Positions 1-64,000 of a DNA stretch of 64,000 nucleotides are shown here, one piece after another. Positions within the stretch are counted from its first letter, which is position 1. Each line of letters starts with the position of its first letter. This DNA is from Bradyrhizobium sp. LLZ17 (GTDB lineage: Bacteria; Pseudomonadota; Alphaproteobacteria; Rhizobiales; Xanthobacteraceae). Under the pieces are notes generated by a model that saw nothing but the letters and a program-made list of their open reading frames with translations, was not told where the DNA came from and did no database searches. The stretch lies in the NCBI RefSeq assembly GCF_041200145.1, contig NZ_CP165734.1, positions 6,987,001 through 7,051,000 of the forward strand, given 5' to 3'. Made by a program: the position numbers and the translations under genes.

Positions 1-710
1 GGCGAATTCGTCGCCATTGTTGGTCCGACCGGCTGCGGGAAATCCACCCTGCTCAACGTCGCGGCCGGCCTGCTGAAGCCCGCCGCCGGCAAAGTCCAGA
101 TCTTCGACCGGCCGCTCGCCGGGCTGAACCGGGACGCCGGCTACCTGTTCCAGGCGGATGCGCTGTTCCCCTGGAAGACCGCGCTCGACAATGTCGCGAT
201 CGGGCTCGAGATCAGGGCACGCCCCGCGCCGAGGCGCTTCCGCGGGCGCAGACATGGCTGACCTCGGTCGGCCTCGGCGCCTTCGCCAACCGTTACCCGC
301 ACATGCTCTCGGGAGGCCAGCGCAAGCGCGTGGCGCTGGCGCAGGTGCTGATCCGGGATCCAAAGATCCTCCTGATGGACGAGCCGTTCGGGCCGCTCGA
401 TGCACAAACCCGGCAAGTCATGGGCAATCTCCTGCTCGAGCTCTGGAACGCGGACCGCAAGGCCGTGCTGTTCGTGACCCATGATCTGGAAGAGGCGATC
501 GCGCTCGCCGACCGCGTCGTGATCATGTCGGCAGGGCCGTCCTCGCGCATTATTGGCGACTGGCGCGTGACGCTTCCGCGCCCGCGCGACATCTTCGAGG
601 TGCGGCTGGACAAGGCGTTCCACGCACTCCATCGCGAGATCTGGAGCGTGCTCAAGGACGAGGTGATGAAGGGCTACGCCCAGTCCACCCAAGCGGTGGA
701 GGCGGTCTGA
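1..710 (+). pseudogene. NitT/TauT-family ABC transporter ATPase, 5'-truncated by the window edge and frameshifted
   Basis: Cytoplasmic ATPase of a nitrate/sulfonate/taurine-type importer. The reading frame from base 1 gives the Walker A motif GPTGCGKST, then a Q-loop region (LFQADALFPWKT) and NVAIGLEI. At about 211-215 the frame breaks; the signature LSGGQRKR, Walker B LLMDEPFG and the H-loop HDLEEA continue in another frame from about 213 to 710. Reading atc-cag-ggc where the sequence has atcaggg restores one continuous protein, so a single base is missing. Its stop overlaps the permease start (TGATG), so the genes form one operon with the binding protein at 1665. The N-terminus lies outside the window. 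The break may be a sequencing error or a fresh mutation. Confidence 0.85.
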
Positions 711-1495
711 TGTCGCGCGTGACGCTGCTTGCGCTGCAAGTCCTGGTCGCCATTGTCTGCATCGTGCTGTGGCAGTTGTTGTCGACCGTTCCCATCTTCG
801 GCAAGATACTGCTGCCGCCGTTCTTTTTCTCCAATCCGATCGACGTGTTCAGCCAGATCGTCAAATGGTTTGCGAGCGGCGTGATCTGGAAGCATCTCGC
901 CATCACCTTGTGGGAATCCATTCTGGCCTTCGTGATCGGATCGCTCAGTGGCGTGCTGGTGGGGTTCTGGTTCGCGCGGCAGCCGCTGGTCGCCGCGGTG
1001 TTCGATCCCTATGTGAAGATGGCCAACGCTTTGCCGCGCGTCGTGCTCGCGCCGATCTTCGCGCTGTGGCTCGGCCTCGGCATCTGGTCGAAGGTCGCGC
1101 TCGGCGTGACGCTGGTGTTTTTCATCGTCTTCTTCAACGTCTATCAGGGCGTCAAGGAAGTCAGCCGCACCGTGCTCGACAACGGCCGTATGCTCGGCAT
1201 GAGCGAGGGACAGCTGATGCGCCACGTCTATTGGCCGTCGGCGCTGTCCTGGATGTTCTCGTCGCTGCATACGTCGGTCGGCTTCGCCGTGGTCGGCGCC
1301 GTCGTCGGCGAATATCTGGGATCGGCCGCAGGGCTCGGCTACCTGATCCAGCAGGCCGAAGGCGTGTTCGACGTCGCCGGCGTATTCGCCGGCATGTTCG
1401 TGCTGTCGGCCTTTGTTATCCTGATCGACTTCGGGGTGACCCTGGTGGAGCGGCGGCTATTGGTGTGGCGACCGACCGTGGACGGCCGCGGATAG
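710..1495 (+). CDS. NitT/TauT-family ABC transporter permease (SsuC/TauC-like)
   Basis: Inner-membrane permease of 261 residues, the normal size for SsuC/TauC. About six hydrophobic segments are visible, starting with residues 5-25. The cytoplasmic loop that docks on the ATPase (EAA-type loop) is recognisable around DNGRMLGMSEGQLMRHVYWPSA, residues 156-178. The ATG overlaps the TGA of the upstream ATPase, so translation is probably coupled. With the binding protein at 1665 it completes an importer. The substrate cannot be named from sequence: family members carry nitrate, sulfonates, taurine or pyrimidine precursors. Confidence 0.9.
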   Translation: MSRVTLLALQVLVAIVCIVLWQLLSTVPIFGKILLPPFFFSNPIDVFSQIVKWFASGVIWKHLAITLWESILAFVIGSLSGVLVGFWFARQPLVAAVFDPYVKMANALPRVVLAPIFALWLGLGIWSKVALGVTLVFFIVFFNVYQGVKEVSRTVLDNGRMLGMSEGQLMRHVYWPSALSWMFSSLHTSVGFAVVGAVVGEYLGSAAGLGYLIQQAEGVFDVAGVFAGMFVLSAFVILIDFGVTLVERRLLVWRPTVDGRG

Positions 1496-1664
1496 CCGTA
1501 AACGGTCCGCGCAAGGGGATTCATGGATGATCCTCCCCATCAACAATGGTTGTTACGCACACATGCTATTGCGCCGAAATGCGCGATGGCGAGTTGCACT
1601 TAGGCAGTGCTTCTCAAGCCAGTCCCGCTGCTCTATGGTGCCGCCAGCCGAACGGAGGAAACCA

Positions 1665-2693
1665 ATGAAGAACACGATTGCCAGGCTTGCCGGCGCGCTG
1701 CTCGCGCTGACGCTCAGCGCGGGTTTTGCCGCAGCGCAAAGCAAGGTCACCGTCGCGATCGGCGGCGGTGCCTGTCTGTGCTATCTCCCGACGGTGCTGG
1801 CAAAGCAGCTCGGCGAATACGACAAAGCCGGCCTCAATGTCGAGCTGGTCGATCTCAAGGGCGGCTCGGACGCGCTCAAGGCCGTGCTTGGCGGCAGTGC
1901 CGACGTGGTCTCCGGCTATTTCGATCATTGCGTCAACCTGGCGGCCAAGAAGCAGGAGCTGCAAGCTTTCGTGGTCTATGATCGCTATCCGGGCCTCGTG
2001 CTGGTGGTCTCGCCCTCGCACACCAACGAAATCAAGTCGGTCAAGGATCTCGCCGGCAAGAAGGTCGGCGTCAGCGCGCCCGGCTCCTCCACTGATTTCT
2101 TCCTCAAATACATGCTCAAGAAGAACGGGCTCGATCCGGCTGGCACCGCCGTGATCGGCGTCGGCCTCGGCGCCACCGCGGTCGCCGCGATGGAGCAGGG
2201 GCAGATCGACGCTGCCGTGATGCTCGATCCTTCCGTCACCGTGCTCCAGGGCAGCCATCCGGATCTGCGCATCCTCAGCGACACCCGCACGCAGAAAGAC
2301 ACGCTCGAGACGTTCGGCGGCGAATATCCGGGCGGTGCGCTGTACTCGACCGCGGCCTGGGTCAATGACCACGACAAAGAGGTGCAGGGGCTCACCAACG
2401 CGATCCTCGGCACGCTCGCCTGGATCCATTCGCACTCGCCTGAAGAGATCATGGCGAAGATGCCGGAAGAGATGGTCGGCAAGAACAAGGACCTCTATCT
2501 CGCCGCACTGAAGAACACGATCCCGATGTTCTCGGAGACCGGCAAGATGGATCCGAAGGGTGCGGATGCCGTGCTCGCGGTGTTCAGCGTCGGCTCGCCG
2601 GAGGTGGCGAACGCCAAGATCGACGTCAGCAAGACCTTTACCAACAAGTACGTCGAGCAGGCCAAGAAGACGACGGGGATGAACGCCAAATAA
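1665..2693 (+). CDS. NitT/TauT-family ABC transporter substrate-binding protein
   Basis: Periplasmic binding protein of 342 residues. I chose the ATG at 1665 because it follows the ribosome site ggagg (1653-1657) and begins a clean signal peptide ending in AGFAAAQ at about residue 25. The mature protein has the NMT1/SsuA pattern: YLPTVLAKQLGEYDKAGLNVELVDLKGG, then a per-residue pattern with DLAGKKVGVSAPGSST. An upstream in-frame extension to 1527 lacks a signal sequence and is unlikely. The gene lies 169 bases after the permease and is probably co-transcribed with it. A Cys-rich stretch (GGACLCY) near the ligand pocket is unusual, but I cannot deduce the ligand. Confidence 0.88.
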   Translation: MKNTIARLAGALLALTLSAGFAAAQSKVTVAIGGGACLCYLPTVLAKQLGEYDKAGLNVELVDLKGGSDALKAVLGGSADVVSGYFDHCVNLAAKKQELQAFVVYDRYPGLVLVVSPSHTNEIKSVKDLAGKKVGVSAPGSSTDFFLKYMLKKNGLDPAGTAVIGVGLGATAVAAMEQGQIDAAVMLDPSVTVLQGSHPDLRILSDTRTQKDTLETFGGEYPGGALYSTAAWVNDHDKEVQGLTNAILGTLAWIHSHSPEEIMAKMPEEMVGKNKDLYLAALKNTIPMFSETGKMDPKGADAVLAVFSVGSPEVANAKIDVSKTFTNKYVEQAKKTTGMNAK

Positions 2694-2722
2694 GTGACGC
2701 GATCCCGCGGTAATCAGGCCTC

Positions 2723-3427
2723 ATGACCTCACCTGTCATTCATCGCGTCGCGACGCTTGATCTTGCCGTGCGCCCGGTCGTGTGGCCGTTCGCGGAAGAG
2801 CGGCGCGCCGAGATCGAGGCGCATTTCGCCGAGAAGCAGCGCGAGCGGCCCAAAATCTGGAACGGCCGCGTCCTGCTTGGACGGGATGCCGTGTTCACCG
2901 ATGGCCATCTCGCCGCGACCTATTTCGAGACCGACTTCGCGAGCTTCCTCGCCTGGCGCGACTGGGGCTTTCCGGATCCGGCCGTCTTCAATGGTTTTGG
3001 CATGGGCGCGCTGCGCGCCTCCGACGGCGCCTTTGTGTTGGGCGAGATGTCGCACCACACCGTCAATGCAGGCCGCATCTATTTCCCGTCGGGTACGCCC
3101 GACCTCGACGATGTCAGGGATGGCGCGCTCGACATTCCCGGCAGCGTCATCCGGGAGATCGCGGAGGAGACCGGCCTGTTCCCCGCCAACTATGCGGCAG
3201 AGGCAGACTGGCACTGCGTCGTCAGCGGCCGCGCGATTGCAATGATTCAGATCCTCAACCTCGACCTGCCGGGCGAGACGGTTCGCGCCCGGATCGAAGC
3301 CAATCTGGCGGAGCAGCACGAGCCCGAGCTGTCGGCCATTCATCTCGTGCGCGGGATGGATGATCTCGCGCCCACCATGCCGCGATTTGTCACGGCGTTC
3401 ATCGCGCAGCAGTTTGCTTCGCGCTGA
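2723..3427 (+). CDS. Nudix hydrolase
   Basis: Cytoplasmic protein of 234 residues. The second half of the Nudix box, REIAEETGL, is at residues 144-152 and supplies the metal-binding glutamates. The first half (GX5E) is degenerate: the usual Glu before the helix is missing, with DGALDIPG in that place. The N-terminal 90 residues do not resemble a separate known domain to me. Nudix enzymes cleave nucleoside diphosphates linked to another moiety; the substrate here is unknown. The start ATG lies 29 bases after the binding-protein gene, so it may be at the end of that transcript. Confidence 0.8.
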   Translation: MTSPVIHRVATLDLAVRPVVWPFAEERRAEIEAHFAEKQRERPKIWNGRVLLGRDAVFTDGHLAATYFETDFASFLAWRDWGFPDPAVFNGFGMGALRASDGAFVLGEMSHHTVNAGRIYFPSGTPDLDDVRDGALDIPGSVIREIAEETGLFPANYAAEADWHCVVSGRAIAMIQILNLDLPGETVRARIEANLAEQHEPELSAIHLVRGMDDLAPTMPRFVTAFIAQQFASR

Positions 3428-3518
3428 CGCGCGAAGGCTTGACATCGCGTCGCTCAGCCCATGTGATGGGCGAAAGCGAAAACAAAATCGCAATGCACAA
3501 TCGTCCAGGGAGGTTTAG

Positions 3519-3599
3519 ATGCGCCTGCGCATGGCTGCCCGCTTGGTCCATGAACTGTTGATCGCGATTGCGGCGGACACCACCTCCGGCAAGCAGTAG
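3519..3599 (+). CDS. possible 26-residue leader ORF before livG
   Basis: A short ATG frame (MRLRMAARLVHELLIAIAAD..., 26 codons) preceded by a good ribosome site (agggagg, 3507-3513), ending 15 bases before the GTG of livG. A weak sigma70-like pair (ttgaca 3439-3444 and atgtga 3461-3466) lies upstream. It could be a translated leader or chance; I recognise no homologue. Confidence 0.25.
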   Translation: MRLRMAARLVHELLIAIAADTTSGKQ

Positions 3600-3614
3600 C
3601 GGCGGAGAGCGACG

Positions 3615-4383
3615 GTGCTGGAGGTCAGCGGGCTCGTGAAGCGGTTTGGTGGCTTCACCGCCGTCAACAACGTCTCGTTCAAGGTTGATCAAGGCGAGAT
3701 CCTTGGCCTGATCGGCCCGAACGGTTCGGGCAAGAGCACGATCTTCAACATGCTCTCCGGCACGCTGGCGCCGACCTCCGGATCGATCATGTTCGCCGGC
3801 GCGGAGATCGCCGGACTTGCGCCGCACCGGATCATCAACCGCGGCATCGGCCGCACCTTCCAGATTCCGCGCCCGTTCCGCCGCCTGAGCATTTTCGAGA
3901 ACGTCGCGCTCGCCGGCTTCTACGGCCAGGGCCGCCACAGCCGCGCCAAAGCAGAGCAGGCGGCCGAGCGTTCGCTCGCGATGGTGGGCCTGCCGACCGA
4001 TCGCCGCGCCAGCGTCGACGGCCTCGGCGCCGCCGGCCTCAAGAAACTCGAGCTCGCCAAGGCACTCGCGACCGCGCCAAAACTGCTGCTCGCCGACGAG
4101 AGCCTCGGCGGCCTCGACGAGGCCGAGATGTATCAGGCGGCCGACATGCTGCGCAACATCCGCGACGAGCTCGGCATCACTATCATCTGGGTCGAGCACA
4201 TCATGGGCGTGCTGATGCGCGTCGTCGATCGCGTCATGGTGCTCGATCACGGCGAAAAAAATCTCGGAGGGGCTGCCGAGCGCGGTTGCGGGCGATCCAC
4301 GCGTGATCGAAGTCTATCTCGGCACCGATGCCGAGACCACCCAGGCGGCCGCCGCCGAAGCGCGCCGCCGGGCCGGAGGCTAG
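3615..4383 (+). pseudogene. livG: branched-chain amino-acid type ABC transporter ATPase LivG, frameshifted near its 3' end
   Basis: Cytoplasmic ATPase; GTG start at 3615. Walker A is GPNGSGKST, the Q-loop region is RTFQIPRPFRRLS, and Walker B is LLLADESLGGL. The signature is the variant LGAAGLKKLELAKAL rather than LSGGQ, which I also see in the other LivG of this window. After VLDHGEK the frame breaks in a run of seven A (4255-4261); six A would read GEKISEGLPSAVAGDPRVIEVYLG and end at the TAG 4381-4383, giving a normal 255-residue LivG. The extra A is in a homopolymer, so a base-calling error is likely. Read as is, the frame runs on out of phase until it rejoins the livH frame. Confidence 0.85.
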
Positions 4384-4386
4384 GCG

Positions 4387-5091
4387 ATGCTGGAGCTGCG
4401 ATCCGTCAGCGCCGGCTACGGCACGTTCCAGGCGCTGTTCGACGTCGATCTCGACGTGAAGGCCGGCGAGGCCGTCGGCGTGATCGGCCCGAACGGCGCC
4501 GGCAAGACCACCCTGATGCGCGTGATCTCGGGCCTGCTCCGTCCCTCGCGCGGGTCGATCAAAATGGAAAGCGTCGATGTCGTCGCGACGCCGGCGCACA
4601 AGATCGTCAGCCTCGGCATCGCGCATGTGCCGGAGAACCGGAGGCTGTTTCCGCAGCTTTCGGTCGACGACAATCTCAAGATGGGCGCCTTCATGAAGGA
4701 GGCGCGCGGCCACTATGCCGAGCGGCTGGAGGTCGTGTTCGACCTGTTTCCGCGCCTGAAGGAACGCCGTCACCAGATGGCCGGCACCATGTCTGGCGGC
4801 GAGCAGCAGATGTGCGCGATCGGGCGTGCCCTGATGTCCAATCCAAAGCTCCTGCTGCTCGACGAGCCCTCCGCCGGGCTCGCGCCGGTGGTGGTGCAGC
4901 AGGTGTTCGAGCTGGTGAAGCGGATCCGCGCCCGCGGGCTGACGGTGCTGATCGTCGAGCAGAACGTGCAGCAGGTGCTGCGCGTGGTCGATCGCGCCTA
5001 TCTGATCGAGGCCGGCACGATCAGGGCGTCCGGCACCTCGGCGGAGATGCTGGCGAGCGACACGGTCAAGGAAGCGTATCTCGGGGTGTGA
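4387..5091 (+). CDS. livF: branched-chain amino-acid type ABC transporter ATPase LivF
   Basis: Second ATPase of the importer, 234 residues, normal LivF length. Walker A GPNGAGKTT at about residue 36, LivF-typical GIAHVPENRRLFPQLSV, signature MSGGEQQMCAIGRAL, Walker B LLLLDEPSAGLAP, and switch H in IVEQNVQQ. It starts three bases after the livG stop. Together with LivG, LivH and LivM it forms a complete membrane and motor complex; no LivJ/K-type binding protein gene lies in this operon. Confidence 0.93.
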   Translation: MLELRSVSAGYGTFQALFDVDLDVKAGEAVGVIGPNGAGKTTLMRVISGLLRPSRGSIKMESVDVVATPAHKIVSLGIAHVPENRRLFPQLSVDDNLKMGAFMKEARGHYAERLEVVFDLFPRLKERRHQMAGTMSGGEQQMCAIGRALMSNPKLLLLDEPSAGLAPVVVQQVFELVKRIRARGLTVLIVEQNVQQVLRVVDRAYLIEAGTIRASGTSAEMLASDTVKEAYLGV

Positions 5092-5108
5092 AGGGGGCGG
5101 GCGAGGGC

Positions 5109-5990
5109 ATGCAGGCATTGCTGGACATTTTCGACATCTATCTGCTGGAAGCCGTGATCAACGGCATCCTGCTCGGCGGCGTGTTGGCGCTGCTCGCGCT
5201 CGGCCTCAACTTGATCTTCGGCGTCATCGACGTGACCTGGATTTGCTACGCCGAGCTCGTGATGATCGGCATGTACGCGATGTACTTCCTGGTGCAGTAT
5301 TACGGCATCAGCTATTTCATCGCCGCGCCGCTCACCATCCTGCTCGTCGCGATGCTCGGCGCGCTGCTGCACTACCTCGTGATCGCGCCGCTGCTGACGG
5401 CGCCGCCGATCAACCAGCTGCTTGCGACCGGCGGCGTGTTGTTCGTGCTCCAGAGTTTTGCCACCGTCGCCTTCGGCATCGATTTCCGCAATCTCGGCAT
5501 CCGCCTGCCCGTGCTCGCTTTCGGCGACATGAATTTCAGCTACGCGCGACTGCTGTCGTTCGCTGCCGCGCTGGCCGGCATGGTCGCGGTCTATCTCTTC
5601 ATGACCCGCACGTTCACCGGCACGGCGATACGCGCCATCTCGCAGGACCGGCAGATCATGGCGCTGATGGGGGTCGACACCAAGAAGATCTACCTCATCA
5701 CCTCCGCGATCGGCGGTGGCCTGGCCGGGCTCGCGGCCTGCCTGCTGGTGCTGCAATACGACGTGCACCCCTTCGTCGGCCTGTCGTTCGGACCGATCAC
5801 CTTCCTGATCTGCGTGCTCGGCGGCCTTGGCAATTTTATCGGCGGCTTCATCGCCGCCTTCCTGTTCGCGGAGATCATTTCGCTCGGCGGATTGTTCTCC
5901 GATCTCGAATGGGGCTACGTGCTCGCCTTCGCCTTCTTCATCGTCATGATGTTCATCCGGCCTGCGGGCCTGCTCGCGAGGCGCCGATGA
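5109..5990 (+). CDS. livH: branched-chain amino-acid type ABC transporter permease LivH
   Basis: Inner-membrane permease of 293 residues with about eight hydrophobic segments. LivH hallmarks: INGILLGGVLALLALGLNLIFGVIDVTW near the N-terminus and the C-terminal GGLGNFIGGFIAAFLFAE, followed by MMFIRPAGLLARRR. I chose ATG 5109; the frame upstream of it is only the out-of-phase continuation of livG. Its TGA overlaps the ATG of livM (ATGA), so the two are translationally coupled. Confidence 0.92.
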   Translation: MQALLDIFDIYLLEAVINGILLGGVLALLALGLNLIFGVIDVTWICYAELVMIGMYAMYFLVQYYGISYFIAAPLTILLVAMLGALLHYLVIAPLLTAPPINQLLATGGVLFVLQSFATVAFGIDFRNLGIRLPVLAFGDMNFSYARLLSFAAALAGMVAVYLFMTRTFTGTAIRAISQDRQIMALMGVDTKKIYLITSAIGGGLAGLAACLLVLQYDVHPFVGLSFGPITFLICVLGGLGNFIGGFIAAFLFAEIISLGGLFSDLEWGYVLAFAFFIVMMFIRPAGLLARRR

Positions 5991-7006
5991 TCGGGCAAGG
6001 CCGGCTTTTGGCGTGGGCAATCGGGCTCGCGGCGCTGATCGCGCTGCCGTTCGTCGATCGCGAGCCCTATCATCTGCACATCCTGGTGCTGATCCTGGTC
6101 TGGTCGTTCGCCTATACGTCCTGGTCGATGATGGGACGGTTCGGCCTGGTCTCGCTGGGACACGGCGGCTTCATGGGGATCGGCGCTTATGTCACGGCGC
6201 TGTTGTGGAATCATCTCGGCCTGTCGCCCTGGATCGGCATTCCCATCAGCATGATCGCGGCCGGTGTGCTGGCGCTGATCGTCGGTTATCCCTGCTTCCG
6301 CTTCCGCATCACCGGGCATTATTTCGTGCTGGTGACGCTGGCGCTGTCCGGCATCGTGCTTCAAGTCATCACGGCGACGCGCGACTATACCGGCGGCTCG
6401 CTCGGCTATACGCCGAACCGCGCCTCCGGCAGCAAGCTGCTGGCGCTGCAATTCGACGACAAGACGACCTGGTATCTGGTCGCGCTTGGGATCTGGCTCG
6501 GGGGCATCATCGTCTGGCACCTGGTCGACCGCAGCATGAGCCGCTACGCGCTCGAGGCGATCTCCGAGGACGAGGACGCCGCAGCTGCCGCCGGGGTCGA
6601 CGTCACCGCGGAAAAATTGAAGATCACGCTGATCAGCGCGCTGATGACGGCGCTGGCGGGCGCGCTCTACTGCCAATACCAGATGTTCATCACGCCCGAC
6701 ACCGTCAGCGGCATCGCGGTCTCGCTCCAGATGGTGTTTGCGGCGATCGTCGGCGGCCTGTTCGTCTCGCTCGGACCGACCGTCGGCGCGGTCATCACCA
6801 TCCTGCTCGCGGAGACCCTTCGCATCGGCTTCGGCACCAAGGCGGTGGGCTGGGACAATCTGGTCTATGGCGTGCTGCTGGTGCTTTTCATCATATTCCT
6901 TCCGAAGGGCATCCTTGGTAGCGTGCTCGACCGATTGAAGCCGCAACGCAAGGTGTCCCGCGCTCATGAGCAAGAAGCCGTCCAAATCGCTCGCCCAGGA
7001 ACTTGA
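5987..7006 (+). CDS. livM: branched-chain amino-acid type ABC transporter permease LivM
   Basis: Second inner-membrane permease, 339 residues. It carries the LivM pattern WSMMGRFGLVSLGHGGFMGIGAYV in the N-terminal third, FRITGHYFVLVTLALSGI in the middle, EDEDAAAAAGVDVTAEK in the cytoplasmic coupling loop and LVYGVLLVLFIIFLPKGILG at the end. After FLPKGILG there is a polar tail of about 28 residues, encoded partly in the 41 bases that overlap the ppk2 start. The ATG at 5987 overlaps the livH stop. Confidence 0.92.
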   Translation: MIGQGRLLAWAIGLAALIALPFVDREPYHLHILVLILVWSFAYTSWSMMGRFGLVSLGHGGFMGIGAYVTALLWNHLGLSPWIGIPISMIAAGVLALIVGYPCFRFRITGHYFVLVTLALSGIVLQVITATRDYTGGSLGYTPNRASGSKLLALQFDDKTTWYLVALGIWLGGIIVWHLVDRSMSRYALEAISEDEDAAAAAGVDVTAEKLKITLISALMTALAGALYCQYQMFITPDTVSGIAVSLQMVFAAIVGGLFVSLGPTVGAVITILLAETLRIGFGTKAVGWDNLVYGVLLVLFIIFLPKGILGSVLDRLKPQRKVSRAHEQEAVQIARPGT

Positions 7007-7940
7007 CCGCTACATCACGCCGTTCCGCCACGACGGATCGGGCAAGTTTCATCTCAAGGCGCACAAGACCAACGCGAAGGGCGACCTCGACAAGGACAAG
7101 GCGCAGGAGATTCTTGAAGCCAACAAGAAGCGCCTCGCCGAGTTTCAGGAAAAGCTCTACGCCCAGGATCGCTGGTCGCTTCTCATCGTGCTCCAGGGCA
7201 TGGACGCCGGCGGCAAGGATTCCGCGATCAAGGCGATCTTCGAAGGCATCAACCCGCAGGGCTGCGAGGTTCATGCGTTCAAGCAACCGAGCAAGGAGGA
7301 GCTCGATCACGACTTCCTCTGGCGCCACGTGATCGCGCTGCCGGAGCGCGGCCATATCGGCATCTTCAACCGCTCCTATTACGAGGAATGCCTGGTGACC
7401 CGCGTGCACCCGGAGATCCTCGCCAAGGAGAAGCTGCCGCAGAAGCTCGTGACCAGGAACATCTGGACGGAGCGGTTCGAGGACATCTCCGGCTTCGAGC
7501 GCTATCTCTGCCGCAACGGCACCGTGGTGCTGAAATTCTTCCTCAATCTCTCCAAGGACGAGCAGCGCGAGCGCTTCCTCGACCGTCTGGAAGACCCGTC
7601 CAAGCAGTGGAAGTTTTCCATGGACGACATCAAGGAGCGCGCGCTGTGGCCGCGCTACCAGGCTGTCTACCAGGACATCGTCCGCCATACCGCAACGGCG
7701 CATGCGCCCTGGTACGTCGTGCCCGCCGATCACAAATGGTTCGCGCGCGTCGTGATCGGCTCGGTGATCGTCGCGGCGCTGGAGCGGTTGGACCTGCGCT
7801 TTCCCCGTGCCGACAAGGCTTCGCTCGCCGAATTCAAGGCGGTCAGCGAGGCGCTGGAGAAGGAGAAGAAGGGGAGGGGAAGCGTTAAGTTGCAGCGAGC
7901 GCCGAACGATCTCCGCTCTCGTAGGGTGGGCAAACCGTAA
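6966..7940 (+). CDS. ppk2: polyphosphate kinase 2 family protein
   Basis: Cytoplasmic P-loop enzyme of 324 residues that transfers phosphate between polyphosphate and nucleotides. Walker A is GMDAGGKDS at about residues 78-86; the family motif FNRSYYEECLVTRVHP follows at about 134-149, and the lid region with SKDEQRERFLDRLEDPSKQWKFS is clear. Length fits single-domain PPK2. The ATG lies inside the livM frame (41-base overlap) in a different phase, so it is probably expressed from the liv transcript. The nucleotide preference (ADP, GDP or AMP) cannot be told from sequence alone. Confidence 0.92.
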   Translation: MSKKPSKSLAQELDRYITPFRHDGSGKFHLKAHKTNAKGDLDKDKAQEILEANKKRLAEFQEKLYAQDRWSLLIVLQGMDAGGKDSAIKAIFEGINPQGCEVHAFKQPSKEELDHDFLWRHVIALPERGHIGIFNRSYYEECLVTRVHPEILAKEKLPQKLVTRNIWTERFEDISGFERYLCRNGTVVLKFFLNLSKDEQRERFLDRLEDPSKQWKFSMDDIKERALWPRYQAVYQDIVRHTATAHAPWYVVPADHKWFARVVIGSVIVAALERLDLRFPRADKASLAEFKAVSEALEKEKKGRGSVKLQRAPNDLRSRRVGKP

Positions 7941-8108
7941 GCGTGCTACAAGTCCTGCGATTTCGCGAAAACAACCCCATGCACAGTAGCCGATGGTCGT
8001 GAAATCAATGGCTTGCCCGCCGGCGCGAATGATATTCGGAATCAGCGAATTTCGTTTGACCCGTCGGGCAAAACAGGGGCATGATGTCACCATGCCCCCG
8101 TCGCCTCC

Positions 8109-8993
8109 TCAATACCCGCGGCCCCACCAGTAGCAGAAGCGTTCCACGTTGGCGGGCAGGCCGGTCTCGTAATTCGCCCATTTCTCGTATTTCGGCAGCT
8201 TCACTTCCTTCATGGCGGTGTCGAAGCATTTGCCGGCGTCGGCTGCTTTCTTCACCTCGGCGGACAGATCCTCCATGTAGGCGATGTCGTCCTCGACATC
8301 CTTCTTGGTGCCGAGCCGGCCGCCGGCATTCGGATGGCCCGGGATCATCCGCTCCCAGTCGAGCGCGGCGAGCTTCTTCAGCGAGGCGATGTATTCCAGC
8401 GGTGAGGCGTTGTCGGGAATGTTGCGAAACTGAACCGCCTCGATCGGCGCGAAGTCGACCACGAAGATCAGCTTCTCCTTCGGCAGCCGCATCACCAGCG
8501 AGTTGTCGGAATGGTTGCGGCCGACATAGTCGAGCTCCAGCGTGGTGCCGCCGAGCGTGATGGTCTTCTTCCCGTCGACCACCTGGTCGGGCATCACGAC
8601 GTCTGCCAGCAGTGCATTCTGCTTCTTGAGCTCGAGCAGCCGCTCCTTGGTGCGACGATGGGCGATAAAGGTGGCGCCAAGATCTTTGAACGGCTGGCCG
8701 CCGGCGATGTGGTCGTAATGATGATGGCTGTAGATGACGTATTTGATCGGTTTGTCGGTGACCGCCTTGATCGCGTCGATATAGGGCTTTGCGGGACGCA
8801 AATAGGAGATCGGATCAGTTGCGATCACGCCCTGCGGCGTGACCACGAACATCGACTGATGGCCGCCATAGCGGAAGATGTAGACGTTCTCGGTGCCCTC
8901 GACCTTCCTGGTCGAGGTCTGCGGCGGAGACTGCGCGAACGCTGATCCGGTCACGAGGGCTACGACAACCGCGATGCAAAATGATGCTTTCAT
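8109..8993 (-). CDS. secreted metallo-beta-lactamase-fold hydrolase
   Basis: Exported zinc hydrolase of 294 residues. I chose the ATG at 8993, which begins a signal peptide (MKASFCIAVVVALVTGSAFAQ); a longer frame to 9047 would bury it. The zinc motif SHHHYDHIAGG (HxHxDH) is at about residues 90-100, with further ligands in GRNHSDNS and the late GHPN. A C-terminal segment with single Cys residues (KCFD, RFCYWW) follows. It stands alone, convergent with ppk2. The substrate is unknown; quinoprotein-associated and other secreted MBL hydrolases share this layout. Confidence 0.87.
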   Translation of the reverse strand: MKASFCIAVVVALVTGSAFAQSPPQTSTRKVEGTENVYIFRYGGHQSMFVVTPQGVIATDPISYLRPAKPYIDAIKAVTDKPIKYVIYSHHHYDHIAGGQPFKDLGATFIAHRRTKERLLELKKQNALLADVVMPDQVVDGKKTITLGGTTLELDYVGRNHSDNSLVMRLPKEKLIFVVDFAPIEAVQFRNIPDNASPLEYIASLKKLAALDWERMIPGHPNAGGRLGTKKDVEDDIAYMEDLSAEVKKAADAGKCFDTAMKEVKLPKYEKWANYETGLPANVERFCYWWGRGY

Positions 8994-9751
8994 CTCTGGC
9001 TTTCTGGAAAAGGGGAGTGCGGGAGAGGCGGGTACTCTCCGAGACAAACTCTGCGAAAGGGCATTTATTCCAGCCTATCTGCGGCCAATCCGCCGCCGAC
9101 AAGCGATAGACGCGTCCGCAAATGTGATCCACACCCGATTGATGCCGCTTGACAGTTTTGTGTCACGGGAGGACCATCCAAGCGGTCGCGAACAAGCGAC
9201 AAGGTCCACATCGAGAGCAAGGGGAGGTCTATGACACCACCTCCGCAGAACCCGCCGCGTTGAATGCGATGGAGCTCATTCGGACTATCGCATAGCGGCA
9301 GAAACGCGAACGGCACGCCGGGTCAAGGTCTAGAGGGCTGCATCAGTAAGGCAGAGCCCCTACCTGCCCGGCGCTGTGCTTTCTTGCAAGGCGCTCGTCG
9401 TGTCAGATGTCTTCGTGTCGGATTCCTTGGCGCGAGCTAACTGCCGGACGAGGTAACTGGCGCAAATATCCCGATTTCCTTCACTCCTCCTCCTCCTCGC
9501 CGTCATTCCGGGTCCGATTCCCGGAATGACGGGAGAGAATCTCTGTGCCCCCCGGCATTCGAGCTGCCGCTCGTCTTCGTTGAGCCGCGGTTTTGCATTT
9601 TGCGTTGCGGCAAATGCCAAGAGATTGTCGCCTCATCGGCAAACTTCCGACACAGGACGCGGGCGAATAACGCCAATCCGACATGACGCATGCGTTTCGG
9701 CGGTGGCGATTCCGACTCCGCCGGAGCGCATCTATTTTTTAAGGAATCCTC
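8994..9751. other. intergenic region without a convincing gene
   Basis: About 760 bases between the divergent MBL hydrolase and MscS genes. Short frames on both strands have no recognisable domain and no good ribosome site. The only structure I see is the small palindrome at 9501-9531. Promoters for both flanking genes must lie here, but none is clear enough to place. Confidence 0.5.
9501..9531. repeat. short cgtcattccggg palindrome
   Basis: Perfect 12-base inverted arms cgtcattccggg (9501-9512) and cccggaatgacg (9520-9531) around a 7-base loop. It is the short version of the longer repeats at 40770, 54380 and 56465 in this window. Confidence 0.8.
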
Positions 9752-12082
9752 GTGTCGCATAAGCTTGCCCGGGCGCTTCTCGCCGCTCTCTTCCTCGTCA
9801 TCTCATCCTTCTCCGGCGCTCGCGCCGAGCCGGCCGCGGCTGCGGCCAACCAAGCGGCCGCGCTGTCGCCGGACGAGGCCAGGCGCGCGCTGGAGACGCT
9901 TCAGGACGACAAGAAGCGCGCGCAGATGATCGAGACCTTGCGTGCGATCGCGAGCGCCTCGGGTCCGCAGCAGCCTGCGCCCGAGCAGACATCAGCGATC
10001 CCGCTCGCAGCCGACGGCCTCGGTGCGCAACTCCTGCTCAGCGTGTCCGAGGAGATCGGCGAGATTTCGCGCGAGGTCGCCGATATGGCCCGAACGCTCA
10101 CGCATTTCCCCGCGTTCTATTACTGGGTGGTTCGGACCGCGAATGACCCTGCCGCCTATGATCTCCTGATCGAGATCGCCTGGAAGCTCGCGCTGGTGTT
10201 CGGCTGCGCCCTCGCGGCAGAGTGGGTGATCTTCCGCCTGATGCGGCGCCCCCTGGCATACCTCGAACGGCGCGCGCCGCAAAACGCGCGCCTGCCGGCG
10301 CAAGTGCTGCCCATTGCCGATCCGCCGTCATCGGTGGCCGACGTCACGTCTTTGCCTGAATTGCACAAGCGCCGCCACAGTCTCGCGCGTGCCTGGCAAT
10401 TGTTGCTGCGACTGCCCTTCGTGTTCGGACGCCTCGTGCTCGAACTGCTCCCGGTATTCTTCTTTGTCGGCGTGGCGACGGCGCTGCTCGGAACCGAGAT
10501 CGGCGATCCCGCAACCGTCCGCCTCGTGATCCTCGCGGTGGCGAACGCCTATGCTTTCTCGCGCGGACTCATCTGCGTCGTGCGTGCGCTGGCAGGTCCG
10601 TTCGGCCTGTTTCCGGTCCGCGCCGAGACTGCCGCCTATGTCGAGATCTGGGCGCGCCGCATCGTCGGCTTCGGCGTGTCCGGCATCGCCTTCGCCAATG
10701 TGGCGCTGCTGCTCGGCCTGCATCGCGCCGGCTACGCGGCGCTGCTGCGCATGGTGATGCTGGTCGTGCATCTGTTCATCGCCGTCATCATCCTGCAATG
10801 CCGCCGCCAGGTCGCCGACGCCATTCGCGCACCGGCCGGCCGGCAGGGCATCGCGGCGGGGCTGCGCAACCGCATCGCGGGCGGCTGGCATTATCTCGCC
10901 ATCGCGCTCGATCTCGCGCTGTGGACGGTGTGGGCGCTCAACATCCGCAACGGCTACTCACTGCTGCTGCAATATTTCGTCGGCACGATCGCGGTGGCGC
11001 TGGTCACGCGGATCGCCATCATGGTGACGCTGGGCCTGATCGACCGCGGCTTTCGCATCAATCCCGAGATACTTCAGCGCTTTCCAGGGCTGGAGATCCG
11101 CGCCAACCGCTATCTGCCGCTGCTGCGAAAGATCGTCTCGGGCGTCATCGCCTTTATCGGCGTCGTCGCCGTGCTCGAAGTCTGGGGTGTCGACGCCATC
11201 GTCTGGTTCTATGGCGGCCAGATCGGCAGCCGGCTGCTCTCCGCCGTGGCGACGATCGGCGTTGCCGTGTTCATCGCCGCGGCGATCTGGGAAGCCAGCA
11301 ACGCGTTGCTGGATCGCCAGATCAATACGCTGTCGCGGGACGGGCACTATGCCCGCGCCGCGCGGCTGCGCACCTTCCAGCCGATGCTGCGGACTGCGTT
11401 GCTGTGCGTGATCGCAACCGTCGTCGGCCTCACCGCGTTGAGCGAGATCGGCGTCAATGTCGCGCCGCTGCTCGCGGGTGCCGGCATTGTCGGCATCGCC
11501 ATCGGCTTCGGCTCGCAGAAGCTGGTGCAGGATCTCATCACCGGGCTGTTCCTGTTGCTGGAGAACACGGTGCAAGTCGGCGACACCGTCAGCGTGTCGG
11601 GCCTCACCGGGGTGGTCGAGAACGTCTCGATCCGCACCATTCGGCTCCGCGCCGGCGACGGCGCCGTGCACATCGTGCCGTTCAGCGCGGTGACGACCAT
11701 CACCAATGCCAGCCGTGGCGCCGGCAACGCATCCGTCAGCGTCAACGTCGCCTACAAGGAGGACACCGACCGCGCCGGGCAGATCCTCAAGGACATCGTC
11801 GACGAGATGCGCCGCGAGCCGGAATTCCGTGGATTAATCCGCGGTGACCTCGAGCTCTGGGGCATCGACAAGGTCGACGGCGCGATGGTGTCGATTGTCG
11901 GCCAGATCCGGTGCACCGAGACGGGCCGCTGGCCGGTCCAGCGCGAATTCAACCGCCGCATGAAGCAACGTTTCCAGCAGCACGGCATCGAAATCGCATC
12001 CGCCACCCAGACGATTTTGATGCACGTTGCGCCCCCGGCCGATGTCGCCACAAACCTGACGCCACGGCGGGCGGCGGGATAA
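9752..12082 (+). CDS. large MscS-family mechanosensitive ion channel
   Basis: Inner-membrane channel of 776 residues that opens under membrane tension and releases solutes. GTG start with ribosome site aagga (9741-9745). A signal peptide (to about residue 26, GARAEP) leads into a periplasmic helical part rich in Ala, Gln and Glu, then about ten membrane segments. The conserved MscS pore and beta domain is at about residues 560-650: PLLAGAGIVGIAIGFGSQ, then QDLITGLFLLLEN and VGDTVSVSGLTGVVENVSIRTI. The size resembles the multi-helix MscS subfamily such as YbiO/MscM rather than the 286-residue MscS. It is monocistronic. Confidence 0.92.
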   Translation: MSHKLARALLAALFLVISSFSGARAEPAAAAANQAAALSPDEARRALETLQDDKKRAQMIETLRAIASASGPQQPAPEQTSAIPLAADGLGAQLLLSVSEEIGEISREVADMARTLTHFPAFYYWVVRTANDPAAYDLLIEIAWKLALVFGCALAAEWVIFRLMRRPLAYLERRAPQNARLPAQVLPIADPPSSVADVTSLPELHKRRHSLARAWQLLLRLPFVFGRLVLELLPVFFFVGVATALLGTEIGDPATVRLVILAVANAYAFSRGLICVVRALAGPFGLFPVRAETAAYVEIWARRIVGFGVSGIAFANVALLLGLHRAGYAALLRMVMLVVHLFIAVIILQCRRQVADAIRAPAGRQGIAAGLRNRIAGGWHYLAIALDLALWTVWALNIRNGYSLLLQYFVGTIAVALVTRIAIMVTLGLIDRGFRINPEILQRFPGLEIRANRYLPLLRKIVSGVIAFIGVVAVLEVWGVDAIVWFYGGQIGSRLLSAVATIGVAVFIAAAIWEASNALLDRQINTLSRDGHYARAARLRTFQPMLRTALLCVIATVVGLTALSEIGVNVAPLLAGAGIVGIAIGFGSQKLVQDLITGLFLLLENTVQVGDTVSVSGLTGVVENVSIRTIRLRAGDGAVHIVPFSAVTTITNASRGAGNASVSVNVAYKEDTDRAGQILKDIVDEMRREPEFRGLIRGDLELWGIDKVDGAMVSIVGQIRCTETGRWPVQREFNRRMKQRFQQHGIEIASATQTILMHVAPPADVATNLTPRRAAG

Positions 12083-12154
12083 ATTCCGGCTTGTCTCCGC
12101 TCAGTTGGCGGCGTTCACTCGGACGAGGCGGGCCCGGCCAGGCCTCATCACAAG

Positions 12155-12276
12155 CCCTCATCCTGAGGGCCCGCCAAAGGCGGGCGTCTCGAAGGATGCG
12201 CTGCGAGCCGGGGTCTTCGTGGTTCGAGACGCGCGGAGACGCGCTCCTCACCATGAGGAGAGGGAGCGTCGCCCTG
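12155..12276. repeat. intergenic repeat with gcccgcc hairpin and cctcatcctgagg / cctcaccatgagg ends
   Basis: Part of the 343-base gap 12083-12425. It contains a near-palindromic cctcatcctgagg, the hairpin gcccgccaaaggcgggc (12169-12185), ggttcgagacgcg and cctcaccatgagg. I recall this type as a common dispersed non-coding repeat of Bradyrhizobium/Rhodopseudomonas genomes. I see no gene in the gap. Confidence 0.6.
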
Positions 12277-12425
12277 TTAACCCTTGCATCGCGCGCTGCG
12301 ATCTGCACTAAAATTCTCGCTGCGGTGCGAGATCACAATCGCGGCCTGCGAGGCAACGTCCTTGATCTCAACTGAGCACTGGCCGACAATGCTTCCCCTT
12401 CAATAAGAAATTCCGTGGGGGATTC

Positions 12426-14078
12426 GTGAATAGACTTGCCCGCGTCGTTGCCCAAACGACATCGCCCGATCCCGCTCACGGCATGGCGCTGCTGCGCGAT
12501 CCCCTCCTCAACAAGGGCACCGCCTTCACGGAAGCGGAGCGCGGTGCGCTCGGCTTGCGCGGCCTGTTGCCGCCATGTGTGCTGACGATCGAGACGCAGG
12601 TCGAGCGCGTGCTCACCAATCTGCGCGCGCTGCCGACCGATTTGGAGAAATACGTCGCGCTCAATGCGCTGCACGACCGCAACGAGGCGCTGTTCTTCCG
12701 CGTCGTCGTCGACAATATCGACGAGATCCAGCCGATCATCTACACGCCGACCGTTGGGCTGGCCTGCCAGAAATACGGCCTGATCTTCCAGCGGCCGCGC
12801 GGCATGTTCATCTCCTCGCGCGATCGCGGCCAGATCGGCGAGATCCTGAAGAACTGGCCTTATCCGGCCAAACTCATCGTCGTGACCGATGGCGAGCGCA
12901 TCCTCGGTCTCGGCGATCTTGGTGCCAATGGCATGGGCATCCCCGTTGGAAAGCTCGCGCTCTATTCGGCCTGTGCCGGGGTGCATCCCGAGCATTGCCT
13001 GCCGATCGTGCTCGACGTCGGCACCAACAACGAGGAGCTTCTGAACGATCCCTATTATCTCGGCCTGTGCGAGCGGCGGCTCACGGGCGCAGCCTATGAC
13101 AGTTTCGTCGACGAATTCATGGTTGCCGCGCGAAAGACGTTTCCGGGCGTGCTGATCCAGTTCGAGGATTTCGCCAATCACTCGGCGTTCAAGCTGCTGC
13201 ACAAGTACCGCGACGAGACCTGCGTCTTCAATGACGACATCCAGGGCACCGCGGCGGTGGCGCTCGCCGGTTTGTTTTCGGCGCTGCGCATCTCCGGCGG
13301 GAAGCTGAGTGAGCAGCGCATCCTGTTCCTGGGCGCGGGCGAGGCCGCAACCGGCATCGCCGATCTCGTGGTCTCCGCGATGATGGCGGAGGGCGCCACC
13401 GAGGCCGAAGCGCTCCGGCGCAACTGGCTGGTGGATTCCCGCGGGCTCGTCGTCAGCGGCCGCGCCGGCCTTTCGGGCCACAAGCTCCGCTATGCGCATA
13501 CCGAGCAGGCGCCGATCACCGATTTCCTCACCGCGATCAAGACGCTGAAGCCGACGGCGATTATCGGCGTTGCCGCGGTCGGCGGTGCGTTCACGCCCGA
13601 GGTGCTGAAGGCGATGGCCGAACTCAACGAGCATCCGATCGTGTTCGCGCTGTCCAACCCGACCTCGAAGGCCGAGTGCTCGGCGGAGGATGCCTATCGC
13701 TACACCGCAGGCCGCGCGCTGTTCGCCTGCGGCAGCCCCTACGACCCGGTGACGCTCAACGGCCGCACCTTCGTGCCGCGGCAGGGCAACAACTCCTACA
13801 TCTTCCCGGGCGTCGGCCTCGGCGTCATCGCCAGCCGATCGCGGTTAGTCACGGACGAGATGTTCATGGCGGCGGCCCATTCGCTCGCCAACTGCGTCGG
13901 CAAGGACGACCTCGCACAGGGCAGTCTCTATCCGGCATTGCCGCAGATCCGCGAGGTCTCCATCGGGATTGCCGCTGCGGTCGCGGACGTCGCCTATCAG
14001 CGTGGATTGGCCGACGGTCCCGCGCCGAACGACGTCAAGGCGCTGGTCCAATCGCAAATGTACGAGCCGCGGTACTGA
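12426..14078 (+). CDS. NAD-dependent malic enzyme
   Basis: Cytoplasmic enzyme of 550 residues that oxidatively decarboxylates malate to pyruvate; in rhizobia it links dicarboxylates to acetyl-CoA. GTG start at 12426. The catalytic Tyr region YTPTVG is at about residue 105, followed by RPRGMFIS, the conserved GERILGLGDLGANGMGIPVGKLALY, metal-binding FEDFANHSAF, FNDDIQGTAAV, and the nucleotide-binding FLGAGEAATGIAD at about residue 303. Length and sequence match the SfcA/MaeA class (about 550-565), not the larger DME proteins fused to a phosphotransacetylase-like domain. It is monocistronic. Confidence 0.93.
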   Translation: MNRLARVVAQTTSPDPAHGMALLRDPLLNKGTAFTEAERGALGLRGLLPPCVLTIETQVERVLTNLRALPTDLEKYVALNALHDRNEALFFRVVVDNIDEIQPIIYTPTVGLACQKYGLIFQRPRGMFISSRDRGQIGEILKNWPYPAKLIVVTDGERILGLGDLGANGMGIPVGKLALYSACAGVHPEHCLPIVLDVGTNNEELLNDPYYLGLCERRLTGAAYDSFVDEFMVAARKTFPGVLIQFEDFANHSAFKLLHKYRDETCVFNDDIQGTAAVALAGLFSALRISGGKLSEQRILFLGAGEAATGIADLVVSAMMAEGATEAEALRRNWLVDSRGLVVSGRAGLSGHKLRYAHTEQAPITDFLTAIKTLKPTAIIGVAAVGGAFTPEVLKAMAELNEHPIVFALSNPTSKAECSAEDAYRYTAGRALFACGSPYDPVTLNGRTFVPRQGNNSYIFPGVGLGVIASRSRLVTDEMFMAAAHSLANCVGKDDLAQGSLYPALPQIREVSIGIAAAVADVAYQRGLADGPAPNDVKALVQSQMYEPRY

Positions 14079-14124
14079 CGTCTGACGACTTTTGACTGAC
14101 TCGATCTGGCGGCTGGCTCGGTCA

Positions 14125-14241
14125 CCTCTCCCGCTTGCGGGAGAGGTCGGCGCACTTGCGCCGGGTGAGGGCTCTATCCTCTTGGGGAGTCCCACTGCGG
14201 AGACACCCTCACCCCAACCCTCTCCCGCAAGCGGGAGAGGG
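14125..14241. repeat. palindromic repeat, ctctcccgc...gcgggagag family
   Basis: A 22-base palindrome cctctcccgc/gcgggagagg (14125-14146) and a second one at 14218-14241 bracket a segment with gccgggtgagggctc. The same architecture, with divergent arms, recurs at 43606-43750, so this is a dispersed intergenic element. It fills most of the gap before the BlaI-like gene. Confidence 0.75.
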
Positions 14242-14314
14242 AGCGCACCGCCCTCGCAGGTCGCAACGCGCCTCATCAGGGCAGCACGGCGATACTATTC
14301 CAGGTAGAATGCCG

Positions 14315-14356
14315 TTGCGCGGCACGATCCTATATGCGACGATCTGTAGCATACGA
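14315..14356 (+). promoter_or_regulatory. promoter with candidate BlaI-type operator before the blaI-like gene
   Basis: Candidate -35 ttgcgc (14315-14320), extended -10 tg-c-gacgat (14335-14343) and, immediately downstream, gtagcatacg (14346-14355). The same ten bases stand at exactly the same distance (31) from a ttgcaa -35 in front of the DUF1800 gene. The arms gta/tac around gca form a short dyad, as expected for a BlaI-type dimer site overlapping the transcription start. The operator role is inferred. Confidence 0.55.
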
Positions 14357-14382
14357 GAACTCAAGCTGCTGGGTAGGCCACC

Positions 14383-14774
14383 ATGGACGATCGTTTGCCC
14401 GACCTGGGCGACCTCGAGCACGAGGTCATGCAACTGGTTTGGGCCCATGGTCCGGTGACGGCCGAGGTCGTGCGCGAGCGGCTGTCGCGGCCGCTGAAGG
14501 ATCGACCGTGCGCACGGTGCTGCGCCGGCTGGAAGAAAAGGGCTATGCGAACCACACCGTGGACGGTCGAACCTATGTCTACCACGCTGCCGAACCACGG
14601 GCGCAGGTCGCGGCCAAGGCGGTGCAGCGGATTGTCGACTGGTTCTGCAACGGCTCGATGGAAGAGGTCCTTGTCGGCATGGTCGACAACGCGATGCTCG
14701 ACCAGCAGCAATTGCGCACACTGGCCGACCAGGTCGCCAAGGCGAAGAAGGCGAGGGGAGTGAAGAAAGAATGA
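14383..14774 (+). pseudogene. BlaI/MecI/CopY-family transcriptional repressor, frameshifted
   Basis: Winged-helix repressor normally released when its partner M56 protease is activated. The first 40 codons from ATG 14383 read MDDRLPDLGDLEHEVMQLVW...PVTAEVVRERL; the continuation STVRTVLRRLEEKGYANHTVDGRTYVYHA is in another frame up to the TGA 14772-14774. Inserting one t at about 14502 (gat-tcg where the sequence has gatcg) restores a continuous protein of about 130 residues, the usual BlaI size. Its stop overlaps the ATG of the M56 gene, as in blaI-blaR1 operons. The single missing base may be a sequencing error. Confidence 0.85.
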
Positions 14775-17290
14775 TCGCAACTCTGGCTGAGGCGGCGCTA
14801 CGCTCCTTCGTGCTGGGAGGCGTCGTCTGGTTCGGTCTCAACCTGTTTCGGGTGCGCAATCCGCACGTCCATATGACGGCGTGGGTCGTCGTGCTGCTGG
14901 CATCGCTGGCGATGCCTTTCGTGATGCATTGGCCGACGCTCACGGTCGATCGCCTGCCCCTGTCCCTGCCGATGGCGGACGAACTCTGGCCGGCCGATAT
15001 GTCGATGCTGGAGGCGCCGCAGCCGGCCTTGCCGGTTGCCCCCAGCACTGCCGTCGCGCTGCCGGTGAAAAGCGGTCCCTCGGTCCATTGGGGGTTGGTG
15101 GCGACGATCGTCTACGCCGGCGTCGCCTGCTTGCTGCTGCTGCGGCTGGCAATTGGCCTTTGCCTGACCTGGCGCCTGGCACGCGCGGCGAAGCCGATGC
15201 AGGCTCCGCACATGATCGATGCCGATGTTCGCGTCAGCCGCGACGTCGGCGGCCCCGTCACCTTCGGCTCGACCATTCTGGTGCCGCCGCAATTTTTCGG
15301 CTGGGACGCGAAAAAGCGCCTCGCAGTGCTCGCGCATGAGGGCGCGCATGTCGCCAACGGTGATTTCTACGTCCTGCTGCTTGCCTCGCTCAACCGCGTG
15401 GTGTTCTGGTTCAGCCCGTTCTCGTGGTGGCAGCTCGCGCATCTGGCCGAGCTTGCCGAGATCATCAGCGATGCCCAGGCGATCGAGGTGATCGAGGACC
15501 GGCTGTCCTATGCCGAAATCCTGCTCGACGTCGCAACCTCGGTGAAGCCGCGACCGATGGAGCTCGCGATGGCGCGGGTCGCGACCGTGCGTGCCCGCGT
15601 CGAGCGCATCATCACGGCCGCTGCGCTGCCCGTTGCCGTCGGTTGGCGCAAACGGCTGTGGATCGCGGCGGCGATCGTGCCGGTCGTCATCGTCTCCACC
15701 GGCATGATCGCCTATCGCACGCCGGACCCGGCGCCGTTCGCAACAAATCTCGGTGAAGAGCCGGCGCAGCATTATCGTCCGTTCGTCAATTTCTACGCCA
15801 TGGGGCCCGCCTCGGTGTTCGCCGTCTTCCGCGACGGCGACGAGCTCTACGGCCAGCTCACCGGACAGCGCAAGCTGCGCCTGTCGATCGGCAATGACGG
15901 CACGGCCTCCTATGCGGGTTGGTTCGGCGAGATCACGTTCCCGCTCGATGCGGAGCGCAGATCCCCCGAGCTGATGCTGCATATGAACGGCCGCGACGTG
16001 CGCGCGGTGCGCGTTGCGAAAATGCCGCTGCCGGCCGCGGACCCGACCTCGCTCGATCAATATGCGGGCTGGTACAGGATCGCGCCCAACCGCGTGCTCA
16101 CCGTGCGCAGCGACGGCGATCGTCTGCAAGTGCAGGAAACCGGGCAGGGCGGATCGCAGGTTCTCGCCGAGGGCGCCGATGCGTTTTCCGTGCACGGCGA
16201 TCATCTCCTGATCTTCCTGCGCGACGAGCAAGCCAGAGTGTCGCGCGTGCTGGTCCACAGCGAGGTCTTCGGCGCGCGACTCGCACCGCGGATCGACGCA
16301 GCCGTGGCTCAGGCGGTCGAGGCCGACTTCGCCCGCCGCCTCGCCGAAGTTCCGGATCGATTCCGCGAGCAGGTCCCGGCCGCGGGCGGCAAGGAGATGA
16401 TCTTGCGCGGCATCGAGGACCTGCGCGCCGGCACGCCGAGCTACGATCGCATGAGCGCGCCGCTCGCCGCCAAGATCCACGGCCAGCTCGAGCAATTGCA
16501 CGCGACATTCGTCGCACTCGGCGCGATCGAGTCGATCTTCTTCCGCGGCGTCGGCCCCGGCGGCTATGACATCTACGGCGCGAAGTTCGCGAACGGTACG
16601 GCGGAATTCCGTCTGCTGCTCGAGCCCGACGGCAAGGCCGGCGACGTGACCTTCCGTGCCGACGGCAATGACGAACTCGGCGGCATCATGCCTTGCTCGG
16701 AGCAGGCGAACCTGCGCGGCCGCGCCGGCACCTCGCCGATCAGGATCATGGTCTATAACGAGCTGGGCGAGGACATCCAGGTCTTCAATCTCGACGCGGA
16801 CGGCAACCGCAAGACGCAGAGCGTGGTCAGGCCCAACATGAGCTGGGCCTCCCTGACCACCGTGAACGATCCCTGGGTGATCGCCGACAAGTCGGGACGT
16901 TGCCTCGAGGTCCTGGTGCCGGGCCGGCAGACCCGTTTCCACAATGTCGAGGCTTCGAGTCTCGGCGCGCGGCCGGGGCGCGCGGCACGGCGCGCCGTTC
17001 CGATCGCCAACGGCGAGGAGATGTTGCGGAGCTACATCGAAAGCGTCGGCAGGGGCCAGCCGGACTACGAGCGCATGACGTCGGAGGTCGCCGACATCAC
17101 GCGTCAGCAGCTTCCGTTCGACCAGGCGATCCTGACGCGGCTCGGCGCGTTGCGCGCGATTTCGTTCCGTGGCGTCACCGCGCTCGACAGCGACATCTAC
17201 ATCGCCCAGTTCGCCAACGGGTCGGCGGAGTGGCGCATCGGCGTCAGGAACGGCACCATCACCAAGATCGCGCTGGGGCCGAATTTCTAG
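14771..17290 (+). CDS. BlaR1-like M56 membrane metalloprotease with a VHL-beta-like C-terminal region
   Basis: Inner-membrane sensor protease of 839 residues. Membrane segments lie at about 11-28, 36-54, 106-133 and 295-315. The zinc motif HEGAH (HExxH) is at 189-193, and EIISDAQ with Glu230 looks like the third ligand (compare AEIACD in BlaR1). Instead of a penicillin-binding sensor domain, the region after residue 320 holds a beta-rich part with a lipocalin/DUF3471-like YAGWYRIAPNRVLTVRSDGDRL (431-452), then a 75-residue unit seen twice (541-617 and 748-825; shared features PxYxRM, FRGV, DIYxAxFANG, AExR). Between the copies lies a segment (about 654-722) resembling the beta domain of von Hippel-Lindau protein (VYNELGEDIQVFNLDADGN, PWVIADKSGRCLEVLVPG). 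ATGA overlap with the BlaI-like gene. Confidence 0.85.
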   Translation: MIATLAEAALRSFVLGGVVWFGLNLFRVRNPHVHMTAWVVVLLASLAMPFVMHWPTLTVDRLPLSLPMADELWPADMSMLEAPQPALPVAPSTAVALPVKSGPSVHWGLVATIVYAGVACLLLLRLAIGLCLTWRLARAAKPMQAPHMIDADVRVSRDVGGPVTFGSTILVPPQFFGWDAKKRLAVLAHEGAHVANGDFYVLLLASLNRVVFWFSPFSWWQLAHLAELAEIISDAQAIEVIEDRLSYAEILLDVATSVKPRPMELAMARVATVRARVERIITAAALPVAVGWRKRLWIAAAIVPVVIVSTGMIAYRTPDPAPFATNLGEEPAQHYRPFVNFYAMGPASVFAVFRDGDELYGQLTGQRKLRLSIGNDGTASYAGWFGEITFPLDAERRSPELMLHMNGRDVRAVRVAKMPLPAADPTSLDQYAGWYRIAPNRVLTVRSDGDRLQVQETGQGGSQVLAEGADAFSVHGDHLLIFLRDEQARVSRVLVHSEVFGARLAPRIDAAVAQAVEADFARRLAEVPDRFREQVPAAGGKEMILRGIEDLRAGTPSYDRMSAPLAAKIHGQLEQLHATFVALGAIESIFFRGVGPGGYDIYGAKFANGTAEFRLLLEPDGKAGDVTFRADGNDELGGIMPCSEQANLRGRAGTSPIRIMVYNELGEDIQVFNLDADGNRKTQSVVRPNMSWASLTTVNDPWVIADKSGRCLEVLVPGRQTRFHNVEASSLGARPGRAARRAVPIANGEEMLRSYIESVGRGQPDYERMTSEVADITRQQLPFDQAILTRLGALRAISFRGVTALDSDIYIAQFANGSAEWRIGVRNGTITKIALGPNF

Positions 17291-17348
17291 GCCTCTCCCG
17301 CGCATGCGCTGGATTACGGATGCGCGTTCGATCGGCTTCAATCTCCGC

Positions 17349-17391
17349 TTGCAAAGGCCTGGCTCAAGTGTTACGTTCCGTAGCATACGGA
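17349..17391 (+). promoter_or_regulatory. promoter with candidate BlaI-type operator before the DUF1800 gene
   Basis: Candidate -35 ttgcaa (17349-17354), extended -10 tg-t-tacgtt (17369-17377) and a perfect 15-base dyad tccgta-gca-tacgga (17377-17391). Its core gtagcatacg matches the site in front of the BlaI-like gene base for base and at the same spacing from the -35. This places the DUF1800-DUF1501 unit under the same repressor, by inference. Confidence 0.55.
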
Positions 17392-17452
17392 TCGTAGCTT
17401 GATGCGGCGACGTCGGCCGCCGTCGGACTGCTGGAAGAATCGGGCGTTCGTC

Positions 17453-18910
17453 ATGAGCAATTCCGCAAAGGCCGAGGCCGTGCTGGCGCTTCATCGTTTC
17501 GGGATGGGGCCGCGACCCGGTTCGATTGCTGCCGTCGGGGGCGACCCGCGCGGCGCGCTGATTGCCGAGCTCGATCGGCCGCTGGTGCTGACCGCTGCGG
17601 CCAGCCTGCCTTCCAGCGCGAAAGCCTATCGCACCGTGGCCGACGCCAACGCACGGCGAGCGGCGCGTGCCAAGCAGGCCCAGCTGCAGGCAAAGAAGCA
17701 GCAGGCGGCTGCGACGCCGATGATGTCGGAAGACCAAACGCAAGGGCAGGCCCCGGGCGCCGAGAAGGACGCCGCGGCGATGGCGGCCAAGCAGGCCGCC
17801 GAAGCCGTTCCCGATCCCGGACGGCCGATCTATTTGCAGGAAGCCAAGCTGCGCATCGAAGCCGCGCTCGGCGCGGACATCGGCTTCGCCGAACGGCTGG
17901 TGTGGTTCTGGTCCAATCATTTCTGCATCTCGGCCTACAAGATCCAGAGCATGTCGGGTGCCTACGAGCGCGAGGCGGTTCGCGCCAATGCGCTCGGCCG
18001 CTTCGCCGATCTGCTTCAGGCGGTCGAGGGCCATCCGGCGATGCTGTTCTATCTCGACAATCTCGGCTCGATGGGCGCGAACTCGATTGCGGGCATCAAC
18101 CGCAACCGCGGGCTCAACGAAAACATTGCGCGCGAGATCATGGAGCTGCACACGCTCGGTGTTCGCGCCGGCTACACCCAGGACGACGTGATCAGCTTCG
18201 CCAATGTGTTGACGGGATGGACGCTCGTGCCACCCGGCGTCAATCCCGAGCACGGCGGCGAGTTCACCTTCAACCCGCGGCTTCACGAGCCCGGCGGGCA
18301 GACGGTCCTCGGCAAGCGCTACGAGCAGGAGGACGTCGAGCAGGGCCGTGCCGTGCTGCGCGACCTTGCCGCACATCCGGCGACCGCGACCCATGTCGCG
18401 ACCAAGCTCGCACGGCATTTCGTGGCCGACGAGCCGCCTCCGGCCCTGGTCGAACACATGGCAGAGACGTTTCGCGACACCGGCGGCGATCTCAAGCAGG
18501 TCGCGATTGCGATGGTCTCGTCGGACGACGCGTGGCGCGTGCCGCCGTCAAAACTCAAGCGTCCGGGCGAATGGGGCGTAGGCATGGTGCGCGCGACCGG
18601 CCTCAGGGAGGTCGATCCCGCACTCTTCACCGGGGCCCAGGACCTGCTCGGCGAGGGACTGTGGCGCCCGTCGGCGCCCAAGGGCTTTCCCGACGACGAG
18701 GCCAGCTGGATCGACGGCATTGGCCGGCGGCTCGACATCGCCAACAATTTTGCCGAGCGCGTGGCGGCCACCGCGGATCCGCAGGTGATCATCGAGGATG
18801 TCTTCGCATCCGAGATCACAGCAGAGGTGAAGCAGGCGGTCGGTCGCGCCGAGAGCCGGCAGCAGGCGCTGGCGTTGTTGTTCATGTCGGCGGATTTTCA
18901 GAGGAGGTGA
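17453..18910 (+). CDS. DUF1800 domain-containing protein
   Basis: Protein of 485 residues from ATG 17453; in-frame starts at 17399 (TTG) and 17402 (ATG) would add a basic, low-complexity N-terminus and sit only some 15 bases after the predicted transcription start. The DUF1800 opening LALHRFGMGPRPG is at 11-23; FWSNHF (152-157), LNENIAREIMELHTLGV and YTQDDVISFANVLTGW follow. Residues 65-118 are an Ala/Gln/Lys-rich, probably unstructured insertion. There is no signal peptide. DUF1800 genes are habitually followed by a DUF1501 gene, as here (TGA, then ATG three bases later). The function of the family is not established. Confidence 0.9.
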   Translation: MSNSAKAEAVLALHRFGMGPRPGSIAAVGGDPRGALIAELDRPLVLTAAASLPSSAKAYRTVADANARRAARAKQAQLQAKKQQAAATPMMSEDQTQGQAPGAEKDAAAMAAKQAAEAVPDPGRPIYLQEAKLRIEAALGADIGFAERLVWFWSNHFCISAYKIQSMSGAYEREAVRANALGRFADLLQAVEGHPAMLFYLDNLGSMGANSIAGINRNRGLNENIAREIMELHTLGVRAGYTQDDVISFANVLTGWTLVPPGVNPEHGGEFTFNPRLHEPGGQTVLGKRYEQEDVEQGRAVLRDLAAHPATATHVATKLARHFVADEPPPALVEHMAETFRDTGGDLKQVAIAMVSSDDAWRVPPSKLKRPGEWGVGMVRATGLREVDPALFTGAQDLLGEGLWRPSAPKGFPDDEASWIDGIGRRLDIANNFAERVAATADPQVIIEDVFASEITAEVKQAVGRAESRQQALALLFMSADFQRR

Positions 18911-18912
18911 GC

Positions 18913-20163
18913 ATGGGCGTCGCCAATCATTTGCCCACGCGGCGCGAACTTCTGGTCGGCTCCGGCGCGCTGTTTGCGTGGAGCCAGATGCCGCGGCTCG
19001 CACGCGCCGAAGGGCGTGATCCGCGCCTGCTCGTCATCGTCCTGCGCGGCGCGCTCGACGGCCTTGGTGCGGTCGCGCCGGTCGGTGATCCCGACTGGAT
19101 CTCGCTGCGCGGCGATGGCGCGCTGACGCTGGACGGCAAGGCGCCGGCGCTGCCGCTCGATGCCTTCTTTGCGCTCAATCCGGCGATGCCGAACCTGCAC
19201 CGGCTCTACAAGACCGGCAAGGCCTCGATCGTTCATGCCACAGCGACGCCCTATCGCGAGCGCTCGCATTTCGACGGCCAGGACGTGCTGGAGAGCGGAT
19301 TCACCAAGCCCGGCGCGACCTCCTCGGGATGGCTCAACCGCGCGCTGCTCGCACTGGAGTCGGGCGGGCGCGTCGACCCGCGCGGCAGCCGCGCGCTCGG
19401 CATCGGCGCGGTGACGCCGCTGGTGGTGCGCGGTACCGCGCCGGTGATGACATGGGTGCCGCAAAAACTGCTGCCGGCGAGCGAGGACACCCAGAGCCGC
19501 CTGCTCGATCTCTACCAACACACCGACCCGAAGCTCGCGACCGTGCTTCAGGCGCGCATCAAGCTTGCCTCGCTCGCCGGTGCGCCCGGCACCGGCGATC
19601 CGATGTCGGACGATCCGACCTTGATGCCGCCCGGCATCGAGCGTGTGCGCGCCTATTTCGCCGAAGCCGCGGGCACCGCGGCGCGCTATCTCGCCAAGCC
19701 CGACGGCCCGCGCGTCGGCGCCATGGGCTTCGTCGGCTGGGACACGCATATCGCGGAAGGTGCTGCGTCAGGCCAGCTCTACAATCTGCTCGGGGCGCTC
19801 GACGGTGCCTTTGCCGCGATCGAAAAGAATATGGGCGAGGCCTGGGGCGAGACGGTCGTCGCGGTCGTCACCGAGTTCGGCCGCACCGCGCGCATCAACG
19901 GCACGCAAGGCACCGACCACGGCACCGGCACGGTCGCCTTCCTCATCGGCGGCGCGCTCGCCGGCGGCCGCGTGATCGCGGACTGGCCGGGACTGAAATC
20001 GGCGCAGCTGTTCGAGGACCGCGATCTCAAGCCGACCACCGATCTTCGCGCAGTGCTGAAAGGCCTGCTGCGGGATCATCTGCGCGTCGAGGAGAAGGTG
20101 CTCGCCGAAACGGTCTTCCCCGGCAGCGCGGACGTCAAAGCGATCGGCGGCCTCGTCGGCTGA
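18913..20163 (+). CDS. DUF1501 domain-containing protein with twin-arginine-type leader
   Basis: Protein of 416 residues. The N-terminus PTRRELLVGSGALFAWSQMPRLARAEG carries a twin-arginine pair at residues 10-11, a hydrophobic stretch and an Ala-x-Ala-like end, so Tat export of a folded protein is likely. The body has sulfatase/alkaline-phosphatase-like DUF1501 features: VIVLRGALDGLGAVAP, HATATPYRERSHFDGQDVLESG, GWDTH, VAVVTEFGRTARINGTQGTDHGTGTVAFLIGG. Ribosome site gaggagg precedes ATG 18913. It forms a two-gene unit with the DUF1800 gene. The reaction is unknown. Confidence 0.9.
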   Translation: MGVANHLPTRRELLVGSGALFAWSQMPRLARAEGRDPRLLVIVLRGALDGLGAVAPVGDPDWISLRGDGALTLDGKAPALPLDAFFALNPAMPNLHRLYKTGKASIVHATATPYRERSHFDGQDVLESGFTKPGATSSGWLNRALLALESGGRVDPRGSRALGIGAVTPLVVRGTAPVMTWVPQKLLPASEDTQSRLLDLYQHTDPKLATVLQARIKLASLAGAPGTGDPMSDDPTLMPPGIERVRAYFAEAAGTAARYLAKPDGPRVGAMGFVGWDTHIAEGAASGQLYNLLGALDGAFAAIEKNMGEAWGETVVAVVTEFGRTARINGTQGTDHGTGTVAFLIGGALAGGRVIADWPGLKSAQLFEDRDLKPTTDLRAVLKGLLRDHLRVEEKVLAETVFPGSADVKAIGGLVG

Positions 20164-20190
20164 CGGGGCCATCGCAACTGGATCGGGTTC

Positions 20191-20358
20191 ATGATGTGCA
20201 CACTGACGCAACGGGAGCTCGACTTTCTCGCCAGCCTGACAACGGGCTGGCGGCGGCTCTATCGGCGCGAGCTCATGCGGCTCCTGAAGGGCGACATCAG
20301 GACCGGTGAGGCTCAGTCGGACGGGCGCCCGATCATCTGGCGCATCGTATCGGGCTGA
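20191..20358 (+). CDS. possible small protein, 55 residues
   Basis: Frame from ATG 20191 (second ATG directly after) to TGA 20358: MMCTLTQRELDFLASLTTGW..., rich in Arg and Leu, ending IIWRIVSG. It lies 27 bases after the DUF1501 gene, without a strong ribosome site. A helix-forming composition makes it plausible, but I recognise no family. It is the only candidate gene in the 346-base gap before the RlpA-like gene. Confidence 0.35.
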   Translation: MMCTLTQRELDFLASLTTGWRRLYRRELMRLLKGDIRTGEAQSDGRPIIWRIVSG

Positions 20359-20509
20359 TTTTCGCAAGGTTGTCCCGATCCAGGACATGCGACTGTGGTG
20401 GAATCGCCACAGCCGGCGCGAAACGATGGTGGCCCTAAGGCCGCTTTTGTTCAGCCAAGGTTCTGCCCTCATTGCCCACCGAAACTCCGGGTTGTTCGGA
20501 GGGCGCATC

Positions 20510-21043
20510 ATGTCTCGCTTCGCACGTGCCGAAACTGCCCGGATTTGCCTTGCAACCTCGTGCCGCCAATCGGCCCGGCTGCTGCTCGCGATCGTCGCCG
20601 CGGCATCGCTCGCGGCCTGCGCCCAATCGCCGGTCGGCCGCCAGAAGGCCGATCTGGTCGGCACCAGCAGGCAGGCGGTGATCGAGCGTCCGCACAGGGT
20701 GGCGGCGCTGCATCCGCGGCCGATCCACCGGGCGCGTCCGTCCGATGATGCAGGAAGCATGCAGACGGCCTCGCGAGGCGTTGCCAGCTTCTATTCGGAT
20801 ACGGAGACCGCCAGCGGCGAGAGGTTCGACAAGAACGAACTGACCGCGGCCCATCCGACGCTGCCGTTCGGCACAAAGCTGCGCGTCACCGATGTCTCGT
20901 CCGGCCGCTTCGTCACCGTCAGAGTCAACGATCGCGGACCCTATGTCCGCGGCCGCGTGGTCGACATCTCTCCGTCCGCGGCCGAGGCTCTTGGCATGGT
21001 GGACAGGGGCGTCGCCAATGTCAGGCTCGACGTCGTGCAATAG
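20510..21043 (+). CDS. RlpA-like lipoprotein (septal ring / DPBB domain)
   Basis: Lipoprotein of 177 residues. From ATG 20510 the signal sequence ends in a lipobox LAAC with Cys37. After a basic linker, the double-psi beta-barrel spans about residues 88-177: GVASFYSDTETASGERFDKNELTAAHPTLPFGTKLRVTD, then VRVNDRGPYVRGRVVDIS, ending LGMVDRGVANVRLDVV. RlpA proteins are outer-membrane lipoproteins, some of which cleave peptidoglycan strands lacking stem peptides. No SPOR domain is present. An in-frame extension to 20306 has no signal sequence and is ignored. Confidence 0.88.
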   Translation: MSRFARAETARICLATSCRQSARLLLAIVAAASLAACAQSPVGRQKADLVGTSRQAVIERPHRVAALHPRPIHRARPSDDAGSMQTASRGVASFYSDTETASGERFDKNELTAAHPTLPFGTKLRVTDVSSGRFVTVRVNDRGPYVRGRVVDISPSAAEALGMVDRGVANVRLDVVQ

Positions 21044-21160
21044 CGCGTGATCGATCGGCGTCGAACGGGCGGCTTAACCGGCTGTTAGCCGCTCTCGCGC
21101 ACGATGGCTGTCCAGACAAAATAGCGGCTGCCAATTGGGAGCCTTTGGGGGAGGCGGCGT

Positions 21161-21316
21161 TTGAACGCGATCCAGTATCTCGAAGATCAGGCCGCACGCG
21201 CCGAGCGGATCGCCAAACGGATCACGGATACCAGGACGATCGAACAGCTCCTGACCTTCGCAGGCGAACGCCGCCGCGAAATCGAGCTCATCGCCGCAAG
21301 GCGACGGCAGGCTTAA
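21161..21316 (+). CDS. small hypothetical protein, 51 residues (TTG start)
   Basis: TTG start at 21161 after ribosome site ggggagg (21148-21154); ends at TAA 21316. The product NAIQYLEDQAARAERIAKRI... is charged and strongly helix-forming. It resembles the many short, Bradyrhizobium-type hypothetical proteins with an N-terminal YLEDQAARAERLA motif. Function unknown. Confidence 0.6.
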   Translation: MNAIQYLEDQAARAERIAKRITDTRTIEQLLTFAGERRREIELIAARRRQA

Positions 21317-21358
21317 CTCCGGCAGACCATCCCTGCGCCATGCATTGACGATGCGCGA

Positions 21359-21673
21359 TCAGCTATGGCTCTCGACGAAATCGCTGAGATAGTCCGGCAG
21401 CTCCATGCCCTCGATATCGCAGCGAGCCCGAATTTCACGGGCGACGTCGATCGAGATGTCCTTCATCCAGTGCTCGAGCGTGTTGAAGGAGATCACCTTG
21501 ACGGGATCGTTGAAGCAGCCGGCGACGAGCTCGCGGATGGTCGCGTCGATGTCGCTTCGCTCGACGCGGATCTCGGTCGCCTCGTCGCGACGATCGATCA
21601 CGACGAACAGGGTCTGGTCGGCGCCATAGGGCACCGTTGGATCGGGCATGCTGGTTTCGAGCATCTCGGGCAC
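21359..21673 (-). CDS. hypothetical protein, about 104 residues
   Basis: GTG start at 21673 or ATG at 21649 (MPDPTVPYGADQTLFVVIDRR). The product is acidic with a plausible alpha/beta pattern (TLFVVIDRRDEATEIRVERSDIDATIRELVAG, then IARE..CDIEGMELPDYLSDFVE). No known domain, no signal or membrane segment. Codon use matches the neighbours, which favours a real gene. It is followed on the same strand by nothing nearby; the next gene upstream (21778-22053) has the same orientation. Confidence 0.6.
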   Translation of the reverse strand: MPEMLETSMPDPTVPYGADQTLFVVIDRRDEATEIRVERSDIDATIRELVAGCFNDPVKVISFNTLEHWMKDISIDVAREIRARCDIEGMELPDYLSDFVESHS

Positions 21674-21777
21674 TCACGCCTCGGCTTCCGATCCCCGACA
21701 ACCGCAGAATCGGCGAGAAGGTTCCTAGCTTGCTGAGAGGCCCGGCGTGCACGTGCAGATATCGCATCTACCCGCAA

Positions 21778-22053
21778 TCAGAGAAACTCTCTCCAGCGCG
21801 ATAATTCTAGGACGTGCTCGGGCGACAGGATCTCGGTGACCAGCGGCGGCTGCGGTCTCGTGTGGATCTCGTAGAGATGCCTCGTGGTCTCCGGCTTGGC
21901 CATGAAGGCCGAGATGCATTCGTCGAGCGTCCCTTCGCTGACCTGGTAGGGCTCCCGCTCAGGTCTTCGCTGGTTGGCAAGCGACGGCCATTTATGCAGC
22001 GCGGCGCGCGCGCCGAAATCGACCTTTGAATCCGTAACCGGTGCGTCCCCCAT
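21778..22053 (-). CDS. hypothetical protein, about 91 residues
   Basis: I prefer the ATG at 22053 (MGDAPVTDSKVDFGARAALHKWPSLANQRR); an upstream start at 22086 adds only 11 residues. Soluble, no recognised domain; it contains YQVSEGTLDECISAFMAKPETTRHLYEIHTRPQPPLVTEIL, which looks like a folded small protein rather than a shadow frame. Function unknown. Confidence 0.6.
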   Translation of the reverse strand: MGDAPVTDSKVDFGARAALHKWPSLANQRRPEREPYQVSEGTLDECISAFMAKPETTRHLYEIHTRPQPPLVTEILSPEHVLELSRWREFL

Positions 22054-22189
22054 CGGCTCCGCCTCACGCAAAAAGAACCCCAGCACACAAGTTTTGCTTG
22101 GGTGCCGGGGCCCACATCAATCGCTACATCTCAATGCCACGCCCACCAACGCAGCGGCCGGGAAATGGTTCCGGGCGGCCCATGGCGGC

Positions 22190-24880
22190 TCAGCTCGCGG
22201 CCGCTGCTATCCTGTGCCCTGGGCTGGCATGCCCGTGAGCGTTCTCGTCGCCACGCCGCACCTCCGGCGGAAGCCCGGCAAAGCGCCGCAAGGCCTCGGC
22301 CATCTGCACCCGGCCCGAGACGCCGGTGATCACCACGTCCACCATCACGAAGGACGAGTGGAAATGGCCACGGGCCTTGAACTGCTGGACCGGCACGCCG
22401 GCGGCCGCCATGGCGTCGGCATAGGCGATGCCCTCGTCGCGCAACGGATCGAACTCGCAGGTCACAACGAAGGCCGGCGGCAGTCCCGCGACCTTGCCGC
22501 GCAGCGGCGAGACGCGCGGGTCGGTGCGGTCGGCCGGTGAGCAATAGAGGTCCCAGAACCAGTACATCAACGAACGCGTCAGGAAATAGCCGGACGCATT
22601 GTCGTTGTAGGACGCACGATCGAAGCTGCAATCGGTGACGGGGCACACCAGGAGCTGGCCTGCGATCTCCGGCCCGCCGCGGTCGCGTGCGAGCTGGCAG
22701 GTGACGGCGGCGATGTTGCCGCCGGCGCTCCAGCCCGCCACCAGCACCGGGCCCGGCTGGCCGCCGAGTTCGGCCGCGTGCTCGGCGATCCAGCGCGTTG
22801 CCGCATAGCCGTCCTCGGCCGCCGCGGGAAAACGATGCTCCGGCGCGCGGCGGTAGCCGACGCTGACGAAGATCATGCCGGTTCGCCGCACCATGTCCCG
22901 GCAGAACGGATCATCGGACTGCTCGTCGCCGAGCACCCAGCCGCCACCATGGAAATAGACCACGACCGGATGCGGCCCCGGCGTTGCAGGCTTGTAGACA
23001 CGATAGGGCAGGGGACCGTCGGCGCCGGGCAGCGTGCCGTCGGTGACGGCGCCGACCGGCCGTCCCGCTGGGCGGCCCTTGTTGAATTCGTCGACGAAGG
23101 CGCGCGCGCCGAGCGCGCCCATCGACTCGATCGGCGGCAGGTTGAGTGATGCCAGCAGGTTCAGCACCAGCCGCACATCGGGTTGCAGGCGGACCACCTC
23201 GCCGTCATGGCATTGTGCGGCGACATCGGGGCCGCTGAGCTTGAAGCCGAGCATGCCGCGGCTCGCGACCTCGTCGCAGATGCTGCGATAGGGGCCGACG
23301 CCGCCCGTATAGGGCATCAGCGCGTGCACCTTGCCGGGCACGTTGGCGCCCGTGTACCAGGTGTTGGCAAGCCGGTGCAGCGTCAGCGTCGCACAGTCGG
23401 CCATGTGCCGGCCCCAGCCGGCCTGCGCCGTCTCGGTGGCTTCGATCGTGGTGAAGCCGGCGTCACGCAGTGCGGCAAGCCGCTCGACCACCCAGTCGAC
23501 ATGCTGCTCGATCGACACCGCCATGTTCGACAGCACCGACGGACTGCCGGGACCGGTGATCATGAAGAAGTTCGGAAAGCCCGCGACGGTAAGGCCAAGA
23601 TAGGTCTGCGGCCCCTGCGCCCAGACGTCGGACAGCGACTTGCCGCCGCGTCCGGTGATCGGATGCACGGCGCGGATCGCGCCGGTCATGGCGTCGAAGC
23701 CGGTCGCGAACACGATGACGTCGACATCGAAGCTGCGCTTCCCGGTGGTGATGCCACCCGCGCTGATTGCCTTGATCGGCTCCTGCCGCAGATTGACCAG
23801 GGTGACGTTCGGCCGGTTGTAGGTGGCGTAATAATTCGTATCGAGGCACGGGCGTTTTGCGCCGAACGGATGATCGTGCGGTGTGAGCGCTGCGGCGGTT
23901 TCGGGATCCTTGACAATGGCGCGGATCTTTTCCCGGATCAGGTCCGCGACGATGTTGTTGCCGTCGATGTCGACGCCCTGATCGGCCCAGAGCTGGGTCA
24001 GGATGTAGATCAGGTCGCCCTTGCCCCAGGCCTCCTCGAAGCGCGCGCGCAGTTCGGCCTCGCTCAATTGCCAGCTAACCGCCGTCTGCTGCGGGTAGGG
24101 CACGCCGGTCATCGACTGGCGCGCCTGTTCGCGATAGCCGGCGCGGTCGCCCTGCAGCAGGCTCATGCGGCCGGACGGGGCGGGGCCGTTATGGGCTGGC
24201 AGCGCGAAATTCGGGGTGCGCTGGAACACGGTTAGATGCGCGGCCTGTTCGGCGATCAACGGGATCGACTGGATCCCTGAGGAGCCGGTGCCGATCACCG
24301 CGACGCGTTTTCCCGCAAGATTGACACCGCCATGCGGCCAGCGTCCGGTGAAATAGACCTCACCGCCAAATTGGCTAACGCCGTCGATTTCCGGCGGCTT
24401 CGGCGCCGAGAGGCAGCCCGTGGCCATGACGTAATGGCGGCAGGACACGGGCGCACCATTGTCGGTGCCGAGCTGCCACCGTTCGGTCGCTTCGTCCCAT
24501 CTGGCTTCCGTGACCTTGGTCTTGAAGCGGATGTCGCGCCTGAGCTCATAGCGGTCGGCGACGAAGCCGAGATAGCGCAGGATCTCGGGCTGGGTCGCGT
24601 ATTTCTCCGACCAGGTCCAGGCGGCTTCGAGTTCCGGATCGAACGTGTAGCTGTAGTCGATGGTCTGGATATCGCAGCGCGCGCCGGGATAGCGGTTCCA
24701 GTACCAGGTACCCCCGACATCGCCGGCCTCTTCGAGCACGACCGTCGTGAACCCCGCCTTGCGCAGGCGGTGGAGCAGATAGAGGCCGGCAAATCCGGCG
24801 CCAACCACGGCGACGTCGACCTGTTGGGTTGTTCCACTTGCCGACTTGGACTCGCGTGTGGCGACCGTTGCGTCAGGCAT
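22190..24880 (-). CDS. Baeyer-Villiger-type flavin monooxygenase fused to an HSL-family esterase
   Basis: Two-domain enzyme of 896 residues. The N-terminal part has an FAD Rossmann motif GAGFAG (27-32), [15 protein letters not shown], the NADPH Rossmann motif GTGSSG (197-202) and ATGFD (392-396), all typical of flavin monooxygenases that turn ketones into esters. The fingerprint FxGxxxHxxxW(P) reads [12 protein letters not shown] (171-182), with Phe177 in place of His. The C-terminal part (about 600-896) is an alpha/beta hydrolase: oxyanion HGGGW (644-648), nucleophile GWSAG with Ser718, EFDPLRDEG with Asp811 and GHFHSSF with His841. Coupling ester formation to hydrolysis in one chain is the likely job. 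Monocistronic, divergent from the gene at 25108. Confidence 0.9.
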
Positions 24881-25107
24881 GGCTTTCCTCCGGTGCTTTA
24901 TTTTGCCGTCAGGCTATCGCCGCCGACCCGGCTTGTCATCAAAACAAGCGCAATCTGCGGTAGCGGTTTGCGGCGTCATCGTGGCCGCGCGAACGTTGCT
25001 TCGATGCACGCATCGCGATGCACAATGGCCGTGATTGCCCGGGCTAATCATGACCGATCCGTCTGTGTATGCTTGCGGCTACAAGCCACGCGTACCGACC
25101 GGGCGTC

Positions 25108-25317
25108 ATGACAGAGTTGAGCGAGCGGACCAAAGCCAACATGGACGTCGTCCTGGAGGAGACGTGCCGCCAATTGCCGCATGGCGGCGATCACGACAGC
25201 CGCCGCTTCATCGCCGAGCGCCTGATCGAGGCAGCGCGATCCGGCCATTCAACGCTCGGCGAACTCGGCATCGTCGCGCGGCGCGCGCTCGCGGAGATTA
25301 TCGGCAAGGGCGGTTAG
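25108..25317 (+). CDS. small hypothetical protein, 69 residues
   Basis: ATG 25108 (MTELSERTKANMDVVLEETC). Helical, charged, soluble; carries HGGDHDSRRFIAERLIEAARSGHSTLGELGIVARRALAEI. I recall this pattern as a conserved hypothetical protein of Bradyrhizobium and relatives. An upstream in-frame start at 25069 looks like untranslated sequence. Function unknown. Confidence 0.65.
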   Translation: MTELSERTKANMDVVLEETCRQLPHGGDHDSRRFIAERLIEAARSGHSTLGELGIVARRALAEIIGKGG

Positions 25318-25400
25318 GTTTGCAGTCGATGGGACAGTCCGGACCTGGGCGCCAGGTTCGGCTGCGACGTTCCTGCCAGAATGCAAACGGGGCGGGCGCT

Positions 25401-26636
25401 TCAAGTCTCATTTGGACTGCGAGCGATGAACTCGGCCGCACGGGTGCGCAATATCCCATGTTCGGCGAGCAACTGCGCTGCAGGGCTTCGCGTCTCCGGA
25501 AATATGCCGATCAGCATGTTCGCACCGGTTACCGCGGGGCGTCCAAGTTCATACGCATGGATTTCTGCACGCTGTTCTGCGCGTTGGAATGCGGCGGTGG
25601 GTTTGGCGTCCTCGTCATTCTGGGTGACGATATTGTCGAGCTCCCGATCGATATAGGCTTTGATGCTCGCTCTCATGCCGCCGATGTCGGCGTTGCAAGC
25701 CTGCATCACGGCGACGGCGTCGGCATCGTCGAGGAGCGCGAGCAGGAGATGCTCCAGCGTAGCGTATTGATGATGCCGCTCCGTGGCATAGCCGAGGGCG
25801 CGGAGCCTTGTTGTCTGGAGCGCCGGCGAGAGCGGGCGGCGAAACTCCATGAACGCGTCGACCTGCCTCAGCCGCGCGACTGGATCGAGGGTCGCCAGCA
25901 GATTCTGCTTGTCGGCCATCGGCAATACCAGCCGCGTTGCGATGATGTCGGCGACGCGTCCCGGATCGCGGGTCTGTTCGAGCAAGGGCCATACCCCCGG
26001 GATGCGGATGTCACGGGCCGCCGTATAACGTTCGAAGCGCCTGACGGCGCGAAGGATCAGTTCCGGTGCATCGGGGATCGGCCCCTCCGAGAGGGCAACA
26101 ATCTCCGCCTCGTATGCGCCGCTGCCGGTGACGAAGCGTTGGATCAGGACGCGGCGATTGACTTGCGTGAGCACTTTCAGCGTCCCGTCAGGAAGCGGTT
26201 CAAGTTCGAGCAGTTGGGCGAGGACGCCGATTGCATGGACATCCCCGTCCCCCGGCTCGTCGGTGCCTTGCTCCTTCTGGATCGCCAGCACCACCTCGCG
26301 CTGTCGTCCGAAGGCGTGGTCGAGCGCCTGCATGGTCTTTGGGCGTCCAACGAACAAAGGGTACGTCGCAGTCGGGAAGGGGACCAGGTCCCGCAACGGA
26401 ACGGCGGGGTAGGTTGCCAATCCGGCTTGAGGTCCTGCTGCGTGCGCGCTTGCGGGTGGCGCCTGACCGTTGCGTCGGTCGGCCTGGAGCAGCGCCGACA
26501 TGGTGTTCCAGTCGGTGAGGCCGAAGATCCTGGAGACCAGGTCCAGGCTCTCGCCGTGACTTATGTTGATAGCTTTGGTCTGGAGTTGGTCGCGCAGGGT
26601 CTGCGCCATAGCCTTCGCATCGCGAAAATCGCGCAT
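25401..26636 (-). CDS. Lon-N / ClpA-N domain fusion protein without an ATPase or protease domain
   Basis: Soluble protein of 411 residues. Residues 1-50 (DAKAMAQTLRDQLQTKAINISHGESLDLVSRIFGLTDWNTM) resemble the short domain often called glyoxalase-related. Residues 75-265 match the substrate-recognising N domain of Lon: YPAVPLRDLVPFPTATYPLFVGRPKT, VLAIQKEQ, GVLAQLLELEPLPDGTLKVLTQVNRRV. Residues 270-407 match the N domain of ClpA with both of its repeats: RLRALGYATERHHQYATLEHLLLALLDD and AFQRAEQRAEIHAYELGRPAVTGANMLIGIF. There is no Walker motif and no Ser-Lys protease part. It may recognise damaged or N-degron substrates and hand them over, or act as a decoy for ClpS; this is inference. Confidence 0.82.
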   Translation of the reverse strand: MRDFRDAKAMAQTLRDQLQTKAINISHGESLDLVSRIFGLTDWNTMSALLQADRRNGQAPPASAHAAGPQAGLATYPAVPLRDLVPFPTATYPLFVGRPKTMQALDHAFGRQREVVLAIQKEQGTDEPGDGDVHAIGVLAQLLELEPLPDGTLKVLTQVNRRVLIQRFVTGSGAYEAEIVALSEGPIPDAPELILRAVRRFERYTAARDIRIPGVWPLLEQTRDPGRVADIIATRLVLPMADKQNLLATLDPVARLRQVDAFMEFRRPLSPALQTTRLRALGYATERHHQYATLEHLLLALLDDADAVAVMQACNADIGGMRASIKAYIDRELDNIVTQNDEDAKPTAAFQRAEQRAEIHAYELGRPAVTGANMLIGIFPETRSPAAQLLAEHGILRTRAAEFIARSPNET

Positions 26637-26904
26637 CGGTGTCGTCCTTTGCTATGAGCGAACCAGGCGTGTCAGGTGGTTGCGTTGCTGACCCGGTCGC
26701 TCGGGCAAAGGCAGGCCGAAAACGGCTTCGATACGTTCACCGTCCCGTGGAGGGTGCAACCGGCCGGTCGTATCAACCGAACGAAAAAGTGACCCAAAGT
26801 GCGCTCGCTGTCAATCGCAACGGCGCCCGCGGCGAAGCTTGCCTCGCTGCCGGCCGCAGACGTAACCTGCCGGGGAACCTTTCCGCGCATCGAGATGTCC
26901 GAAG

Positions 26905-28368
26905 ATGCGGTCCCTGCTTGCGCTCGTTGCGGCTTCCGTCGTGCTCTGCTGCGCCGATGTGGCCGCGGCTCAGGCGGTCGGCCAGTTTCCGTTCGCCTTG
27001 ACGCGGGAAGGCCAGATGCTCGGCGCCGTCGAAGGCGAGGTGGCCTCCTTCAGAGGGCTTGCCTATGCGGCGCCGCCGGTCGGCGCGCTGCGCTGGCGTC
27101 CGCCGCAGCCGATGCCCGAAAGCTCGGAGATGCGCACCGTCTACGACTACGGTGCGCCGTGCCTGCAACCGTCGCTGCCGGGCGCGAGCGAGGACTGCCT
27201 GACGCTCAACGTGTTTCGTCCGTTCGGGGTCGACGGCCCGTTGCCGGTGATGGTGTTCGTTCACGGCGGTGGTTTTGTGACCGGCACCGCGAACGATCTG
27301 CTGTTCGACGGCGCAAAGCTGGCGCAGGCCGGCGTCATCGTGGTGACCGTGAATTATCGTCTCGGCGCGTTCGGCTGGCTCACTGAGCCCGCGCTGCCGG
27401 AGGGCGCCTCCGGCAATTACGGATTGATGGACCAGATCGCAGCGCTGCACTGGGTCCACGACAACATCGCGGCGTTCGGCGGCGATCCCAACAACGTCAC
27501 CCTGTTCGGGAACGGCGCCGGCGCGACATCGATCGCGCTGTTGATGCTGTGCGCGCAATCGCGCGATCTGTTTCAGAAAGCCATTCTGCAATCGGTGCCC
27601 GGCCGTGCGCGGCTGCACTCGCCGCAGGAGGCAGAAGCTGTGGGCCGCCAATTCGTGGCCGCGCTCGGGCAGGGGGCGGATTTACGCGCAGCCACGCTCG
27701 CACGGCTGCTTGCAGCTGAAAAGAAATTGCTGGAAAAATCGCCGCGCAGTTTTGCGCCGGCAATCGATGGACGCCTGGTGACCGAGGACGTCGCCGCGGG
27801 ATTTGCGGCGGGACATGAGAGCCGCATTCCCCTGATGATCGGCTCGAATGATGACGAGACGCGGTTTGGCGGCGAGCTTGAGATCAAGGAAGCGCTGTGG
27901 TCCATAGGCGACAGCATCGACGCGCTTCGCAAGCTTTATCCAGACGCTGCGACGCCTTCGGGCTTCGCGGCGCGTCTCTATACAGACAAGGTCTTCTCCG
28001 AGCCGGTGCGATTGCTGGCTCGCCTCCATGCGGCAACCGGCGCGCCGACCTTCCGCTATCGCTTTGGCTATGTGCCGGAAGCCCGGCGCAGAAATCCCGA
28101 CGAAGGGCACGGGCGGGAGCTGCAATTCGTCTTTGGTGTAGAAGGGGTGCCCGGTGCGGGGATCTTCTCGCGAAGAGATCGCGAGGTCGCCAGCCGCTTG
28201 CGCACCTATTGGATCAACTTCGCCAGGAGCGGCGATCCCAACGGCGCCGGTTTGCCGCATTGGGACGCCGCCGACCGCCTGCTGCTGATCACGAACGATC
28301 GCATCGCGAGCGGCGACGACCCCTGGTCGGAGCGTCTGGACCGGCTGGCGCGTGAGAGCAAAAACTGA
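26905..28368 (+). CDS. secreted type-B carboxylesterase homologue lacking the catalytic serine
   Basis: Exported protein of 487 residues with a signal peptide ending ADVAAAQA. It has the whole type-B frame: FRGLAYAAPPVGALRWRPP, signature SEDCLTLNV (95-103), oxyanion HGGGF (120-124), NYRLGAFGWL, GNYGLMDQIAALHWVHDNI and GGDPNNVTLFG. At the nucleophile elbow the expected GESAG is GNGAG (202-206): Gly204 (codon ggc, 27514-27516) replaces Ser. The acid (NDDETRF) and the catalytic-His region (GHGRELQFVFG) remain. Either the protein is a non-catalytic binding homologue, as known for neuroligin-like proteins, or it has another activity. Monocistronic. Confidence 0.85.
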   Translation: MRSLLALVAASVVLCCADVAAAQAVGQFPFALTREGQMLGAVEGEVASFRGLAYAAPPVGALRWRPPQPMPESSEMRTVYDYGAPCLQPSLPGASEDCLTLNVFRPFGVDGPLPVMVFVHGGGFVTGTANDLLFDGAKLAQAGVIVVTVNYRLGAFGWLTEPALPEGASGNYGLMDQIAALHWVHDNIAAFGGDPNNVTLFGNGAGATSIALLMLCAQSRDLFQKAILQSVPGRARLHSPQEAEAVGRQFVAALGQGADLRAATLARLLAAEKKLLEKSPRSFAPAIDGRLVTEDVAAGFAAGHESRIPLMIGSNDDETRFGGELEIKEALWSIGDSIDALRKLYPDAATPSGFAARLYTDKVFSEPVRLLARLHAATGAPTFRYRFGYVPEARRRNPDEGHGRELQFVFGVEGVPGAGIFSRRDREVASRLRTYWINFARSGDPNGAGLPHWDAADRLLLITNDRIASGDDPWSERLDRLARESKN

Positions 28369-28375
28369 GTTGGAG

Positions 28376-28555
28376 TTACGCCGCGAGTTCGACGCGGGGC
28401 GCCGGTGTCAGCCGGTCTTCCTCCAGATAGTCCATCGCGCCGTCCTTCTCGACGGCGTAGAACTGCTGGCCTTCCCTGGATTTGAAGGCGGCGCGAACGA
28501 CGCCGCGGCGGCCCTTGTCACTGTTGACGACGTCCCCCAGCGCAAACTTCTTCAT
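28376..28555 (-). CDS. small hypothetical protein, 59 residues
   Basis: ATG 28555 (MKKFALGDVVNSDKGRRGVVRAAFKSREGQQFYAVEKDGAMDYLEEDRLTP). It has a short SH3-like or KOW-like beta pattern: GDVV, GVVRAAF, QQFYAVE, LEEDRL. Such proteins are usual in Bradyrhizobium as uncharacterised small proteins. It converges with the esterase gene, whose stop is only 8 bases away. Function unknown. Confidence 0.65.
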   Translation of the reverse strand: MKKFALGDVVNSDKGRRGVVRAAFKSREGQQFYAVEKDGAMDYLEEDRLTPAPRVELAA

Positions 28556-28714
28556 CTCACGTCTCACTTGCCTTCTGGCCGATTCCTGTGGCCACAGCTG
28601 GATTGTGAGAGGCAAATCGTTAACGCCTTGCTAACCATCACGGTTTCCCTATGCTCATCTCATATGGCGCGGCTGTTGCGCGCGCATTGCTGCGAAACAG
28701 GCGAGCCGACATCC

Positions 28715-29512
28715 ATGACGCGATTACCGACCTTCTTCCTCTCCCACGGCGGCGGCCCGTGGCCCTTCATGGAGGACCGCCGCATGCAATACGCCAAGAC
28801 TGCCGCGGAATTCGCCCGGCTGCCGCAGCTTCTGCCGGCGCAGCCGAAGGCGGTGCTCGTCATCACCGGTCACTGGGAGGCCGAGGCATTCACGGTGTCG
28901 AGCTCGGCGCATCCGCCCATGGTGTATGACTATTACGGTTTCCCCGAGCACACCTATCATCTCAAATACCCCGCGCCGGGCAAGCCCGAACTGGCCGCAG
29001 AGGTGAAGGCACTCCTCACGCGCGCGGGGCTCGATTGCCGGGAGGATGCCAATCAGGGTTTTGATCACGGCACCTTCGTGCCGCTCGGCTTGATGTATCC
29101 AAACGCCGATATGCCGATCGTGCTGTTGTCGCTGAAGTCGAGTTACGATGCGGCCGAACACGTCAAGGTCGGGCAGGCGATCGCCTCGTTGCGCGACGAG
29201 GGCATTTTGATCGTCGGCAGCGGGCTCACCTATCACAACATGCGCGGCTTCGGACGCGCCGAGTCCAAGCCGGTCTCCTATGATTTCGAAGCCTATCTGA
29301 ACGATGCCATCAGTGCGCCGGATGCGGCGCGCCGCAACGCGATGCTGGTCGGCTGGCAGAACGCACCGACTGCGCGCCTCGCCCATCCCCGCGAAGATCA
29401 CCTGCTGCCGCTGATGGTGGCGGCCGGTGCGGCCGGCAGCGACGTCGGCCGGCGCGTCTTCGTCGACGAGGTCGCGAATGTGGCCATGGCGTCGTATGTG
29501 TTTGGCGGCTGA
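28715..29512 (+). CDS. 4,5-DOPA-dioxygenase-like extradiol dioxygenase (LigB/YgiD family)
   Basis: Cytoplasmic metal-dependent ring-cleaving enzyme of 265 residues, the family's usual length. ATG 28715 begins MTRLPTFFLSHGGGPW; His11 of SHGGG, His of ITGHWE (about residue 53) and His of GFDHGTFVPLGLMYP (about 117) are the expected metal or catalytic residues. HNMRGF near the C-terminal half is also typical. Family members open catechol rings of DOPA-like compounds; the real substrate in bacteria is mostly unknown. It stands alone. Confidence 0.9.
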   Translation: MTRLPTFFLSHGGGPWPFMEDRRMQYAKTAAEFARLPQLLPAQPKAVLVITGHWEAEAFTVSSSAHPPMVYDYYGFPEHTYHLKYPAPGKPELAAEVKALLTRAGLDCREDANQGFDHGTFVPLGLMYPNADMPIVLLSLKSSYDAAEHVKVGQAIASLRDEGILIVGSGLTYHNMRGFGRAESKPVSYDFEAYLNDAISAPDAARRNAMLVGWQNAPTARLAHPREDHLLPLMVAAGAAGSDVGRRVFVDEVANVAMASYVFGG

Positions 29513-29524
29513 TTCTGGCCGTCC

Positions 29525-29764
29525 CTAGATTTTATGCTGAGCCATTATTTTGTAATCCCCCGGAACGCACTTGTAATGCTGAATATGCCAGCTTTCAGAA
29601 CGGTAGACGGGATGATCTTCCTTCCATTTGGCTAAGCCAGCTTGACCTCCGATGGCGCAGCTCTGAAACGTCACCGCGCTGTCTAGTGCCGAGCTGGTGA
29701 CGATTTCTTCGATGCAAGCGGTGGATGACAAATGGCAAAGCACAGCGACAACTGTCACAAACAT
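29525..29764 (-). CDS. hypothetical secreted protein, about 79 residues
   Basis: I prefer ATG 29764 (MFVTVVAVLCHLSSTACIEEIVTSS); the frame is open to 29818. Four Cys residues, a short hydrophobic N-terminus and the pattern CAIGGQAGLAKWKEDHPVYRSESWHIQHYKCVPG suggest a small exported, disulfide-bonded protein. Base composition is more AT-rich than the neighbours. Function unknown. Confidence 0.6.
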   Translation of the reverse strand: MFVTVVAVLCHLSSTACIEEIVTSSALDSAVTFQSCAIGGQAGLAKWKEDHPVYRSESWHIQHYKCVPGDYKIMAQHKI

Positions 29765-29960
29765 CTGGCCCTCAAATTGATTTCGAAAAATAAGCGGTAA
29801 AAAGTATTCAGCCTTCATACCAGAATGGTTGCTGCTCGAAAAGCATCACCACTCGCCGGCGCAAAGAATACCGTGCGTCCCCTGTTACCACCGGGCCCTT
29901 AAAGCATCCTGGGCCGGCTCAGGTTTCTATGCCCGCTCTATCGCGTGGATAGGATGGCGG

Positions 29961-31397
29961 TCACGCCGTGCGGCGGGAGGCGATCAGGTCGCGATACAGC
30001 GTGGCGTACTCGCCCGCCCGGTTGCGCCAGGAGACGTCGGTCGAGAGGCCGGCCAGCTGCAATTTTCGCCAAGCCGGCTTGTCATGGAAGGCGAAGCTCG
30101 CACGTCCGAGCGCTGCCGAGAGGTTTTTGGATGTGACCGGTCCGAACGTGAAGCCCGTCGCCGCGTCGCTGACGGTGTCCGCAAGACCGCCGACGCGCGA
30201 CACGATCGGCACGGCGCCATAACGCAGCGCGCAGAGCTGGGTCAGGCCGCACGGCTCGAACCGCGACGGCACCACGAGCGCATCGGAGCCGGCCTGGATC
30301 AGATGGGCGAGCGCTTCGTCATAGCCGATCACGGCCGCGATCCGGCCCTGATGCCCGCGTGCGGTCGCCTGATAACGATCCTGTAGCTCGGCATCGCCGC
30401 TGCCGAGCAGTGCCAATTGCATTCCATCGGTCAGGATGGTGGGCATCGCCTCGAGCAGGAGATCGAGCCCCTTCTGCCACGACAGCCGGCTGATGACGCC
30501 GAGCAGCAGCGCATCCGGCCGCGGATCGAGGCCGAGCCGCTGTTGCAGCGCTGCCTTGTTGGCCGACCGAAACGACAGCTCTTCGGCGCTGAAGCGATAG
30601 GCGATGTGCGGATCGGTGTGCGGATTCCAGACCGAAACGTCGATGCCATTGAGGATGCCGCTCAGCACGCCGGCGCGCTCGCGCAACAGGCCGCCCAGTC
30701 CCATGCCGCCTTCGTCGCTCTGGATCTCCTGCGCATAGGTCGGCGACACCGTGGTGATGCGATCGGCGAGTTGCAGCCCGGCTTTGAGAAAGCTGATGCC
30801 GCCGAAATATTCGAGGCCATGGACGTCGAACGACGCCTGCGGGGGCAGGCCGATCGCACCGGCCAGCTCGCGCGAAAACTTGCCCTGATAGGCCATGTTG
30901 TGAATGGTCATCACGGTGCCGGGCCGCGGGCGGTTGTCGTAGTGCAGATAGGCCGGCGCGAGCCCGGCCTGCCAGTCATGGGCATGCACGATGTCGGGCA
31001 CGAACGCGGGAACGAGGCCGTGGCCGATGTCGGCGGCGATGCGCGACAGCGCAGCGAAGCGCACGCCATTGTCGGGCCAGTCGAGGCCCTCGGCCGTGAC
31101 ATAGGGATTGCCGGGCCGCGCATAGAGATGCGGCACGTCCAGAACCAGCAGATCGAGCCCGTCGCGCGAGCCTGCGAGCAGGCGGCCCGGACCGCCGAAA
31201 TAGTCCGGCCAGCGCCGGATTTCCTCGGCGCCCGCGAGCTGCCGCATCACGTCGGGATAGCCCGGCATCAGCGTGCGCACCTCGACGCCATGGGCCTTCA
31301 ACGCGATCGGCAGCGCACCGGCGACATCCGCGAGGCCGCCGGTCTTGAGGATGGGATAGACTTCAGATGCGACCGCGAGGACGCGAACAGGCGTCAT
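29961..31397 (-). CDS. glgA: glycogen synthase
   Basis: Cytoplasmic GT5 glycosyltransferase of 478 residues that adds glucose from ADP-glucose to alpha-1,4-glucan. The ADP-glucose site [13 protein letters not shown] is at about residues 18-30; [18 protein letters not shown] and the C-terminal [33 protein letters not shown] are all present. The length is normal. Its ATG overlaps the glgC stop (ATGA), so the pair is translationally coupled and supplies both substrate and polymerising enzyme. Confidence 0.96.
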
Positions 31398-32656
31398 GTA
31401 TTGAGCCTGTCGATCATCGGCTGGGTGACGAGGGAGATGCCCTGCTCGGTGGTGCGGAAGCGCTTTGCGTCGAATTCGGGATCGTCGCCGATGACGAGTC
31501 CCTCGGGAATCTCCACGCCGCGATCAATCACGACGTTCTTCAGCCGCGCGCCACGGCCGACATTGACGTAAGGCATGATCACGGCGTTCTCGACATTGGC
31601 GTAGGAGTTGATGCGTACGCCGGTGAACAGCAGCGAGCGGCGCAGCGACGCGCCCGAGATGATGCAGCCGCCGGAGACCAACGAGCTCACCGCCTGGCCG
31701 CGCCGGCTTTCCTCATCATGGACGAATTTCGCCGGCGGCGTGATCTCCGAATAGGACCAGATCGGCCACGCCCGGTCGAACAGGTCGAGCTCGGGCACCA
31801 CGTCGGTCAGGTCGATGTTGGCGGCCCAATAGGCATCGACGGTGCCGACGTCGCGCCAATAGGCGCGCGGGTCGTTGCCGGTTCGCACGCAGGAGCTGGA
31901 GTATTGATGCGCGATCGCGCGGCCATTCTTGACGATATAGGGAATGATATCCTTGCCGAAATCGTGGTTGGAGTTCGGATCCTCGGCATCACGCTTCAAC
32001 TCGTCGAACAGGAACTTCGCGTCGAATACGTAGATGCCCATGCTGGCGAGCGAGACGTCCGGCTTGCCCGGCATCGGCGGCGGATCGGCCGGCTTCTCCA
32101 GGAACGACTTGATCCAGCCGTTCTCGTCGATATGCATGATGCCGAAGCCGGACGATTCAGCTCGCGGCATTTCGAGGCAGCCGACGGTGACGTCGGCGCC
32201 GCTGTCGACGTGCTGGCGCAGCATCACCTCGTAGTCCATCTTGTAGATGTGGTCGCCCGCGAGCACGACGATGAACCGGCAGGCGTGCGGCTCGACGATG
32301 TCGATGTTCTGGTAGACCGCGTCGGCCGTGCCGACATACCACATCGACTCCGAGACGCGCTGGCTGGCCGGAAGAATGTCAAAGCTTTCGTTGCGCTCGG
32401 GGCGGAAGAAGTTCCAGCCCATCTGCAAATGCCGGATCAGGCTGTGCGCCTTGTACTGGGTGGCGACCGCGATGCGGCGGATGCCGGAGTTCACCGCGTT
32501 CGACAGCGCGAAATCGATGATGCGGGATTTGCCGCCGAAGTACACCGCGGGCTTGGCGCGCCGGTCGGTCAGCTCCAGGAGCCGGCTGCCGCGTCCGCCG
32601 GCCAGGACAAACGCCAGCGCTTGACGGGCAAGCGGCTCAGGTCTCGCGGCACTCAT
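31394..32656 (-). CDS. glgC: glucose-1-phosphate adenylyltransferase
   Basis: Cytoplasmic enzyme of 420 residues that makes ADP-glucose from glucose-1-phosphate and ATP, the regulated step of glycogen synthesis. I chose the ATG at 32656, which follows a strong ribosome site (gggagg); an upstream start at 32686 lacks one. Visible motifs: [24 protein letters not shown] near residue 20, [36 protein letters not shown] and the C-terminal left-handed beta helix ([21 protein letters not shown]). First gene of the glgC-glgA operon. Confidence 0.96.
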
Positions 32657-32934
32657 GTCATCCTCCCACATTCCATCGCACGCCAAGGCCTTTGCGAGAA
32701 GCCTCTCGGCCGCGCACTCTTGGAACCGATACTAACGGTACGAACACTAAATCGGGAAGGTGCTTATTGGTTGCGAACGCGCGGGAAGCTTAATGCTTTG
32801 CCGCGGTCGTGGACGGGCGGAAGCGCGCAGGGTCCGGGCGCGGGGCCGGATCAGAATTGAGGCAGATGCGGGCCGTCTTGTGCGGTGCACCATCTTCCGC
32901 TGTCTCCTGCGGACATTGGTGAGCGCGCCGTTGG
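32657..32934. other. intergenic region upstream of glgC
   Basis: With 32935-33148 this forms a 492-base gap. The ribosome site of glgC is at its left end. I see no gene or clear promoter; the rest holds a possible tiny ORF and a repeat, listed separately. Confidence 0.4.
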
Positions 32935-33033
32935 TCAAAGCGAAAACCACACGATCAGGCTCATGCAGGCGAAATGCGCGAGCACGATCGCGGCGAGATG
33001 CAGCGGGCCGGCTGTGAGGCGAAGCCATCGCAT
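32935..33033 (-). CDS. possible 32-residue hydrophobic peptide
   Basis: ATG at 33033 reads MRWLRLTAGPLHLAAIVLAHFACMSLIVWFSL, a single membrane-spanning segment with a basic N-terminus. A G-rich sequence precedes the start. It could be a small membrane protein, but nothing besides composition supports it. Confidence 0.28.
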   Translation of the reverse strand: MRWLRLTAGPLHLAAIVLAHFACMSLIVWFSL

Positions 33034-33047
33034 CTCGCCGCCCCCGC

Positions 33048-33149
33048 CTAGAGCCGTATCCGTTCCGATGAATCGGAACGGGGCTCTAGATTCCTGTTTT
33101 GCCGCGTTTTCTTCACGCGAACCGGTATCCACTTCGCTCGAAAACGCGC
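33048..33149. repeat. intergenic repeat: ctagagcc dyad plus acgcgaaccggtatccacttcgctcgaaaacgc-type tail
   Basis: An imperfect dyad from ctagagcc (33048) through ccgttccgat-gaat-cggaacgg to ggctctag (33089), followed by the conserved-looking stretch cgaaccggtatccacttcgc. I recall very similar elements scattered through Bradyrhizobium genomes. It ends against the stop codon of the sulfonate-binding protein gene and may act as its transcription end. Confidence 0.6.
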
Positions 33150-34129
33150 TAGTTCGATCCGGCGGCCGCGGCGGTGAAGCTGCGGTCGACGGCCTGGCTC
33201 ACGTCGAGCTTCTTCGGCAGGATGCCGTAGCGCGTCGAGCGGTCGGACGCCTCCTGCACGTCCTTTACCACGTTCTCATCGATCGGAATCGGGCTGGTGC
33301 GCTGCGCCGTGTAGGCCGAGAGCAGCACGTCCTCCGGCAGCTTGGTCAGCTCGGCCGTGTTCCTTGCGTATTCGCCGAGGTGATCCAGCGACCACAGCCG
33401 TGCCTTGTTGAGGCGCTGCACCAGGTCCTGCACCGCCGCGCGCTTGGTGGCGATGGCGTTGTCGGAGGCGACGATGAAGGTGATGGTCGGCGTCAGGCCT
33501 TCGCCGTCGGCGATCACGCGGGCCTTGTCCTTCAGCGTTGCAAACGAGACGTAGGGCTCCCACACCGCCCATGCATCGATCGAGCCGGCGACCAGTGCGA
33601 TCTTGGCATCGACCGGGCCGAGCGGCGCGAAGGTCGCATCCTCCAGCTTGATCTGCGCTTTCTCCAGCGTCGCATCGATCAGGAACTGGCCCCAGCCCCC
33701 GCGTGTGCCGGCGAGGCGTTTTCCCTTGAGGTCGGCGGCCGATTTGATCGGCGAATCCTGGCGTACCAGGATCGCCTGCGTCTTCGCATCCGAGCGGGTG
33801 CCGCCGATCGCCTTGATCGGCGCACCGGCCGCGTAGACCGACAGGAACGAGAGATCGCCGGTATAGCCGACGTCGAGCGCACCGGCATTGAGCGCCTCCA
33901 GAATCGGGGCGGCCGCGGGGAATTCCGACCATTCGATTTTGTAGGGCAGGTCCTTGGCGTAGCCGGAGATTTCGAGCAGCGAACGGTTGCCGCCCTTCTG
34001 GTCGCCGACGCGCAGCACGACGGTGTCGGCCGCGAACGAAGCGGCCGCCGTCGACAAGGTCACGGCCGCCGCGAACAGCGAGGCCGCGAGTCGGCGCGTG
34101 ATGGAATGATCGTGGGAGTTGATGCTCAT
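33149..34129 (-). CDS. aliphatic sulfonate-type ABC transporter substrate-binding protein
   Basis: Periplasmic binding protein of 326 residues. ATG 34129 starts a signal peptide ending AAASFAADT at about residue 34. SsuA-like features: VLRVGDQKGGNRSLLEISG, PYKIEWSEFPAAAPILEALNAGALDVGYTGD, LKGKRLAGTRGGWGQFLIDATLEKA, VDAKIALVAGSIDAWAVWEPYVS. It is closely similar to the binding protein at 39795 (same IEWxEFPAAAPxLEAL and DAWxxWEPYVS blocks). It is transcribed away from the transporter operon at 34620, from a shared 490-base intergenic region. Confidence 0.9.
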   Translation of the reverse strand: MSINSHDHSITRRLAASLFAAAVTLSTAAASFAADTVVLRVGDQKGGNRSLLEISGYAKDLPYKIEWSEFPAAAPILEALNAGALDVGYTGDLSFLSVYAAGAPIKAIGGTRSDAKTQAILVRQDSPIKSAADLKGKRLAGTRGGWGQFLIDATLEKAQIKLEDATFAPLGPVDAKIALVAGSIDAWAVWEPYVSFATLKDKARVIADGEGLTPTITFIVASDNAIATKRAAVQDLVQRLNKARLWSLDHLGEYARNTAELTKLPEDVLLSAYTAQRTSPIPIDENVVKDVQEASDRSTRYGILPKKLDVSQAVDRSFTAAAAGSN

Positions 34130-34619
34130 ATGCTCTGTCTTGTTGTCTTGCTCACGACGCGTGAGCGAGCGATGCAGCTGGATCATCAAGTCTATGAGCG
34201 CGCGTGGTGCAGTCAATGAAATGGCCGACCGTATTGCGCGCACGCCAGACAAGGACGTTTCAACGAATGGCCGCTTTCGAGAACGTGCCGTGCACGCGCG
34301 CGAAACTGCATCAAAACAACGCAGGTGAAAACATGGAGGTGACGGAGTCGTGATTGTGACAGCGAGCCACAATGGCCGCGAAAATCGTTTCGTCGTTCCC
34401 GCGGGTGCCGATGGAGAGAATGACTTCACCGCGCGTTACATTCGAAATTCCATTTCATTGACGATGCGGCGGGCGCGCCGCATGATTTGCCCATGCATCA
34501 ACGCGGCGTGTGAAGCGCCGATGCAAAGATTCTCTCTCGACGCAGCTCCGCACGGAACATGCGCAACGCGTACCGTTGCGCAGGCGGAGGAGCCGTACCA
34601 GCGCAGGAGCTACAGCCCG
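34130..34619. promoter_or_regulatory. divergent regulatory region of the organosulfur locus
   Basis: A 490-base gap between two divergent binding-protein genes. A 7-base dyad gctcacg-acg-cgtgagc lies at 34151-34167, 22 bases in front of the leftward start codon, and could be an operator or leader hairpin. The ribosome site aggag (34602-34606) serves the rightward gene. I see no further gene; longer frames here are open upstream extensions of the two binding-protein genes. Confidence 0.45.
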
Positions 34620-35720
34620 ATGACCAACGAGACCAGACGCGGCGGATCGACCCTCGACCGCCGTCACTTGCTCCGGGCGGGCCTCGCGGCAGCTTTTGCC
34701 GCGCCGCTCGGGACTCTTGGCGCGCAGGCCTTCGCGCCGCGCGCGCCAGCGTCTGGCATCGATCTCTCGGAATCTCCGCTGTGCCGGACGGCGTCCGAGG
34801 CCCCCGCGCTCACCGGCGCGCCGCGCAAGCTGAAGCTGTCGTGGAATGCCGGCGCGGTCTGCCTCGCGCCATTGCCGGTCGCCATTGAGCAGGGCTTCTT
34901 CCAGAAGCAGAATCTCGACGTCGAACTCGTCAATTATTCCGGCTCGACCGACCAGTTGCTAGAGGCGATCGCGACCGGAAAGAGCGATGCCGGTCTCGGC
35001 ATGGCGCTGCGCTGGCTGAAGCCGCTGGAGCAGGGCTTTGACGTCAAGATCGCTGCCGGCACCCATGGCGGCTGCATGCGCGTGCTCAGCCACGCCGATT
35101 CCGGCGTGAGCAAGCTCGCCGATCTCAAGGGCAAGATCGTCGCCGTCGGCGATCTCGCCGGTCCGGACAAGAACTTCTTCTCGATCCAGCTCGCCAAGCT
35201 CGGCATCGATCCGAACAAAGACGTCGACTGGCGCGCCTATCCCGGCAACCTGCTCAACGTTGCCGTGGAAAAGGGCGAGGTGCAGGCCTTCCTGTCCTCC
35301 GACCCGCTGGCCTATCTCTGGCTAAAGGACAGCCGATACAAGGAAGTGGCTTCCAATCTCGACGGCGATTACCGCGACAAGAGCTGCTGCATCGTGGGCC
35401 TCCGGGGCAGCCTCGTACGCGAAGAGCCGCAGGTCGCGCGCGCCATCACGCAGGCGTTGCTCGACGCCGCGATGTTCACTTCGCAGAACCCGACCGTGGC
35501 GGCAAAGTCGTTCCAGCCCTATGCACCGAAGGCGGCGTCGCTCGCCGATATCGAGGGCATGGTGCGCTACCACACCCATCATCACCATCCCACAGGCGAG
35601 GTGCTCAAGCGCGAGCTCAAGGCCTATGCCGACGATTTGAAGAGCGTGCAGGTCTTCAAGCAGAGCACCGATACCGCCAAATTCGCGGAGCGTATCTATG
35701 TCGACGTATTCGCTGTCTGA
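34620..35720 (+). CDS. ABC transporter substrate-binding protein with twin-arginine leader (NMT1/SsuA type)
   Basis: Binding protein of 366 residues. The N-terminus has RRHLLRAGLAAAFAAPLGTLGAQAFA, a twin-arginine signal, so it may be exported folded. The mature part is of the NitT/TauT class: LKLSWNAGAVCLAPLPVAIEQGFFQKQNLDVELVNYSGSTDQLLEAIATGKSDAGL, DLKGKIVAVGDLAGPDKNFFS. A His run (YHTHHHHPTGE) near residue 320 could bind a metal. It overlaps the permease gene by 23 bases, making it the cognate binding protein of the importer that follows. Confidence 0.88.
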   Translation: MTNETRRGGSTLDRRHLLRAGLAAAFAAPLGTLGAQAFAPRAPASGIDLSESPLCRTASEAPALTGAPRKLKLSWNAGAVCLAPLPVAIEQGFFQKQNLDVELVNYSGSTDQLLEAIATGKSDAGLGMALRWLKPLEQGFDVKIAAGTHGGCMRVLSHADSGVSKLADLKGKIVAVGDLAGPDKNFFSIQLAKLGIDPNKDVDWRAYPGNLLNVAVEKGEVQAFLSSDPLAYLWLKDSRYKEVASNLDGDYRDKSCCIVGLRGSLVREEPQVARAITQALLDAAMFTSQNPTVAAKSFQPYAPKAASLADIEGMVRYHTHHHHPTGEVLKRELKAYADDLKSVQVFKQSTDTAKFAERIYVDVFAV

Positions 35721-36717
35721 CGGGCTTGCCTCGGGCGCGCCGCGCCTGGCGCGCGCGCCGCTGGTTGCGTGGGTGCGGGAATCCGGTGTCGGCGGTCTTG
35801 CCAGCGTCGCCTGGATCGCCTTCGGGCTGTCCTGCCTGTTATGGGAAGACGTCGGGGACTGGTCGCGCACGCATTCGCTCGGCATCGCGGCCTTCATCGT
35901 TGCCGCGGTCGCGCTGTTCGGAACTGTCGGCGCAGACTATCTGGGATCGGCCGGCCGCGGCTTGCGCCAACGCGCGCCGTGGCTGATTGCGCTTGGTGCC
36001 TTCCTGACGCTGTGGGAGCTCGTGACCGCCAAATTCGCCTGGCTGCCGCTGCCGTTCTTTCCACCGCCGCAATCGATCGTCGAAGTCTATACCGATGATC
36101 TGCCAAAGCTGCTCGACAGCGTCTTTGCCTCGGTCAAGCTCCAGCTCGGCGGCTATCTGATTGGCGCCTGCGTCGGCTTCCTCACCGGCGTCTCGATCGG
36201 CTGGTCGCGCGCGGTGGGCTATTGGGTACATCCGGTGCTGCGCTTCATCGGCCCGCTGCCGGCGACCGCCTGGTTGCCGATCGCCTTCTTCACCTTCCCC
36301 TCGAGCTGGAGCGCCTCGACCTTCCTGATCGCACTTGCAACCGGGTTTCCGGTCGCCGTGCTGACGTGGTCGGGCGTGGCGAGCGTCAGCAGCGCCTATT
36401 ACGACGTCGCGCGCACCCTGGGCGCCAAGCCGTCCTTCCTGGTGCTGAAGGTCGCGATCCCGGCCGCGCTTCCGCACGTCTTCGTCGGCCTGTTCATGGG
36501 GCTCGGCTCGTCGTTCGCCGTGCTCGTCATCGCCGAGATGATCGGCGTCAAGGCCGGGCTCGGCTGGTACCTGCAATGGGCGCAGGGCTGGGCCGCCTAC
36601 GCCAACATGTATGCGGCGCTGATCGTGATGTCGCTGCTCTGCTCCGGCGCAATCACGCTGCTGTTTGCGATCCGCGATCGCCTGCTGGTCTGGCAGAAGG
36701 GGACGGTGAAATGGTAG
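35698..36717 (+). CDS. NitT/TauT-family ABC transporter permease, extended N-terminus
   Basis: Inner-membrane permease of 339 residues, about 80 longer than SsuC. The extra N-terminal part holds two additional hydrophobic segments (about 32-50 and 60-80) before the standard six. The coupling loop is YYDVARTLGAKPSFLVLKVAIPAALPHVFVGLFMGLGSSFAVLVIAEMIG, a clear match to the family. The start lies within the binding-protein gene and the stop within the start of the ATPase gene, so the three are translationally coupled. Confidence 0.92.
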   Translation: MSTYSLSDGLASGAPRLARAPLVAWVRESGVGGLASVAWIAFGLSCLLWEDVGDWSRTHSLGIAAFIVAAVALFGTVGADYLGSAGRGLRQRAPWLIALGAFLTLWELVTAKFAWLPLPFFPPPQSIVEVYTDDLPKLLDSVFASVKLQLGGYLIGACVGFLTGVSIGWSRAVGYWVHPVLRFIGPLPATAWLPIAFFTFPSSWSASTFLIALATGFPVAVLTWSGVASVSSAYYDVARTLGAKPSFLVLKVAIPAALPHVFVGLFMGLGSSFAVLVIAEMIGVKAGLGWYLQWAQGWAAYANMYAALIVMSLLCSGAITLLFAIRDRLLVWQKGTVKW

Positions 36718-37508
36718 AAGCAGCTGTCGCAGAAGCGGTCACGCATCCGCTCGCCGGCGCCGCGCTCGATATCGAGCAGGTCAGCCACGCCTTCGACATC
36801 GACGGTGCCGAGCTTCCGGTCCTCAGCGATGTCAGCATCGCTGTGGAGCCCGGCGAGTTCGTCGCGCTGCTCGGCCCGTCCGGCTGCGGCAAGTCGACCT
36901 TGCTGCGTCTCGTCGCGGGCCTCGACAAGCCGAAAGCAGGAACGCTGCGCGAGGACGAGAGCCGCATCAGAAGCCCGCATCCTTCGCGCGTCGTCGTGTT
37001 CCAGGATCCGACGCTGTTTCCCTGGCGCTCGGCCTGGGACAATGTCGCGCTCGGGCTGGAAGCGCAGGGTATTCTGAGGAGCCAGCGCCACCGCGTCGAT
37101 GCCGCGCTCGACCTCGTCGGGCTGTCGGATTTCCGCAATGCCTATCCGCACCAGCTTTCCGGCGGCATGGCGCAGCGCGTCGCGCTGGCGCGTGCGCTGG
37201 TCAACGATCCCAAAATCCTGATCCTGGATGAGCCGCTCGGCAAGCTCGACTCGCTCACCCGCATCACCATGCAGGCCGAGCTGGTCTCGCTGTGGCAGCG
37301 CAAGGGTTTTACCACGCTGCTAGTGACGCATGATGCCGAGGAAGCGCTGGTGCTCGCCAACCGCGTCATCGTCTTCAGCGACCGTCCGGCGCGCGTCAAG
37401 GCCGATATCCGGGTCGACCGGCCTTATCCGCGCCATCGCGGTGATCCTTATCTGGCTGATCTGCGCCGCCAGATCCTCGGCCTGCTGGGATTGGATGCCA
37501 CATGGTGA
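36711..37508 (+). CDS. NitT/TauT-family ABC transporter ATPase
   Basis: Cytoplasmic ATPase of 265 residues. Walker A GPSGCGKST at about residue 52, Q-loop VFQDPTLFPWRSAWDNV, signature LSGGMAQRVALARAL, Walker B ILILDEPLGKLD and H-loop LVTHDAEEAL, all intact. ATG 36711 lies in the last codons of the permease. Its stop in turn overlaps the next gene at 37502. The substrate is probably a sulfonate or sulfone, judging from the two oxygenase-type enzymes downstream. Confidence 0.93.
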   Translation: MVEAAVAEAVTHPLAGAALDIEQVSHAFDIDGAELPVLSDVSIAVEPGEFVALLGPSGCGKSTLLRLVAGLDKPKAGTLREDESRIRSPHPSRVVVFQDPTLFPWRSAWDNVALGLEAQGILRSQRHRVDAALDLVGLSDFRNAYPHQLSGGMAQRVALARALVNDPKILILDEPLGKLDSLTRITMQAELVSLWQRKGFTTLLVTHDAEEALVLANRVIVFSDRPARVKADIRVDRPYPRHRGDPYLADLRRQILGLLGLDATW

Positions 37509-38674
37509 GTTCTGTAGCCAAAGGGCGCGCGGCCCACAGCGAGCCCGACTACATCGCACGCGCAGAAGCATTGGCCGAACGCTTCGCCGCGCGTGCGGCC
37601 GAGCACGACCGCACCGCCAGTTTCCCGTTCGAGAATTTCCGCGAGCTTTCTGAGGCAGGCCTGCTGTCGCTGACTGTGCCCGCAGCCCATGGCGGGGCGG
37701 GCGCCGGCGCCAGATACAGCGCGCGCGTCGTTGGCATCATCGGCAAGGCCGATCCGTCGACCGCGCTGGTGCTGTCGATGCATTACATCAACCATCTGGT
37801 GATGGGACGGAGCCCGGCCTGGCCGTTACGGCTGGCGCGGAAGCTCGCGCGCGAGGCAGTCGAGGGCCTTGCGCTTGTCAACGCGTTGCGCGTCGAGCCG
37901 GAGCTTGGCTCACCAGCGCGCGGCGGCCTGCCGGCGACGATCGCTCGGCGCACCGAGACCGGCTGGCGCCTGACCGGCCACAAGATCTATTCGACGGGAT
38001 CGCCGATCCTGAAATGGTACCTGGTCTGGGCGCGAACCGACGAGGCCGAGCCCCGGGTCGGACAATTCCTGGTGCCGGCGGGCCTGCCGGGCACGCGCGT
38101 CGTCGAGACCTGGGACCATCACGGCTTGCGCGCCAGCGGCAGCCACGACGTCATCTTCGAGGACGTCGTGATCCCGCTCGATGCCGAGGTCGATGTCCGC
38201 AAGCCTGCGGACTGGCGCGGGCCCGACGTTACGCAGGCGACCGTCCATACGATTCTGGTCGCCGCGATCTATGACGGTGTCGCCCGCGCCGCGCGCGACT
38301 GGCTGATCTCGTTCCTGAAGCAGCGCGTTCCGGCCAGCCTTGGCGCGCCGCTGGCAAGCTTGCCCCGCGCGCAAGAGATCCTCGGCGCCATCGAGGCCCG
38401 GCTCGCGGTCAATGCGCGGTTGATCTCATCCTTCGCGGGTGATTTCGACGAGGGTGTCGAGCTCTCCGCCTCGGAGGCGAACGTCATCAAGCTGACCGTA
38501 ACCAACAATGCCGTTGCCGTGGTCGAGGACGCGCTGTCGCTGACCGGCAATCACGGTCTCTCCCGCACCAATCCGCTGGAGCGGCATTATCGCGACGTCC
38601 TTTGTGGCCGCGTGCACACGCCGCAGGACGATTCCACGCGCATCGGCCTCGGCCGTGCCGCATTGGGACTTTAG
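37502..38674 (+). CDS. acyl-CoA dehydrogenase-family flavoprotein (SfnB/DszC-like monooxygenase)
   Basis: Flavoprotein of 390 residues with an acyl-CoA dehydrogenase fold: N-terminal helices (FENFRELSEAGLLSLTVPAAHGGAG), beta domain (GWRLTGHKIYSTGSPILKWYLVWARTDE, then WDHHGLRASGSHDVIFEDVVIP) and C-terminal helices with ALSLTGNHGLSRTNPLERHYRDVLCGRVHTPQ. Members of this class found next to sulfonate importers (SfnB, DszC) use reduced flavin and oxygen on organosulfur compounds instead of oxidising acyl-CoA. Position between the transporter and an SsuD-like enzyme supports that role. Confidence 0.88.
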   Translation: MVSSVAKGRAAHSEPDYIARAEALAERFAARAAEHDRTASFPFENFRELSEAGLLSLTVPAAHGGAGAGARYSARVVGIIGKADPSTALVLSMHYINHLVMGRSPAWPLRLARKLAREAVEGLALVNALRVEPELGSPARGGLPATIARRTETGWRLTGHKIYSTGSPILKWYLVWARTDEAEPRVGQFLVPAGLPGTRVVETWDHHGLRASGSHDVIFEDVVIPLDAEVDVRKPADWRGPDVTQATVHTILVAAIYDGVARAARDWLISFLKQRVPASLGAPLASLPRAQEILGAIEARLAVNARLISSFAGDFDEGVELSASEANVIKLTVTNNAVAVVEDALSLTGNHGLSRTNPLERHYRDVLCGRVHTPQDDSTRIGLGRAALGL

Positions 38675-38703
38675 GTTTCTGCCAAACAATCAGGGAGACG
38701 ATC

Positions 38704-39798
38704 ATGTCGGTCGAGTTCATCGGCTTTATCGCCAACAGCAATGCTTCCGAGACCATCTTACGCCAGGGGCAGGTGCTCGATCCGGCTTACATCGAGACGG
38801 TCGCGAAGGCGCACGAGTTCGCGGGTTTCGACCGCGCGCTGCTGGCGTTCCACTCCACCACGCCGGATGCGCTCCAGGTTGCCCAGCACGTGCTGACCAT
38901 CACCAAGTCGCTGAAAGTGATGATTGCACAGCGGCCGGGCTTCACCGCGCCGACGCTGCTGGCGCGTCAGCTTGCGACGCTTGACCAGCTCTATGGCGGT
39001 CGCGTCTCGCTGCACGTCATCACCGGTGGCAATGCGATCGAGCTCAGACAGGACGGCAACACGCTCGACGACAAGGACGAGCGTTACGCCCGCACCAGCG
39101 AATTCCTCGACGTGGTGCGGCTGGAATGGACCAGCGACGAGCCGTTCAACTACAGCGGCAAGTACTACAACGTGGAGAACGGCTTTTCGCAGGTGAAGCC
39201 GCTCCAGACGGGTGGCATCTACACCTTCGTCGGCGGCGGCTCGGATGCCGCAATCGAAGTCGCGGGCAAGCATGCCGACACGTTTGCGCTGTGGGGTGAG
39301 TCCTACGCGCAGGTGCGCGACGTCACTGCGCGGGTGCGCGCGGCAGCCGCCAAGCATGGCAAGCCGGCGCCGCGCTTCAGCCTTTCGGTGCGGCCGATCC
39401 TTGCCGATACCGAGGAGCAGGCGTGGAGAAAGGCAGAGACCATTCTGGAGCGGGCCACCGCGCTACAGGACCAGACCGGCTATCGCCGGCCCAATCACGC
39501 GACCGATGGCGCCAAGCGGTTGTTGGCGCTCGCCGACCAGGGCAGCCGGATCGACAAGCGGCTCTGGACCGAAATCGCAAAGCTCACCGGCGCCAACAGC
39601 AACACCACGGCCTTGGTCGGCACGCCTGAGCAGGTCGCCGAGGTCTTCGCCGACTACTACGATCTCGGCGTCAGCCACTTCCTGATCCGGGGCTTCGATC
39701 CGCTTCCCGACGCCGTCGAATACGGCCGCGAACTGATCCCGCTGACGCGCGAACTCATCGCCAAGCGCCAGGTGACCCATGGCGAGGCGGCGGAATGA
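38704..39798 (+). CDS. FMNH2-dependent alkanesulfonate monooxygenase-like enzyme (SsuD-type, LLM class)
   Basis: Luciferase-fold enzyme of 364 residues (SsuD is 381). SsuD-like blocks: RPGFTAPTLLARQLATLDQLYGGRVSLHVITGG, DERYARTSEFLDVVRLEWTSDEPFNYSGKYYNV, IYTFVGGGSDAAIEVAGKHADTFALWGES and TTALVGTPEQVAEVFADYYDLGVSHFLIRGF. Ribosome site cagggaga precedes ATG 38704. It would release sulfite from an alkanesulfonate using FMNH2; no flavin reductase gene lies in the window. The following binding-protein gene overlaps its end by four bases. Confidence 0.92.
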   Translation: MSVEFIGFIANSNASETILRQGQVLDPAYIETVAKAHEFAGFDRALLAFHSTTPDALQVAQHVLTITKSLKVMIAQRPGFTAPTLLARQLATLDQLYGGRVSLHVITGGNAIELRQDGNTLDDKDERYARTSEFLDVVRLEWTSDEPFNYSGKYYNVENGFSQVKPLQTGGIYTFVGGGSDAAIEVAGKHADTFALWGESYAQVRDVTARVRAAAAKHGKPAPRFSLSVRPILADTEEQAWRKAETILERATALQDQTGYRRPNHATDGAKRLLALADQGSRIDKRLWTEIAKLTGANSNTTALVGTPEQVAEVFADYYDLGVSHFLIRGFDPLPDAVEYGRELIPLTRELIAKRQVTHGEAAE

Positions 39799-40733
39799 TC
39801 CGTCTCGTGCTGGCCGGCGCGCTGCTGCTCGGTTCGCTCGAACTTGTGGCAGCGCAAACCACGCTTCGGATCGGCGATCAGAAGGGCAATTCGCAGGCCG
39901 TCATGGAGGCCGCAGGCGTGCTGAAGGACGTTCCGTACAAGATCGAGTGGAAGGAGTTTCCGGCGGCCGCGCCGCTGCTGGAAGCGCTCAGCGCCGGCGC
40001 GATCGAGACCGGGCTCGTTGGCGATGCGCCTTTCACTTTTGCCGCCGCGTCCGGCGCGCCGGTGAAAGCGATCGCCGCGATCCGCCAGACTCGCGAGGGC
40101 CTTGCGATCCTGGTGCCCGAGAACTCCCCGATCAAGAGTTTCGCTGATTTGCGCGGCAAGAAAATCGCAACCGGTCGCGGCTCGATCGGCCATCAGCTGA
40201 TCCTGGCCGCGCTGGAGAAGAACGGCTGGGGTGCGAGCGACGTGCAGATTGCATTCCTGGCGCCATCGGACGCCAAGATCGCCTGCACGCAAGGCTCGGT
40301 CGATGCGTGGTCGACATGGGAGCCCTATGTCAGCCAGGAGGAGGTGCTGTTCAGATCACGCCGCATCATCACCTCCGAAGGCCTGACGCCGGGGCTGAGC
40401 TTCCAGGTAGCGCGGCCCGACGCCATCCGTGACAAACGCGCGGAGCTGACCGACTTCATCCGCCGCCTCACCACGGCGCGGGCGTGGTCGCTGAACAATG
40501 TGAATAGCTATGCCGAGACCTGGGGCAAGCTGATGAACATCCCGACCGCCGCGCCGCTAAACTGGCTCTCGCGCGCAAAGATCCGGATCGCGCCGATCGA
40601 GGACGGCGTGGTCGCCGACGAACAGAACACGATCGATCTCTATTTTCGCTGGGGCCTGATCAAGCAGAAGCTCGATGCCGCCGAGGTCGTCGATCGATCG
40701 TTCGCTGGCGCGATTGCGAAAGCGGGGTTGTAG
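39795..40733 (+). CDS. aliphatic sulfonate-type ABC transporter substrate-binding protein
   Basis: Periplasmic protein of 312 residues, signal peptide to LELVAAQ. It is a paralogue of the binding protein at 33149-34129: LRIGDQKGNSQAVMEAAGVLKDVPYKIEWKEFPAAAPLLEALSAGAIETGLVGD, LRGKKIATGRGSIGHQLILAALEK and DAKIACTQGSVDAWSTWEPYVSQEE. Start overlaps the SsuD-like stop (ATGA). It is the third binding protein of this locus and the last gene of the rightward operon. Confidence 0.9.
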   Translation: MIRLVLAGALLLGSLELVAAQTTLRIGDQKGNSQAVMEAAGVLKDVPYKIEWKEFPAAAPLLEALSAGAIETGLVGDAPFTFAAASGAPVKAIAAIRQTREGLAILVPENSPIKSFADLRGKKIATGRGSIGHQLILAALEKNGWGASDVQIAFLAPSDAKIACTQGSVDAWSTWEPYVSQEEVLFRSRRIITSEGLTPGLSFQVARPDAIRDKRAELTDFIRRLTTARAWSLNNVNSYAETWGKLMNIPTAAPLNWLSRAKIRIAPIEDGVVADEQNTIDLYFRWGLIKQKLDAAEVVDRSFAGAIAKAGL

Positions 40734-40769
40734 GGCAAGCCTCGTGTCCCGGACGCGGTGCAGCTCCGG

Positions 40770-40894
40770 CGTCATTCCGGGGCGCGACGAAGTCGCGAAC
40801 TATGATGCGCAATTGCGCATCTGAGAATCCATTCATCTACAATCATTGCGGCCCGATGGATTCCGGGTTCGCCCTCGGGCGCCCCGGAATGACG
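40770..40894. repeat. cgtcattccggggcgc inverted-repeat element, 125 bases
   Basis: Outer arms cgtcattccggggcgc (40770-40785) and gcgccccggaatgacg (40879-40894) are perfect complements; the interior also contains ggattccggg. It lies in the 363-base gap 40734-41096 and is a long member of the family at 9501, 54380 and 56465. No gene in the gap. Confidence 0.8.
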
Positions 40895-41096
40895 ATTGAG
40901 GGTGGCAGAGTTCGCGAGTCTCCTCAAGCATCCGTGAAGCGGAAAGAACGCATTCCAGCCCTATCCAGTTTTTCGAAACGTTTCTTCTGCATTCCGTGAC
41001 GCCGACAACATCCCCATTGCTATTTGCGCCACCTCCCTTGCGACGCGGTCCATCCCGTCAAAAATCAAGCAGACGACCGCATCGGGAGACCTGGCC

Positions 41097-41942
41097 ATGG
41101 GCCTGCAAGAAACAAAAATCGAATCGCTTCCTTTCGTCACCGCTGAACTGAACTATCTCGCGCCGGTTTCCGGCAAACCGCGCACCTATGCTTTCGATCC
41201 GCCCCCGGGCGAACCGAAAAGCACATCGCTGCCGGAGCCGCATCAGGTCCCGATCTTCGACGCGCGGCTGATCGCCGACAACTTCTCGCTCGATCGTGAA
41301 GGCTTTGCGCTGGTGCGCCATCCGAACCAGGTCAAGGACTTCTACAACGACGACGAAGTGAGGGCGGTCTACTATCCCGCTGTCGAAGCCTTTCTCCGCG
41401 CGACGCTGAAGGCCGACCGCGTCGTCATTTTCGATCACACCGTGCGCAGGCGCGTTGACGGTGCCCCCGATCTTCGCGACGGTGGCCCGCGCCAGCCTGC
41501 GACCCGCGTCCATGTCGACCAGACCGCGACCTCGGGTGCCAACCGCGTGCGTGAGCATGTGCCTCATGAAGCCGAGGAGTTGCTCAAGGGCCGCGTGCAG
41601 GTGATCAATCTCTGGCGACCGATCCGCGGTCCCCTGCGCGATTCACCGCTCGCGATGGCCGACGGCACGACGGTCGCGCCTGACGATCTCGTCGCCTCCG
41701 ACCTGATCTATCCCAATCGTCGCGGCGAGACCTATTCGGTGAAATACAATCCGAACCACCGCTGGTTCTATTTCCCCGAGATGAGCGCCGACGAGGCGCT
41801 GCTGCTCAAGTGCTACGATTCCGCAACCGACGGTCGCACCCGTTTCGCACCCCACACCGCCTTCGTCGATCCGACCACGCCGGCAGATGCGGCGCCGCGC
41901 GAGAGCATCGAGGTGCGCACGCTGGTCTTCCACAAACAGTAA
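41097..41942 (+). CDS. CmcJ/NvfI-family protein (probable Fe(II)/2-oxoglutarate-type oxygenase fold)
   Basis: Soluble protein of 281 residues. CmcJ/NvfI hallmarks: RVHVDQT (His139-x-Asp141), INLWRPIRGPLRDSPLAMAD (170-189), WFYFPEMSADEALLLKCYDS and RFAPHTAF with His253, followed by IEVRTLVF with Arg274. The HxD...H set plus a late Arg fits the iron and 2-oxoglutarate ligands of NvfI-type enzymes; CmcJ itself was described as part of a cephamycin methoxylation system. Ribosome site gggagac lies ahead of ATG 41097. The substrate is unknown. Confidence 0.82.
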   Translation: MGLQETKIESLPFVTAELNYLAPVSGKPRTYAFDPPPGEPKSTSLPEPHQVPIFDARLIADNFSLDREGFALVRHPNQVKDFYNDDEVRAVYYPAVEAFLRATLKADRVVIFDHTVRRRVDGAPDLRDGGPRQPATRVHVDQTATSGANRVREHVPHEAEELLKGRVQVINLWRPIRGPLRDSPLAMADGTTVAPDDLVASDLIYPNRRGETYSVKYNPNHRWFYFPEMSADEALLLKCYDSATDGRTRFAPHTAFVDPTTPADAAPRESIEVRTLVFHKQ

Positions 41943-42043
41943 CAATGTGTGATGGCGCTGCCGGAACTTCCCGGCAGTGCCCCAGGAACCCAGGGAACCA
42001 ACAAACGTTTGCGCCCCGGGCAGGGCCAACCCGGAGCATTGCC

Positions 42044-42355
42044 GTGCGAGCGCAGACCACGCTATTCACTTGCCTTGCCAGTGTTTCGCTTTCTGCTGTT
42101 TCCGTTGCACAAGCCGAAAGCGGACTTGCCTCATACTACGGCTACGGAAAAGCCGGCAAAGGCGAGTTGACCTGCGCGCACCGGACGCGCCCGTTCGGCA
42201 GCGTGCTGAGGGTGTCCTATGGCGGCCGCTCGATCCAGTGCCGCGTCAATGATCGCGGTCCTTTCATCCGGGGCCGCATTGTCGATCTCTCCATTCCCGC
42301 CGCCCGCGCGCTCGGCATGATGAGCGCCGGAGTGGTCCGCGTCTCGGTGGAATAG
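42044..42355 (+). CDS. small secreted RlpA-like DPBB protein
   Basis: GTG start 42044 with ccggag upstream gives 103 residues: a signal peptide (TTLFTCLASVSLSAVSVAQA) and a bare double-psi beta-barrel: SGLASYYGYGKAGKGELTCAHRTRPFGSVLRVSYGGRSIQCRVNDRGPFIRGRIVDLSIPAARALGM. No lipobox and no SPOR domain, unlike the lipoprotein paralogue at 20510. The two Cys of the barrel (LTCAH and IQCRV) may form a disulfide. Likely acts on or binds peptidoglycan in the periplasm. Confidence 0.8.
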   Translation: MRAQTTLFTCLASVSLSAVSVAQAESGLASYYGYGKAGKGELTCAHRTRPFGSVLRVSYGGRSIQCRVNDRGPFIRGRIVDLSIPAARALGMMSAGVVRVSVE

Positions 42356-42402
42356 GCCATCGTTCGGGCTATAGTGCCGCCCAAGCAAGGCGAGGGGGCA
42401 CA

Positions 42403-43572
42403 ATGGCGAGGATCAGGGTTGGGCTCATAGGCTGCGGCTTCGTCTCGGAGCTGCATATGTATGCGTTCCGGCGTGTCTACGGCGTGGATGTCGAGGTCGC
42501 GGCGGTGGCCGCGCGCGGCGACCACGTCGCGGAGTTCGCAGGCCGGCACCAGATCCCGCGCGTCTACCGCAGCTTCGCGGAAGCGATCGCCGACCGGGAG
42601 CTTGATGTCATTGACATCTGCACGCCGCCCAATCTCCACGCCGAGATGATCGTCGCCGGCATGCAGGCCGGCAAGCATGTGATCTGCGAAAAGCCGTTCG
42701 CGGGGTATTTCGGCCGCGATGGCGACGCTCGGCCGATTGGGAAGCACGTAGCCAAGGCTCTGATGTATGAGCGCGTGCTGGAGGAGATGTACGCGACGCG
42801 CGCGGCGATCGAGCGCACCGGAAAACTCTTCATGTATGCCGAGGATTGGATCTACGCGCCCGCGGTGACCAAGACGGCGGAGATCATCAAGGCGACCAGA
42901 GACAAGATCCTGTTCATGAAAGGCGAGGAGAGTCATTCCGGCTCGCACGCCGCCCATGCCGCGCAATGGGCGATGACCGGCGGCGGCTCGCTGATCCGCA
43001 TGGGATGCCATCCGCTTTCGGCCGTGCTCTATCTCAAGCAGGTCGAGGCCAAGGCGCGCGGCGAGACCATCCGCGTCGCCAGCGTCAGCTGCGATGTCGG
43101 CAACGTCACAGCTTGCCTGAAGCCCGAGGAGCGCACCTACATCAAAGCCAATCCGGTGGATGTCGAAGACTGGGGCACGCTGACCGCCACCTTCTCCGAC
43201 GGCACCAAGGCTACCGTGTTCTCCGGCGACATGATCATGGGCGGCGTGCGCAATCTGATCGAGACCTACACGAGCGGCGGCTCGCTGTTCGCCAACATCA
43301 CCCCGAACACGCATCTGATGAGCTACCAAACCTCCGAGGAGAAGCTCGCCAGCGTCTACATTACCGAAAAGGTCGACCGCAAAACCGGTTGGCAATATGT
43401 CTGCCTCGAGGAGGAATGGACCCGCGGCTATCTCCAGGAGATTCAGGATTTCATGGAATGCGCCGCGACGGGACGGCAGCCGTTATCCGATCTCGCGTTG
43501 GCGTATGAGACCATCAAGGTGAACTATGCGGGGTATTGGGCTGCGGAGGAGGGGAGAAGGGTGGTGTTGTAA
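42403..43572 (+). CDS. Gfo/Idh/MocA-family oxidoreductase
   Basis: NAD(P)-dependent dehydrogenase of 389 residues. Rossmann start RVGLIGCGFVSELHM, then DVIDICTPPNLHAEMIVAGMQAGKHVICEKPFAG (catalytic Lys in EKP). The second domain has GGGSLIRMGCHPLSAVLYLK with a likely catalytic His. About 40 residues longer than typical members because of an insertion after the EKP motif (YFGRDGDARPIGKHVAKALMYERVLEEM). Family members oxidise sugars, inositols or related polyols; the substrate is unknown and the neighbours do not reveal it. Confidence 0.9.
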   Translation: MARIRVGLIGCGFVSELHMYAFRRVYGVDVEVAAVAARGDHVAEFAGRHQIPRVYRSFAEAIADRELDVIDICTPPNLHAEMIVAGMQAGKHVICEKPFAGYFGRDGDARPIGKHVAKALMYERVLEEMYATRAAIERTGKLFMYAEDWIYAPAVTKTAEIIKATRDKILFMKGEESHSGSHAAHAAQWAMTGGGSLIRMGCHPLSAVLYLKQVEAKARGETIRVASVSCDVGNVTACLKPEERTYIKANPVDVEDWGTLTATFSDGTKATVFSGDMIMGGVRNLIETYTSGGSLFANITPNTHLMSYQTSEEKLASVYITEKVDRKTGWQYVCLEEEWTRGYLQEIQDFMECAATGRQPLSDLALAYETIKVNYAGYWAAEEGRRVVL

Positions 43573-43605
43573 GGATAGCGTGAGGTCGACGCGCGCGCTG
43601 CAAAT

Positions 43606-43750
43606 CCTTCTCCCCTTGTGGGAGAAGGTGGCGCGGAGCGCCGGATGAGGGGTCTGTTTCGGTAAATCCGGTGAGAGTTGGGCGTGCCGACAGATACCCC
43701 TCACCCGTCTCGCCGCGCGGCGAGCCACCCTCTCCCACAAGGGGAGAGGG
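43606..43750. repeat. palindromic repeat, cttctcccc...ggagaag / ctctccc...gggagag family
   Basis: Dyads ccttctcccc/ggagaagg (43606-43628) and ccctctccc/ggggagaggg (43728-43750) bracket a segment containing gccggatgaggggtc. It has the same plan as the element at 14125-14241. It lies between two convergent genes and may double as a terminator. Confidence 0.75.
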
Positions 43751-43763
43751 TGCATTGAGCATC

Positions 43764-45074
43764 TCACGCCCCGTAAGTCGAACCCTTCGGCAGCGGAAAC
43801 ACTGGATCCTTCGTCCTGATATTCGTCGGCCACACCACCGAGATGTGCTCGCCGGCGTTCTGCATCACCACCGGAGTCGAGCGTTCGTTCTGGCCGGAGA
43901 GCGGCGTGCCCGGCGGGAAGAATTTGACGCCGTAGCCCTGGATGGTGCCGCCGGCGGGAATGTCGACGTCAAGCGCGGCTTTGCGAATGGCGTCGGGCTC
44001 GAAGCTGCCGTATTTCTCCTTGGCGACGGGCAGCACATTGTTGAGCAAGACCCAGGTCTGGTTGAAGCCCATCGAGCAATGCGGCGGCACGTCTGTGGCG
44101 CCCATCTTGGCCTGGTAACGCGAGACCATGGTCTTGATCAGATCGCCCATGCCTGGCGCGAGTTTTGACGGATCCAGCAGTTGCGCCGGTACCGGGTCGA
44201 TGTTGCAGAAATGGTCGATGTCGGGGCCGAAGGTCGCGCGCAGCTTGTCGAGCTGGCTGTAACCGGCGCCGGCACCGAACAGCATCTTGAAGCGCAGGCC
44301 GCTCTCGCGGGCCTGGCGCAGGAACAGGGTGATGTCCGGGTTGTAGCCGGCATGCGAAATCACATCGGCCTTGGCGCGCTTGATCTTCGTGACCAGCACC
44401 GACAGGTCCGGTGCCGAAGCCGAATAGCCCTCCTTCAAGACAACCTGAAGTCCGGCCTCCTTGGCATAGGATTCGTCTGCGGCGGCGACGCCGACGCCAT
44501 ATGGGCCGTCCTCGTGGATCAGCGCGATCCGGACGTCCTTCGGCTCCATGCCGAGCTTGCCCTTGGCGTGCTCGCTCATGAAGCCGGCAAAGGCCTGGCC
44601 ATACTGATCCGAATGGATCTGCGCGCGAAACACATAGTGCAGGTTCTTGTCCTTGAACACGGCGGTCGAGACCGCGGTCGTGATCCAGAGAATCTTCTTC
44701 TGCTGCTCCACCTTCGCCGCCATCGGCACCGCGTGCGCGCTGGAATAGACGCCGTTGATGATGTCGATCTTTTCCTGGCTGATCAGGCGTTCGGCCTCGT
44801 TGATGGCGACGTCGGCCTTGCTCTGGGAGTCGGCCGCAACGGGCACGATCCTGGTCTTGCCGCCGATGCCGCCTTTCTCGTTGACGAGGTCGATGGCGAT
44901 CTGTGCGCCGACCGATGAGGCGACCGAGCCGCCGGCGGCAAACGGGCCGGTCAGGTCGTAGATCAGCCCGATGCGCAATGTTTCGGCCTGTGCCTGGGCC
45001 CGGGTCCAATCGAGGCTGAGTGCGGCGGCAGCGGCCGCCGATGTCTTCAGCAGCTGCCTGCGTGAAGTGGGCAT
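43764..45074 (-). CDS. branched-chain amino-acid type ABC transporter substrate-binding protein
   Basis: Periplasmic binding protein of 436 residues with a twin-arginine-like leader (TSRRQLLKTSAAAAAALSLDWTRAQAQ). The LivJ-type fold is clear: LRIGLIYDLTGPFAAGGSVASSVGAQIAIDLVNEKGGIGGKTRIVPVAADSQSKADVAINEAERLI. It is more distant from the two binding proteins upstream than those are from each other. A strong terminator (45212-45245) separates it from them, so it probably has its own promoter after ribosome site gagggga. Ligand unknown. Confidence 0.9.
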   Translation of the reverse strand: MPTSRRQLLKTSAAAAAALSLDWTRAQAQAETLRIGLIYDLTGPFAAGGSVASSVGAQIAIDLVNEKGGIGGKTRIVPVAADSQSKADVAINEAERLISQEKIDIINGVYSSAHAVPMAAKVEQQKKILWITTAVSTAVFKDKNLHYVFRAQIHSDQYGQAFAGFMSEHAKGKLGMEPKDVRIALIHEDGPYGVGVAAADESYAKEAGLQVVLKEGYSASAPDLSVLVTKIKRAKADVISHAGYNPDITLFLRQARESGLRFKMLFGAGAGYSQLDKLRATFGPDIDHFCNIDPVPAQLLDPSKLAPGMGDLIKTMVSRYQAKMGATDVPPHCSMGFNQTWVLLNNVLPVAKEKYGSFEPDAIRKAALDVDIPAGGTIQGYGVKFFPPGTPLSGQNERSTPVVMQNAGEHISVVWPTNIRTKDPVFPLPKGSTYGA

Positions 45075-45211
45075 CCTATCCTCCCCTCAAAACCATCTTG
45101 TGATTGGTTGTTGTTTTTTTCGAAGTATGGGGAGTGGCACGGCGGAAAGTCAACATCGCCCAAGGTCGATACGCGGTGCGCCGCGGCCACAACGCATCTG
45201 CGAGAAGCAAG

Positions 45212-45245
45212 GAAAAGCTCATCGCTCGCAAGCGAGCGATGAGCT
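45212..45245 (-). terminator. intrinsic terminator of the livH-livM-livGF operon
   Basis: Perfect 14-base arms agctcatcgctcgc (45216-45229) and its complement (45232-45245) around a 2-base loop. Reading leftward, the stem is followed by ttttcc, so it ends transcription of the leftward operon 20 bases after the last stop codon. Confidence 0.85.
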
Positions 45246-45264
45246 CGATGTCAGCGTGAAACGA

Positions 45265-46506
45265 TTACTGCGACAGCTTCACGAAGTCCGGAAACTTCAG
45301 CTTGCCCTCGGCGATTTTCTCGGGCCAGACCACGACCTGCTTGGAATCCTGCCACTGGAAGACGAGGCCCGTCACGGTGCCGGGGCCGGACTTGATGCCG
45401 TGGGTGAATTCGTCGTCCTTGCCGTAAAACTGGATCCGGCCGATCGTGCCCTCGTAATTGGTCTTCTCCATCTCCGCGACCATCTTGTCGGGATCCGTCG
45501 AGCCGGCGCGCTTGATCGCATCGGTGATGATGTAGACGTCGTCATAGGCCGTGTAGCCGGTATAGGCCGGCGGCGTGCCGAACTTGGCCGCGAAGGCCGC
45601 CGCGAACGGCTTGGTCTTGGGTGTCACGGCGACGTCAGGTGTCGCCACGGCCAGCGACGGCACGCCATCGGCGGCGCCATTGGTGTCCTTCCAGAACGTC
45701 GGGCTCAGCGCCTGCGCGCTGATGCCGAACATCGGGATCGGCACCTGCTGGTTCTTCCACTGCACCGTCGGCTGCACGCCGACATGCGAGATGCCGGTGA
45801 CGATCACGTCGGGCTTCTTGCCCTCCATGTTGTTGAAGATCGGCGTGAAGTCGGTGGTATCCGGCGAGAAGCGCACATGCTCGACCACCTTGAGCCCGGC
45901 CTTGGGCAGGCAGGCCTCGTAGCCGACGTCGAGCGGCTTGGTCCAGGCGGCGTCCTCGCTCATGATTGCGACCGTCTTGAACTTGAGCTTGTCGACCAGG
46001 AGATCCTTGGCGGCGTCGCAGACGATCTGGGCTTGCGCTGCCGAGGTCAAATAACCGTGGAAAGTATACTTGTTCTTCTCGTAGTCGTTGTGGATCGCCT
46101 TGGTGATCTCGTTCGATGCCGCGCCCGGCGTGATCAGCGGCATCTTCAGCCGCGCCGCCCACGGCTCCAGCGCCAGCACGACCTCGCTGATATAGCTCGC
46201 GATCACGGCGGAGACCTTGTCCTCGCTCACCGCGCGCTGGAATGCGCGCACGGAATCTGCTGACGAGCTCTTGTTGTCGTAGGTGACGATCTCGACCTTG
46301 CGGCCGAGGATGCCGCCCTTGGCGTTGATCTCGTCGGCGGCGATCTGCGCGCCGCCCGGTGTGGCTGCACCTGCAATCGACTGCACCTCGGCGATGACGC
46401 CGATCTTGATCGGGTCGTTCGACTGTGCGTAGGCCGGGACGGCGAGGCATACCGCCAGCGCGGAGGCGAAAAGCAAGTTGCTGCTCAATTTCGTCGATGA
46501 TCGCAT
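45265..46506 (-). CDS. branched-chain amino-acid type ABC transporter substrate-binding protein
   Basis: Periplasmic protein of 413 residues; ATG 46506, signal peptide ending VPAYAQ. It matches the binding protein at 49921-51159 along its length: TPGAASNEITKAIHNDYEKNKYTFHGYLTSA, SEDAAWTKPLDVGYEACLPKAGLKV, RFSPDTTDFTPIFNNMEGKKPDVIVTGISHVGVQPTVQWKNQQVPIPMFGIS. It follows the fused ATPase by 38 bases and is the last gene before the terminator. Two close paralogues serving one permease suggest a widened ligand range. Confidence 0.92.
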   Translation of the reverse strand: MRSSTKLSSNLLFASALAVCLAVPAYAQSNDPIKIGVIAEVQSIAGAATPGGAQIAADEINAKGGILGRKVEIVTYDNKSSSADSVRAFQRAVSEDKVSAVIASYISEVVLALEPWAARLKMPLITPGAASNEITKAIHNDYEKNKYTFHGYLTSAAQAQIVCDAAKDLLVDKLKFKTVAIMSEDAAWTKPLDVGYEACLPKAGLKVVEHVRFSPDTTDFTPIFNNMEGKKPDVIVTGISHVGVQPTVQWKNQQVPIPMFGISAQALSPTFWKDTNGAADGVPSLAVATPDVAVTPKTKPFAAAFAAKFGTPPAYTGYTAYDDVYIITDAIKRAGSTDPDKMVAEMEKTNYEGTIGRIQFYGKDDEFTHGIKSGPGTVTGLVFQWQDSKQVVVWPEKIAEGKLKFPDFVKLSQ

Positions 46507-46544
46507 GGTCGTTTCCTTTCTTGTTCTGTTGTTTACGTTGCGAA

Positions 46545-48026
46545 CTAGAGAAAGTCGGCACCGGCCTCCGCGGCGAACCGGCCGGGATCGCCCTCCCAAA
46601 CGATGCGGGCGTGTTCGAGCACATAAACGCGGTCGGCATGCGGCAGCGCGAAGGTGACGTTCTGCTCGCCGAGCAGCACGGTGATCGAGGTGGTCTGCCG
46701 CAGCTTCTCCAGCGCCTTGGACAAGAGTTCGAGGATGACGGGCGCAAGTCCCAACGTCGGTTCGTCGAGGATCAGGATCTGCGGCTGCATCATCAACGCG
46801 CGGCCGATCGCGAGCATCTGCTGTTCGCCGCCGGAGAGTGTCTGCGCCAGCTGGCCCTGCCGCTCTTTCAGGATCGGGAACAGCTCGAACAGCCAGGCGA
46901 GCTGGGTGGCGCGTTTCTCGTCGGTGAGATGCTGGCCGCCGAGATCGAGATTTTCCCGCACGCTCATCTCGCCGAAAAGCTCGCGCGATTCCGGGCATTG
47001 CACCAGGCCGCTCCGGGCGATCTTGGCTGGGCTCGTACCGCGCAGCGTCTCACCGCCACGCACGATCTCGCCGCTATAGGGAAGGAAGCCGGAGATGGTG
47101 TTGAACAGCGTCGTCTTGCCGGCGCCGTTCAGTCCGACGATGGAGACGAACTCGCCCTCGTGGACGTGGATCGAGACGTTCTCCAGTGCCTGCGCCTTGC
47201 CATAGAACACGCTGACATTGTCGACCTGGAGCAGGGGCACCTTGTCCTTGAAGCTGGTCTCCGGCCGCGCATGGCTCTCGAGCGCGCCGCCGAGATAGAC
47301 CCGTCGCACGGTCTCGTTCTTCATGACGTCGTCGGCCTTGCCGGTGACGATCTCCTCGCCGAGATACATCGCGAGCACGCGGTCGACGAGGGCCGCGACG
47401 CTCTTGACGTTGTGGTCGACCAGCATCACCGCGCGGCCCTCGTCGCGAAAACTGCGGATCAGGTCGGAAAAGACGTCGACCTCGGCGCGCGTCAGGCCTG
47501 CAAACGGCTCGTCCACCAGCACGACCTTGGGATCGCGTGCGATCGCCTTGGCGAGTTCGAGCCGGCGCAAATCGGCGAAGGGCAGCGTCGGCGGCCGGCG
47601 GTTCATCACCGCGCCCAGCCCGACGCGATCCGCGATCCACTTGGCGCGCTCGAGCAGCGCCTTGTCCGGGAACAGCATGAAAAGGCTGTCCGGCAGCAGC
47701 GCCACCATGATGTTCTCCAGCACGGTCTGTCTGTTCAGCGGTCGGGAGTGCTGGAACACCATGCCAAAACCTTTGCGCGCGATCCTGTGCGCGGGCAGGC
47801 CTGCGACATTCTCGCCCTCGAAGATCACGTCGCCGGCGGTCGGGCGCTCGATGCCCATCACGCTCTTCATCGCAGTCGACTTGCCGGAGCCGTTCGGCCC
47901 GATCAGGCCGAAGATCTCGCCGCTGTTGACCTCGAAGCCGAGGTTCTTCACCGCCGTCAATCCGCCGAAGCGCTTGGTCAGGCCGCGGACTTCGAGCACG
48001 GGTCGGTTTGCAATCCTCTGGTCCAT
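46545..48026 (-). CDS. fused LivG-LivF ABC transporter ATPase
   Basis: Single chain of 493 residues with two complete ATPase domains. Domain 1 (about 8-250, LivG-like): Walker A GPNGSGKST, MVFQHSRPLNRQTVLEN, a non-standard signature LPFADLRRLELAKAI and Walker B VVLVDEPFAGL. Domain 2 (about 262-493, LivF-like): Walker A GLNGAGKTT, LVQCPESRELFGEMSV, signature LSGGEQQMLAIGRAL and Walker B LILDEPTLGLAP. In most genomes these are separate genes, as at 3615 and 4387 in this window. Start overlaps the livM stop by one base (TAATG). Confidence 0.93.
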   Translation of the reverse strand: MDQRIANRPVLEVRGLTKRFGGLTAVKNLGFEVNSGEIFGLIGPNGSGKSTAMKSVMGIERPTAGDVIFEGENVAGLPAHRIARKGFGMVFQHSRPLNRQTVLENIMVALLPDSLFMLFPDKALLERAKWIADRVGLGAVMNRRPPTLPFADLRRLELAKAIARDPKVVLVDEPFAGLTRAEVDVFSDLIRSFRDEGRAVMLVDHNVKSVAALVDRVLAMYLGEEIVTGKADDVMKNETVRRVYLGGALESHARPETSFKDKVPLLQVDNVSVFYGKAQALENVSIHVHEGEFVSIVGLNGAGKTTLFNTISGFLPYSGEIVRGGETLRGTSPAKIARSGLVQCPESRELFGEMSVRENLDLGGQHLTDEKRATQLAWLFELFPILKERQGQLAQTLSGGEQQMLAIGRALMMQPQILILDEPTLGLAPVILELLSKALEKLRQTTSITVLLGEQNVTFALPHADRVYVLEHARIVWEGDPGRFAAEAGADFL

Positions 48027-48952
48027 TACGAGCGTGCCTCGCGCGAGAGGGCCGCTCCGAGGAAGCCGCCGGGGAAGAACAGAACGACGAGGAGGGCGAC
48101 CGCCGAGACGATGAAGGTCGCAAGTTCGCCGGTTGGCCGCAGGAATTCGCCGGCCACGATCAGGAAGATCGCCCCTAGCGCTGCCCCGAGCACCGTGCGT
48201 CTTCCGCCGAGCACGGCCGCAACGATCACGTTCACGCCGACCGCGACATCGACGACGGTGCCGACCGATGCGGTGCCGAAGTAGAACACCAGCAATGCGC
48301 CGGATAGGCCCGAGAAGAACGCGCTGACGACGAAGGCGGCGAGCTTGTGCTTGACGATGTTGAAGCCGAGTGCGCCGGCCTGCACCGGATCCTGACCGCT
48401 GGCTTGCAGCACGAGCCCGACCGGCGACTGCGACAGCCCATAGAGGATCGCCGCGGAGATCGTCATGAAGCCGAGCGCGATCCAGTAATTGGTGCCGGCG
48501 TTGATCGAAATGACGTCGGGGATGGTGAGACCGATCTCACCGCCGGTGAGATCTGCAAACACCACGATGAAGTTTTGCAGCATCAGCACCGCGACCAGCG
48601 TGGTCAGGCCGAAATACGGCCCGCGCACCCGCAACGCCGGCAGCGCCAGCACGAGGCCGGCTATGACCGAGGCGAGTGCGCCGAGCACGATGCAGAGATA
48701 GACCGACCAGCCGAACTGGGCATTGAGGATGCCGGCGGTGTAGGCGCCGACGCCGATCAGGAAGGTCGGCCCGAAATTCACTTCGCCAGCGAAGCCGAAC
48801 AGCAGGTCCCAGGCCATCGCGAACACGCCGAAATAGAACGCGACGGTGAGCAGACCAAGCACATAGCCGGAGACGTAAAGCGGCAATGTTGCCGCGATTA
48901 CCACCAGCGCAAGCGAGACAAAGAACAGGCGCGACGTAAAGAAGCTTGCCAT
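48026..48952 (-). CDS. livM: branched-chain amino-acid type ABC transporter permease LivM
   Basis: Inner-membrane permease of 308 residues. LivM features: MAWDLLFGFAGEVNFGPTFLIGVGAYTAGIL, LRVRGPYFGLTTLVAVLMLQNFIV, QDPVQAGALGFNIVKHKLAAFVVSAFFSGLSGALL and VAVGVNVIVAAVLGGRRTVLGAALGAIF. It starts one base after the livH stop region and is coupled to the fused ATPase. Confidence 0.93.
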   Translation of the reverse strand: MASFFTSRLFFVSLALVVIAATLPLYVSGYVLGLLTVAFYFGVFAMAWDLLFGFAGEVNFGPTFLIGVGAYTAGILNAQFGWSVYLCIVLGALASVIAGLVLALPALRVRGPYFGLTTLVAVLMLQNFIVVFADLTGGEIGLTIPDVISINAGTNYWIALGFMTISAAILYGLSQSPVGLVLQASGQDPVQAGALGFNIVKHKLAAFVVSAFFSGLSGALLVFYFGTASVGTVVDVAVGVNVIVAAVLGGRRTVLGAALGAIFLIVAGEFLRPTGELATFIVSAVALLVVLFFPGGFLGAALSREARS

Positions 48953-48953
48953 C

Positions 48954-49829
48954 TCAGCGCCTCCCCAGAAGGCCCTGGGGCCGGATGTACATCACGAACA
49001 CGAGGAGCAGGAGCGCCGGAATGGTGCGGTAGGCCGGTGATACCAAATAGGCCGTGAAGGTCTCGAGATAACCGACCACGAAGGCCGCGATCAACGAGCC
49101 GGAGACACTGCCGAGGCCGCCGAGCACCACGATCGAGAACGCGCTCGCGGTCAGCGGTCCGACGCTGTAGGAACTGACACCCAGAAACATCCCAAGCAGC
49201 ACGCCGGCAATGCCGGCGAGGATGCCGTAGATCGCCCACACCACGACATAGATGTTGGTGAGCTCGAGCCCGAGCAGGGTGACGCCGCGCGGGTTCATCG
49301 AGGCGGCCAGCACCGCCTTGCCGGTGCGGGTGCGGTTCACCAGCAGCCACAACAGGGCGATGACGAGGCAGCAGACGATCGCGGTGAAAATCTCGTTCTT
49401 CGGTGTGCGCACGCCGAGCACGTCGACGACGCCCTCGACGATCGGCAGCACGGTCTTGGCGTTGTTGGTGAAGAAGTAGGCGATCAGCTCCTGGATCATG
49501 ATGCCCCAGAGCAGCGTGCCGGTCAGGACGAAGATCTCCTTCTCCTCATTGGGGATGCGCCGGGAGTCCTGGATCGGCTTCACGACGGCGAAATAGGTGG
49601 CGAACGCCGCGACGAGGGCAACGACGACCCCGATCAGTGCGCCGGCATAAGTGCCGACGTTCAGGATGCTGGCGGCGGCCCAGGCCGCCACCGCTGCTGC
49701 CACCATGATGGCGCCGTGCGAGAGATTGAGAACGCCGGAGACGCCGAAGATCAGCGTGAAGCCGGTGGCACCGAGGGCGTAAAGAGCGCTGATGGCAAAG
49801 CCATCGATCAGAATCTGGAATACTCGCAT
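48954..49829 (-). CDS. livH: branched-chain amino-acid type ABC transporter permease LivH
   Basis: Inner-membrane permease of 291 residues: GFAISALYALGATGFTLIFGVSGVLNLSHGAIMVAAA at the N-terminus, MNPRGVTLLGLELTNIYVVVWAIYGILAGIAGVLLG in the middle and GGLGSVSGSLIAAFVVGYLE near the end, closing with MYIRPQGLLGRR. It lies 91 bases after the first binding-protein gene, with a strong hairpin in between. Confidence 0.93.
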   Translation of the reverse strand: MRVFQILIDGFAISALYALGATGFTLIFGVSGVLNLSHGAIMVAAAVAAWAAASILNVGTYAGALIGVVVALVAAFATYFAVVKPIQDSRRIPNEEKEIFVLTGTLLWGIMIQELIAYFFTNNAKTVLPIVEGVVDVLGVRTPKNEIFTAIVCCLVIALLWLLVNRTRTGKAVLAASMNPRGVTLLGLELTNIYVVVWAIYGILAGIAGVLLGMFLGVSSYSVGPLTASAFSIVVLGGLGSVSGSLIAAFVVGYLETFTAYLVSPAYRTIPALLLLVFVMYIRPQGLLGRR

Positions 49830-49887
49830 CTAAGATCGGCCAAGAGTCCTGCTGGAGGGAAGGTGCTGCGGGGCGCCGCATGTAGAA

Positions 49888-49912
49888 GCTCCCGGGAGGT
49901 GGTCCCGGGAGC
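49888..49912 (-). terminator. intercistronic hairpin between the binding-protein gene and livH
   Basis: Perfect 10-base stem gctcccggga/tcccgggagc with a 5-base loop, 9 bases after the binding-protein stop. No T-run follows on the leftward strand. It may be a partial terminator or a 3' end that stabilises the upstream mRNA, giving more binding protein than permease. Confidence 0.6.
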
Positions 49913-49920
49913 GTGTCCTG

Positions 49921-51159
49921 CTAGTTCGAGAGCTTGATGAAGCTCGGGAACTTGATGTCGACCTTGGCGACTTCCTTGGGCCAGACCGCGCTCTGCTTGC
50001 CGTCCTGCCATTGCAGCATCAGCCCGGTGATCAGGCCCTTGCCGTATTTGATCGAGTGGGTGAACGGATCGTCCTTGCCGTAGAACTGAACGCGGCCGAT
50101 CGTGCCTTCCCAGTCGGTCTTCTCCAGCGCGTCGACCAGCTTGTCGGCATCCGTCGAGCCGGCCCGCTTCACCGCGTCCGCGATGTAATAGACTTCGTCA
50201 TAGGCGGTGTAACCGGCATAGGACGGATAATTGCCGAACTTCTTCTTGAAGTTTTCCGCGAACGGCACCGACTTCGGCGTCACCGCCACGCCCGGCCCCG
50301 AGACGCCCTGATAGAGCACGCCTTCGGCCGCCTGGTTGGTGTCCTTGCCGAAGGTCTCGTTGGTCGCCTGCGACGAGATGCCGAACATCGGGATCGGCAC
50401 CTGCTGGTTCTTCCACTGCACCGTCGGCTGCACGCCGACATGGGAGATGCCGGTGATGATCACGTCGGGCTTGGCGCCCTCGATCTTGTTGAAGATCGGT
50501 GTGAAGTCGGTGGTGTCGGGCGAGAAGCGGATGTGGTCGAGCACCTTCAGCCCGATCTTGGGCAGGCATTCCTCATAGCCGACATCGAGCGGCTTGGTCC
50601 AGGCGGCATCCTCGCTCGTGATGACGGCCGTCTTCATGTGCATCTTGTCGACGAGAAGGTCCTTGGCACCATCGCAGACCGAGAGCGCGAGTGCTGCCGA
50701 GGTCAGATAGCCGTGGAAAGTATACTTGTTCTTCTCGTAATCGGCGTGAACGCTCTTGCTGATCTCGTTGGAGGCCGCGCCTGGTGTGACGAACGGCGTC
50801 TTCAGCCGTGAAGCCCAGGGCTCCAGCGCCAACACCACCTCGCTGATATAGCTCGCGATGACCGCGTTGACCTTGTCCTCGTTGACCGCGCGCTGGAATG
50901 CGCGCACCGAGTCTGCCGAGGAGGAGTGATTGTCGTAGCCGATGATCTCGATCTTGCGGCCGTCGACGCCACCGGCGGCGTTGATCTCGTCGGCGGCGAG
51001 CTGTGCCGCCTGCGGAATGGAGGCGCCGGCAATCGCCTGAGCTTCCGCGATCACGCCGATCCTGATCGGATCCGCCGCGAATGCCGCGCCTGACGCCATC
51101 GTCAGCGTCCCGACCGCGGCCGCACCAAATGCCATTCGCAATGCAACAGAGTATCGCAT
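49921..51159 (-). CDS. branched-chain amino-acid type ABC transporter substrate-binding protein
   Basis: Periplasmic protein of 412 residues, ATG 51159, signal peptide ending SGAAFAADP. Close paralogue of the one at 45265 (see blocks TPGAASNEISKSVHADYEKNKYTFHGYLTSA and WEGTIGRVQFYGKDDPFTHSIKYGKG). First gene of the leftward operon binding protein, livH, livM, fused ATPase, binding protein. Ribosome site gggaga (51167-51172 on the leftward strand) precedes the start. Ligand unknown. Confidence 0.92.
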   Translation of the reverse strand: MRYSVALRMAFGAAAVGTLTMASGAAFAADPIRIGVIAEAQAIAGASIPQAAQLAADEINAAGGVDGRKIEIIGYDNHSSSADSVRAFQRAVNEDKVNAVIASYISEVVLALEPWASRLKTPFVTPGAASNEISKSVHADYEKNKYTFHGYLTSAALALSVCDGAKDLLVDKMHMKTAVITSEDAAWTKPLDVGYEECLPKIGLKVLDHIRFSPDTTDFTPIFNKIEGAKPDVIITGISHVGVQPTVQWKNQQVPIPMFGISSQATNETFGKDTNQAAEGVLYQGVSGPGVAVTPKSVPFAENFKKKFGNYPSYAGYTAYDEVYYIADAVKRAGSTDADKLVDALEKTDWEGTIGRVQFYGKDDPFTHSIKYGKGLITGLMLQWQDGKQSAVWPKEVAKVDIKFPSFIKLSN

Positions 51160-51301
51160 GTTATTTCTCTCCCTTGAACAAGCCTCTAATGAGCTATTGC
51201 GCGGGACTATAGCGGTGAGGTCATTCTCGGCAAGCGAAACTGCATTCAGGATTATGCGAGGAGAACTAAAGTCTAGCGCGGCGCAAAGCTTTCACGCGCA
51301 G

Positions 51302-51338
51302 GCATGCAGATTTCGGCGGCGGGCATGCGATTGCATGC
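51302..51338. promoter_or_regulatory. array of three GCATGC palindromes
   Basis: gcatgc occurs at 51302, 51323 and 51333, spaced 21 and 10 bases, close to two and one helical turns. It lies 140-180 bases upstream of the binding-protein start and just after the FAD oxidoreductase stop. A regulator site is possible; a chance cluster is not excluded. Confidence 0.3.
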
Positions 51339-51362
51339 AGGCGTACAACTGTGTCATCGTGA

Positions 51363-52457
51363 TCATCGTCGGCGCACATTGAGTGGCTTGAGGCGGGCAG
51401 GGTCGAATGGCGCGAGATCGACATTGCGCGTTGCGCCTTCGACGATCAGCTCCGCCAGCGCTTCGCCCGTTGCGGGGGCGTTGAGGATACCCCAGACACC
51501 ATGTCCGGTCGCAACATACAGGCCGTCATCCTGCGGCACGCGGCCAATCAACGGCAAGCCGTCCTCGGTCACCGGACGAAAGCAGGCCTGTGTCGCGATG
51601 ATCTTCTCCGGCCGGAACAGTGGCGATAGTCGCTCCGACATTCGTTGCAAGTTGTGCAGACGGTTGTACTCGGGCTTCACGTCGGCCGGATCGGTGGGGA
51701 AGGCAGCGGTGTCGGGCCAAGCGGTCACATAGGTGCTGCCGTCGGGGCGAGGGAACACCTCGATGGGGGTGACCGCGCCGTAGATCTCCATCTCGAGAAA
51801 CAAGGCGTCTGCCGACACATGCGTGCCGGTGTCGTACACGATGCTCGGGCCGCGTTGACCATAAAGGGCGGGCATGTTCATCCAGATCGCGGCGAGCAGC
51901 GACCAGGGACCCATCGCGATCACGATGGCATCCGCTTCAATGATGCTGCCTTCGACCTCGACGCCTTTCGCGCGGGTCCCATGCGGATCGCGGCCGATGC
52001 CGGTGACGCGGCCGAAGCGAAGCTCGGCGCCTTGCGCGAGCGCCGCGTTCATCATGGCCGACGTGAACTTTTGCGGATGAACGATCGCGGTCGTCTCGGT
52101 GGTGCCAAGGGGCTGCCCGATCACGATGCCATCGCTGAGCCAGTCGAATGCCGATGGTGCAGTCCGCCGCGGATCGCCATCGGGCACAACATGGCCGGCA
52201 TACGCGCTCATCGGGCGATAGCCCCAATCGCCCTCGATCTCTTGCGGCAGTCGCGCGTGAAGCGCAAAGCTGCGCCGCGCCAGCGCGTCGAGCGGCGTTC
52301 CGCTACACCAGTCGCGCGCCAGGAATCCGCCGGCCTTGCCGGAGGCCGCGGCCGCCACTTCGGTCCGTTCCACGACGATGACCTCGACGCCGTGCCGGCG
52401 GAGGAAGTAAGCGGTGCAGGCCCCGATCACGCCGCCGCCGCAGATCACAACGCGCAT
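51363..52457 (-). CDS. FAD-dependent oxidoreductase, D-amino-acid oxidase (DAO) family
   Basis: Flavoprotein of 364 residues. FAD motif VVICGGGVIGACTAYFLRRHGVEVIVVER at residues 3-31, followed by the AASGKAGGFLARDW stretch. Substrate-domain features: FRPVTEDGLPLIGRVPQDDGLYVATGHGVWGILNAPATGEALAELI at the C-terminus. Family members oxidise amines such as glycine, sarcosine or D-amino acids. It lies upstream, same strand, of an amino-acid-type importer, which would fit an amine or amino-acid substrate, but that is inference. Confidence 0.9.
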   Translation of the reverse strand: MRVVICGGGVIGACTAYFLRRHGVEVIVVERTEVAAAASGKAGGFLARDWCSGTPLDALARRSFALHARLPQEIEGDWGYRPMSAYAGHVVPDGDPRRTAPSAFDWLSDGIVIGQPLGTTETTAIVHPQKFTSAMMNAALAQGAELRFGRVTGIGRDPHGTRAKGVEVEGSIIEADAIVIAMGPWSLLAAIWMNMPALYGQRGPSIVYDTGTHVSADALFLEMEIYGAVTPIEVFPRPDGSTYVTAWPDTAAFPTDPADVKPEYNRLHNLQRMSERLSPLFRPEKIIATQACFRPVTEDGLPLIGRVPQDDGLYVATGHGVWGILNAPATGEALAELIVEGATRNVDLAPFDPARLKPLNVRRR

Positions 52458-52565
52458 GGTTGGTTTCCTGACCCGAGTCTATCGTTGGGAGCCAAGCGTA
52501 GCACGCAAAGTTTGAGGCGCCAGCGGGGAGCGCGGGCGCCTCGTCGCAATTCAGCTCGCGCATGC

Positions 52566-53789
52566 TCAGCCCGGCCCGGCACCCTGCGTTGCCGTGTACA
52601 CCGCATAGAGCGACTGGCTCGCGGCCATGAACAGGCGATTGCGCTTGGGCCCGCCGAAGCAGATGTTGCCGCACACTTCCGGCAGGCGGATGCGGCCCAG
52701 CAACTTGCCCTCCGGCGACCACACCGTCACGCCGTTGTAGCCGACGGCGCGGCCCGCATTACTGGAGGTCCAGACATTGCCGTTGACGTCGCAGCGTACG
52801 CCGTCCGGCCCACACTTCACGCCGTCGATAACGCAATCGGCAAACCGCTTCTTGTTGGAGAGCTTGTTGTCGCTGCCGACGTCGAACACGAAGATCTCGC
52901 CATTGCCGCCCGGGCCGGTGTCGCCCGGGCCCTTGCCGGTCGAGACGACGTAGAGCTTCTTGAAGTCGGGCGAGAAGCAGAGGCCATTCGGATCGGGCAG
53001 CTGGTCCTCGCTGACGACGAGGTCGATACGGCCCGAGGGATCGATGCGATAGCAGTTGGTCGGCAGCTCGCGCTTGCTCGGTGCGAAGCCGGCCGGCTGG
53101 CCGATCCGTGGGTTGAGCTTGCCGGGCGCATTGCCCGGTCCGCCCGCCGCATCGGGCTCCCCTTCATAGAGCTGGCCGCCATAGGGCGGGTCGGTGAACC
53201 AGTAGCTGCCGTCGGGATGCGCGACGACGTCGTTCGGCGAGTTCAGGCGCTTGCCATTGTAGTTGTCGCACAGCACGGTGGCAGTGCCGTCATGCTCATA
53301 GCGTGTGACCCGTCGGGTCAGGTGCTCGCAGGAGAGCTGGCGGCCCTGGAAGTCGAACGTGTTGCCGTTGGAGTTGTTGGAGGGCGAGCGGAATACGCTG
53401 ACGCGGCCGTCGTCCTCGCTCCAGCGCATCTGCCGGTTGTTGGGAATATCGCTCCACAACAGATACCGGCCCTGTGCGCTCCACGCCGGACCTTCCGCCC
53501 AGAGCACGCCCGTGTAGAGCCGCTTGATGGAGGTGTTGGGTTGCGCAAGGTCATTGAAGGCCGGATCGACGGCGATGATGTCGGGGTCCCAGAAATAGGT
53601 GGTCGGCGCGCCATGGGGGCCGAAGTCGCGCGGCGGGGTGGTGATCGTCGTGGGCGGCGCGGCGGGGCTGGCTTGCGCCAGCGCGGTGCTCGTTCCGGCC
53701 ATTGTGGCTGCGGCCCCGAGCGCAAGCCCTTGAACCAGCGTCCGTCGTGAAAGCGCAGTCTCCTGGTCACGCTGTTGTTGGCGCGTCAT
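52566..53789 (-). CDS. SMP-30/gluconolactonase-family protein with twin-arginine leader
   Basis: Protein of 407 residues; ATG 53789 follows ribosome site gggagga. The leader LSRRTLVQGLALGAAATMAGTSTALAQA is a twin-arginine signal. The six-bladed propeller carries EGPAWSAQGRYLLWSDIPNNRQMRW (metal Glu of EGP), LNSPNDVVAHPDGSYWFTDPPYGG (Asn-Asp pair), DPNGLCFSPDFKKLYVV and PDGVRCDVNGNVW. Members hydrolyse sugar lactones such as gluconolactone. The Tat leader suggests a periplasmic role. Neighbours give no pathway. Confidence 0.9.
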   Translation of the reverse strand: MTRQQQRDQETALSRRTLVQGLALGAAATMAGTSTALAQASPAAPPTTITTPPRDFGPHGAPTTYFWDPDIIAVDPAFNDLAQPNTSIKRLYTGVLWAEGPAWSAQGRYLLWSDIPNNRQMRWSEDDGRVSVFRSPSNNSNGNTFDFQGRQLSCEHLTRRVTRYEHDGTATVLCDNYNGKRLNSPNDVVAHPDGSYWFTDPPYGGQLYEGEPDAAGGPGNAPGKLNPRIGQPAGFAPSKRELPTNCYRIDPSGRIDLVVSEDQLPDPNGLCFSPDFKKLYVVSTGKGPGDTGPGGNGEIFVFDVGSDNKLSNKKRFADCVIDGVKCGPDGVRCDVNGNVWTSSNAGRAVGYNGVTVWSPEGKLLGRIRLPEVCGNICFGGPKRNRLFMAASQSLYAVYTATQGAGPG

Positions 53790-54068
53790 CGCGTCCTCCC
53801 GGATCATTTCACTGGCCGGTTGATCCGGCCGAGCACGACAAGGTTAGTTCGGTCCGCGGCCGGTTGCGAGTGCCATCTGGCATCCTCGCGTAACCGCGAG
53901 CGCAATCAATTCACGTTCCGATTTCGTCGCGATTGTGCGCAAATTGCGTCATCACCGAGAACCGAAAACGTTCCGGGCCGTCACACGAAAATTTTGTTTG
54001 CATGAAGATCACGCGTCGCCCGTTCGGGCCGTGTCAAGCATTGACCTCGCGGCCGATCCTGGCAGAAC

Positions 54069-54341
54069 TTGCGGCTGAAACAGCCGGAGCTGATTGTGCA
54101 AGCCGCTATCATGTTGATCGTACTGCTCGGGATCGGGTTTGCGGGTGGTTATTTCACGCGCGATTTCGTTTCCCGCAAACGGCGGGCGGAGGCTCGCCGC
54201 TGGCGTGAGTACATGCAGCCCGACTGGCTCCCCGCCGCCGCGGCCGCCAACACCAACGAGATCGCCTTGCCGGCCACCGGTGAACTCGGCCAAATGCTCG
54301 ATCGCTGGGAAAGCAGAGCCCGCGCCCGCCGCGCGGGTTAG
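54069..54341 (+). CDS. small single-pass membrane protein, about 90 residues
   Basis: TTG start 54069 (RLKQPELIVQAAIMLIVLLGIGFAGGYFTRDFVSRKRRAEARRWREYM); GTG 54096 or ATG 54111 are alternatives. One membrane segment (about 10-28) is followed by a basic cytoplasmic part and an Ala-rich tail (AAAAANTNEIALPATGELGQMLDRWE). The pattern resembles uncharacterised Bradyrhizobium proteins. Function unknown. Confidence 0.55.
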   Translation: MRLKQPELIVQAAIMLIVLLGIGFAGGYFTRDFVSRKRRAEARRWREYMQPDWLPAAAAANTNEIALPATGELGQMLDRWESRARARRAG

Positions 54342-54379
54342 CGGTCCACCTCGCGCGCCGATCGGTCTGCATCAGTTGT

Positions 54380-54485
54380 CGTCATTCCGGGGCGCGCGGA
54401 GCGCGAGCCCGGAATCCATCATGCAGCGGGTTACGCCGAGAAATGGATTCCGGGCTCGCGCAAAGTGGCGCGCCCCGGAATGACG
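54380..54485. repeat. nested cgtcattccggggcgcg inverted-repeat element, 106 bases
   Basis: Outer arms cgtcattccggggcgcgc (54380-54397) and gcgcgccccggaatgacg (54468-54485); inner arms gcgcgagcccggaatccat (54401-54419) and its complement (54443-54461). The element can fold over its whole length. Same family as 9501, 40770 and 56465. It lies upstream of the leuA leader. Confidence 0.85.
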
Positions 54486-54661
54486 GAAGGATGTATGTCC
54501 GACTGCCCGGGAGGCATCCCTGCAGTCAGGTCAGCTCCGCTGACCATCTTTTGGCGTTGCAGTGGCGCCCATTTCTCGTCTAGAACCGCCGTATCGAGCC
54601 TCCCGGCAACCAACCGTCAACGGTTTTGACCGAGGATCTGAAGGCTCAAAAGGGTCTGGCA

Positions 54662-54781
54662 ATGCTGATTCGCGGCCAAATTGATGGGATTTCGAGGGAG
54701 GTGGCTCTGGCCGCCGCCACGATCCCGGCCGCGCTGCTGCCTACCCTCCTGATCGGCGGGCTTCTTCTTAGCTGCCCCTGA
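54662..54781 (+). CDS. leuL: leucine-rich leader peptide of leuA (39 residues)
   Basis: ATG 54662 to TGA 54781, 39 codons, with agggtc just upstream. Nine of 39 residues are Leu, seven of them in the last 15: ALLPTLLIGGLLLSCP. The final three are CTT CTT CTT (54761-54769), a codon that is rare in the neighbouring genes, which use CTC and CTG. The frame ends inside a hairpin (54775-54818) and 109 bases before leuA. This is the classic plan of translational attenuation by charged tRNA-Leu; similar leaders are known for leuA of alphaproteobacteria. Confidence 0.7.
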   Translation: MLIRGQIDGISREVALAAATIPAALLPTLLIGGLLLSCP

Positions 54782-54850
54782 GGGCCGGCTGGGCGCCATG
54801 CGCCTGGGCGCTCAGGGGATGTACGAGATCAGCGGCCCCCGTTAGCGCCC
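54775..54850 (+). promoter_or_regulatory. candidate leucine attenuator
   Basis: Two mutually exclusive pairings share one strand: cccctgag (54775-54782) with ctcagggg (54811-54818), and gggcgct (54806-54812) with agcgccc (54844-54850). The first overlaps the stop codon of the leader peptide, so ribosome position can decide between them. I see no T-run after either stem, so how transcription or translation would be stopped is unclear. Confidence 0.45.
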
Positions 54851-54890
54851 CCAGCAACGACCGGCGCGAAAGCTCAAAAGGAAATCTGAA

Positions 54891-56453
<1,563 letters not shown>

Positions 56454-56464
56454 CGAACGAAGTT

Positions 56465-56543
56465 CGTCATTCCGGGGCTCGCGAAGCGAGAACCCGGAAT
56501 CTCGAGATTCCGGATTCGGTCCTACGGACCGCTCCGGAATGAC
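56465..56543. repeat. cgtcattccgggg inverted-repeat element, 79 bases
   Basis: Starts 12 bases after the leuA stop. Arms cgtcattccggggc (56465-) and gctccggaatgac (-56543) enclose further nested dyads (gctcgcgaagcgag; ggaatctcgagattcc; ggtcctacggacc). It probably folds as the 3' end of the leuA mRNA. Confidence 0.8.
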
Positions 56544-56674
56544 TCTGCATTTGCGGCGAATAGCTGCCCTGCTAACGGCCAATAGCAGTTCGATGCGTGA
56601 GCCGCTATTGATCTCCCGGCTAGAGGATAGGCGGCCGCGTTAGGCTGCCCAAGAGAATATACAAGGGAGACATC

Positions 56675-57679
56675 ATGCGCACCTTCGCGATCGCGGCGTC
56701 CATCGCGGTCCTGGCACTTGGCTTGGCCGGCCCGGCATCGGCCGAGTCGCCGATCATCATCAAGTTCAGCCACGTGGTCGCCACCGACACGCCGAAGGGC
56801 AAGGCGTCGGAGAAGTTCAAGGAGCTCGCCGAGAAATACACCGGCGGCAAGGTCAAGATCGAGATCTATCCGAACTCGTCGCTCTACAAGGACAAGGAAG
56901 AGCTAGAGGCGCTCCAGCTCGGCAGCGTGCAGATGCTGGCGCCGTCCAACTCGAAATTCGGCCCGCTCGGCATCCGCGAATTCGAGGTGTTCGATCTGCC
57001 CTACATCCTTCCCGACCTGAAGACGCTGCGGAAGGTGACGGAAGGCCCGCTCGGCGCGCGGCTGCTCAAGCTGCTCGAGCCCAAGGGCATCACCGGGCTT
57101 GCTTATTGGGACAACGGCTTCAAGCAGATGAGCGCCAACAAGAAGCTCATCACGCCGGCGGACTATCAAGGCGTCAAGTTCCGCATCCAGTCCTCGCGCG
57201 TGCTCCAGGCGCAGTTCAAGGCGCTCGGCTCGCTGCCGCAGGTGATGGCGTTCTCGGAAGTCTATCAGGCGCTCCAGACCGGCGTGGTCGACGGGCAGGA
57301 GAACACCTGGTCGAACATCTATACCCAGAAGATGCACGAGGTGCAGAAGTACATCACCGAGACCAACCACGGTTATATCGGCTATGTCGTGATCGTGAAC
57401 AAGAAGTTCTGGGACGATCTGCCGGCCGACATCCGCGACCAGCTTGCGAAGGCGATGAAGGAGGCGACCGACTTCAATAACGCGCAGTCGCAGAAGGAGA
57501 ACGACGACGCGCTCGCCGAGATCAGGAAGAGCGGCAAGAGCGAGATCATCAAGCTCGCCCCGGAGCAGGACGAGGCGATGCGCAAGGCGATGGAGCCGGT
57601 CTACAAGGACGCGGCGAGCCGCGTCGGCCAGCCGCTGATCGACGAATTCCAGAAGGAAGCCAAGAGCACGACAAACTAA
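56675..57679 (+). CDS. TRAP transporter substrate-binding protein, DctP family
   Basis: Periplasmic protein of 334 residues with a signal peptide ending GPASAES. DctP features: IIIKFSHVVATDTPKGKASEKFKELAEKYTGGKVKIEIYPNSSLYKDKEELEALQLGSVQML, FRIQSSRVLQAQFKALGSLPQVMAFSEVYQALQTGVVDGQENTWSNI, with the conserved ligand-binding Arg in the FRIQ segment. Family members bind C4-dicarboxylates or other organic acids. The membrane subunits DctQ and DctM are not in this window. It is followed by its own terminator. Confidence 0.94.
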   Translation: MRTFAIAASIAVLALGLAGPASAESPIIIKFSHVVATDTPKGKASEKFKELAEKYTGGKVKIEIYPNSSLYKDKEELEALQLGSVQMLAPSNSKFGPLGIREFEVFDLPYILPDLKTLRKVTEGPLGARLLKLLEPKGITGLAYWDNGFKQMSANKKLITPADYQGVKFRIQSSRVLQAQFKALGSLPQVMAFSEVYQALQTGVVDGQENTWSNIYTQKMHEVQKYITETNHGYIGYVVIVNKKFWDDLPADIRDQLAKAMKEATDFNNAQSQKENDDALAEIRKSGKSEIIKLAPEQDEAMRKAMEPVYKDAASRVGQPLIDEFQKEAKSTTN

Positions 57680-57713
57680 CTCGGTTACATGGATGTATAG
57701 TGCAGGCAAGAAT

Positions 57714-57744
57714 GGCTCCTGTGCACCGCATGGGAGCCCTTTTT
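57714..57744 (+). terminator. intrinsic terminator after the DctP gene
   Basis: Arms ggctcc (57714-57719) and ggagcc (57733-57738) followed by ttttt (57740-57744), 35 bases after the dctP-like stop. Confidence 0.75.
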
Positions 57745-57887
57745 GTTGCGAATGATTTCAGTTTGCGTCTGAACAGACGTTAACGGCGACTACATTTCTG
57801 CAGGAACGCGCTTCCTGTCCAAGTTGTAAGTTGCGCGCGGAGGCCGCCGGGCTCATCTTCAAACCATCCTTTCCAGAGGAGGTTGTT

Positions 57888-58457
57888 ATGAGAAAGTTCA
57901 CCATCGCCGCCATCGCCGCGCTCAGCATCGCCGGCTCGGGCGCGGTCTACGCTCAATTTCACCGCCCGTGGATGGAGCACTTCCACCACATGCGCATGAA
58001 CCCAGAAGACCGCGCCGCCATGGTCGACGCACGGATCGCTGCCGTCCATGCCGGGCTGAAGCTCAATGTCGACCAGGAGAAGTTGTGGCCGCCGGTCGAG
58101 ACCGCCGTGCGCGACTTCGCCAAGCTGCGGATCGACCGCGCCAATGCGCGGATGAATGCCGGTCCAGGCGATGCCAACAAGGATGCCGACAAACCCGAAG
58201 ATCCGGTTGCCCGTCTGCGCCAGCGTGCCGAGGACATGGGTGCGACTTCCGCGGCGCTTAAGAACATCGCCGACGCCGCCGATCCTCTGTACAAAACGCT
58301 CGATGAGGGCCAAAAGCGGCGCCTCGCCGTCCTGACCCGCCACCGTGGCCCGTTCGGCGGCGGCGAGGACGGTCTGCGGCATCGGTTTATGGACCGCTTC
58401 CACGGCGGGGATCGCTTTAACCGGGACGGTGGCGGGGACCGGGAAGGCCGATTGTGA
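57888..58457 (+). CDS. LTXXQ/Spy-like periplasmic protein
   Basis: Exported protein of 189 residues; ATG 57888 follows a strong ribosome site (agaggagg) and starts a signal peptide ending GAVYAQ. The mature part is helical, rich in His, Met, Asp and Arg (FHRPWMEHFHHMRM), with LKLNVDQEKLWPPVETAVRDFAKLR and LYKTLDEGQKRRLAVL, which carries the degenerate LTxxQ motif. Related to the Spy/CpxP group of periplasmic chaperones and envelope-stress proteins. The Gly/Arg/Asp-rich tail is probably disordered. Ends with a perfect terminator. Confidence 0.85.
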   Translation: MRKFTIAAIAALSIAGSGAVYAQFHRPWMEHFHHMRMNPEDRAAMVDARIAAVHAGLKLNVDQEKLWPPVETAVRDFAKLRIDRANARMNAGPGDANKDADKPEDPVARLRQRAEDMGATSAALKNIADAADPLYKTLDEGQKRRLAVLTRHRGPFGGGEDGLRHRFMDRFHGGDRFNRDGGGDREGRL

Positions 58458-58492
58458 GCGGACCGGGATTTCCCGGGATCTAGCCTTGGCGA

Positions 58493-58516
58493 AGCCGCTG
58501 GAATCCAGCGGCTTTT
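58493..58516 (+). terminator. intrinsic terminator after the LTXXQ gene
   Basis: Perfect 9-base stem agccgctgg (58493-58501) / ccagcggct (58505-58513), 3-base loop, then tttt. Confidence 0.9.
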
Positions 58517-58625
58517 CGCATTTCGGGGCCTGTGGAAGAACCTTGGAAAACCTGCGCTGCATCGCTTGCCATACCCGGATCGCTTTGCTAAACGACCGGC
58601 CTCGCAAGGCTTTTGACCGCCTTTC

Positions 58626-58701
<76 letters not shown>

Positions 58702-58715
58702 CCCTCAAGAGGTTG

Positions 58716-58733
58716 GCCCGCAAGGGCTTTTTT
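58716..58733 (+). terminator. short terminator after tRNA-Lys
   Basis: Stem gccc-gcaa-gggc (58716-58727) followed by tttttt (58728-58733). The stem is short, but the T-run and position support it. Confidence 0.65.
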
Positions 58734-59057
58734 AGTTTCCCCGGCAGAACAAAGCGGGTCTCGTGCGACGTTTTTCGTGGTCGTACGTCGCACGCCGTGC
58801 GACGAGTTCATGTTTTCTCAGAATTTCTTAGCCGGATCCGATCCGCGGCGATCATATGTGGCCAGCATAGGTCCTAGGGACTATCCACGTCAGAATTGAG
58901 CGTTGGCGTCCTCTTCGCAAGACGCCGTTGTCGAACAAGATGGAGAAGAGAGTCCGCCTTGCCACCCCCCTGGATTTTGGAAGCAATCCTTCCGAAGTCT
59001 GAGAGATCCCGACGTGTTGGATACGTCCGCCGGCGTGTTACCCAAGGTCCCGCCCAC
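58734..59057. other. intergenic region after tRNA-Lys
   Basis: About 320 bases. The word cgtgcgacg or its complement occurs at 58762, 58786 and 58796, giving overlapping dyads. I see no gene, no integrase remnant and no copy of the tRNA 3' end that would mark an island border. Confidence 0.4.
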
Positions 59058-59816
59058 TCAAGCGAGATAGCCGGAAGCGCCGTCCCACAGTAACTTCAAT
59101 GCCGTCACGACCAGCAGTCCGTAGCAAGCACGATAGATCTGACGCTGGTCCAGCGAGCCGTGAAGTCGCCAACCCAGCCATACGCCGCCGGGAATGGCGA
59201 ACAGACAAATCGCCATCAAGGTCCAGACGCTGGCGGTCGGTTTGACCAGCAGCAGCCACGGCACCGCCTTGGTCGCGTTGCCGACGGTGAAGAACAGGCT
59301 TGTCGTTCCGGCGTAGATTTCCTTGCTGAGGCCGAGGGGCAGTAGATACATCGCAAGCGGCGGCCCGCCTGAATGCGCCACCATCGTGGTTATTCCCGAG
59401 GCAAGACCGGCGGTGATTGCCTTCGGCCTGGACCGCGGACGTGTAGCAATTTCCGCGCCTGCAACCAGCCATAGGCCAACAAAGATCAGAGTGAGCACCG
59501 CCATCAAAATTGCGATCGCGCGATGGTCGAGTAAGCGGAACACCAGGTAGCCAAACCCGATGCCAATTACGAGTCCCGGCAACAGCAGCGCAAGGTCAGG
59601 CTTCGACCAGGTCGAAGGCTTCCAGTACAGCAGCGCGAACAGATCCATCGCGATGAACAAGGGCGCGAGCAGACCACCGGCGGTGACCGGGTCCATCACG
59701 CACGACAGTAGTGGAATGCCGACGATGGAGAATCCGCCACCGAACGCTCCCTTCATGAAACAGATCAGGAAGACGCCGGCAAAGGCGACCATGATCGTGG
59801 TGAGCGTCAACTCCAT
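59058..59816 (-). CDS. TauE/SafE-family sulfite/anion exporter
   Basis: Inner-membrane protein of 252 residues with about eight membrane segments. ATG 59816 follows ribosome site ggaga. Family motifs: FMKGAFGGGFSIVGIPLLS near residue 21, GLASGITTMVAHSGGPPLAMYLLPLGLSKEIYAGTTSLFFTVGNATKAVPWL in the second half (the two halves are related). TauE-type proteins export sulfite, sulfoacetate or similar anions. It is divergent from a MocR regulator, which suggests control by a pyridoxal-dependent sensor. An upstream frame to 60059 crosses the regulator promoter and is ignored. Confidence 0.88.
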   Translation of the reverse strand: MELTLTTIMVAFAGVFLICFMKGAFGGGFSIVGIPLLSCVMDPVTAGGLLAPLFIAMDLFALLYWKPSTWSKPDLALLLPGLVIGIGFGYLVFRLLDHRAIAILMAVLTLIFVGLWLVAGAEIATRPRSRPKAITAGLASGITTMVAHSGGPPLAMYLLPLGLSKEIYAGTTSLFFTVGNATKAVPWLLLVKPTASVWTLMAICLFAIPGGVWLGWRLHGSLDQRQIYRACYGLLVVTALKLLWDGASGYLA

Positions 59817-59955
59817 GGGAGATCTCCATTGGTTGCTCCGGGCAATGCGACGCCTTTGGCGCAACCGCTCCTCGAGCGGACCGCGCCTTGATTGAGGAAG
59901 TCTTCGCATCCCCGGTAAGATTGGGTTGATGTGGCCAGAATGACCCGATACAGTT

Positions 59956-59989
59956 CTCGGTGCAATGAGAACATTGAACTCGGTGCAAT
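59956..59989. promoter_or_regulatory. direct repeats ctcggtgcaat in the MocR/TauE divergent promoter
   Basis: Two identical 11-base copies at 59956-59966 and 59979-59989, 23 bases apart (about two helical turns), ending two bases before the MocR start codon. MocR regulators such as GabR, TauR and PdxR bind paired direct repeats, so these are good candidates for the operator of this regulator. Confidence 0.55.
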
Positions 59990-59991
59990 AA

Positions 59992-61335
59992 ATGTCGAAG
60001 CCCGAATATCTGAAGCTCGCTGATGCAATTGCCTCGGAAATAGCTGCAGGCGCCTTCAAGCCGGGCGACCGCCTGCCGCCTCAGCGCAATTTTGCTTGCG
60101 AGCGTAAGATCGCCGTCTCGACGGCGGGCCGCGTCTACGCCGAGCTACTGCGCCGCGGGCTCGTCGTCGGCGAGATAGGTAGGGGCACCTTCATCTCGGG
60201 CAATGCCAGGCGCGGAGCGGCAGCGCCAAGCGAGCCGCGGGGCGTCCGGATCGACCTCGAGTTCAATTATCCGATGCTTCCCGATCAGACCGCGCTGATC
60301 GCAAAAAGCCTGAATGGCCTGGACAAAGTTGCGGCGCTCGATGCCGCATTGAGGCAGGGGACCAGCATCGGAACAACGGCGGTCCGAAGCGTCGCGGCTG
60401 AATATCTGTCGCAGGGTGCCTGGTCGCCCACCGCTGAACAACTCGTGTTCACCGGGAACGGGCGGCAGAGCATTGCCGCCGCACTTGCCGCAATCGTGCC
60501 TACCGGCGGCCGCTGCGGCGTGGAGGCCCTGACCTATCCCTTCATCAAGGGCATCGCGGCCCGGCTGGGTGTTTTGCTGGTGCCTCTAGCGATGGACGAA
60601 GGCGGCGTACGGCCTGACTCGGTGCAAAAGGCGCACCGTGAGGCCCATCTCTCGGCCATCTACATTCAGCCGGCGATCCACAATCCGTTGGGTATGACAA
60701 TGACCTCGGCACGCCGGGCCGATCTCCTGCGCGTCGTCGAGAAGCTCAACCTTCCGATCATTGAGGACAACGTCTACGGCTTCCTGGACAATGAGCCGCC
60801 ACTTGCCGCGCTGGCGCCGGAGGCCTGCATTGTCATCGACAGTCTCTCGAAGAGGGTCGCGCCGGGCCTGACCCTGGGCTTCATCGTGCCGCCGCCGCGG
60901 CTACGTGAAACCATGGCGGTCTCGGTGCGTTCGGGCGGGTGGACCGCATCGGGATTTGCGTTTGCGGCTGCGCAGCGAATGATGGGTGATGGCACCATTG
61001 CCGAGCTTACGAGATTGAAGCGCCTCGATGCGCGCGCGCGTCAGAAGCTTGCGGTTGATTGCCTTTCGGGCTTCGAAATCCAGACCAACGGAAAATGCTA
61101 TCATCTGTGGTTGACTCTGCCGGCACACTGGCGCTCGCAGACCTTAGTCGCTGCCGCAGCCAGGCGCGACATTGCACTGACTCCGTCGACGACCTTTGCC
61201 GCCACGCCTGGCCATGCACCCAACGCCGTGAGGCTGGCTTTGGCGGCTCCGACCATGGACCAACTCGATACTGGCCTGCGTACATTGGCAGCGATGCTGA
61301 ACGCGAAGGAGGAGGATTTCGATGCGACCGAATGA
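59992..61335 (+). CDS. MocR-family (GntR-aminotransferase fusion) transcriptional regulator
   Basis: Protein of 447 residues. Residues 1-75 are a GntR winged helix: LKLADAIASEIAAGAFKPGDRLPPQRNFACERKIAVSTAGRVYAELLRRGLVVGEIGRGTF. The rest is a type I aminotransferase domain: QPAIHNPLGMTMTSARRADLL, IIEDNVYGFL, and DSLSKRVAPGLTLGFI, in which the Lys would bind pyridoxal phosphate. Such proteins sense an amino compound or PLP and switch nearby genes. The divergent TauE-type exporter is the likely target; direct repeats lie at its own start. Confidence 0.93.
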   Translation: MSKPEYLKLADAIASEIAAGAFKPGDRLPPQRNFACERKIAVSTAGRVYAELLRRGLVVGEIGRGTFISGNARRGAAAPSEPRGVRIDLEFNYPMLPDQTALIAKSLNGLDKVAALDAALRQGTSIGTTAVRSVAAEYLSQGAWSPTAEQLVFTGNGRQSIAAALAAIVPTGGRCGVEALTYPFIKGIAARLGVLLVPLAMDEGGVRPDSVQKAHREAHLSAIYIQPAIHNPLGMTMTSARRADLLRVVEKLNLPIIEDNVYGFLDNEPPLAALAPEACIVIDSLSKRVAPGLTLGFIVPPPRLRETMAVSVRSGGWTASGFAFAAAQRMMGDGTIAELTRLKRLDARARQKLAVDCLSGFEIQTNGKCYHLWLTLPAHWRSQTLVAAAARRDIALTPSTTFAATPGHAPNAVRLALAAPTMDQLDTGLRTLAAMLNAKEEDFDATE

Positions 61336-61597
61336 GCGTCGCTGTCGCAATGCTCGCTCCGTTCTAGAGCTGCGGGGCGCCGTTGACTGAGCGATGTAAG
61401 GTCCTGGTTTCTGGCGGACCTTCTCGCGAAAATACCCGCACTAAGAGCGCTTGTTCGAGCGGATTTTCAGCCTCGGCTGGGCTTTCCACAATTTGGAAGG
61501 GCTCCTTCCGCTATGCGCGCCTGTTGGCGCATCGTCCTCGCCCCATCTCCTGGACCAGACGCCGCCAGAGCGCGGCCCAACACACCAGGAGGCGGTT

Positions 61598-61786
61598 ATG
61601 GGAGAAGTTGTCCGATTTGTGTCAAAGGCCGAGCGCGAGCGACTCCGCCTGATTCGAGAAGCCCGCGCCATTTACGACAGCGTTTTTCCGCCGTCTCAAT
61701 CGATCAACGAGCAGCGAGACGAGCCGCCACTGATGCATGGTGCCAACGGAGCCAATGCTCAGCACCCCCACAACATTCTGTCGTGA
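61598..61786 (+). CDS. small hypothetical protein, 62 residues
   Basis: ATG 61598 follows a near-perfect ribosome site (aggagg, 61587-61592). The product MGEVVRFVSKAERERLRLIREARAIYDSVFPP... is charged and helical in its first half, with a His/Asn/Gln-rich tail. I recall related proteins with the VRFxxKxERERxRLIREARAIYDSIFP core in Bradyrhizobium. A longer frame to 61451 is not needed. Function unknown; the 262 bases upstream hold nothing I can identify. Confidence 0.65.
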   Translation: MGEVVRFVSKAERERLRLIREARAIYDSVFPPSQSINEQRDEPPLMHGANGANAQHPHNILS

Positions 61787-61847
61787 TCACCAAGATCGCT
61801 ATGCTCTGCGACCACTGAACCCTTGTCGCAAACAACAGGAGAGCGCC

Positions 61848-62174
61848 ATGTCAATCCAAAACATGCTTGCCGCAACCGTATTTGCTTTTACCTCTCTGAC
61901 GACCGCTCATGCTGATCGCCTCCGTCCGATTGAAGCGACGAGCATCCACCTTGGCGATATCTCGGGCGTGGCCTACTACACCGCCGAGCCTGATGGGTTT
62001 CACGTCGTCACAACCATCGCGCAAGGCGAGGCAGGAACGCCGATCCGCGTCGTGTCTGTTCTTGCGCCGGGCCAGCGTGTGGTTCTTTCGACAGCGGATC
62101 GGGCGAGCAGGCTGGAAATCAGCCGGCAAGGCGACAGCGTCCTCGTCCGCAAGGCTAACGCAGCCGTGGACTGA
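61848..62174 (+). CDS. small secreted hypothetical protein, 108 residues
   Basis: ATG 61848 after ribosome site aggaga (61837-61842). Signal peptide to about residue 22 (FTSLTTAHADRL). The mature part is beta-rich: GDISGVAYYTAEPDGFHVVTTIAQGEAGTPIRVVSVLAPGQRVVLSTADRASRLEISRQGDSVLVRKA. No known domain. Probably co-transcribed with the small gene before it and the SRPBCC gene after it. Confidence 0.65.
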   Translation: MSIQNMLAATVFAFTSLTTAHADRLRPIEATSIHLGDISGVAYYTAEPDGFHVVTTIAQGEAGTPIRVVSVLAPGQRVVLSTADRASRLEISRQGDSVLVRKANAAVD

Positions 62175-62218
62175 GTCTTGGCCTCACATAATGTAGCTAC
62201 GGAATAAGGAAGCCAAGC

Positions 62219-62665
62219 ATGTCGACGATCCGACTCCATCGAACGACCACTTTGACACCCGAACAGTATATCGCCGGGCTCACCGACTTCGGGCCCGGCC
62301 GCGCGAAGCTCTTCGGCAATAGCGCCGACGAGTACCTCAAGGTGCATCACAAGGGACGTTCGCACGCCGACGTCACAGAAGGCTCATCCGGCATCTGGGA
62401 ACGCCTGACCTACGACTGGTCCGATCCCCACCGCGTTGTACTCACGACCACCGATTCCAACGTATGGGGAGGCGCGTCAGGGCACACATACAGTTTCACG
62501 CGCCGTCCAGACGGCACGACCGACATTGACGCCGCTGTCGTACGCGAGGGCAAGGATTTCAAGGGATGGATCCTCGGTCTGGTGCTCAAGACCATCGGCA
62601 AGCGCGTTTTGAAAAGAGCGTTTGAAAAGTCCGTCGACGCCATTGAGATCGGAACGCCTCTTTGA
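62219..62665 (+). CDS. SRPBCC-fold (polyketide cyclase/START-like) protein
   Basis: Cytoplasmic protein of 148 residues. ATG 62219 after ataagga. The START-like pattern is visible: a first strand with LHRTTTLTPEQYIAGLTDFGPGRAKLF, a central SGIWERLTYDWSDPHRVVLTTTDSNVWGGASGHTYSFTRRPDGTTDIDAAVVREGKDF, and a long C-terminal helix LGLVLKTIGKRVLKRAFEKSVDAIE. Such proteins bind hydrophobic ligands in a deep pocket. Function unknown. Confidence 0.7.
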   Translation: MSTIRLHRTTTLTPEQYIAGLTDFGPGRAKLFGNSADEYLKVHHKGRSHADVTEGSSGIWERLTYDWSDPHRVVLTTTDSNVWGGASGHTYSFTRRPDGTTDIDAAVVREGKDFKGWILGLVLKTIGKRVLKRAFEKSVDAIEIGTPL

Positions 62666-62723
62666 AGAATCGCGAGGTTGTTGTCGGGCTGCGGCCAACC
62701 AAAGCTCCCTAGCGACCCCGCCG

Positions 62724-63623
62724 TTAACTGGCGAGCACTCGTTTCAACCGCGGCGCCGCGAAATCCAGGAAAGCGCGTATTTTGATCGGCAGGAATCGGT
62801 TGGCGGCGTATACAAGAGACACCGGCAGCGGTACCGGCTGGAAATCATCGAGCACGGTCGTCAAAGGTCCACCCTCGTTTAGGGGTTCCTGAAGCTGGTA
62901 GGAAAGAGCGGCCGCAATTCCGATCCGGGCACGAGCTGCGGCGAAGGCGGCCTCAGCATTTCCGACGACGAGCCGCGTCTGTACCGGGACTGCAGTCGTC
63001 GCCTTGTCTTTGACGAAGGTCCAGACATCGCCTGACGCAAAGCCGGCATAGGTTATGCAATCATGCCCTGCCAATTCTTCCGGCGTACGCGGCGTTCCGC
63101 GAACCGAAAGATAGGCGGGACTGGCGCAGGCCAGGCGACGCACTTCGCCGACCCGTATCGCCATCAGGCCGCTATCCGGCAGCGCGCCAATGCGCACCCC
63201 AACATCGATTTGCTCCTGAACCAGACTCAGCACGCGATCTGTGGGGATCATTCTGACCTTGATATCCGGATACGCCTTGAGGAAATCGGCCATGATCGGA
63301 ATGAGGATGGTTCGCCCAAGACCGAGCGGCGTTGTCACAGATAGCTCGCCTGTCGGCGCGATATATTCACCCGACGCCGAACGCTCCGCTTCGATCACGT
63401 CCGCAAGAATGCGCTTGCATGCGGCCAGGTAGGAGCTGCCCGCATCGGTGAGCACCAGTTGGCGGCTCGACCGACTGAACAGCTTGGTCCGCAAATGTGA
63501 CTCAAGCTCGGAGACCTTACGGCTGACCGTTGCGAGCGGCGTCTTCAATCGACGCGCCGCAGCCGACAGGCTGCCGGCCTCGACCACGGCGAGGAAGGTC
63601 GACATCGCTTCCAACCGATCCAT
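62724..63623 (-). CDS. LysR-family transcriptional regulator
   Basis: Protein of 299 residues, normal LysR size. ATG 63623 starts MDRLEAMSTFLAVVEAGSLSAAARRLKTPLATVSRKVSELESHLRTKLFSRSSRQLVLTDAG, the N-terminal helix-turn-helix. The effector domain has the CrgA/PtxR-like pattern GELSVTTPLGLGRTILIPIMADFLKAYPDIKVRM, VGVRIGALPDSGLMAIRVGEVRRLACASPAYL. An upstream frame to 63902 is not part of it. The target genes are not evident; the neighbour on the other side lies beyond the window. Confidence 0.93.
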   Translation of the reverse strand: MDRLEAMSTFLAVVEAGSLSAAARRLKTPLATVSRKVSELESHLRTKLFSRSSRQLVLTDAGSSYLAACKRILADVIEAERSASGEYIAPTGELSVTTPLGLGRTILIPIMADFLKAYPDIKVRMIPTDRVLSLVQEQIDVGVRIGALPDSGLMAIRVGEVRRLACASPAYLSVRGTPRTPEELAGHDCITYAGFASGDVWTFVKDKATTAVPVQTRLVVGNAEAAFAAARARIGIAAALSYQLQEPLNEGGPLTTVLDDFQPVPLPVSLVYAANRFLPIKIRAFLDFAAPRLKRVLAS

Positions 63624-63858
63624 TCGAATCCTCTTCCAAAATCCGGAAGGACAGCTCTCGACTTTGCCACGCCGCCGCAAATTTCGGAAGATACAGGGTG
63701 CTAGATACCTCGTTGAATTGGTCTGCCAAGGGCGCGGACGGCCGTTACGGGCGACGGGAGGCCGAAAGGCGACCTCTTTGATCCCGCGGATTTCGCTTGC
63801 CACACCGCCAGCCGTCGCGGTCACCTCAAGACGGTTTCTGTGGCTCTTGCGTTCACCC

Positions 63859-63999
63859 TCAAATCGCGCCACCGGAATCCGCTTCGCTGCGGGACGTGGC
63901 AATGACCGGCGTCGTCAGCACGATTGCGCGGCTCGGGCGACTGAAGAGCTTCATCTGTAGCGGTGCTTCCAGTTGGACATATTTCGGCTCGCAATTGCG
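63859..63999 (-). CDS. possible C-terminal end of a gene entering from beyond the window
   Basis: The leftward frame from the right edge reads CEPKYVQLEAPLQMKLFSRP... to TGA 63859-63861, 46 residues without a stop. It could be the tail of a gene that starts outside the window. No domain can be recognised in so short a piece. The remaining 235 bases to the LysR start show nothing I can identify. Confidence 0.3.
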   Translation of the reverse strand, partial: RNCEPKYVQLEAPLQMKLFSRPSRAIVLTTPVIATSRSEADSGGAI

Positions 64000-64000
64000 A

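Follow-up and report, generated by a model that had tools for sequence, protein, structure and literature searches.

A predicted BlaI-type operator common to a blaI-M56 pair and a DUF1800-DUF1501 pair in Bradyrhizobium

Two neighbouring units and their promoters

The 64,000-nucleotide stretch of Bradyrhizobium sp. LLZ17 DNA analysed here (the window) carries genes for a BlaI/MecI family protein and an M56 membrane protease, followed by genes for a DUF1800 and a DUF1501 protein. The features are the following.

14315..14320, + strand: -35 TTGCGC of the blaI promoter, whose TTG is conserved among the aligned upstream regions of blaI
14334..14352, + strand: predicted operator dyad 1, ATGCGAC-N5-GTAGCAT (promoter comparison)
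14383..14502, + strand: 5' part of blaI, BlaI/MecI family, residues 1-40 (Pfam Penicillinase_R, 30.5 bits)
14502..14774, + strand: 3' part of blaI in a different frame (Pfam Penicillinase_R, 60.8 bits)
14771..17290, + strand: M56 (BlaR1-type) membrane protease (Pfam, alignment, model and fold search)
17349..17354, + strand: -35 TTGCAA of the DUF1800 promoter (promoter comparison)
17368..17386, + strand: predicted operator dyad 2a, GTGTTAC-N5-GTAGCAT (promoter comparison)
17386..17398, + strand: predicted operator dyad 2b, TAC-N5-GTAGC, in tandem with 2a (a second TAC-N5-GT in 38 of 39 loci)
17453..18910, + strand: DUF1800 protein (Pfam PF08811, 383 bits)
18931..20163, + strand: DUF1501 protein (Pfam PF07394, 98 bits), with a twin-arginine-type leader recognised by eye

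A preliminary description of this DNA had placed both units under one repressor acting at a shared core, gtagcatacg. The two copies were borne out: GTAGCATACG is found at 14346-14355 and 17380-17389 and nowhere else in the window even when one mismatch is allowed, a count unremarkable by itself because shuffles of the window averaged 1.5 matches at one mismatch. Each core lies 31 bases downstream of TTGC (14315 and 17349) and directly behind the TG of an extended -10 (14335 and 17369), as had been described. The likeness of the promoters from this TG through the core also stood, with 17 of 21 positions agreeing on recount instead of 16.

What has been kept across the genus is a dyad of 19 bp, RTGYKAC-N5-GTARCRY, that begins upstream of the core and overlies the extended -10, the -35 being located seventeen bases upstream. 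Dyad 1 covers the extended -10 GACGAT (14338-14343) and the expected blaI-M56 start site, and dyad 2a covers the extended -10 TACGTT (17372-17377). The 17-bp spacer between -35 and -10 is present in 50 of the 56 blaI loci matched by the spacer regular expression (58 examined) and in 38 of 39 DUF1800 loci. Tandem dyads precede DUF1800 in 38 of 39 loci, where the second TAC-N5-GT comes at 4-base spacing; the 39th is the variant of the window genome, the only one with a spacing of 3. The perfect 15-base dyad TCCGTAGCATACGGA pointed out at 17377-17391 is present but does not stand as a conserved operator: it is the junction of the two tandem dyads in a form unique to the window genome, and GTANNNTAC is missing from the promoters of 29 other loci (L005-L033).

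The literal core was likewise rejected as a regulon motif. A genome-wide search found CNGTAGCATACG three times in the 7.80-Mb genome, no more often than its reversed control (also 3), so that the string taken alone does not mark a regulon, and it occurs in 0 of 57 other loci (L005-L061) and 0 of 54 named loci. Its third copy (L001, C1:3505393) lacks the left half of the dyad, as judged by eye, and is flanked by genes of unrelated kinds. What is conserved upstream of the relatives' genes is the dyad, not gtagcatacg as such.

Co-occurrence of the dyad with blaI and DUF1800

The strict pattern RTGYKAC-N5-GTARCRYTAC is present in 56 of the 58 genus genomes that encode this BlaI, the misses being the window genome and G130, against none of the 88 without it; its reversed control matched 13 and 36 of them, respectively. 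The palindrome form occurs in 52/58 and 2/88 genomes, and 56 of 58 regions upstream of blaI contain the relaxed core. These counts are not independent because the genomes are related, and the patterns were derived from the same genomes that were later scored. Four of the 88 genomes encode a more distant BlaI whose own dyad falls outside the strict pattern. A G052 site lying across a coding start was regarded as a chance match; the palindromic sites of G018 and G063 come from a repeat search run with four BlaI genomes lacking a palindrome match, and that of G093 lies in locus L029.

At the promoter of blaI itself the dyad is present in all 51 named loci containing the upstream region (52 of 54 named loci were scored, leaving out L213 and L214; L062 of G012 was excluded from the promoter tables because its BlaI match is weak). 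Downstream of the -10, the sequence of the dyad shows strong conservation in tens of species. The dyad also precedes more distant BlaI-M56 pairs (L058-L061, BlaI 63-66% identical) and is found at the blaI promoter of G034, G140 and G074, in which the M56 orthologue is partial or not found.

A DUF1800 orthologue (at least 72%) is encoded by 44 of 55 M56-A genomes versus 0 of 91 others; it is not obligatory, since 11 of the 55 lack it. All 44 have the dyad ahead of DUF1800, 39 by promoter comparison and five (G122, G087, G064, G046, G089) by coordinates, the fragmented M56 locus of G089 having been left out of the fetched loci. The sole clearly displaced DUF1800 was found in G064, where the DUF1800-DUF1501 pair has moved away from blaI-M56, is preceded by over 5 kb of other genes free of N, and has retained its dyad; the M56 gene of this genome stops at a 10-N scaffold gap. 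G046 was rejected as a further case: the run of 3,122 N between its malic enzyme and DUF1800 genes is an assembly gap, very likely filled by a 3,264-base blaI-M56 contig. By sequence comparison the dyad is thus well supported as a conserved repressor-type site common to blaI-M56 and DUF1800-DUF1501. The earlier idea of one repressor for both units is likewise well supported, the dyad being kept ahead of both and tracking blaI.

Unlinked genes preceded by the dyad

Outside the two units, 28 of 29 fetched palindromic sites precede an assigned gene: 17 an amidase, 5 a beta-lactamase family protein, 4 an RND adaptor, 1 an S9 peptidase and 1 a Peptidase_MA-like protein, classes that were checked by Pfam on representatives, with the Peptidase_MA match under cut-off. 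One beta-lactamase-family target reaches 98.6 bits against a class C model, under its cut-off of 415. No target was assigned to sites in G021, G145 and G111:C83, and one in G063:C87 is ambiguous. The window genome has two unlinked dyads, both perfect, ahead of an amidase and a beta-lactamase-fold gene. Amidase orthologues carry the dyad in 20 of 38 BlaI genomes versus 1 of 11 without BlaI (Fisher p about 0.01, a value that ignores relatedness); the other 18 of the 38 do not, including G071 with 11 of 14 positions, and G125 has the amidase dyad and no BlaI match. The regulon appears wider than first described, extending to unlinked genes for the amidase, beta-lactamase-fold hydrolases, S9 peptidase and RND adaptor. 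This predicted multi-locus BlaI-type regulon is new; among the matches listed there was no published work on it or on BlaI in Bradyrhizobium.

Repressor, sensor and proposed switch

The blaI frame is broken near 14502 in the window genome and is single in the relatives examined. The nearest relative codes an intact 130-residue BlaI (P0241). The BlaI of a relative has the Penicillinase_R winged-helix domain (101 bits, cut-off 22.6). The M56 protein is 99% identical to that of Bradyrhizobium sp. RDM4 (P0001). It has the HEGAH motif of an HExxH zinc protease and the N-terminal part of its model matches BlaR1 in fold search. Its score against the NCBIfam BlaR1 equivalog is 24.7 bits (cut-off 400). 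The periplasmic part contains DUF3471. Pfam recognised no penicillin-binding domain in the protein and found 0 families in each of three periplasmic pieces; the VHL-like piece gave 0 matches when compared by sequence with the PDB, and fold searches with the model showed no penicillin-binding domain among the 50 matches listed, which is not evidence of absence. Among 297 genomes at order level, the full-length M56 form was found in genus members only. A Tardiphaga protein (P0188) is listed at 58% identity to the genus M56 query. The listed proteins also include BRADO3726 (P0126), the M56 protein of Bradyrhizobium sp. ORS 278.

The sequences show the dyad and its place in the promoter, how it is conserved, that it co-occurs with blaI and which unlinked genes it precedes. 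We infer that BlaI binds the dyads as a repressor and that M56 triggers proteolytic relief, which would switch blaI-M56, DUF1800-DUF1501 and unlinked genes together (probability about 0.8). A BlaI-family dimer would bind the inverted repeats RTGYKAC-N5-GTARCRY. The predicted operators, two in tandem in the case of DUF1800-DUF1501, would overlie the extended -10 and the transcription start of each unit, and RNA polymerase would therefore be kept off. Sensing of a signal by the M56 periplasmic domain would cause BlaI to be lost, turning on the two units along with a variable unlinked set (amidase, beta-lactamase-fold hydrolases, S9 peptidase, RND efflux adaptor). The response would most likely be to an envelope-active or amide/peptide-type compound. 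We suggest tentatively, at clearly less than even odds, that beta-lactamase-accessory barrels and a VHL-beta-like module have taken the place of the penicillin-binding domain in the sensor. It would then respond to a ligand other than a beta-lactam, such as D-amino-acid or peptide/amide compounds originating in cell walls, competitors or the plant, and would control a dedicated set of genes for amidase, peptidase, S12-type hydrolase, efflux and DUF1800/DUF1501 proteins.

A resemblance of the two promoters by chance, or as common sigma70-type promoters, would agree with the equal genome counts of the literal 10-mer and its control; it is contradicted by the lack of the strict pattern in genomes without this blaI and by the conservation downstream of the -10, and its probability is negligible. 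It is also improbable that a different regulator, inherited together with the blaI locus, occupies the dyad and that BlaI is a bystander. The amidase dyad of G125 fits such a regulator, which would have to be reconciled with the dyad at blaI's own promoter in every named locus containing that region, with its persistence in G034, G140 and G074 and ahead of the distant pairs, and with a five-base spacer that has a BlaI-family precedent (PMC8457756).

An ordinary resistance circuit, with M56 sensing beta-lactams and the regulated PF00144 enzymes acting as beta-lactamases, is less likely than not. Several targets are indeed beta-lactamase-family proteins, one with the class C match under cut-off, and the N-terminal part of the M56 model resembles BlaR1. 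The lack of a penicillin-binding domain match in Pfam and the low equivalog score speak against it, as do the amidase, S9 and DUF1800/DUF1501 genes, which are not known as beta-lactam resistance genes. The earlier statement that the signal is not a beta-lactam stays unproven: no penicillin-binding domain was recognised in the sensor, but many of the regulon's genes code for enzymes of the beta-lactamase fold. In the window strain, whose repressor gene is out of frame, either the circuit may no longer work or the sequence may contain an error. A dead circuit with both operators drifting comes only a little short of an even chance: besides the frame break, both window operators share a one-base shortening unique to this genome among the compared loci, and no second close BlaI was found in it. 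Its amidase and beta-lactamase-fold dyads are nevertheless perfect, a nearly identical strain has the intact BlaI and a sequencing error is possible.

BlaI/BlaR1 is known chiefly as a beta-lactamase switch of Gram-positive bacteria. If BlaI and M56 act together as proposed, a control system like that of penicillin resistance appears to govern a wider gene set, with a BlaI-type operator of defined consensus controlling genes at several loci of a Gram-negative plant symbiont whose sensor is built differently. The DUF1800-DUF1501 pair gains a likely regulator and co-regulated partners, and therefore a direct route to what induces it and what it does. The consensus is tight enough for sequence-based regulon proposals in other species of the genus.

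As in the BlaI/BlaR1 and MecI/MecR1 systems of Staphylococcus and Bacillus licheniformis, repressor and M56 protease are encoded together and dyads, here predicted operators, overlie the promoters of the pair and its targets. The Bradyrhizobium system differs in a sensor without recognised penicillin-binding domain, in the half-site ATGYTAC with a 5-base spacer and in targets that add amidase, S9 peptidase, DUF1800/DUF1501 and RND adaptor to beta-lactamase-fold enzymes. The BlaI orthologue resembles CopY copper repressors through its best NCBIfam match, CopY_TcrY (72.9 bits, under the cut-off of 121.95), but its assigned targets include no copper gene. According to PMC8457756, the DAP-seq motif of Clostridium thermocellum BlaI consists of inverted repeats five nucleotides apart, paired at targets, and single-repeat probes are bound in EMSA. 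BlaI_0696 of that species thus shares the 5-nt-spaced repeats, the dyad pairs and a small autoregulated regulon with Bradyrhizobium, while its half-site is GTCTAT/GACTAT instead of TGCTAC and the regulons there comprise three and one operons with other targets. DUF1800 and DUF1501 genes also travel together beside bacterial chitin synthases, with a Tat leader reported on DUF1501 (PMC5122149); the Bradyrhizobium pair, beside which no chitin synthase happened to be noticed, is distinguished by its predicted BlaI-type operator.

A conserved dyad over the blaI and DUF1800 promoters

Both copies of GTAGCATACG lie in the window where the preliminary description had placed them, each with TTGC 31 bases upstream and the TG of an extended -10 just before it.

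14120-14245, pair of REP-like inverted repeat arms (ctcccgcttgcgggagag type), lying between malic enzyme and blaI
14346-14355, GTAGCATACG before blaI
14383-14774, blaI
17377-17391, 15-base dyad before DUF1800
17380-17389, GTAGCATACG before DUF1800
20306-21043, RlpA-like DPBB protein, downstream of DUF1501

From TG through the core the copies agree as claimed, but at 17 of 21 bases, not 16. The literal 10-mer fails as a rare string and as a regulon marker, since the 7.80-Mb genome holds 3 copies of CNGTAGCATACG and also 3 of the reversed control. The finding holds and reaches further than stated, but not in the literal motif.

The M56 protein served as query against 146 genomes of the genus, and the comparison took in 58 loci: that of the window, 53 further orthologous ones and 4 of a more distant BlaI-M56 subfamily. 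The conserved element is a dyad of half-sites RTGYKAC and GTARCRY with a 5-base spacer, which covers the extended -10 (TGnTACGAT type). Alignment of the compared loci gives the consensus TATATGCGAC-N5-GTAGCGTTACA upstream of blaI and AATGCTAC-N5-GTAGCATTAC-N5-GTAGC upstream of DUF1800. A relaxed dyad core is present in 56 of the 58 blaI upstream regions, the remaining two (L056 and L057) having variants seen by eye; among named loci (54 fetched from GTDB genomes, 52 scored) the blaI dyad occurs in all 51 whose upstream region is covered. The -35 and -10 are 17 bases apart in 50 of the 56 script-matched blaI loci (58 examined) and in 38 of 39 DUF1800 loci. The latter carry tandem dyads, TAC-N5-GTA-N4-TAC-N5-GT, in 38 of 39 cases, the sole exception being the window with a 3-base link; the 15-base dyad described earlier is this link, peculiar to the window. 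In the distant subfamily (L058-L061; BlaI 63-66%) the promoter of the pair itself bears a dyad of the form TGYTAC-N5-GTAACGTTA, and DUF1800 was not seen near these pairs within the stretches examined.

The window blaI is spread over two frames, with a break near 14502. In the relatives examined the gene occupies a single frame, and in a nearly identical strain it encodes an intact protein of 130 residues (P0241). Both window operators show a parallel shortening, unique among the compared loci: ATAC follows GTARC, where [AG][CT]TAC is found at 48 of 56 blaI and 38 of 39 DUF1800 sites. The amidase and hydrolase dyads of the same genome are perfect. Either recent decay or a sequencing error may account for the blaI and operator changes.

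Distribution of the dyad, BlaI and DUF1800 in the genus

A BlaI orthologue (at least 81% identical) is found in 58 of 146 genomes, counting the broken window copy. A strict form of the dyad, RTGYKAC-N5-GTARCRYTAC, is present in 56 of the 58 versus none of the other 88, which include 4 with a more distant BlaI whose own dyad falls outside the pattern. The two misses are G130 and the window genome, the latter because its operator form is shortened. A reversed control pattern also matches often (13/58 versus 36/88), so that the argument rests on the contrast between groups and not on rarity. A palindromic pattern, which omits most blaI sites, gave 52/58 versus 2/88. All co-occurrence counts, those for DUF1800 below included, ignore kinship among genomes, from which the patterns themselves were drawn.

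The DUF1800 orthologue (at least 72%) is present in 44 of 55 genomes with an M56 orthologue versus 0 of 91 others, and is preceded by the dyad in 44/44 (39 fetched loci and 5 by coordinates, in genomes G122, G087, G064, G046 and G089). A DUF1800 paralogue of ~46-52% identity exists in most genomes, BlaI-bearing or not. In G064 the DUF1800-DUF1501 pair lies 7.77 Mb from blaI-M56 by plain coordinates on the same contig, with >5 kb of other genes before it, and the dyad is retained ~50 bases upstream of the displaced start codon; the M56 side stops at a 10-N scaffold gap. G046 was ruled out as a second displacement, its separation being an assembly gap. By likeness, a PF00144-PDZ hydrolase with its own dyad adjoins DUF1800 in G031, and a Tat-type hydrolase stands behind the dyad at the expected place of DUF1800 in G093. 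In several genomes lacking DUF1800-DUF1501 the RlpA-like DPBB gene follows M56, with a dyad remaining ~50-110 bases after M56.

Unlinked candidate targets

Twenty-nine unlinked palindromic sites were fetched, 27 from relatives (one of which lacks BlaI) and 2 from the window genome. The start codon of the assigned gene lies ~35-140 bases downstream at 28 of 29; L116 alone has no assigned gene.

Genes assigned to unlinked sites (names from Pfam on 1-3 representatives per kind, sequence likeness for the rest)
Amidase, 17 sites
Beta-lactamase family, 5 sites
RND periplasmic adaptor, 4 sites
S9 peptidase, 1 site
Peptidase_MA-like, 1 site (Pfam match below cut-off)

Of the two sites in the window genome, C1:4269545 precedes an amidase and C1:4378323 a PF00144-PDZ hydrolase. 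Seven further strict-pattern loci include 3 S9 peptidases and 2 PF00144/DUF3471 hydrolases, those of G021 and G145 having no assigned target; in G145 two dyads without assigned target stand 459 bases apart (C1:6887317 and 6887776; L134, L279). Two more palindromes precede the amidase (G018, G063), and for another in G063 no target was resolved.

Among 49 genomes with an amidase orthologue (at least 78%), a dyad matching 13 or 14 of 14 positions lies upstream in 20 of 38 with BlaI versus 1 of 11 without (p ~0.01), the latter being G125 (L111), with a perfect dyad and no BlaI found. The orthologue lacks the dyad in 18 of the 38 BlaI genomes, thus regulon membership is variable.

Putative mechanism and signal

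The sequences point to a genus-wide BlaI-type regulon: a repressor-like site overlies the core promoter, the geometry is that of autoregulation, and there are unlinked targets. Going by what is established for BlaI/BlaR1, BlaI dimers would block the polymerase and signal-activated M56 would lead to their loss. The amidase, S9, S12-type hydrolase and efflux targets suggest that the regulon deals with a compound of amide, peptide or lactam type, and the earlier statement that the signal is not a beta-lactam is not sustained as worded. The BlaI motif described for Clostridium thermocellum likewise consists of inverted repeats five nucleotides apart, paired at targets (PMC8457756). For Bacillus licheniformis, a peptidoglycan dipeptide is described to release BlaI from its operator (PMC3305447), which by analogy makes an envelope signal plausible for the Bradyrhizobium system.
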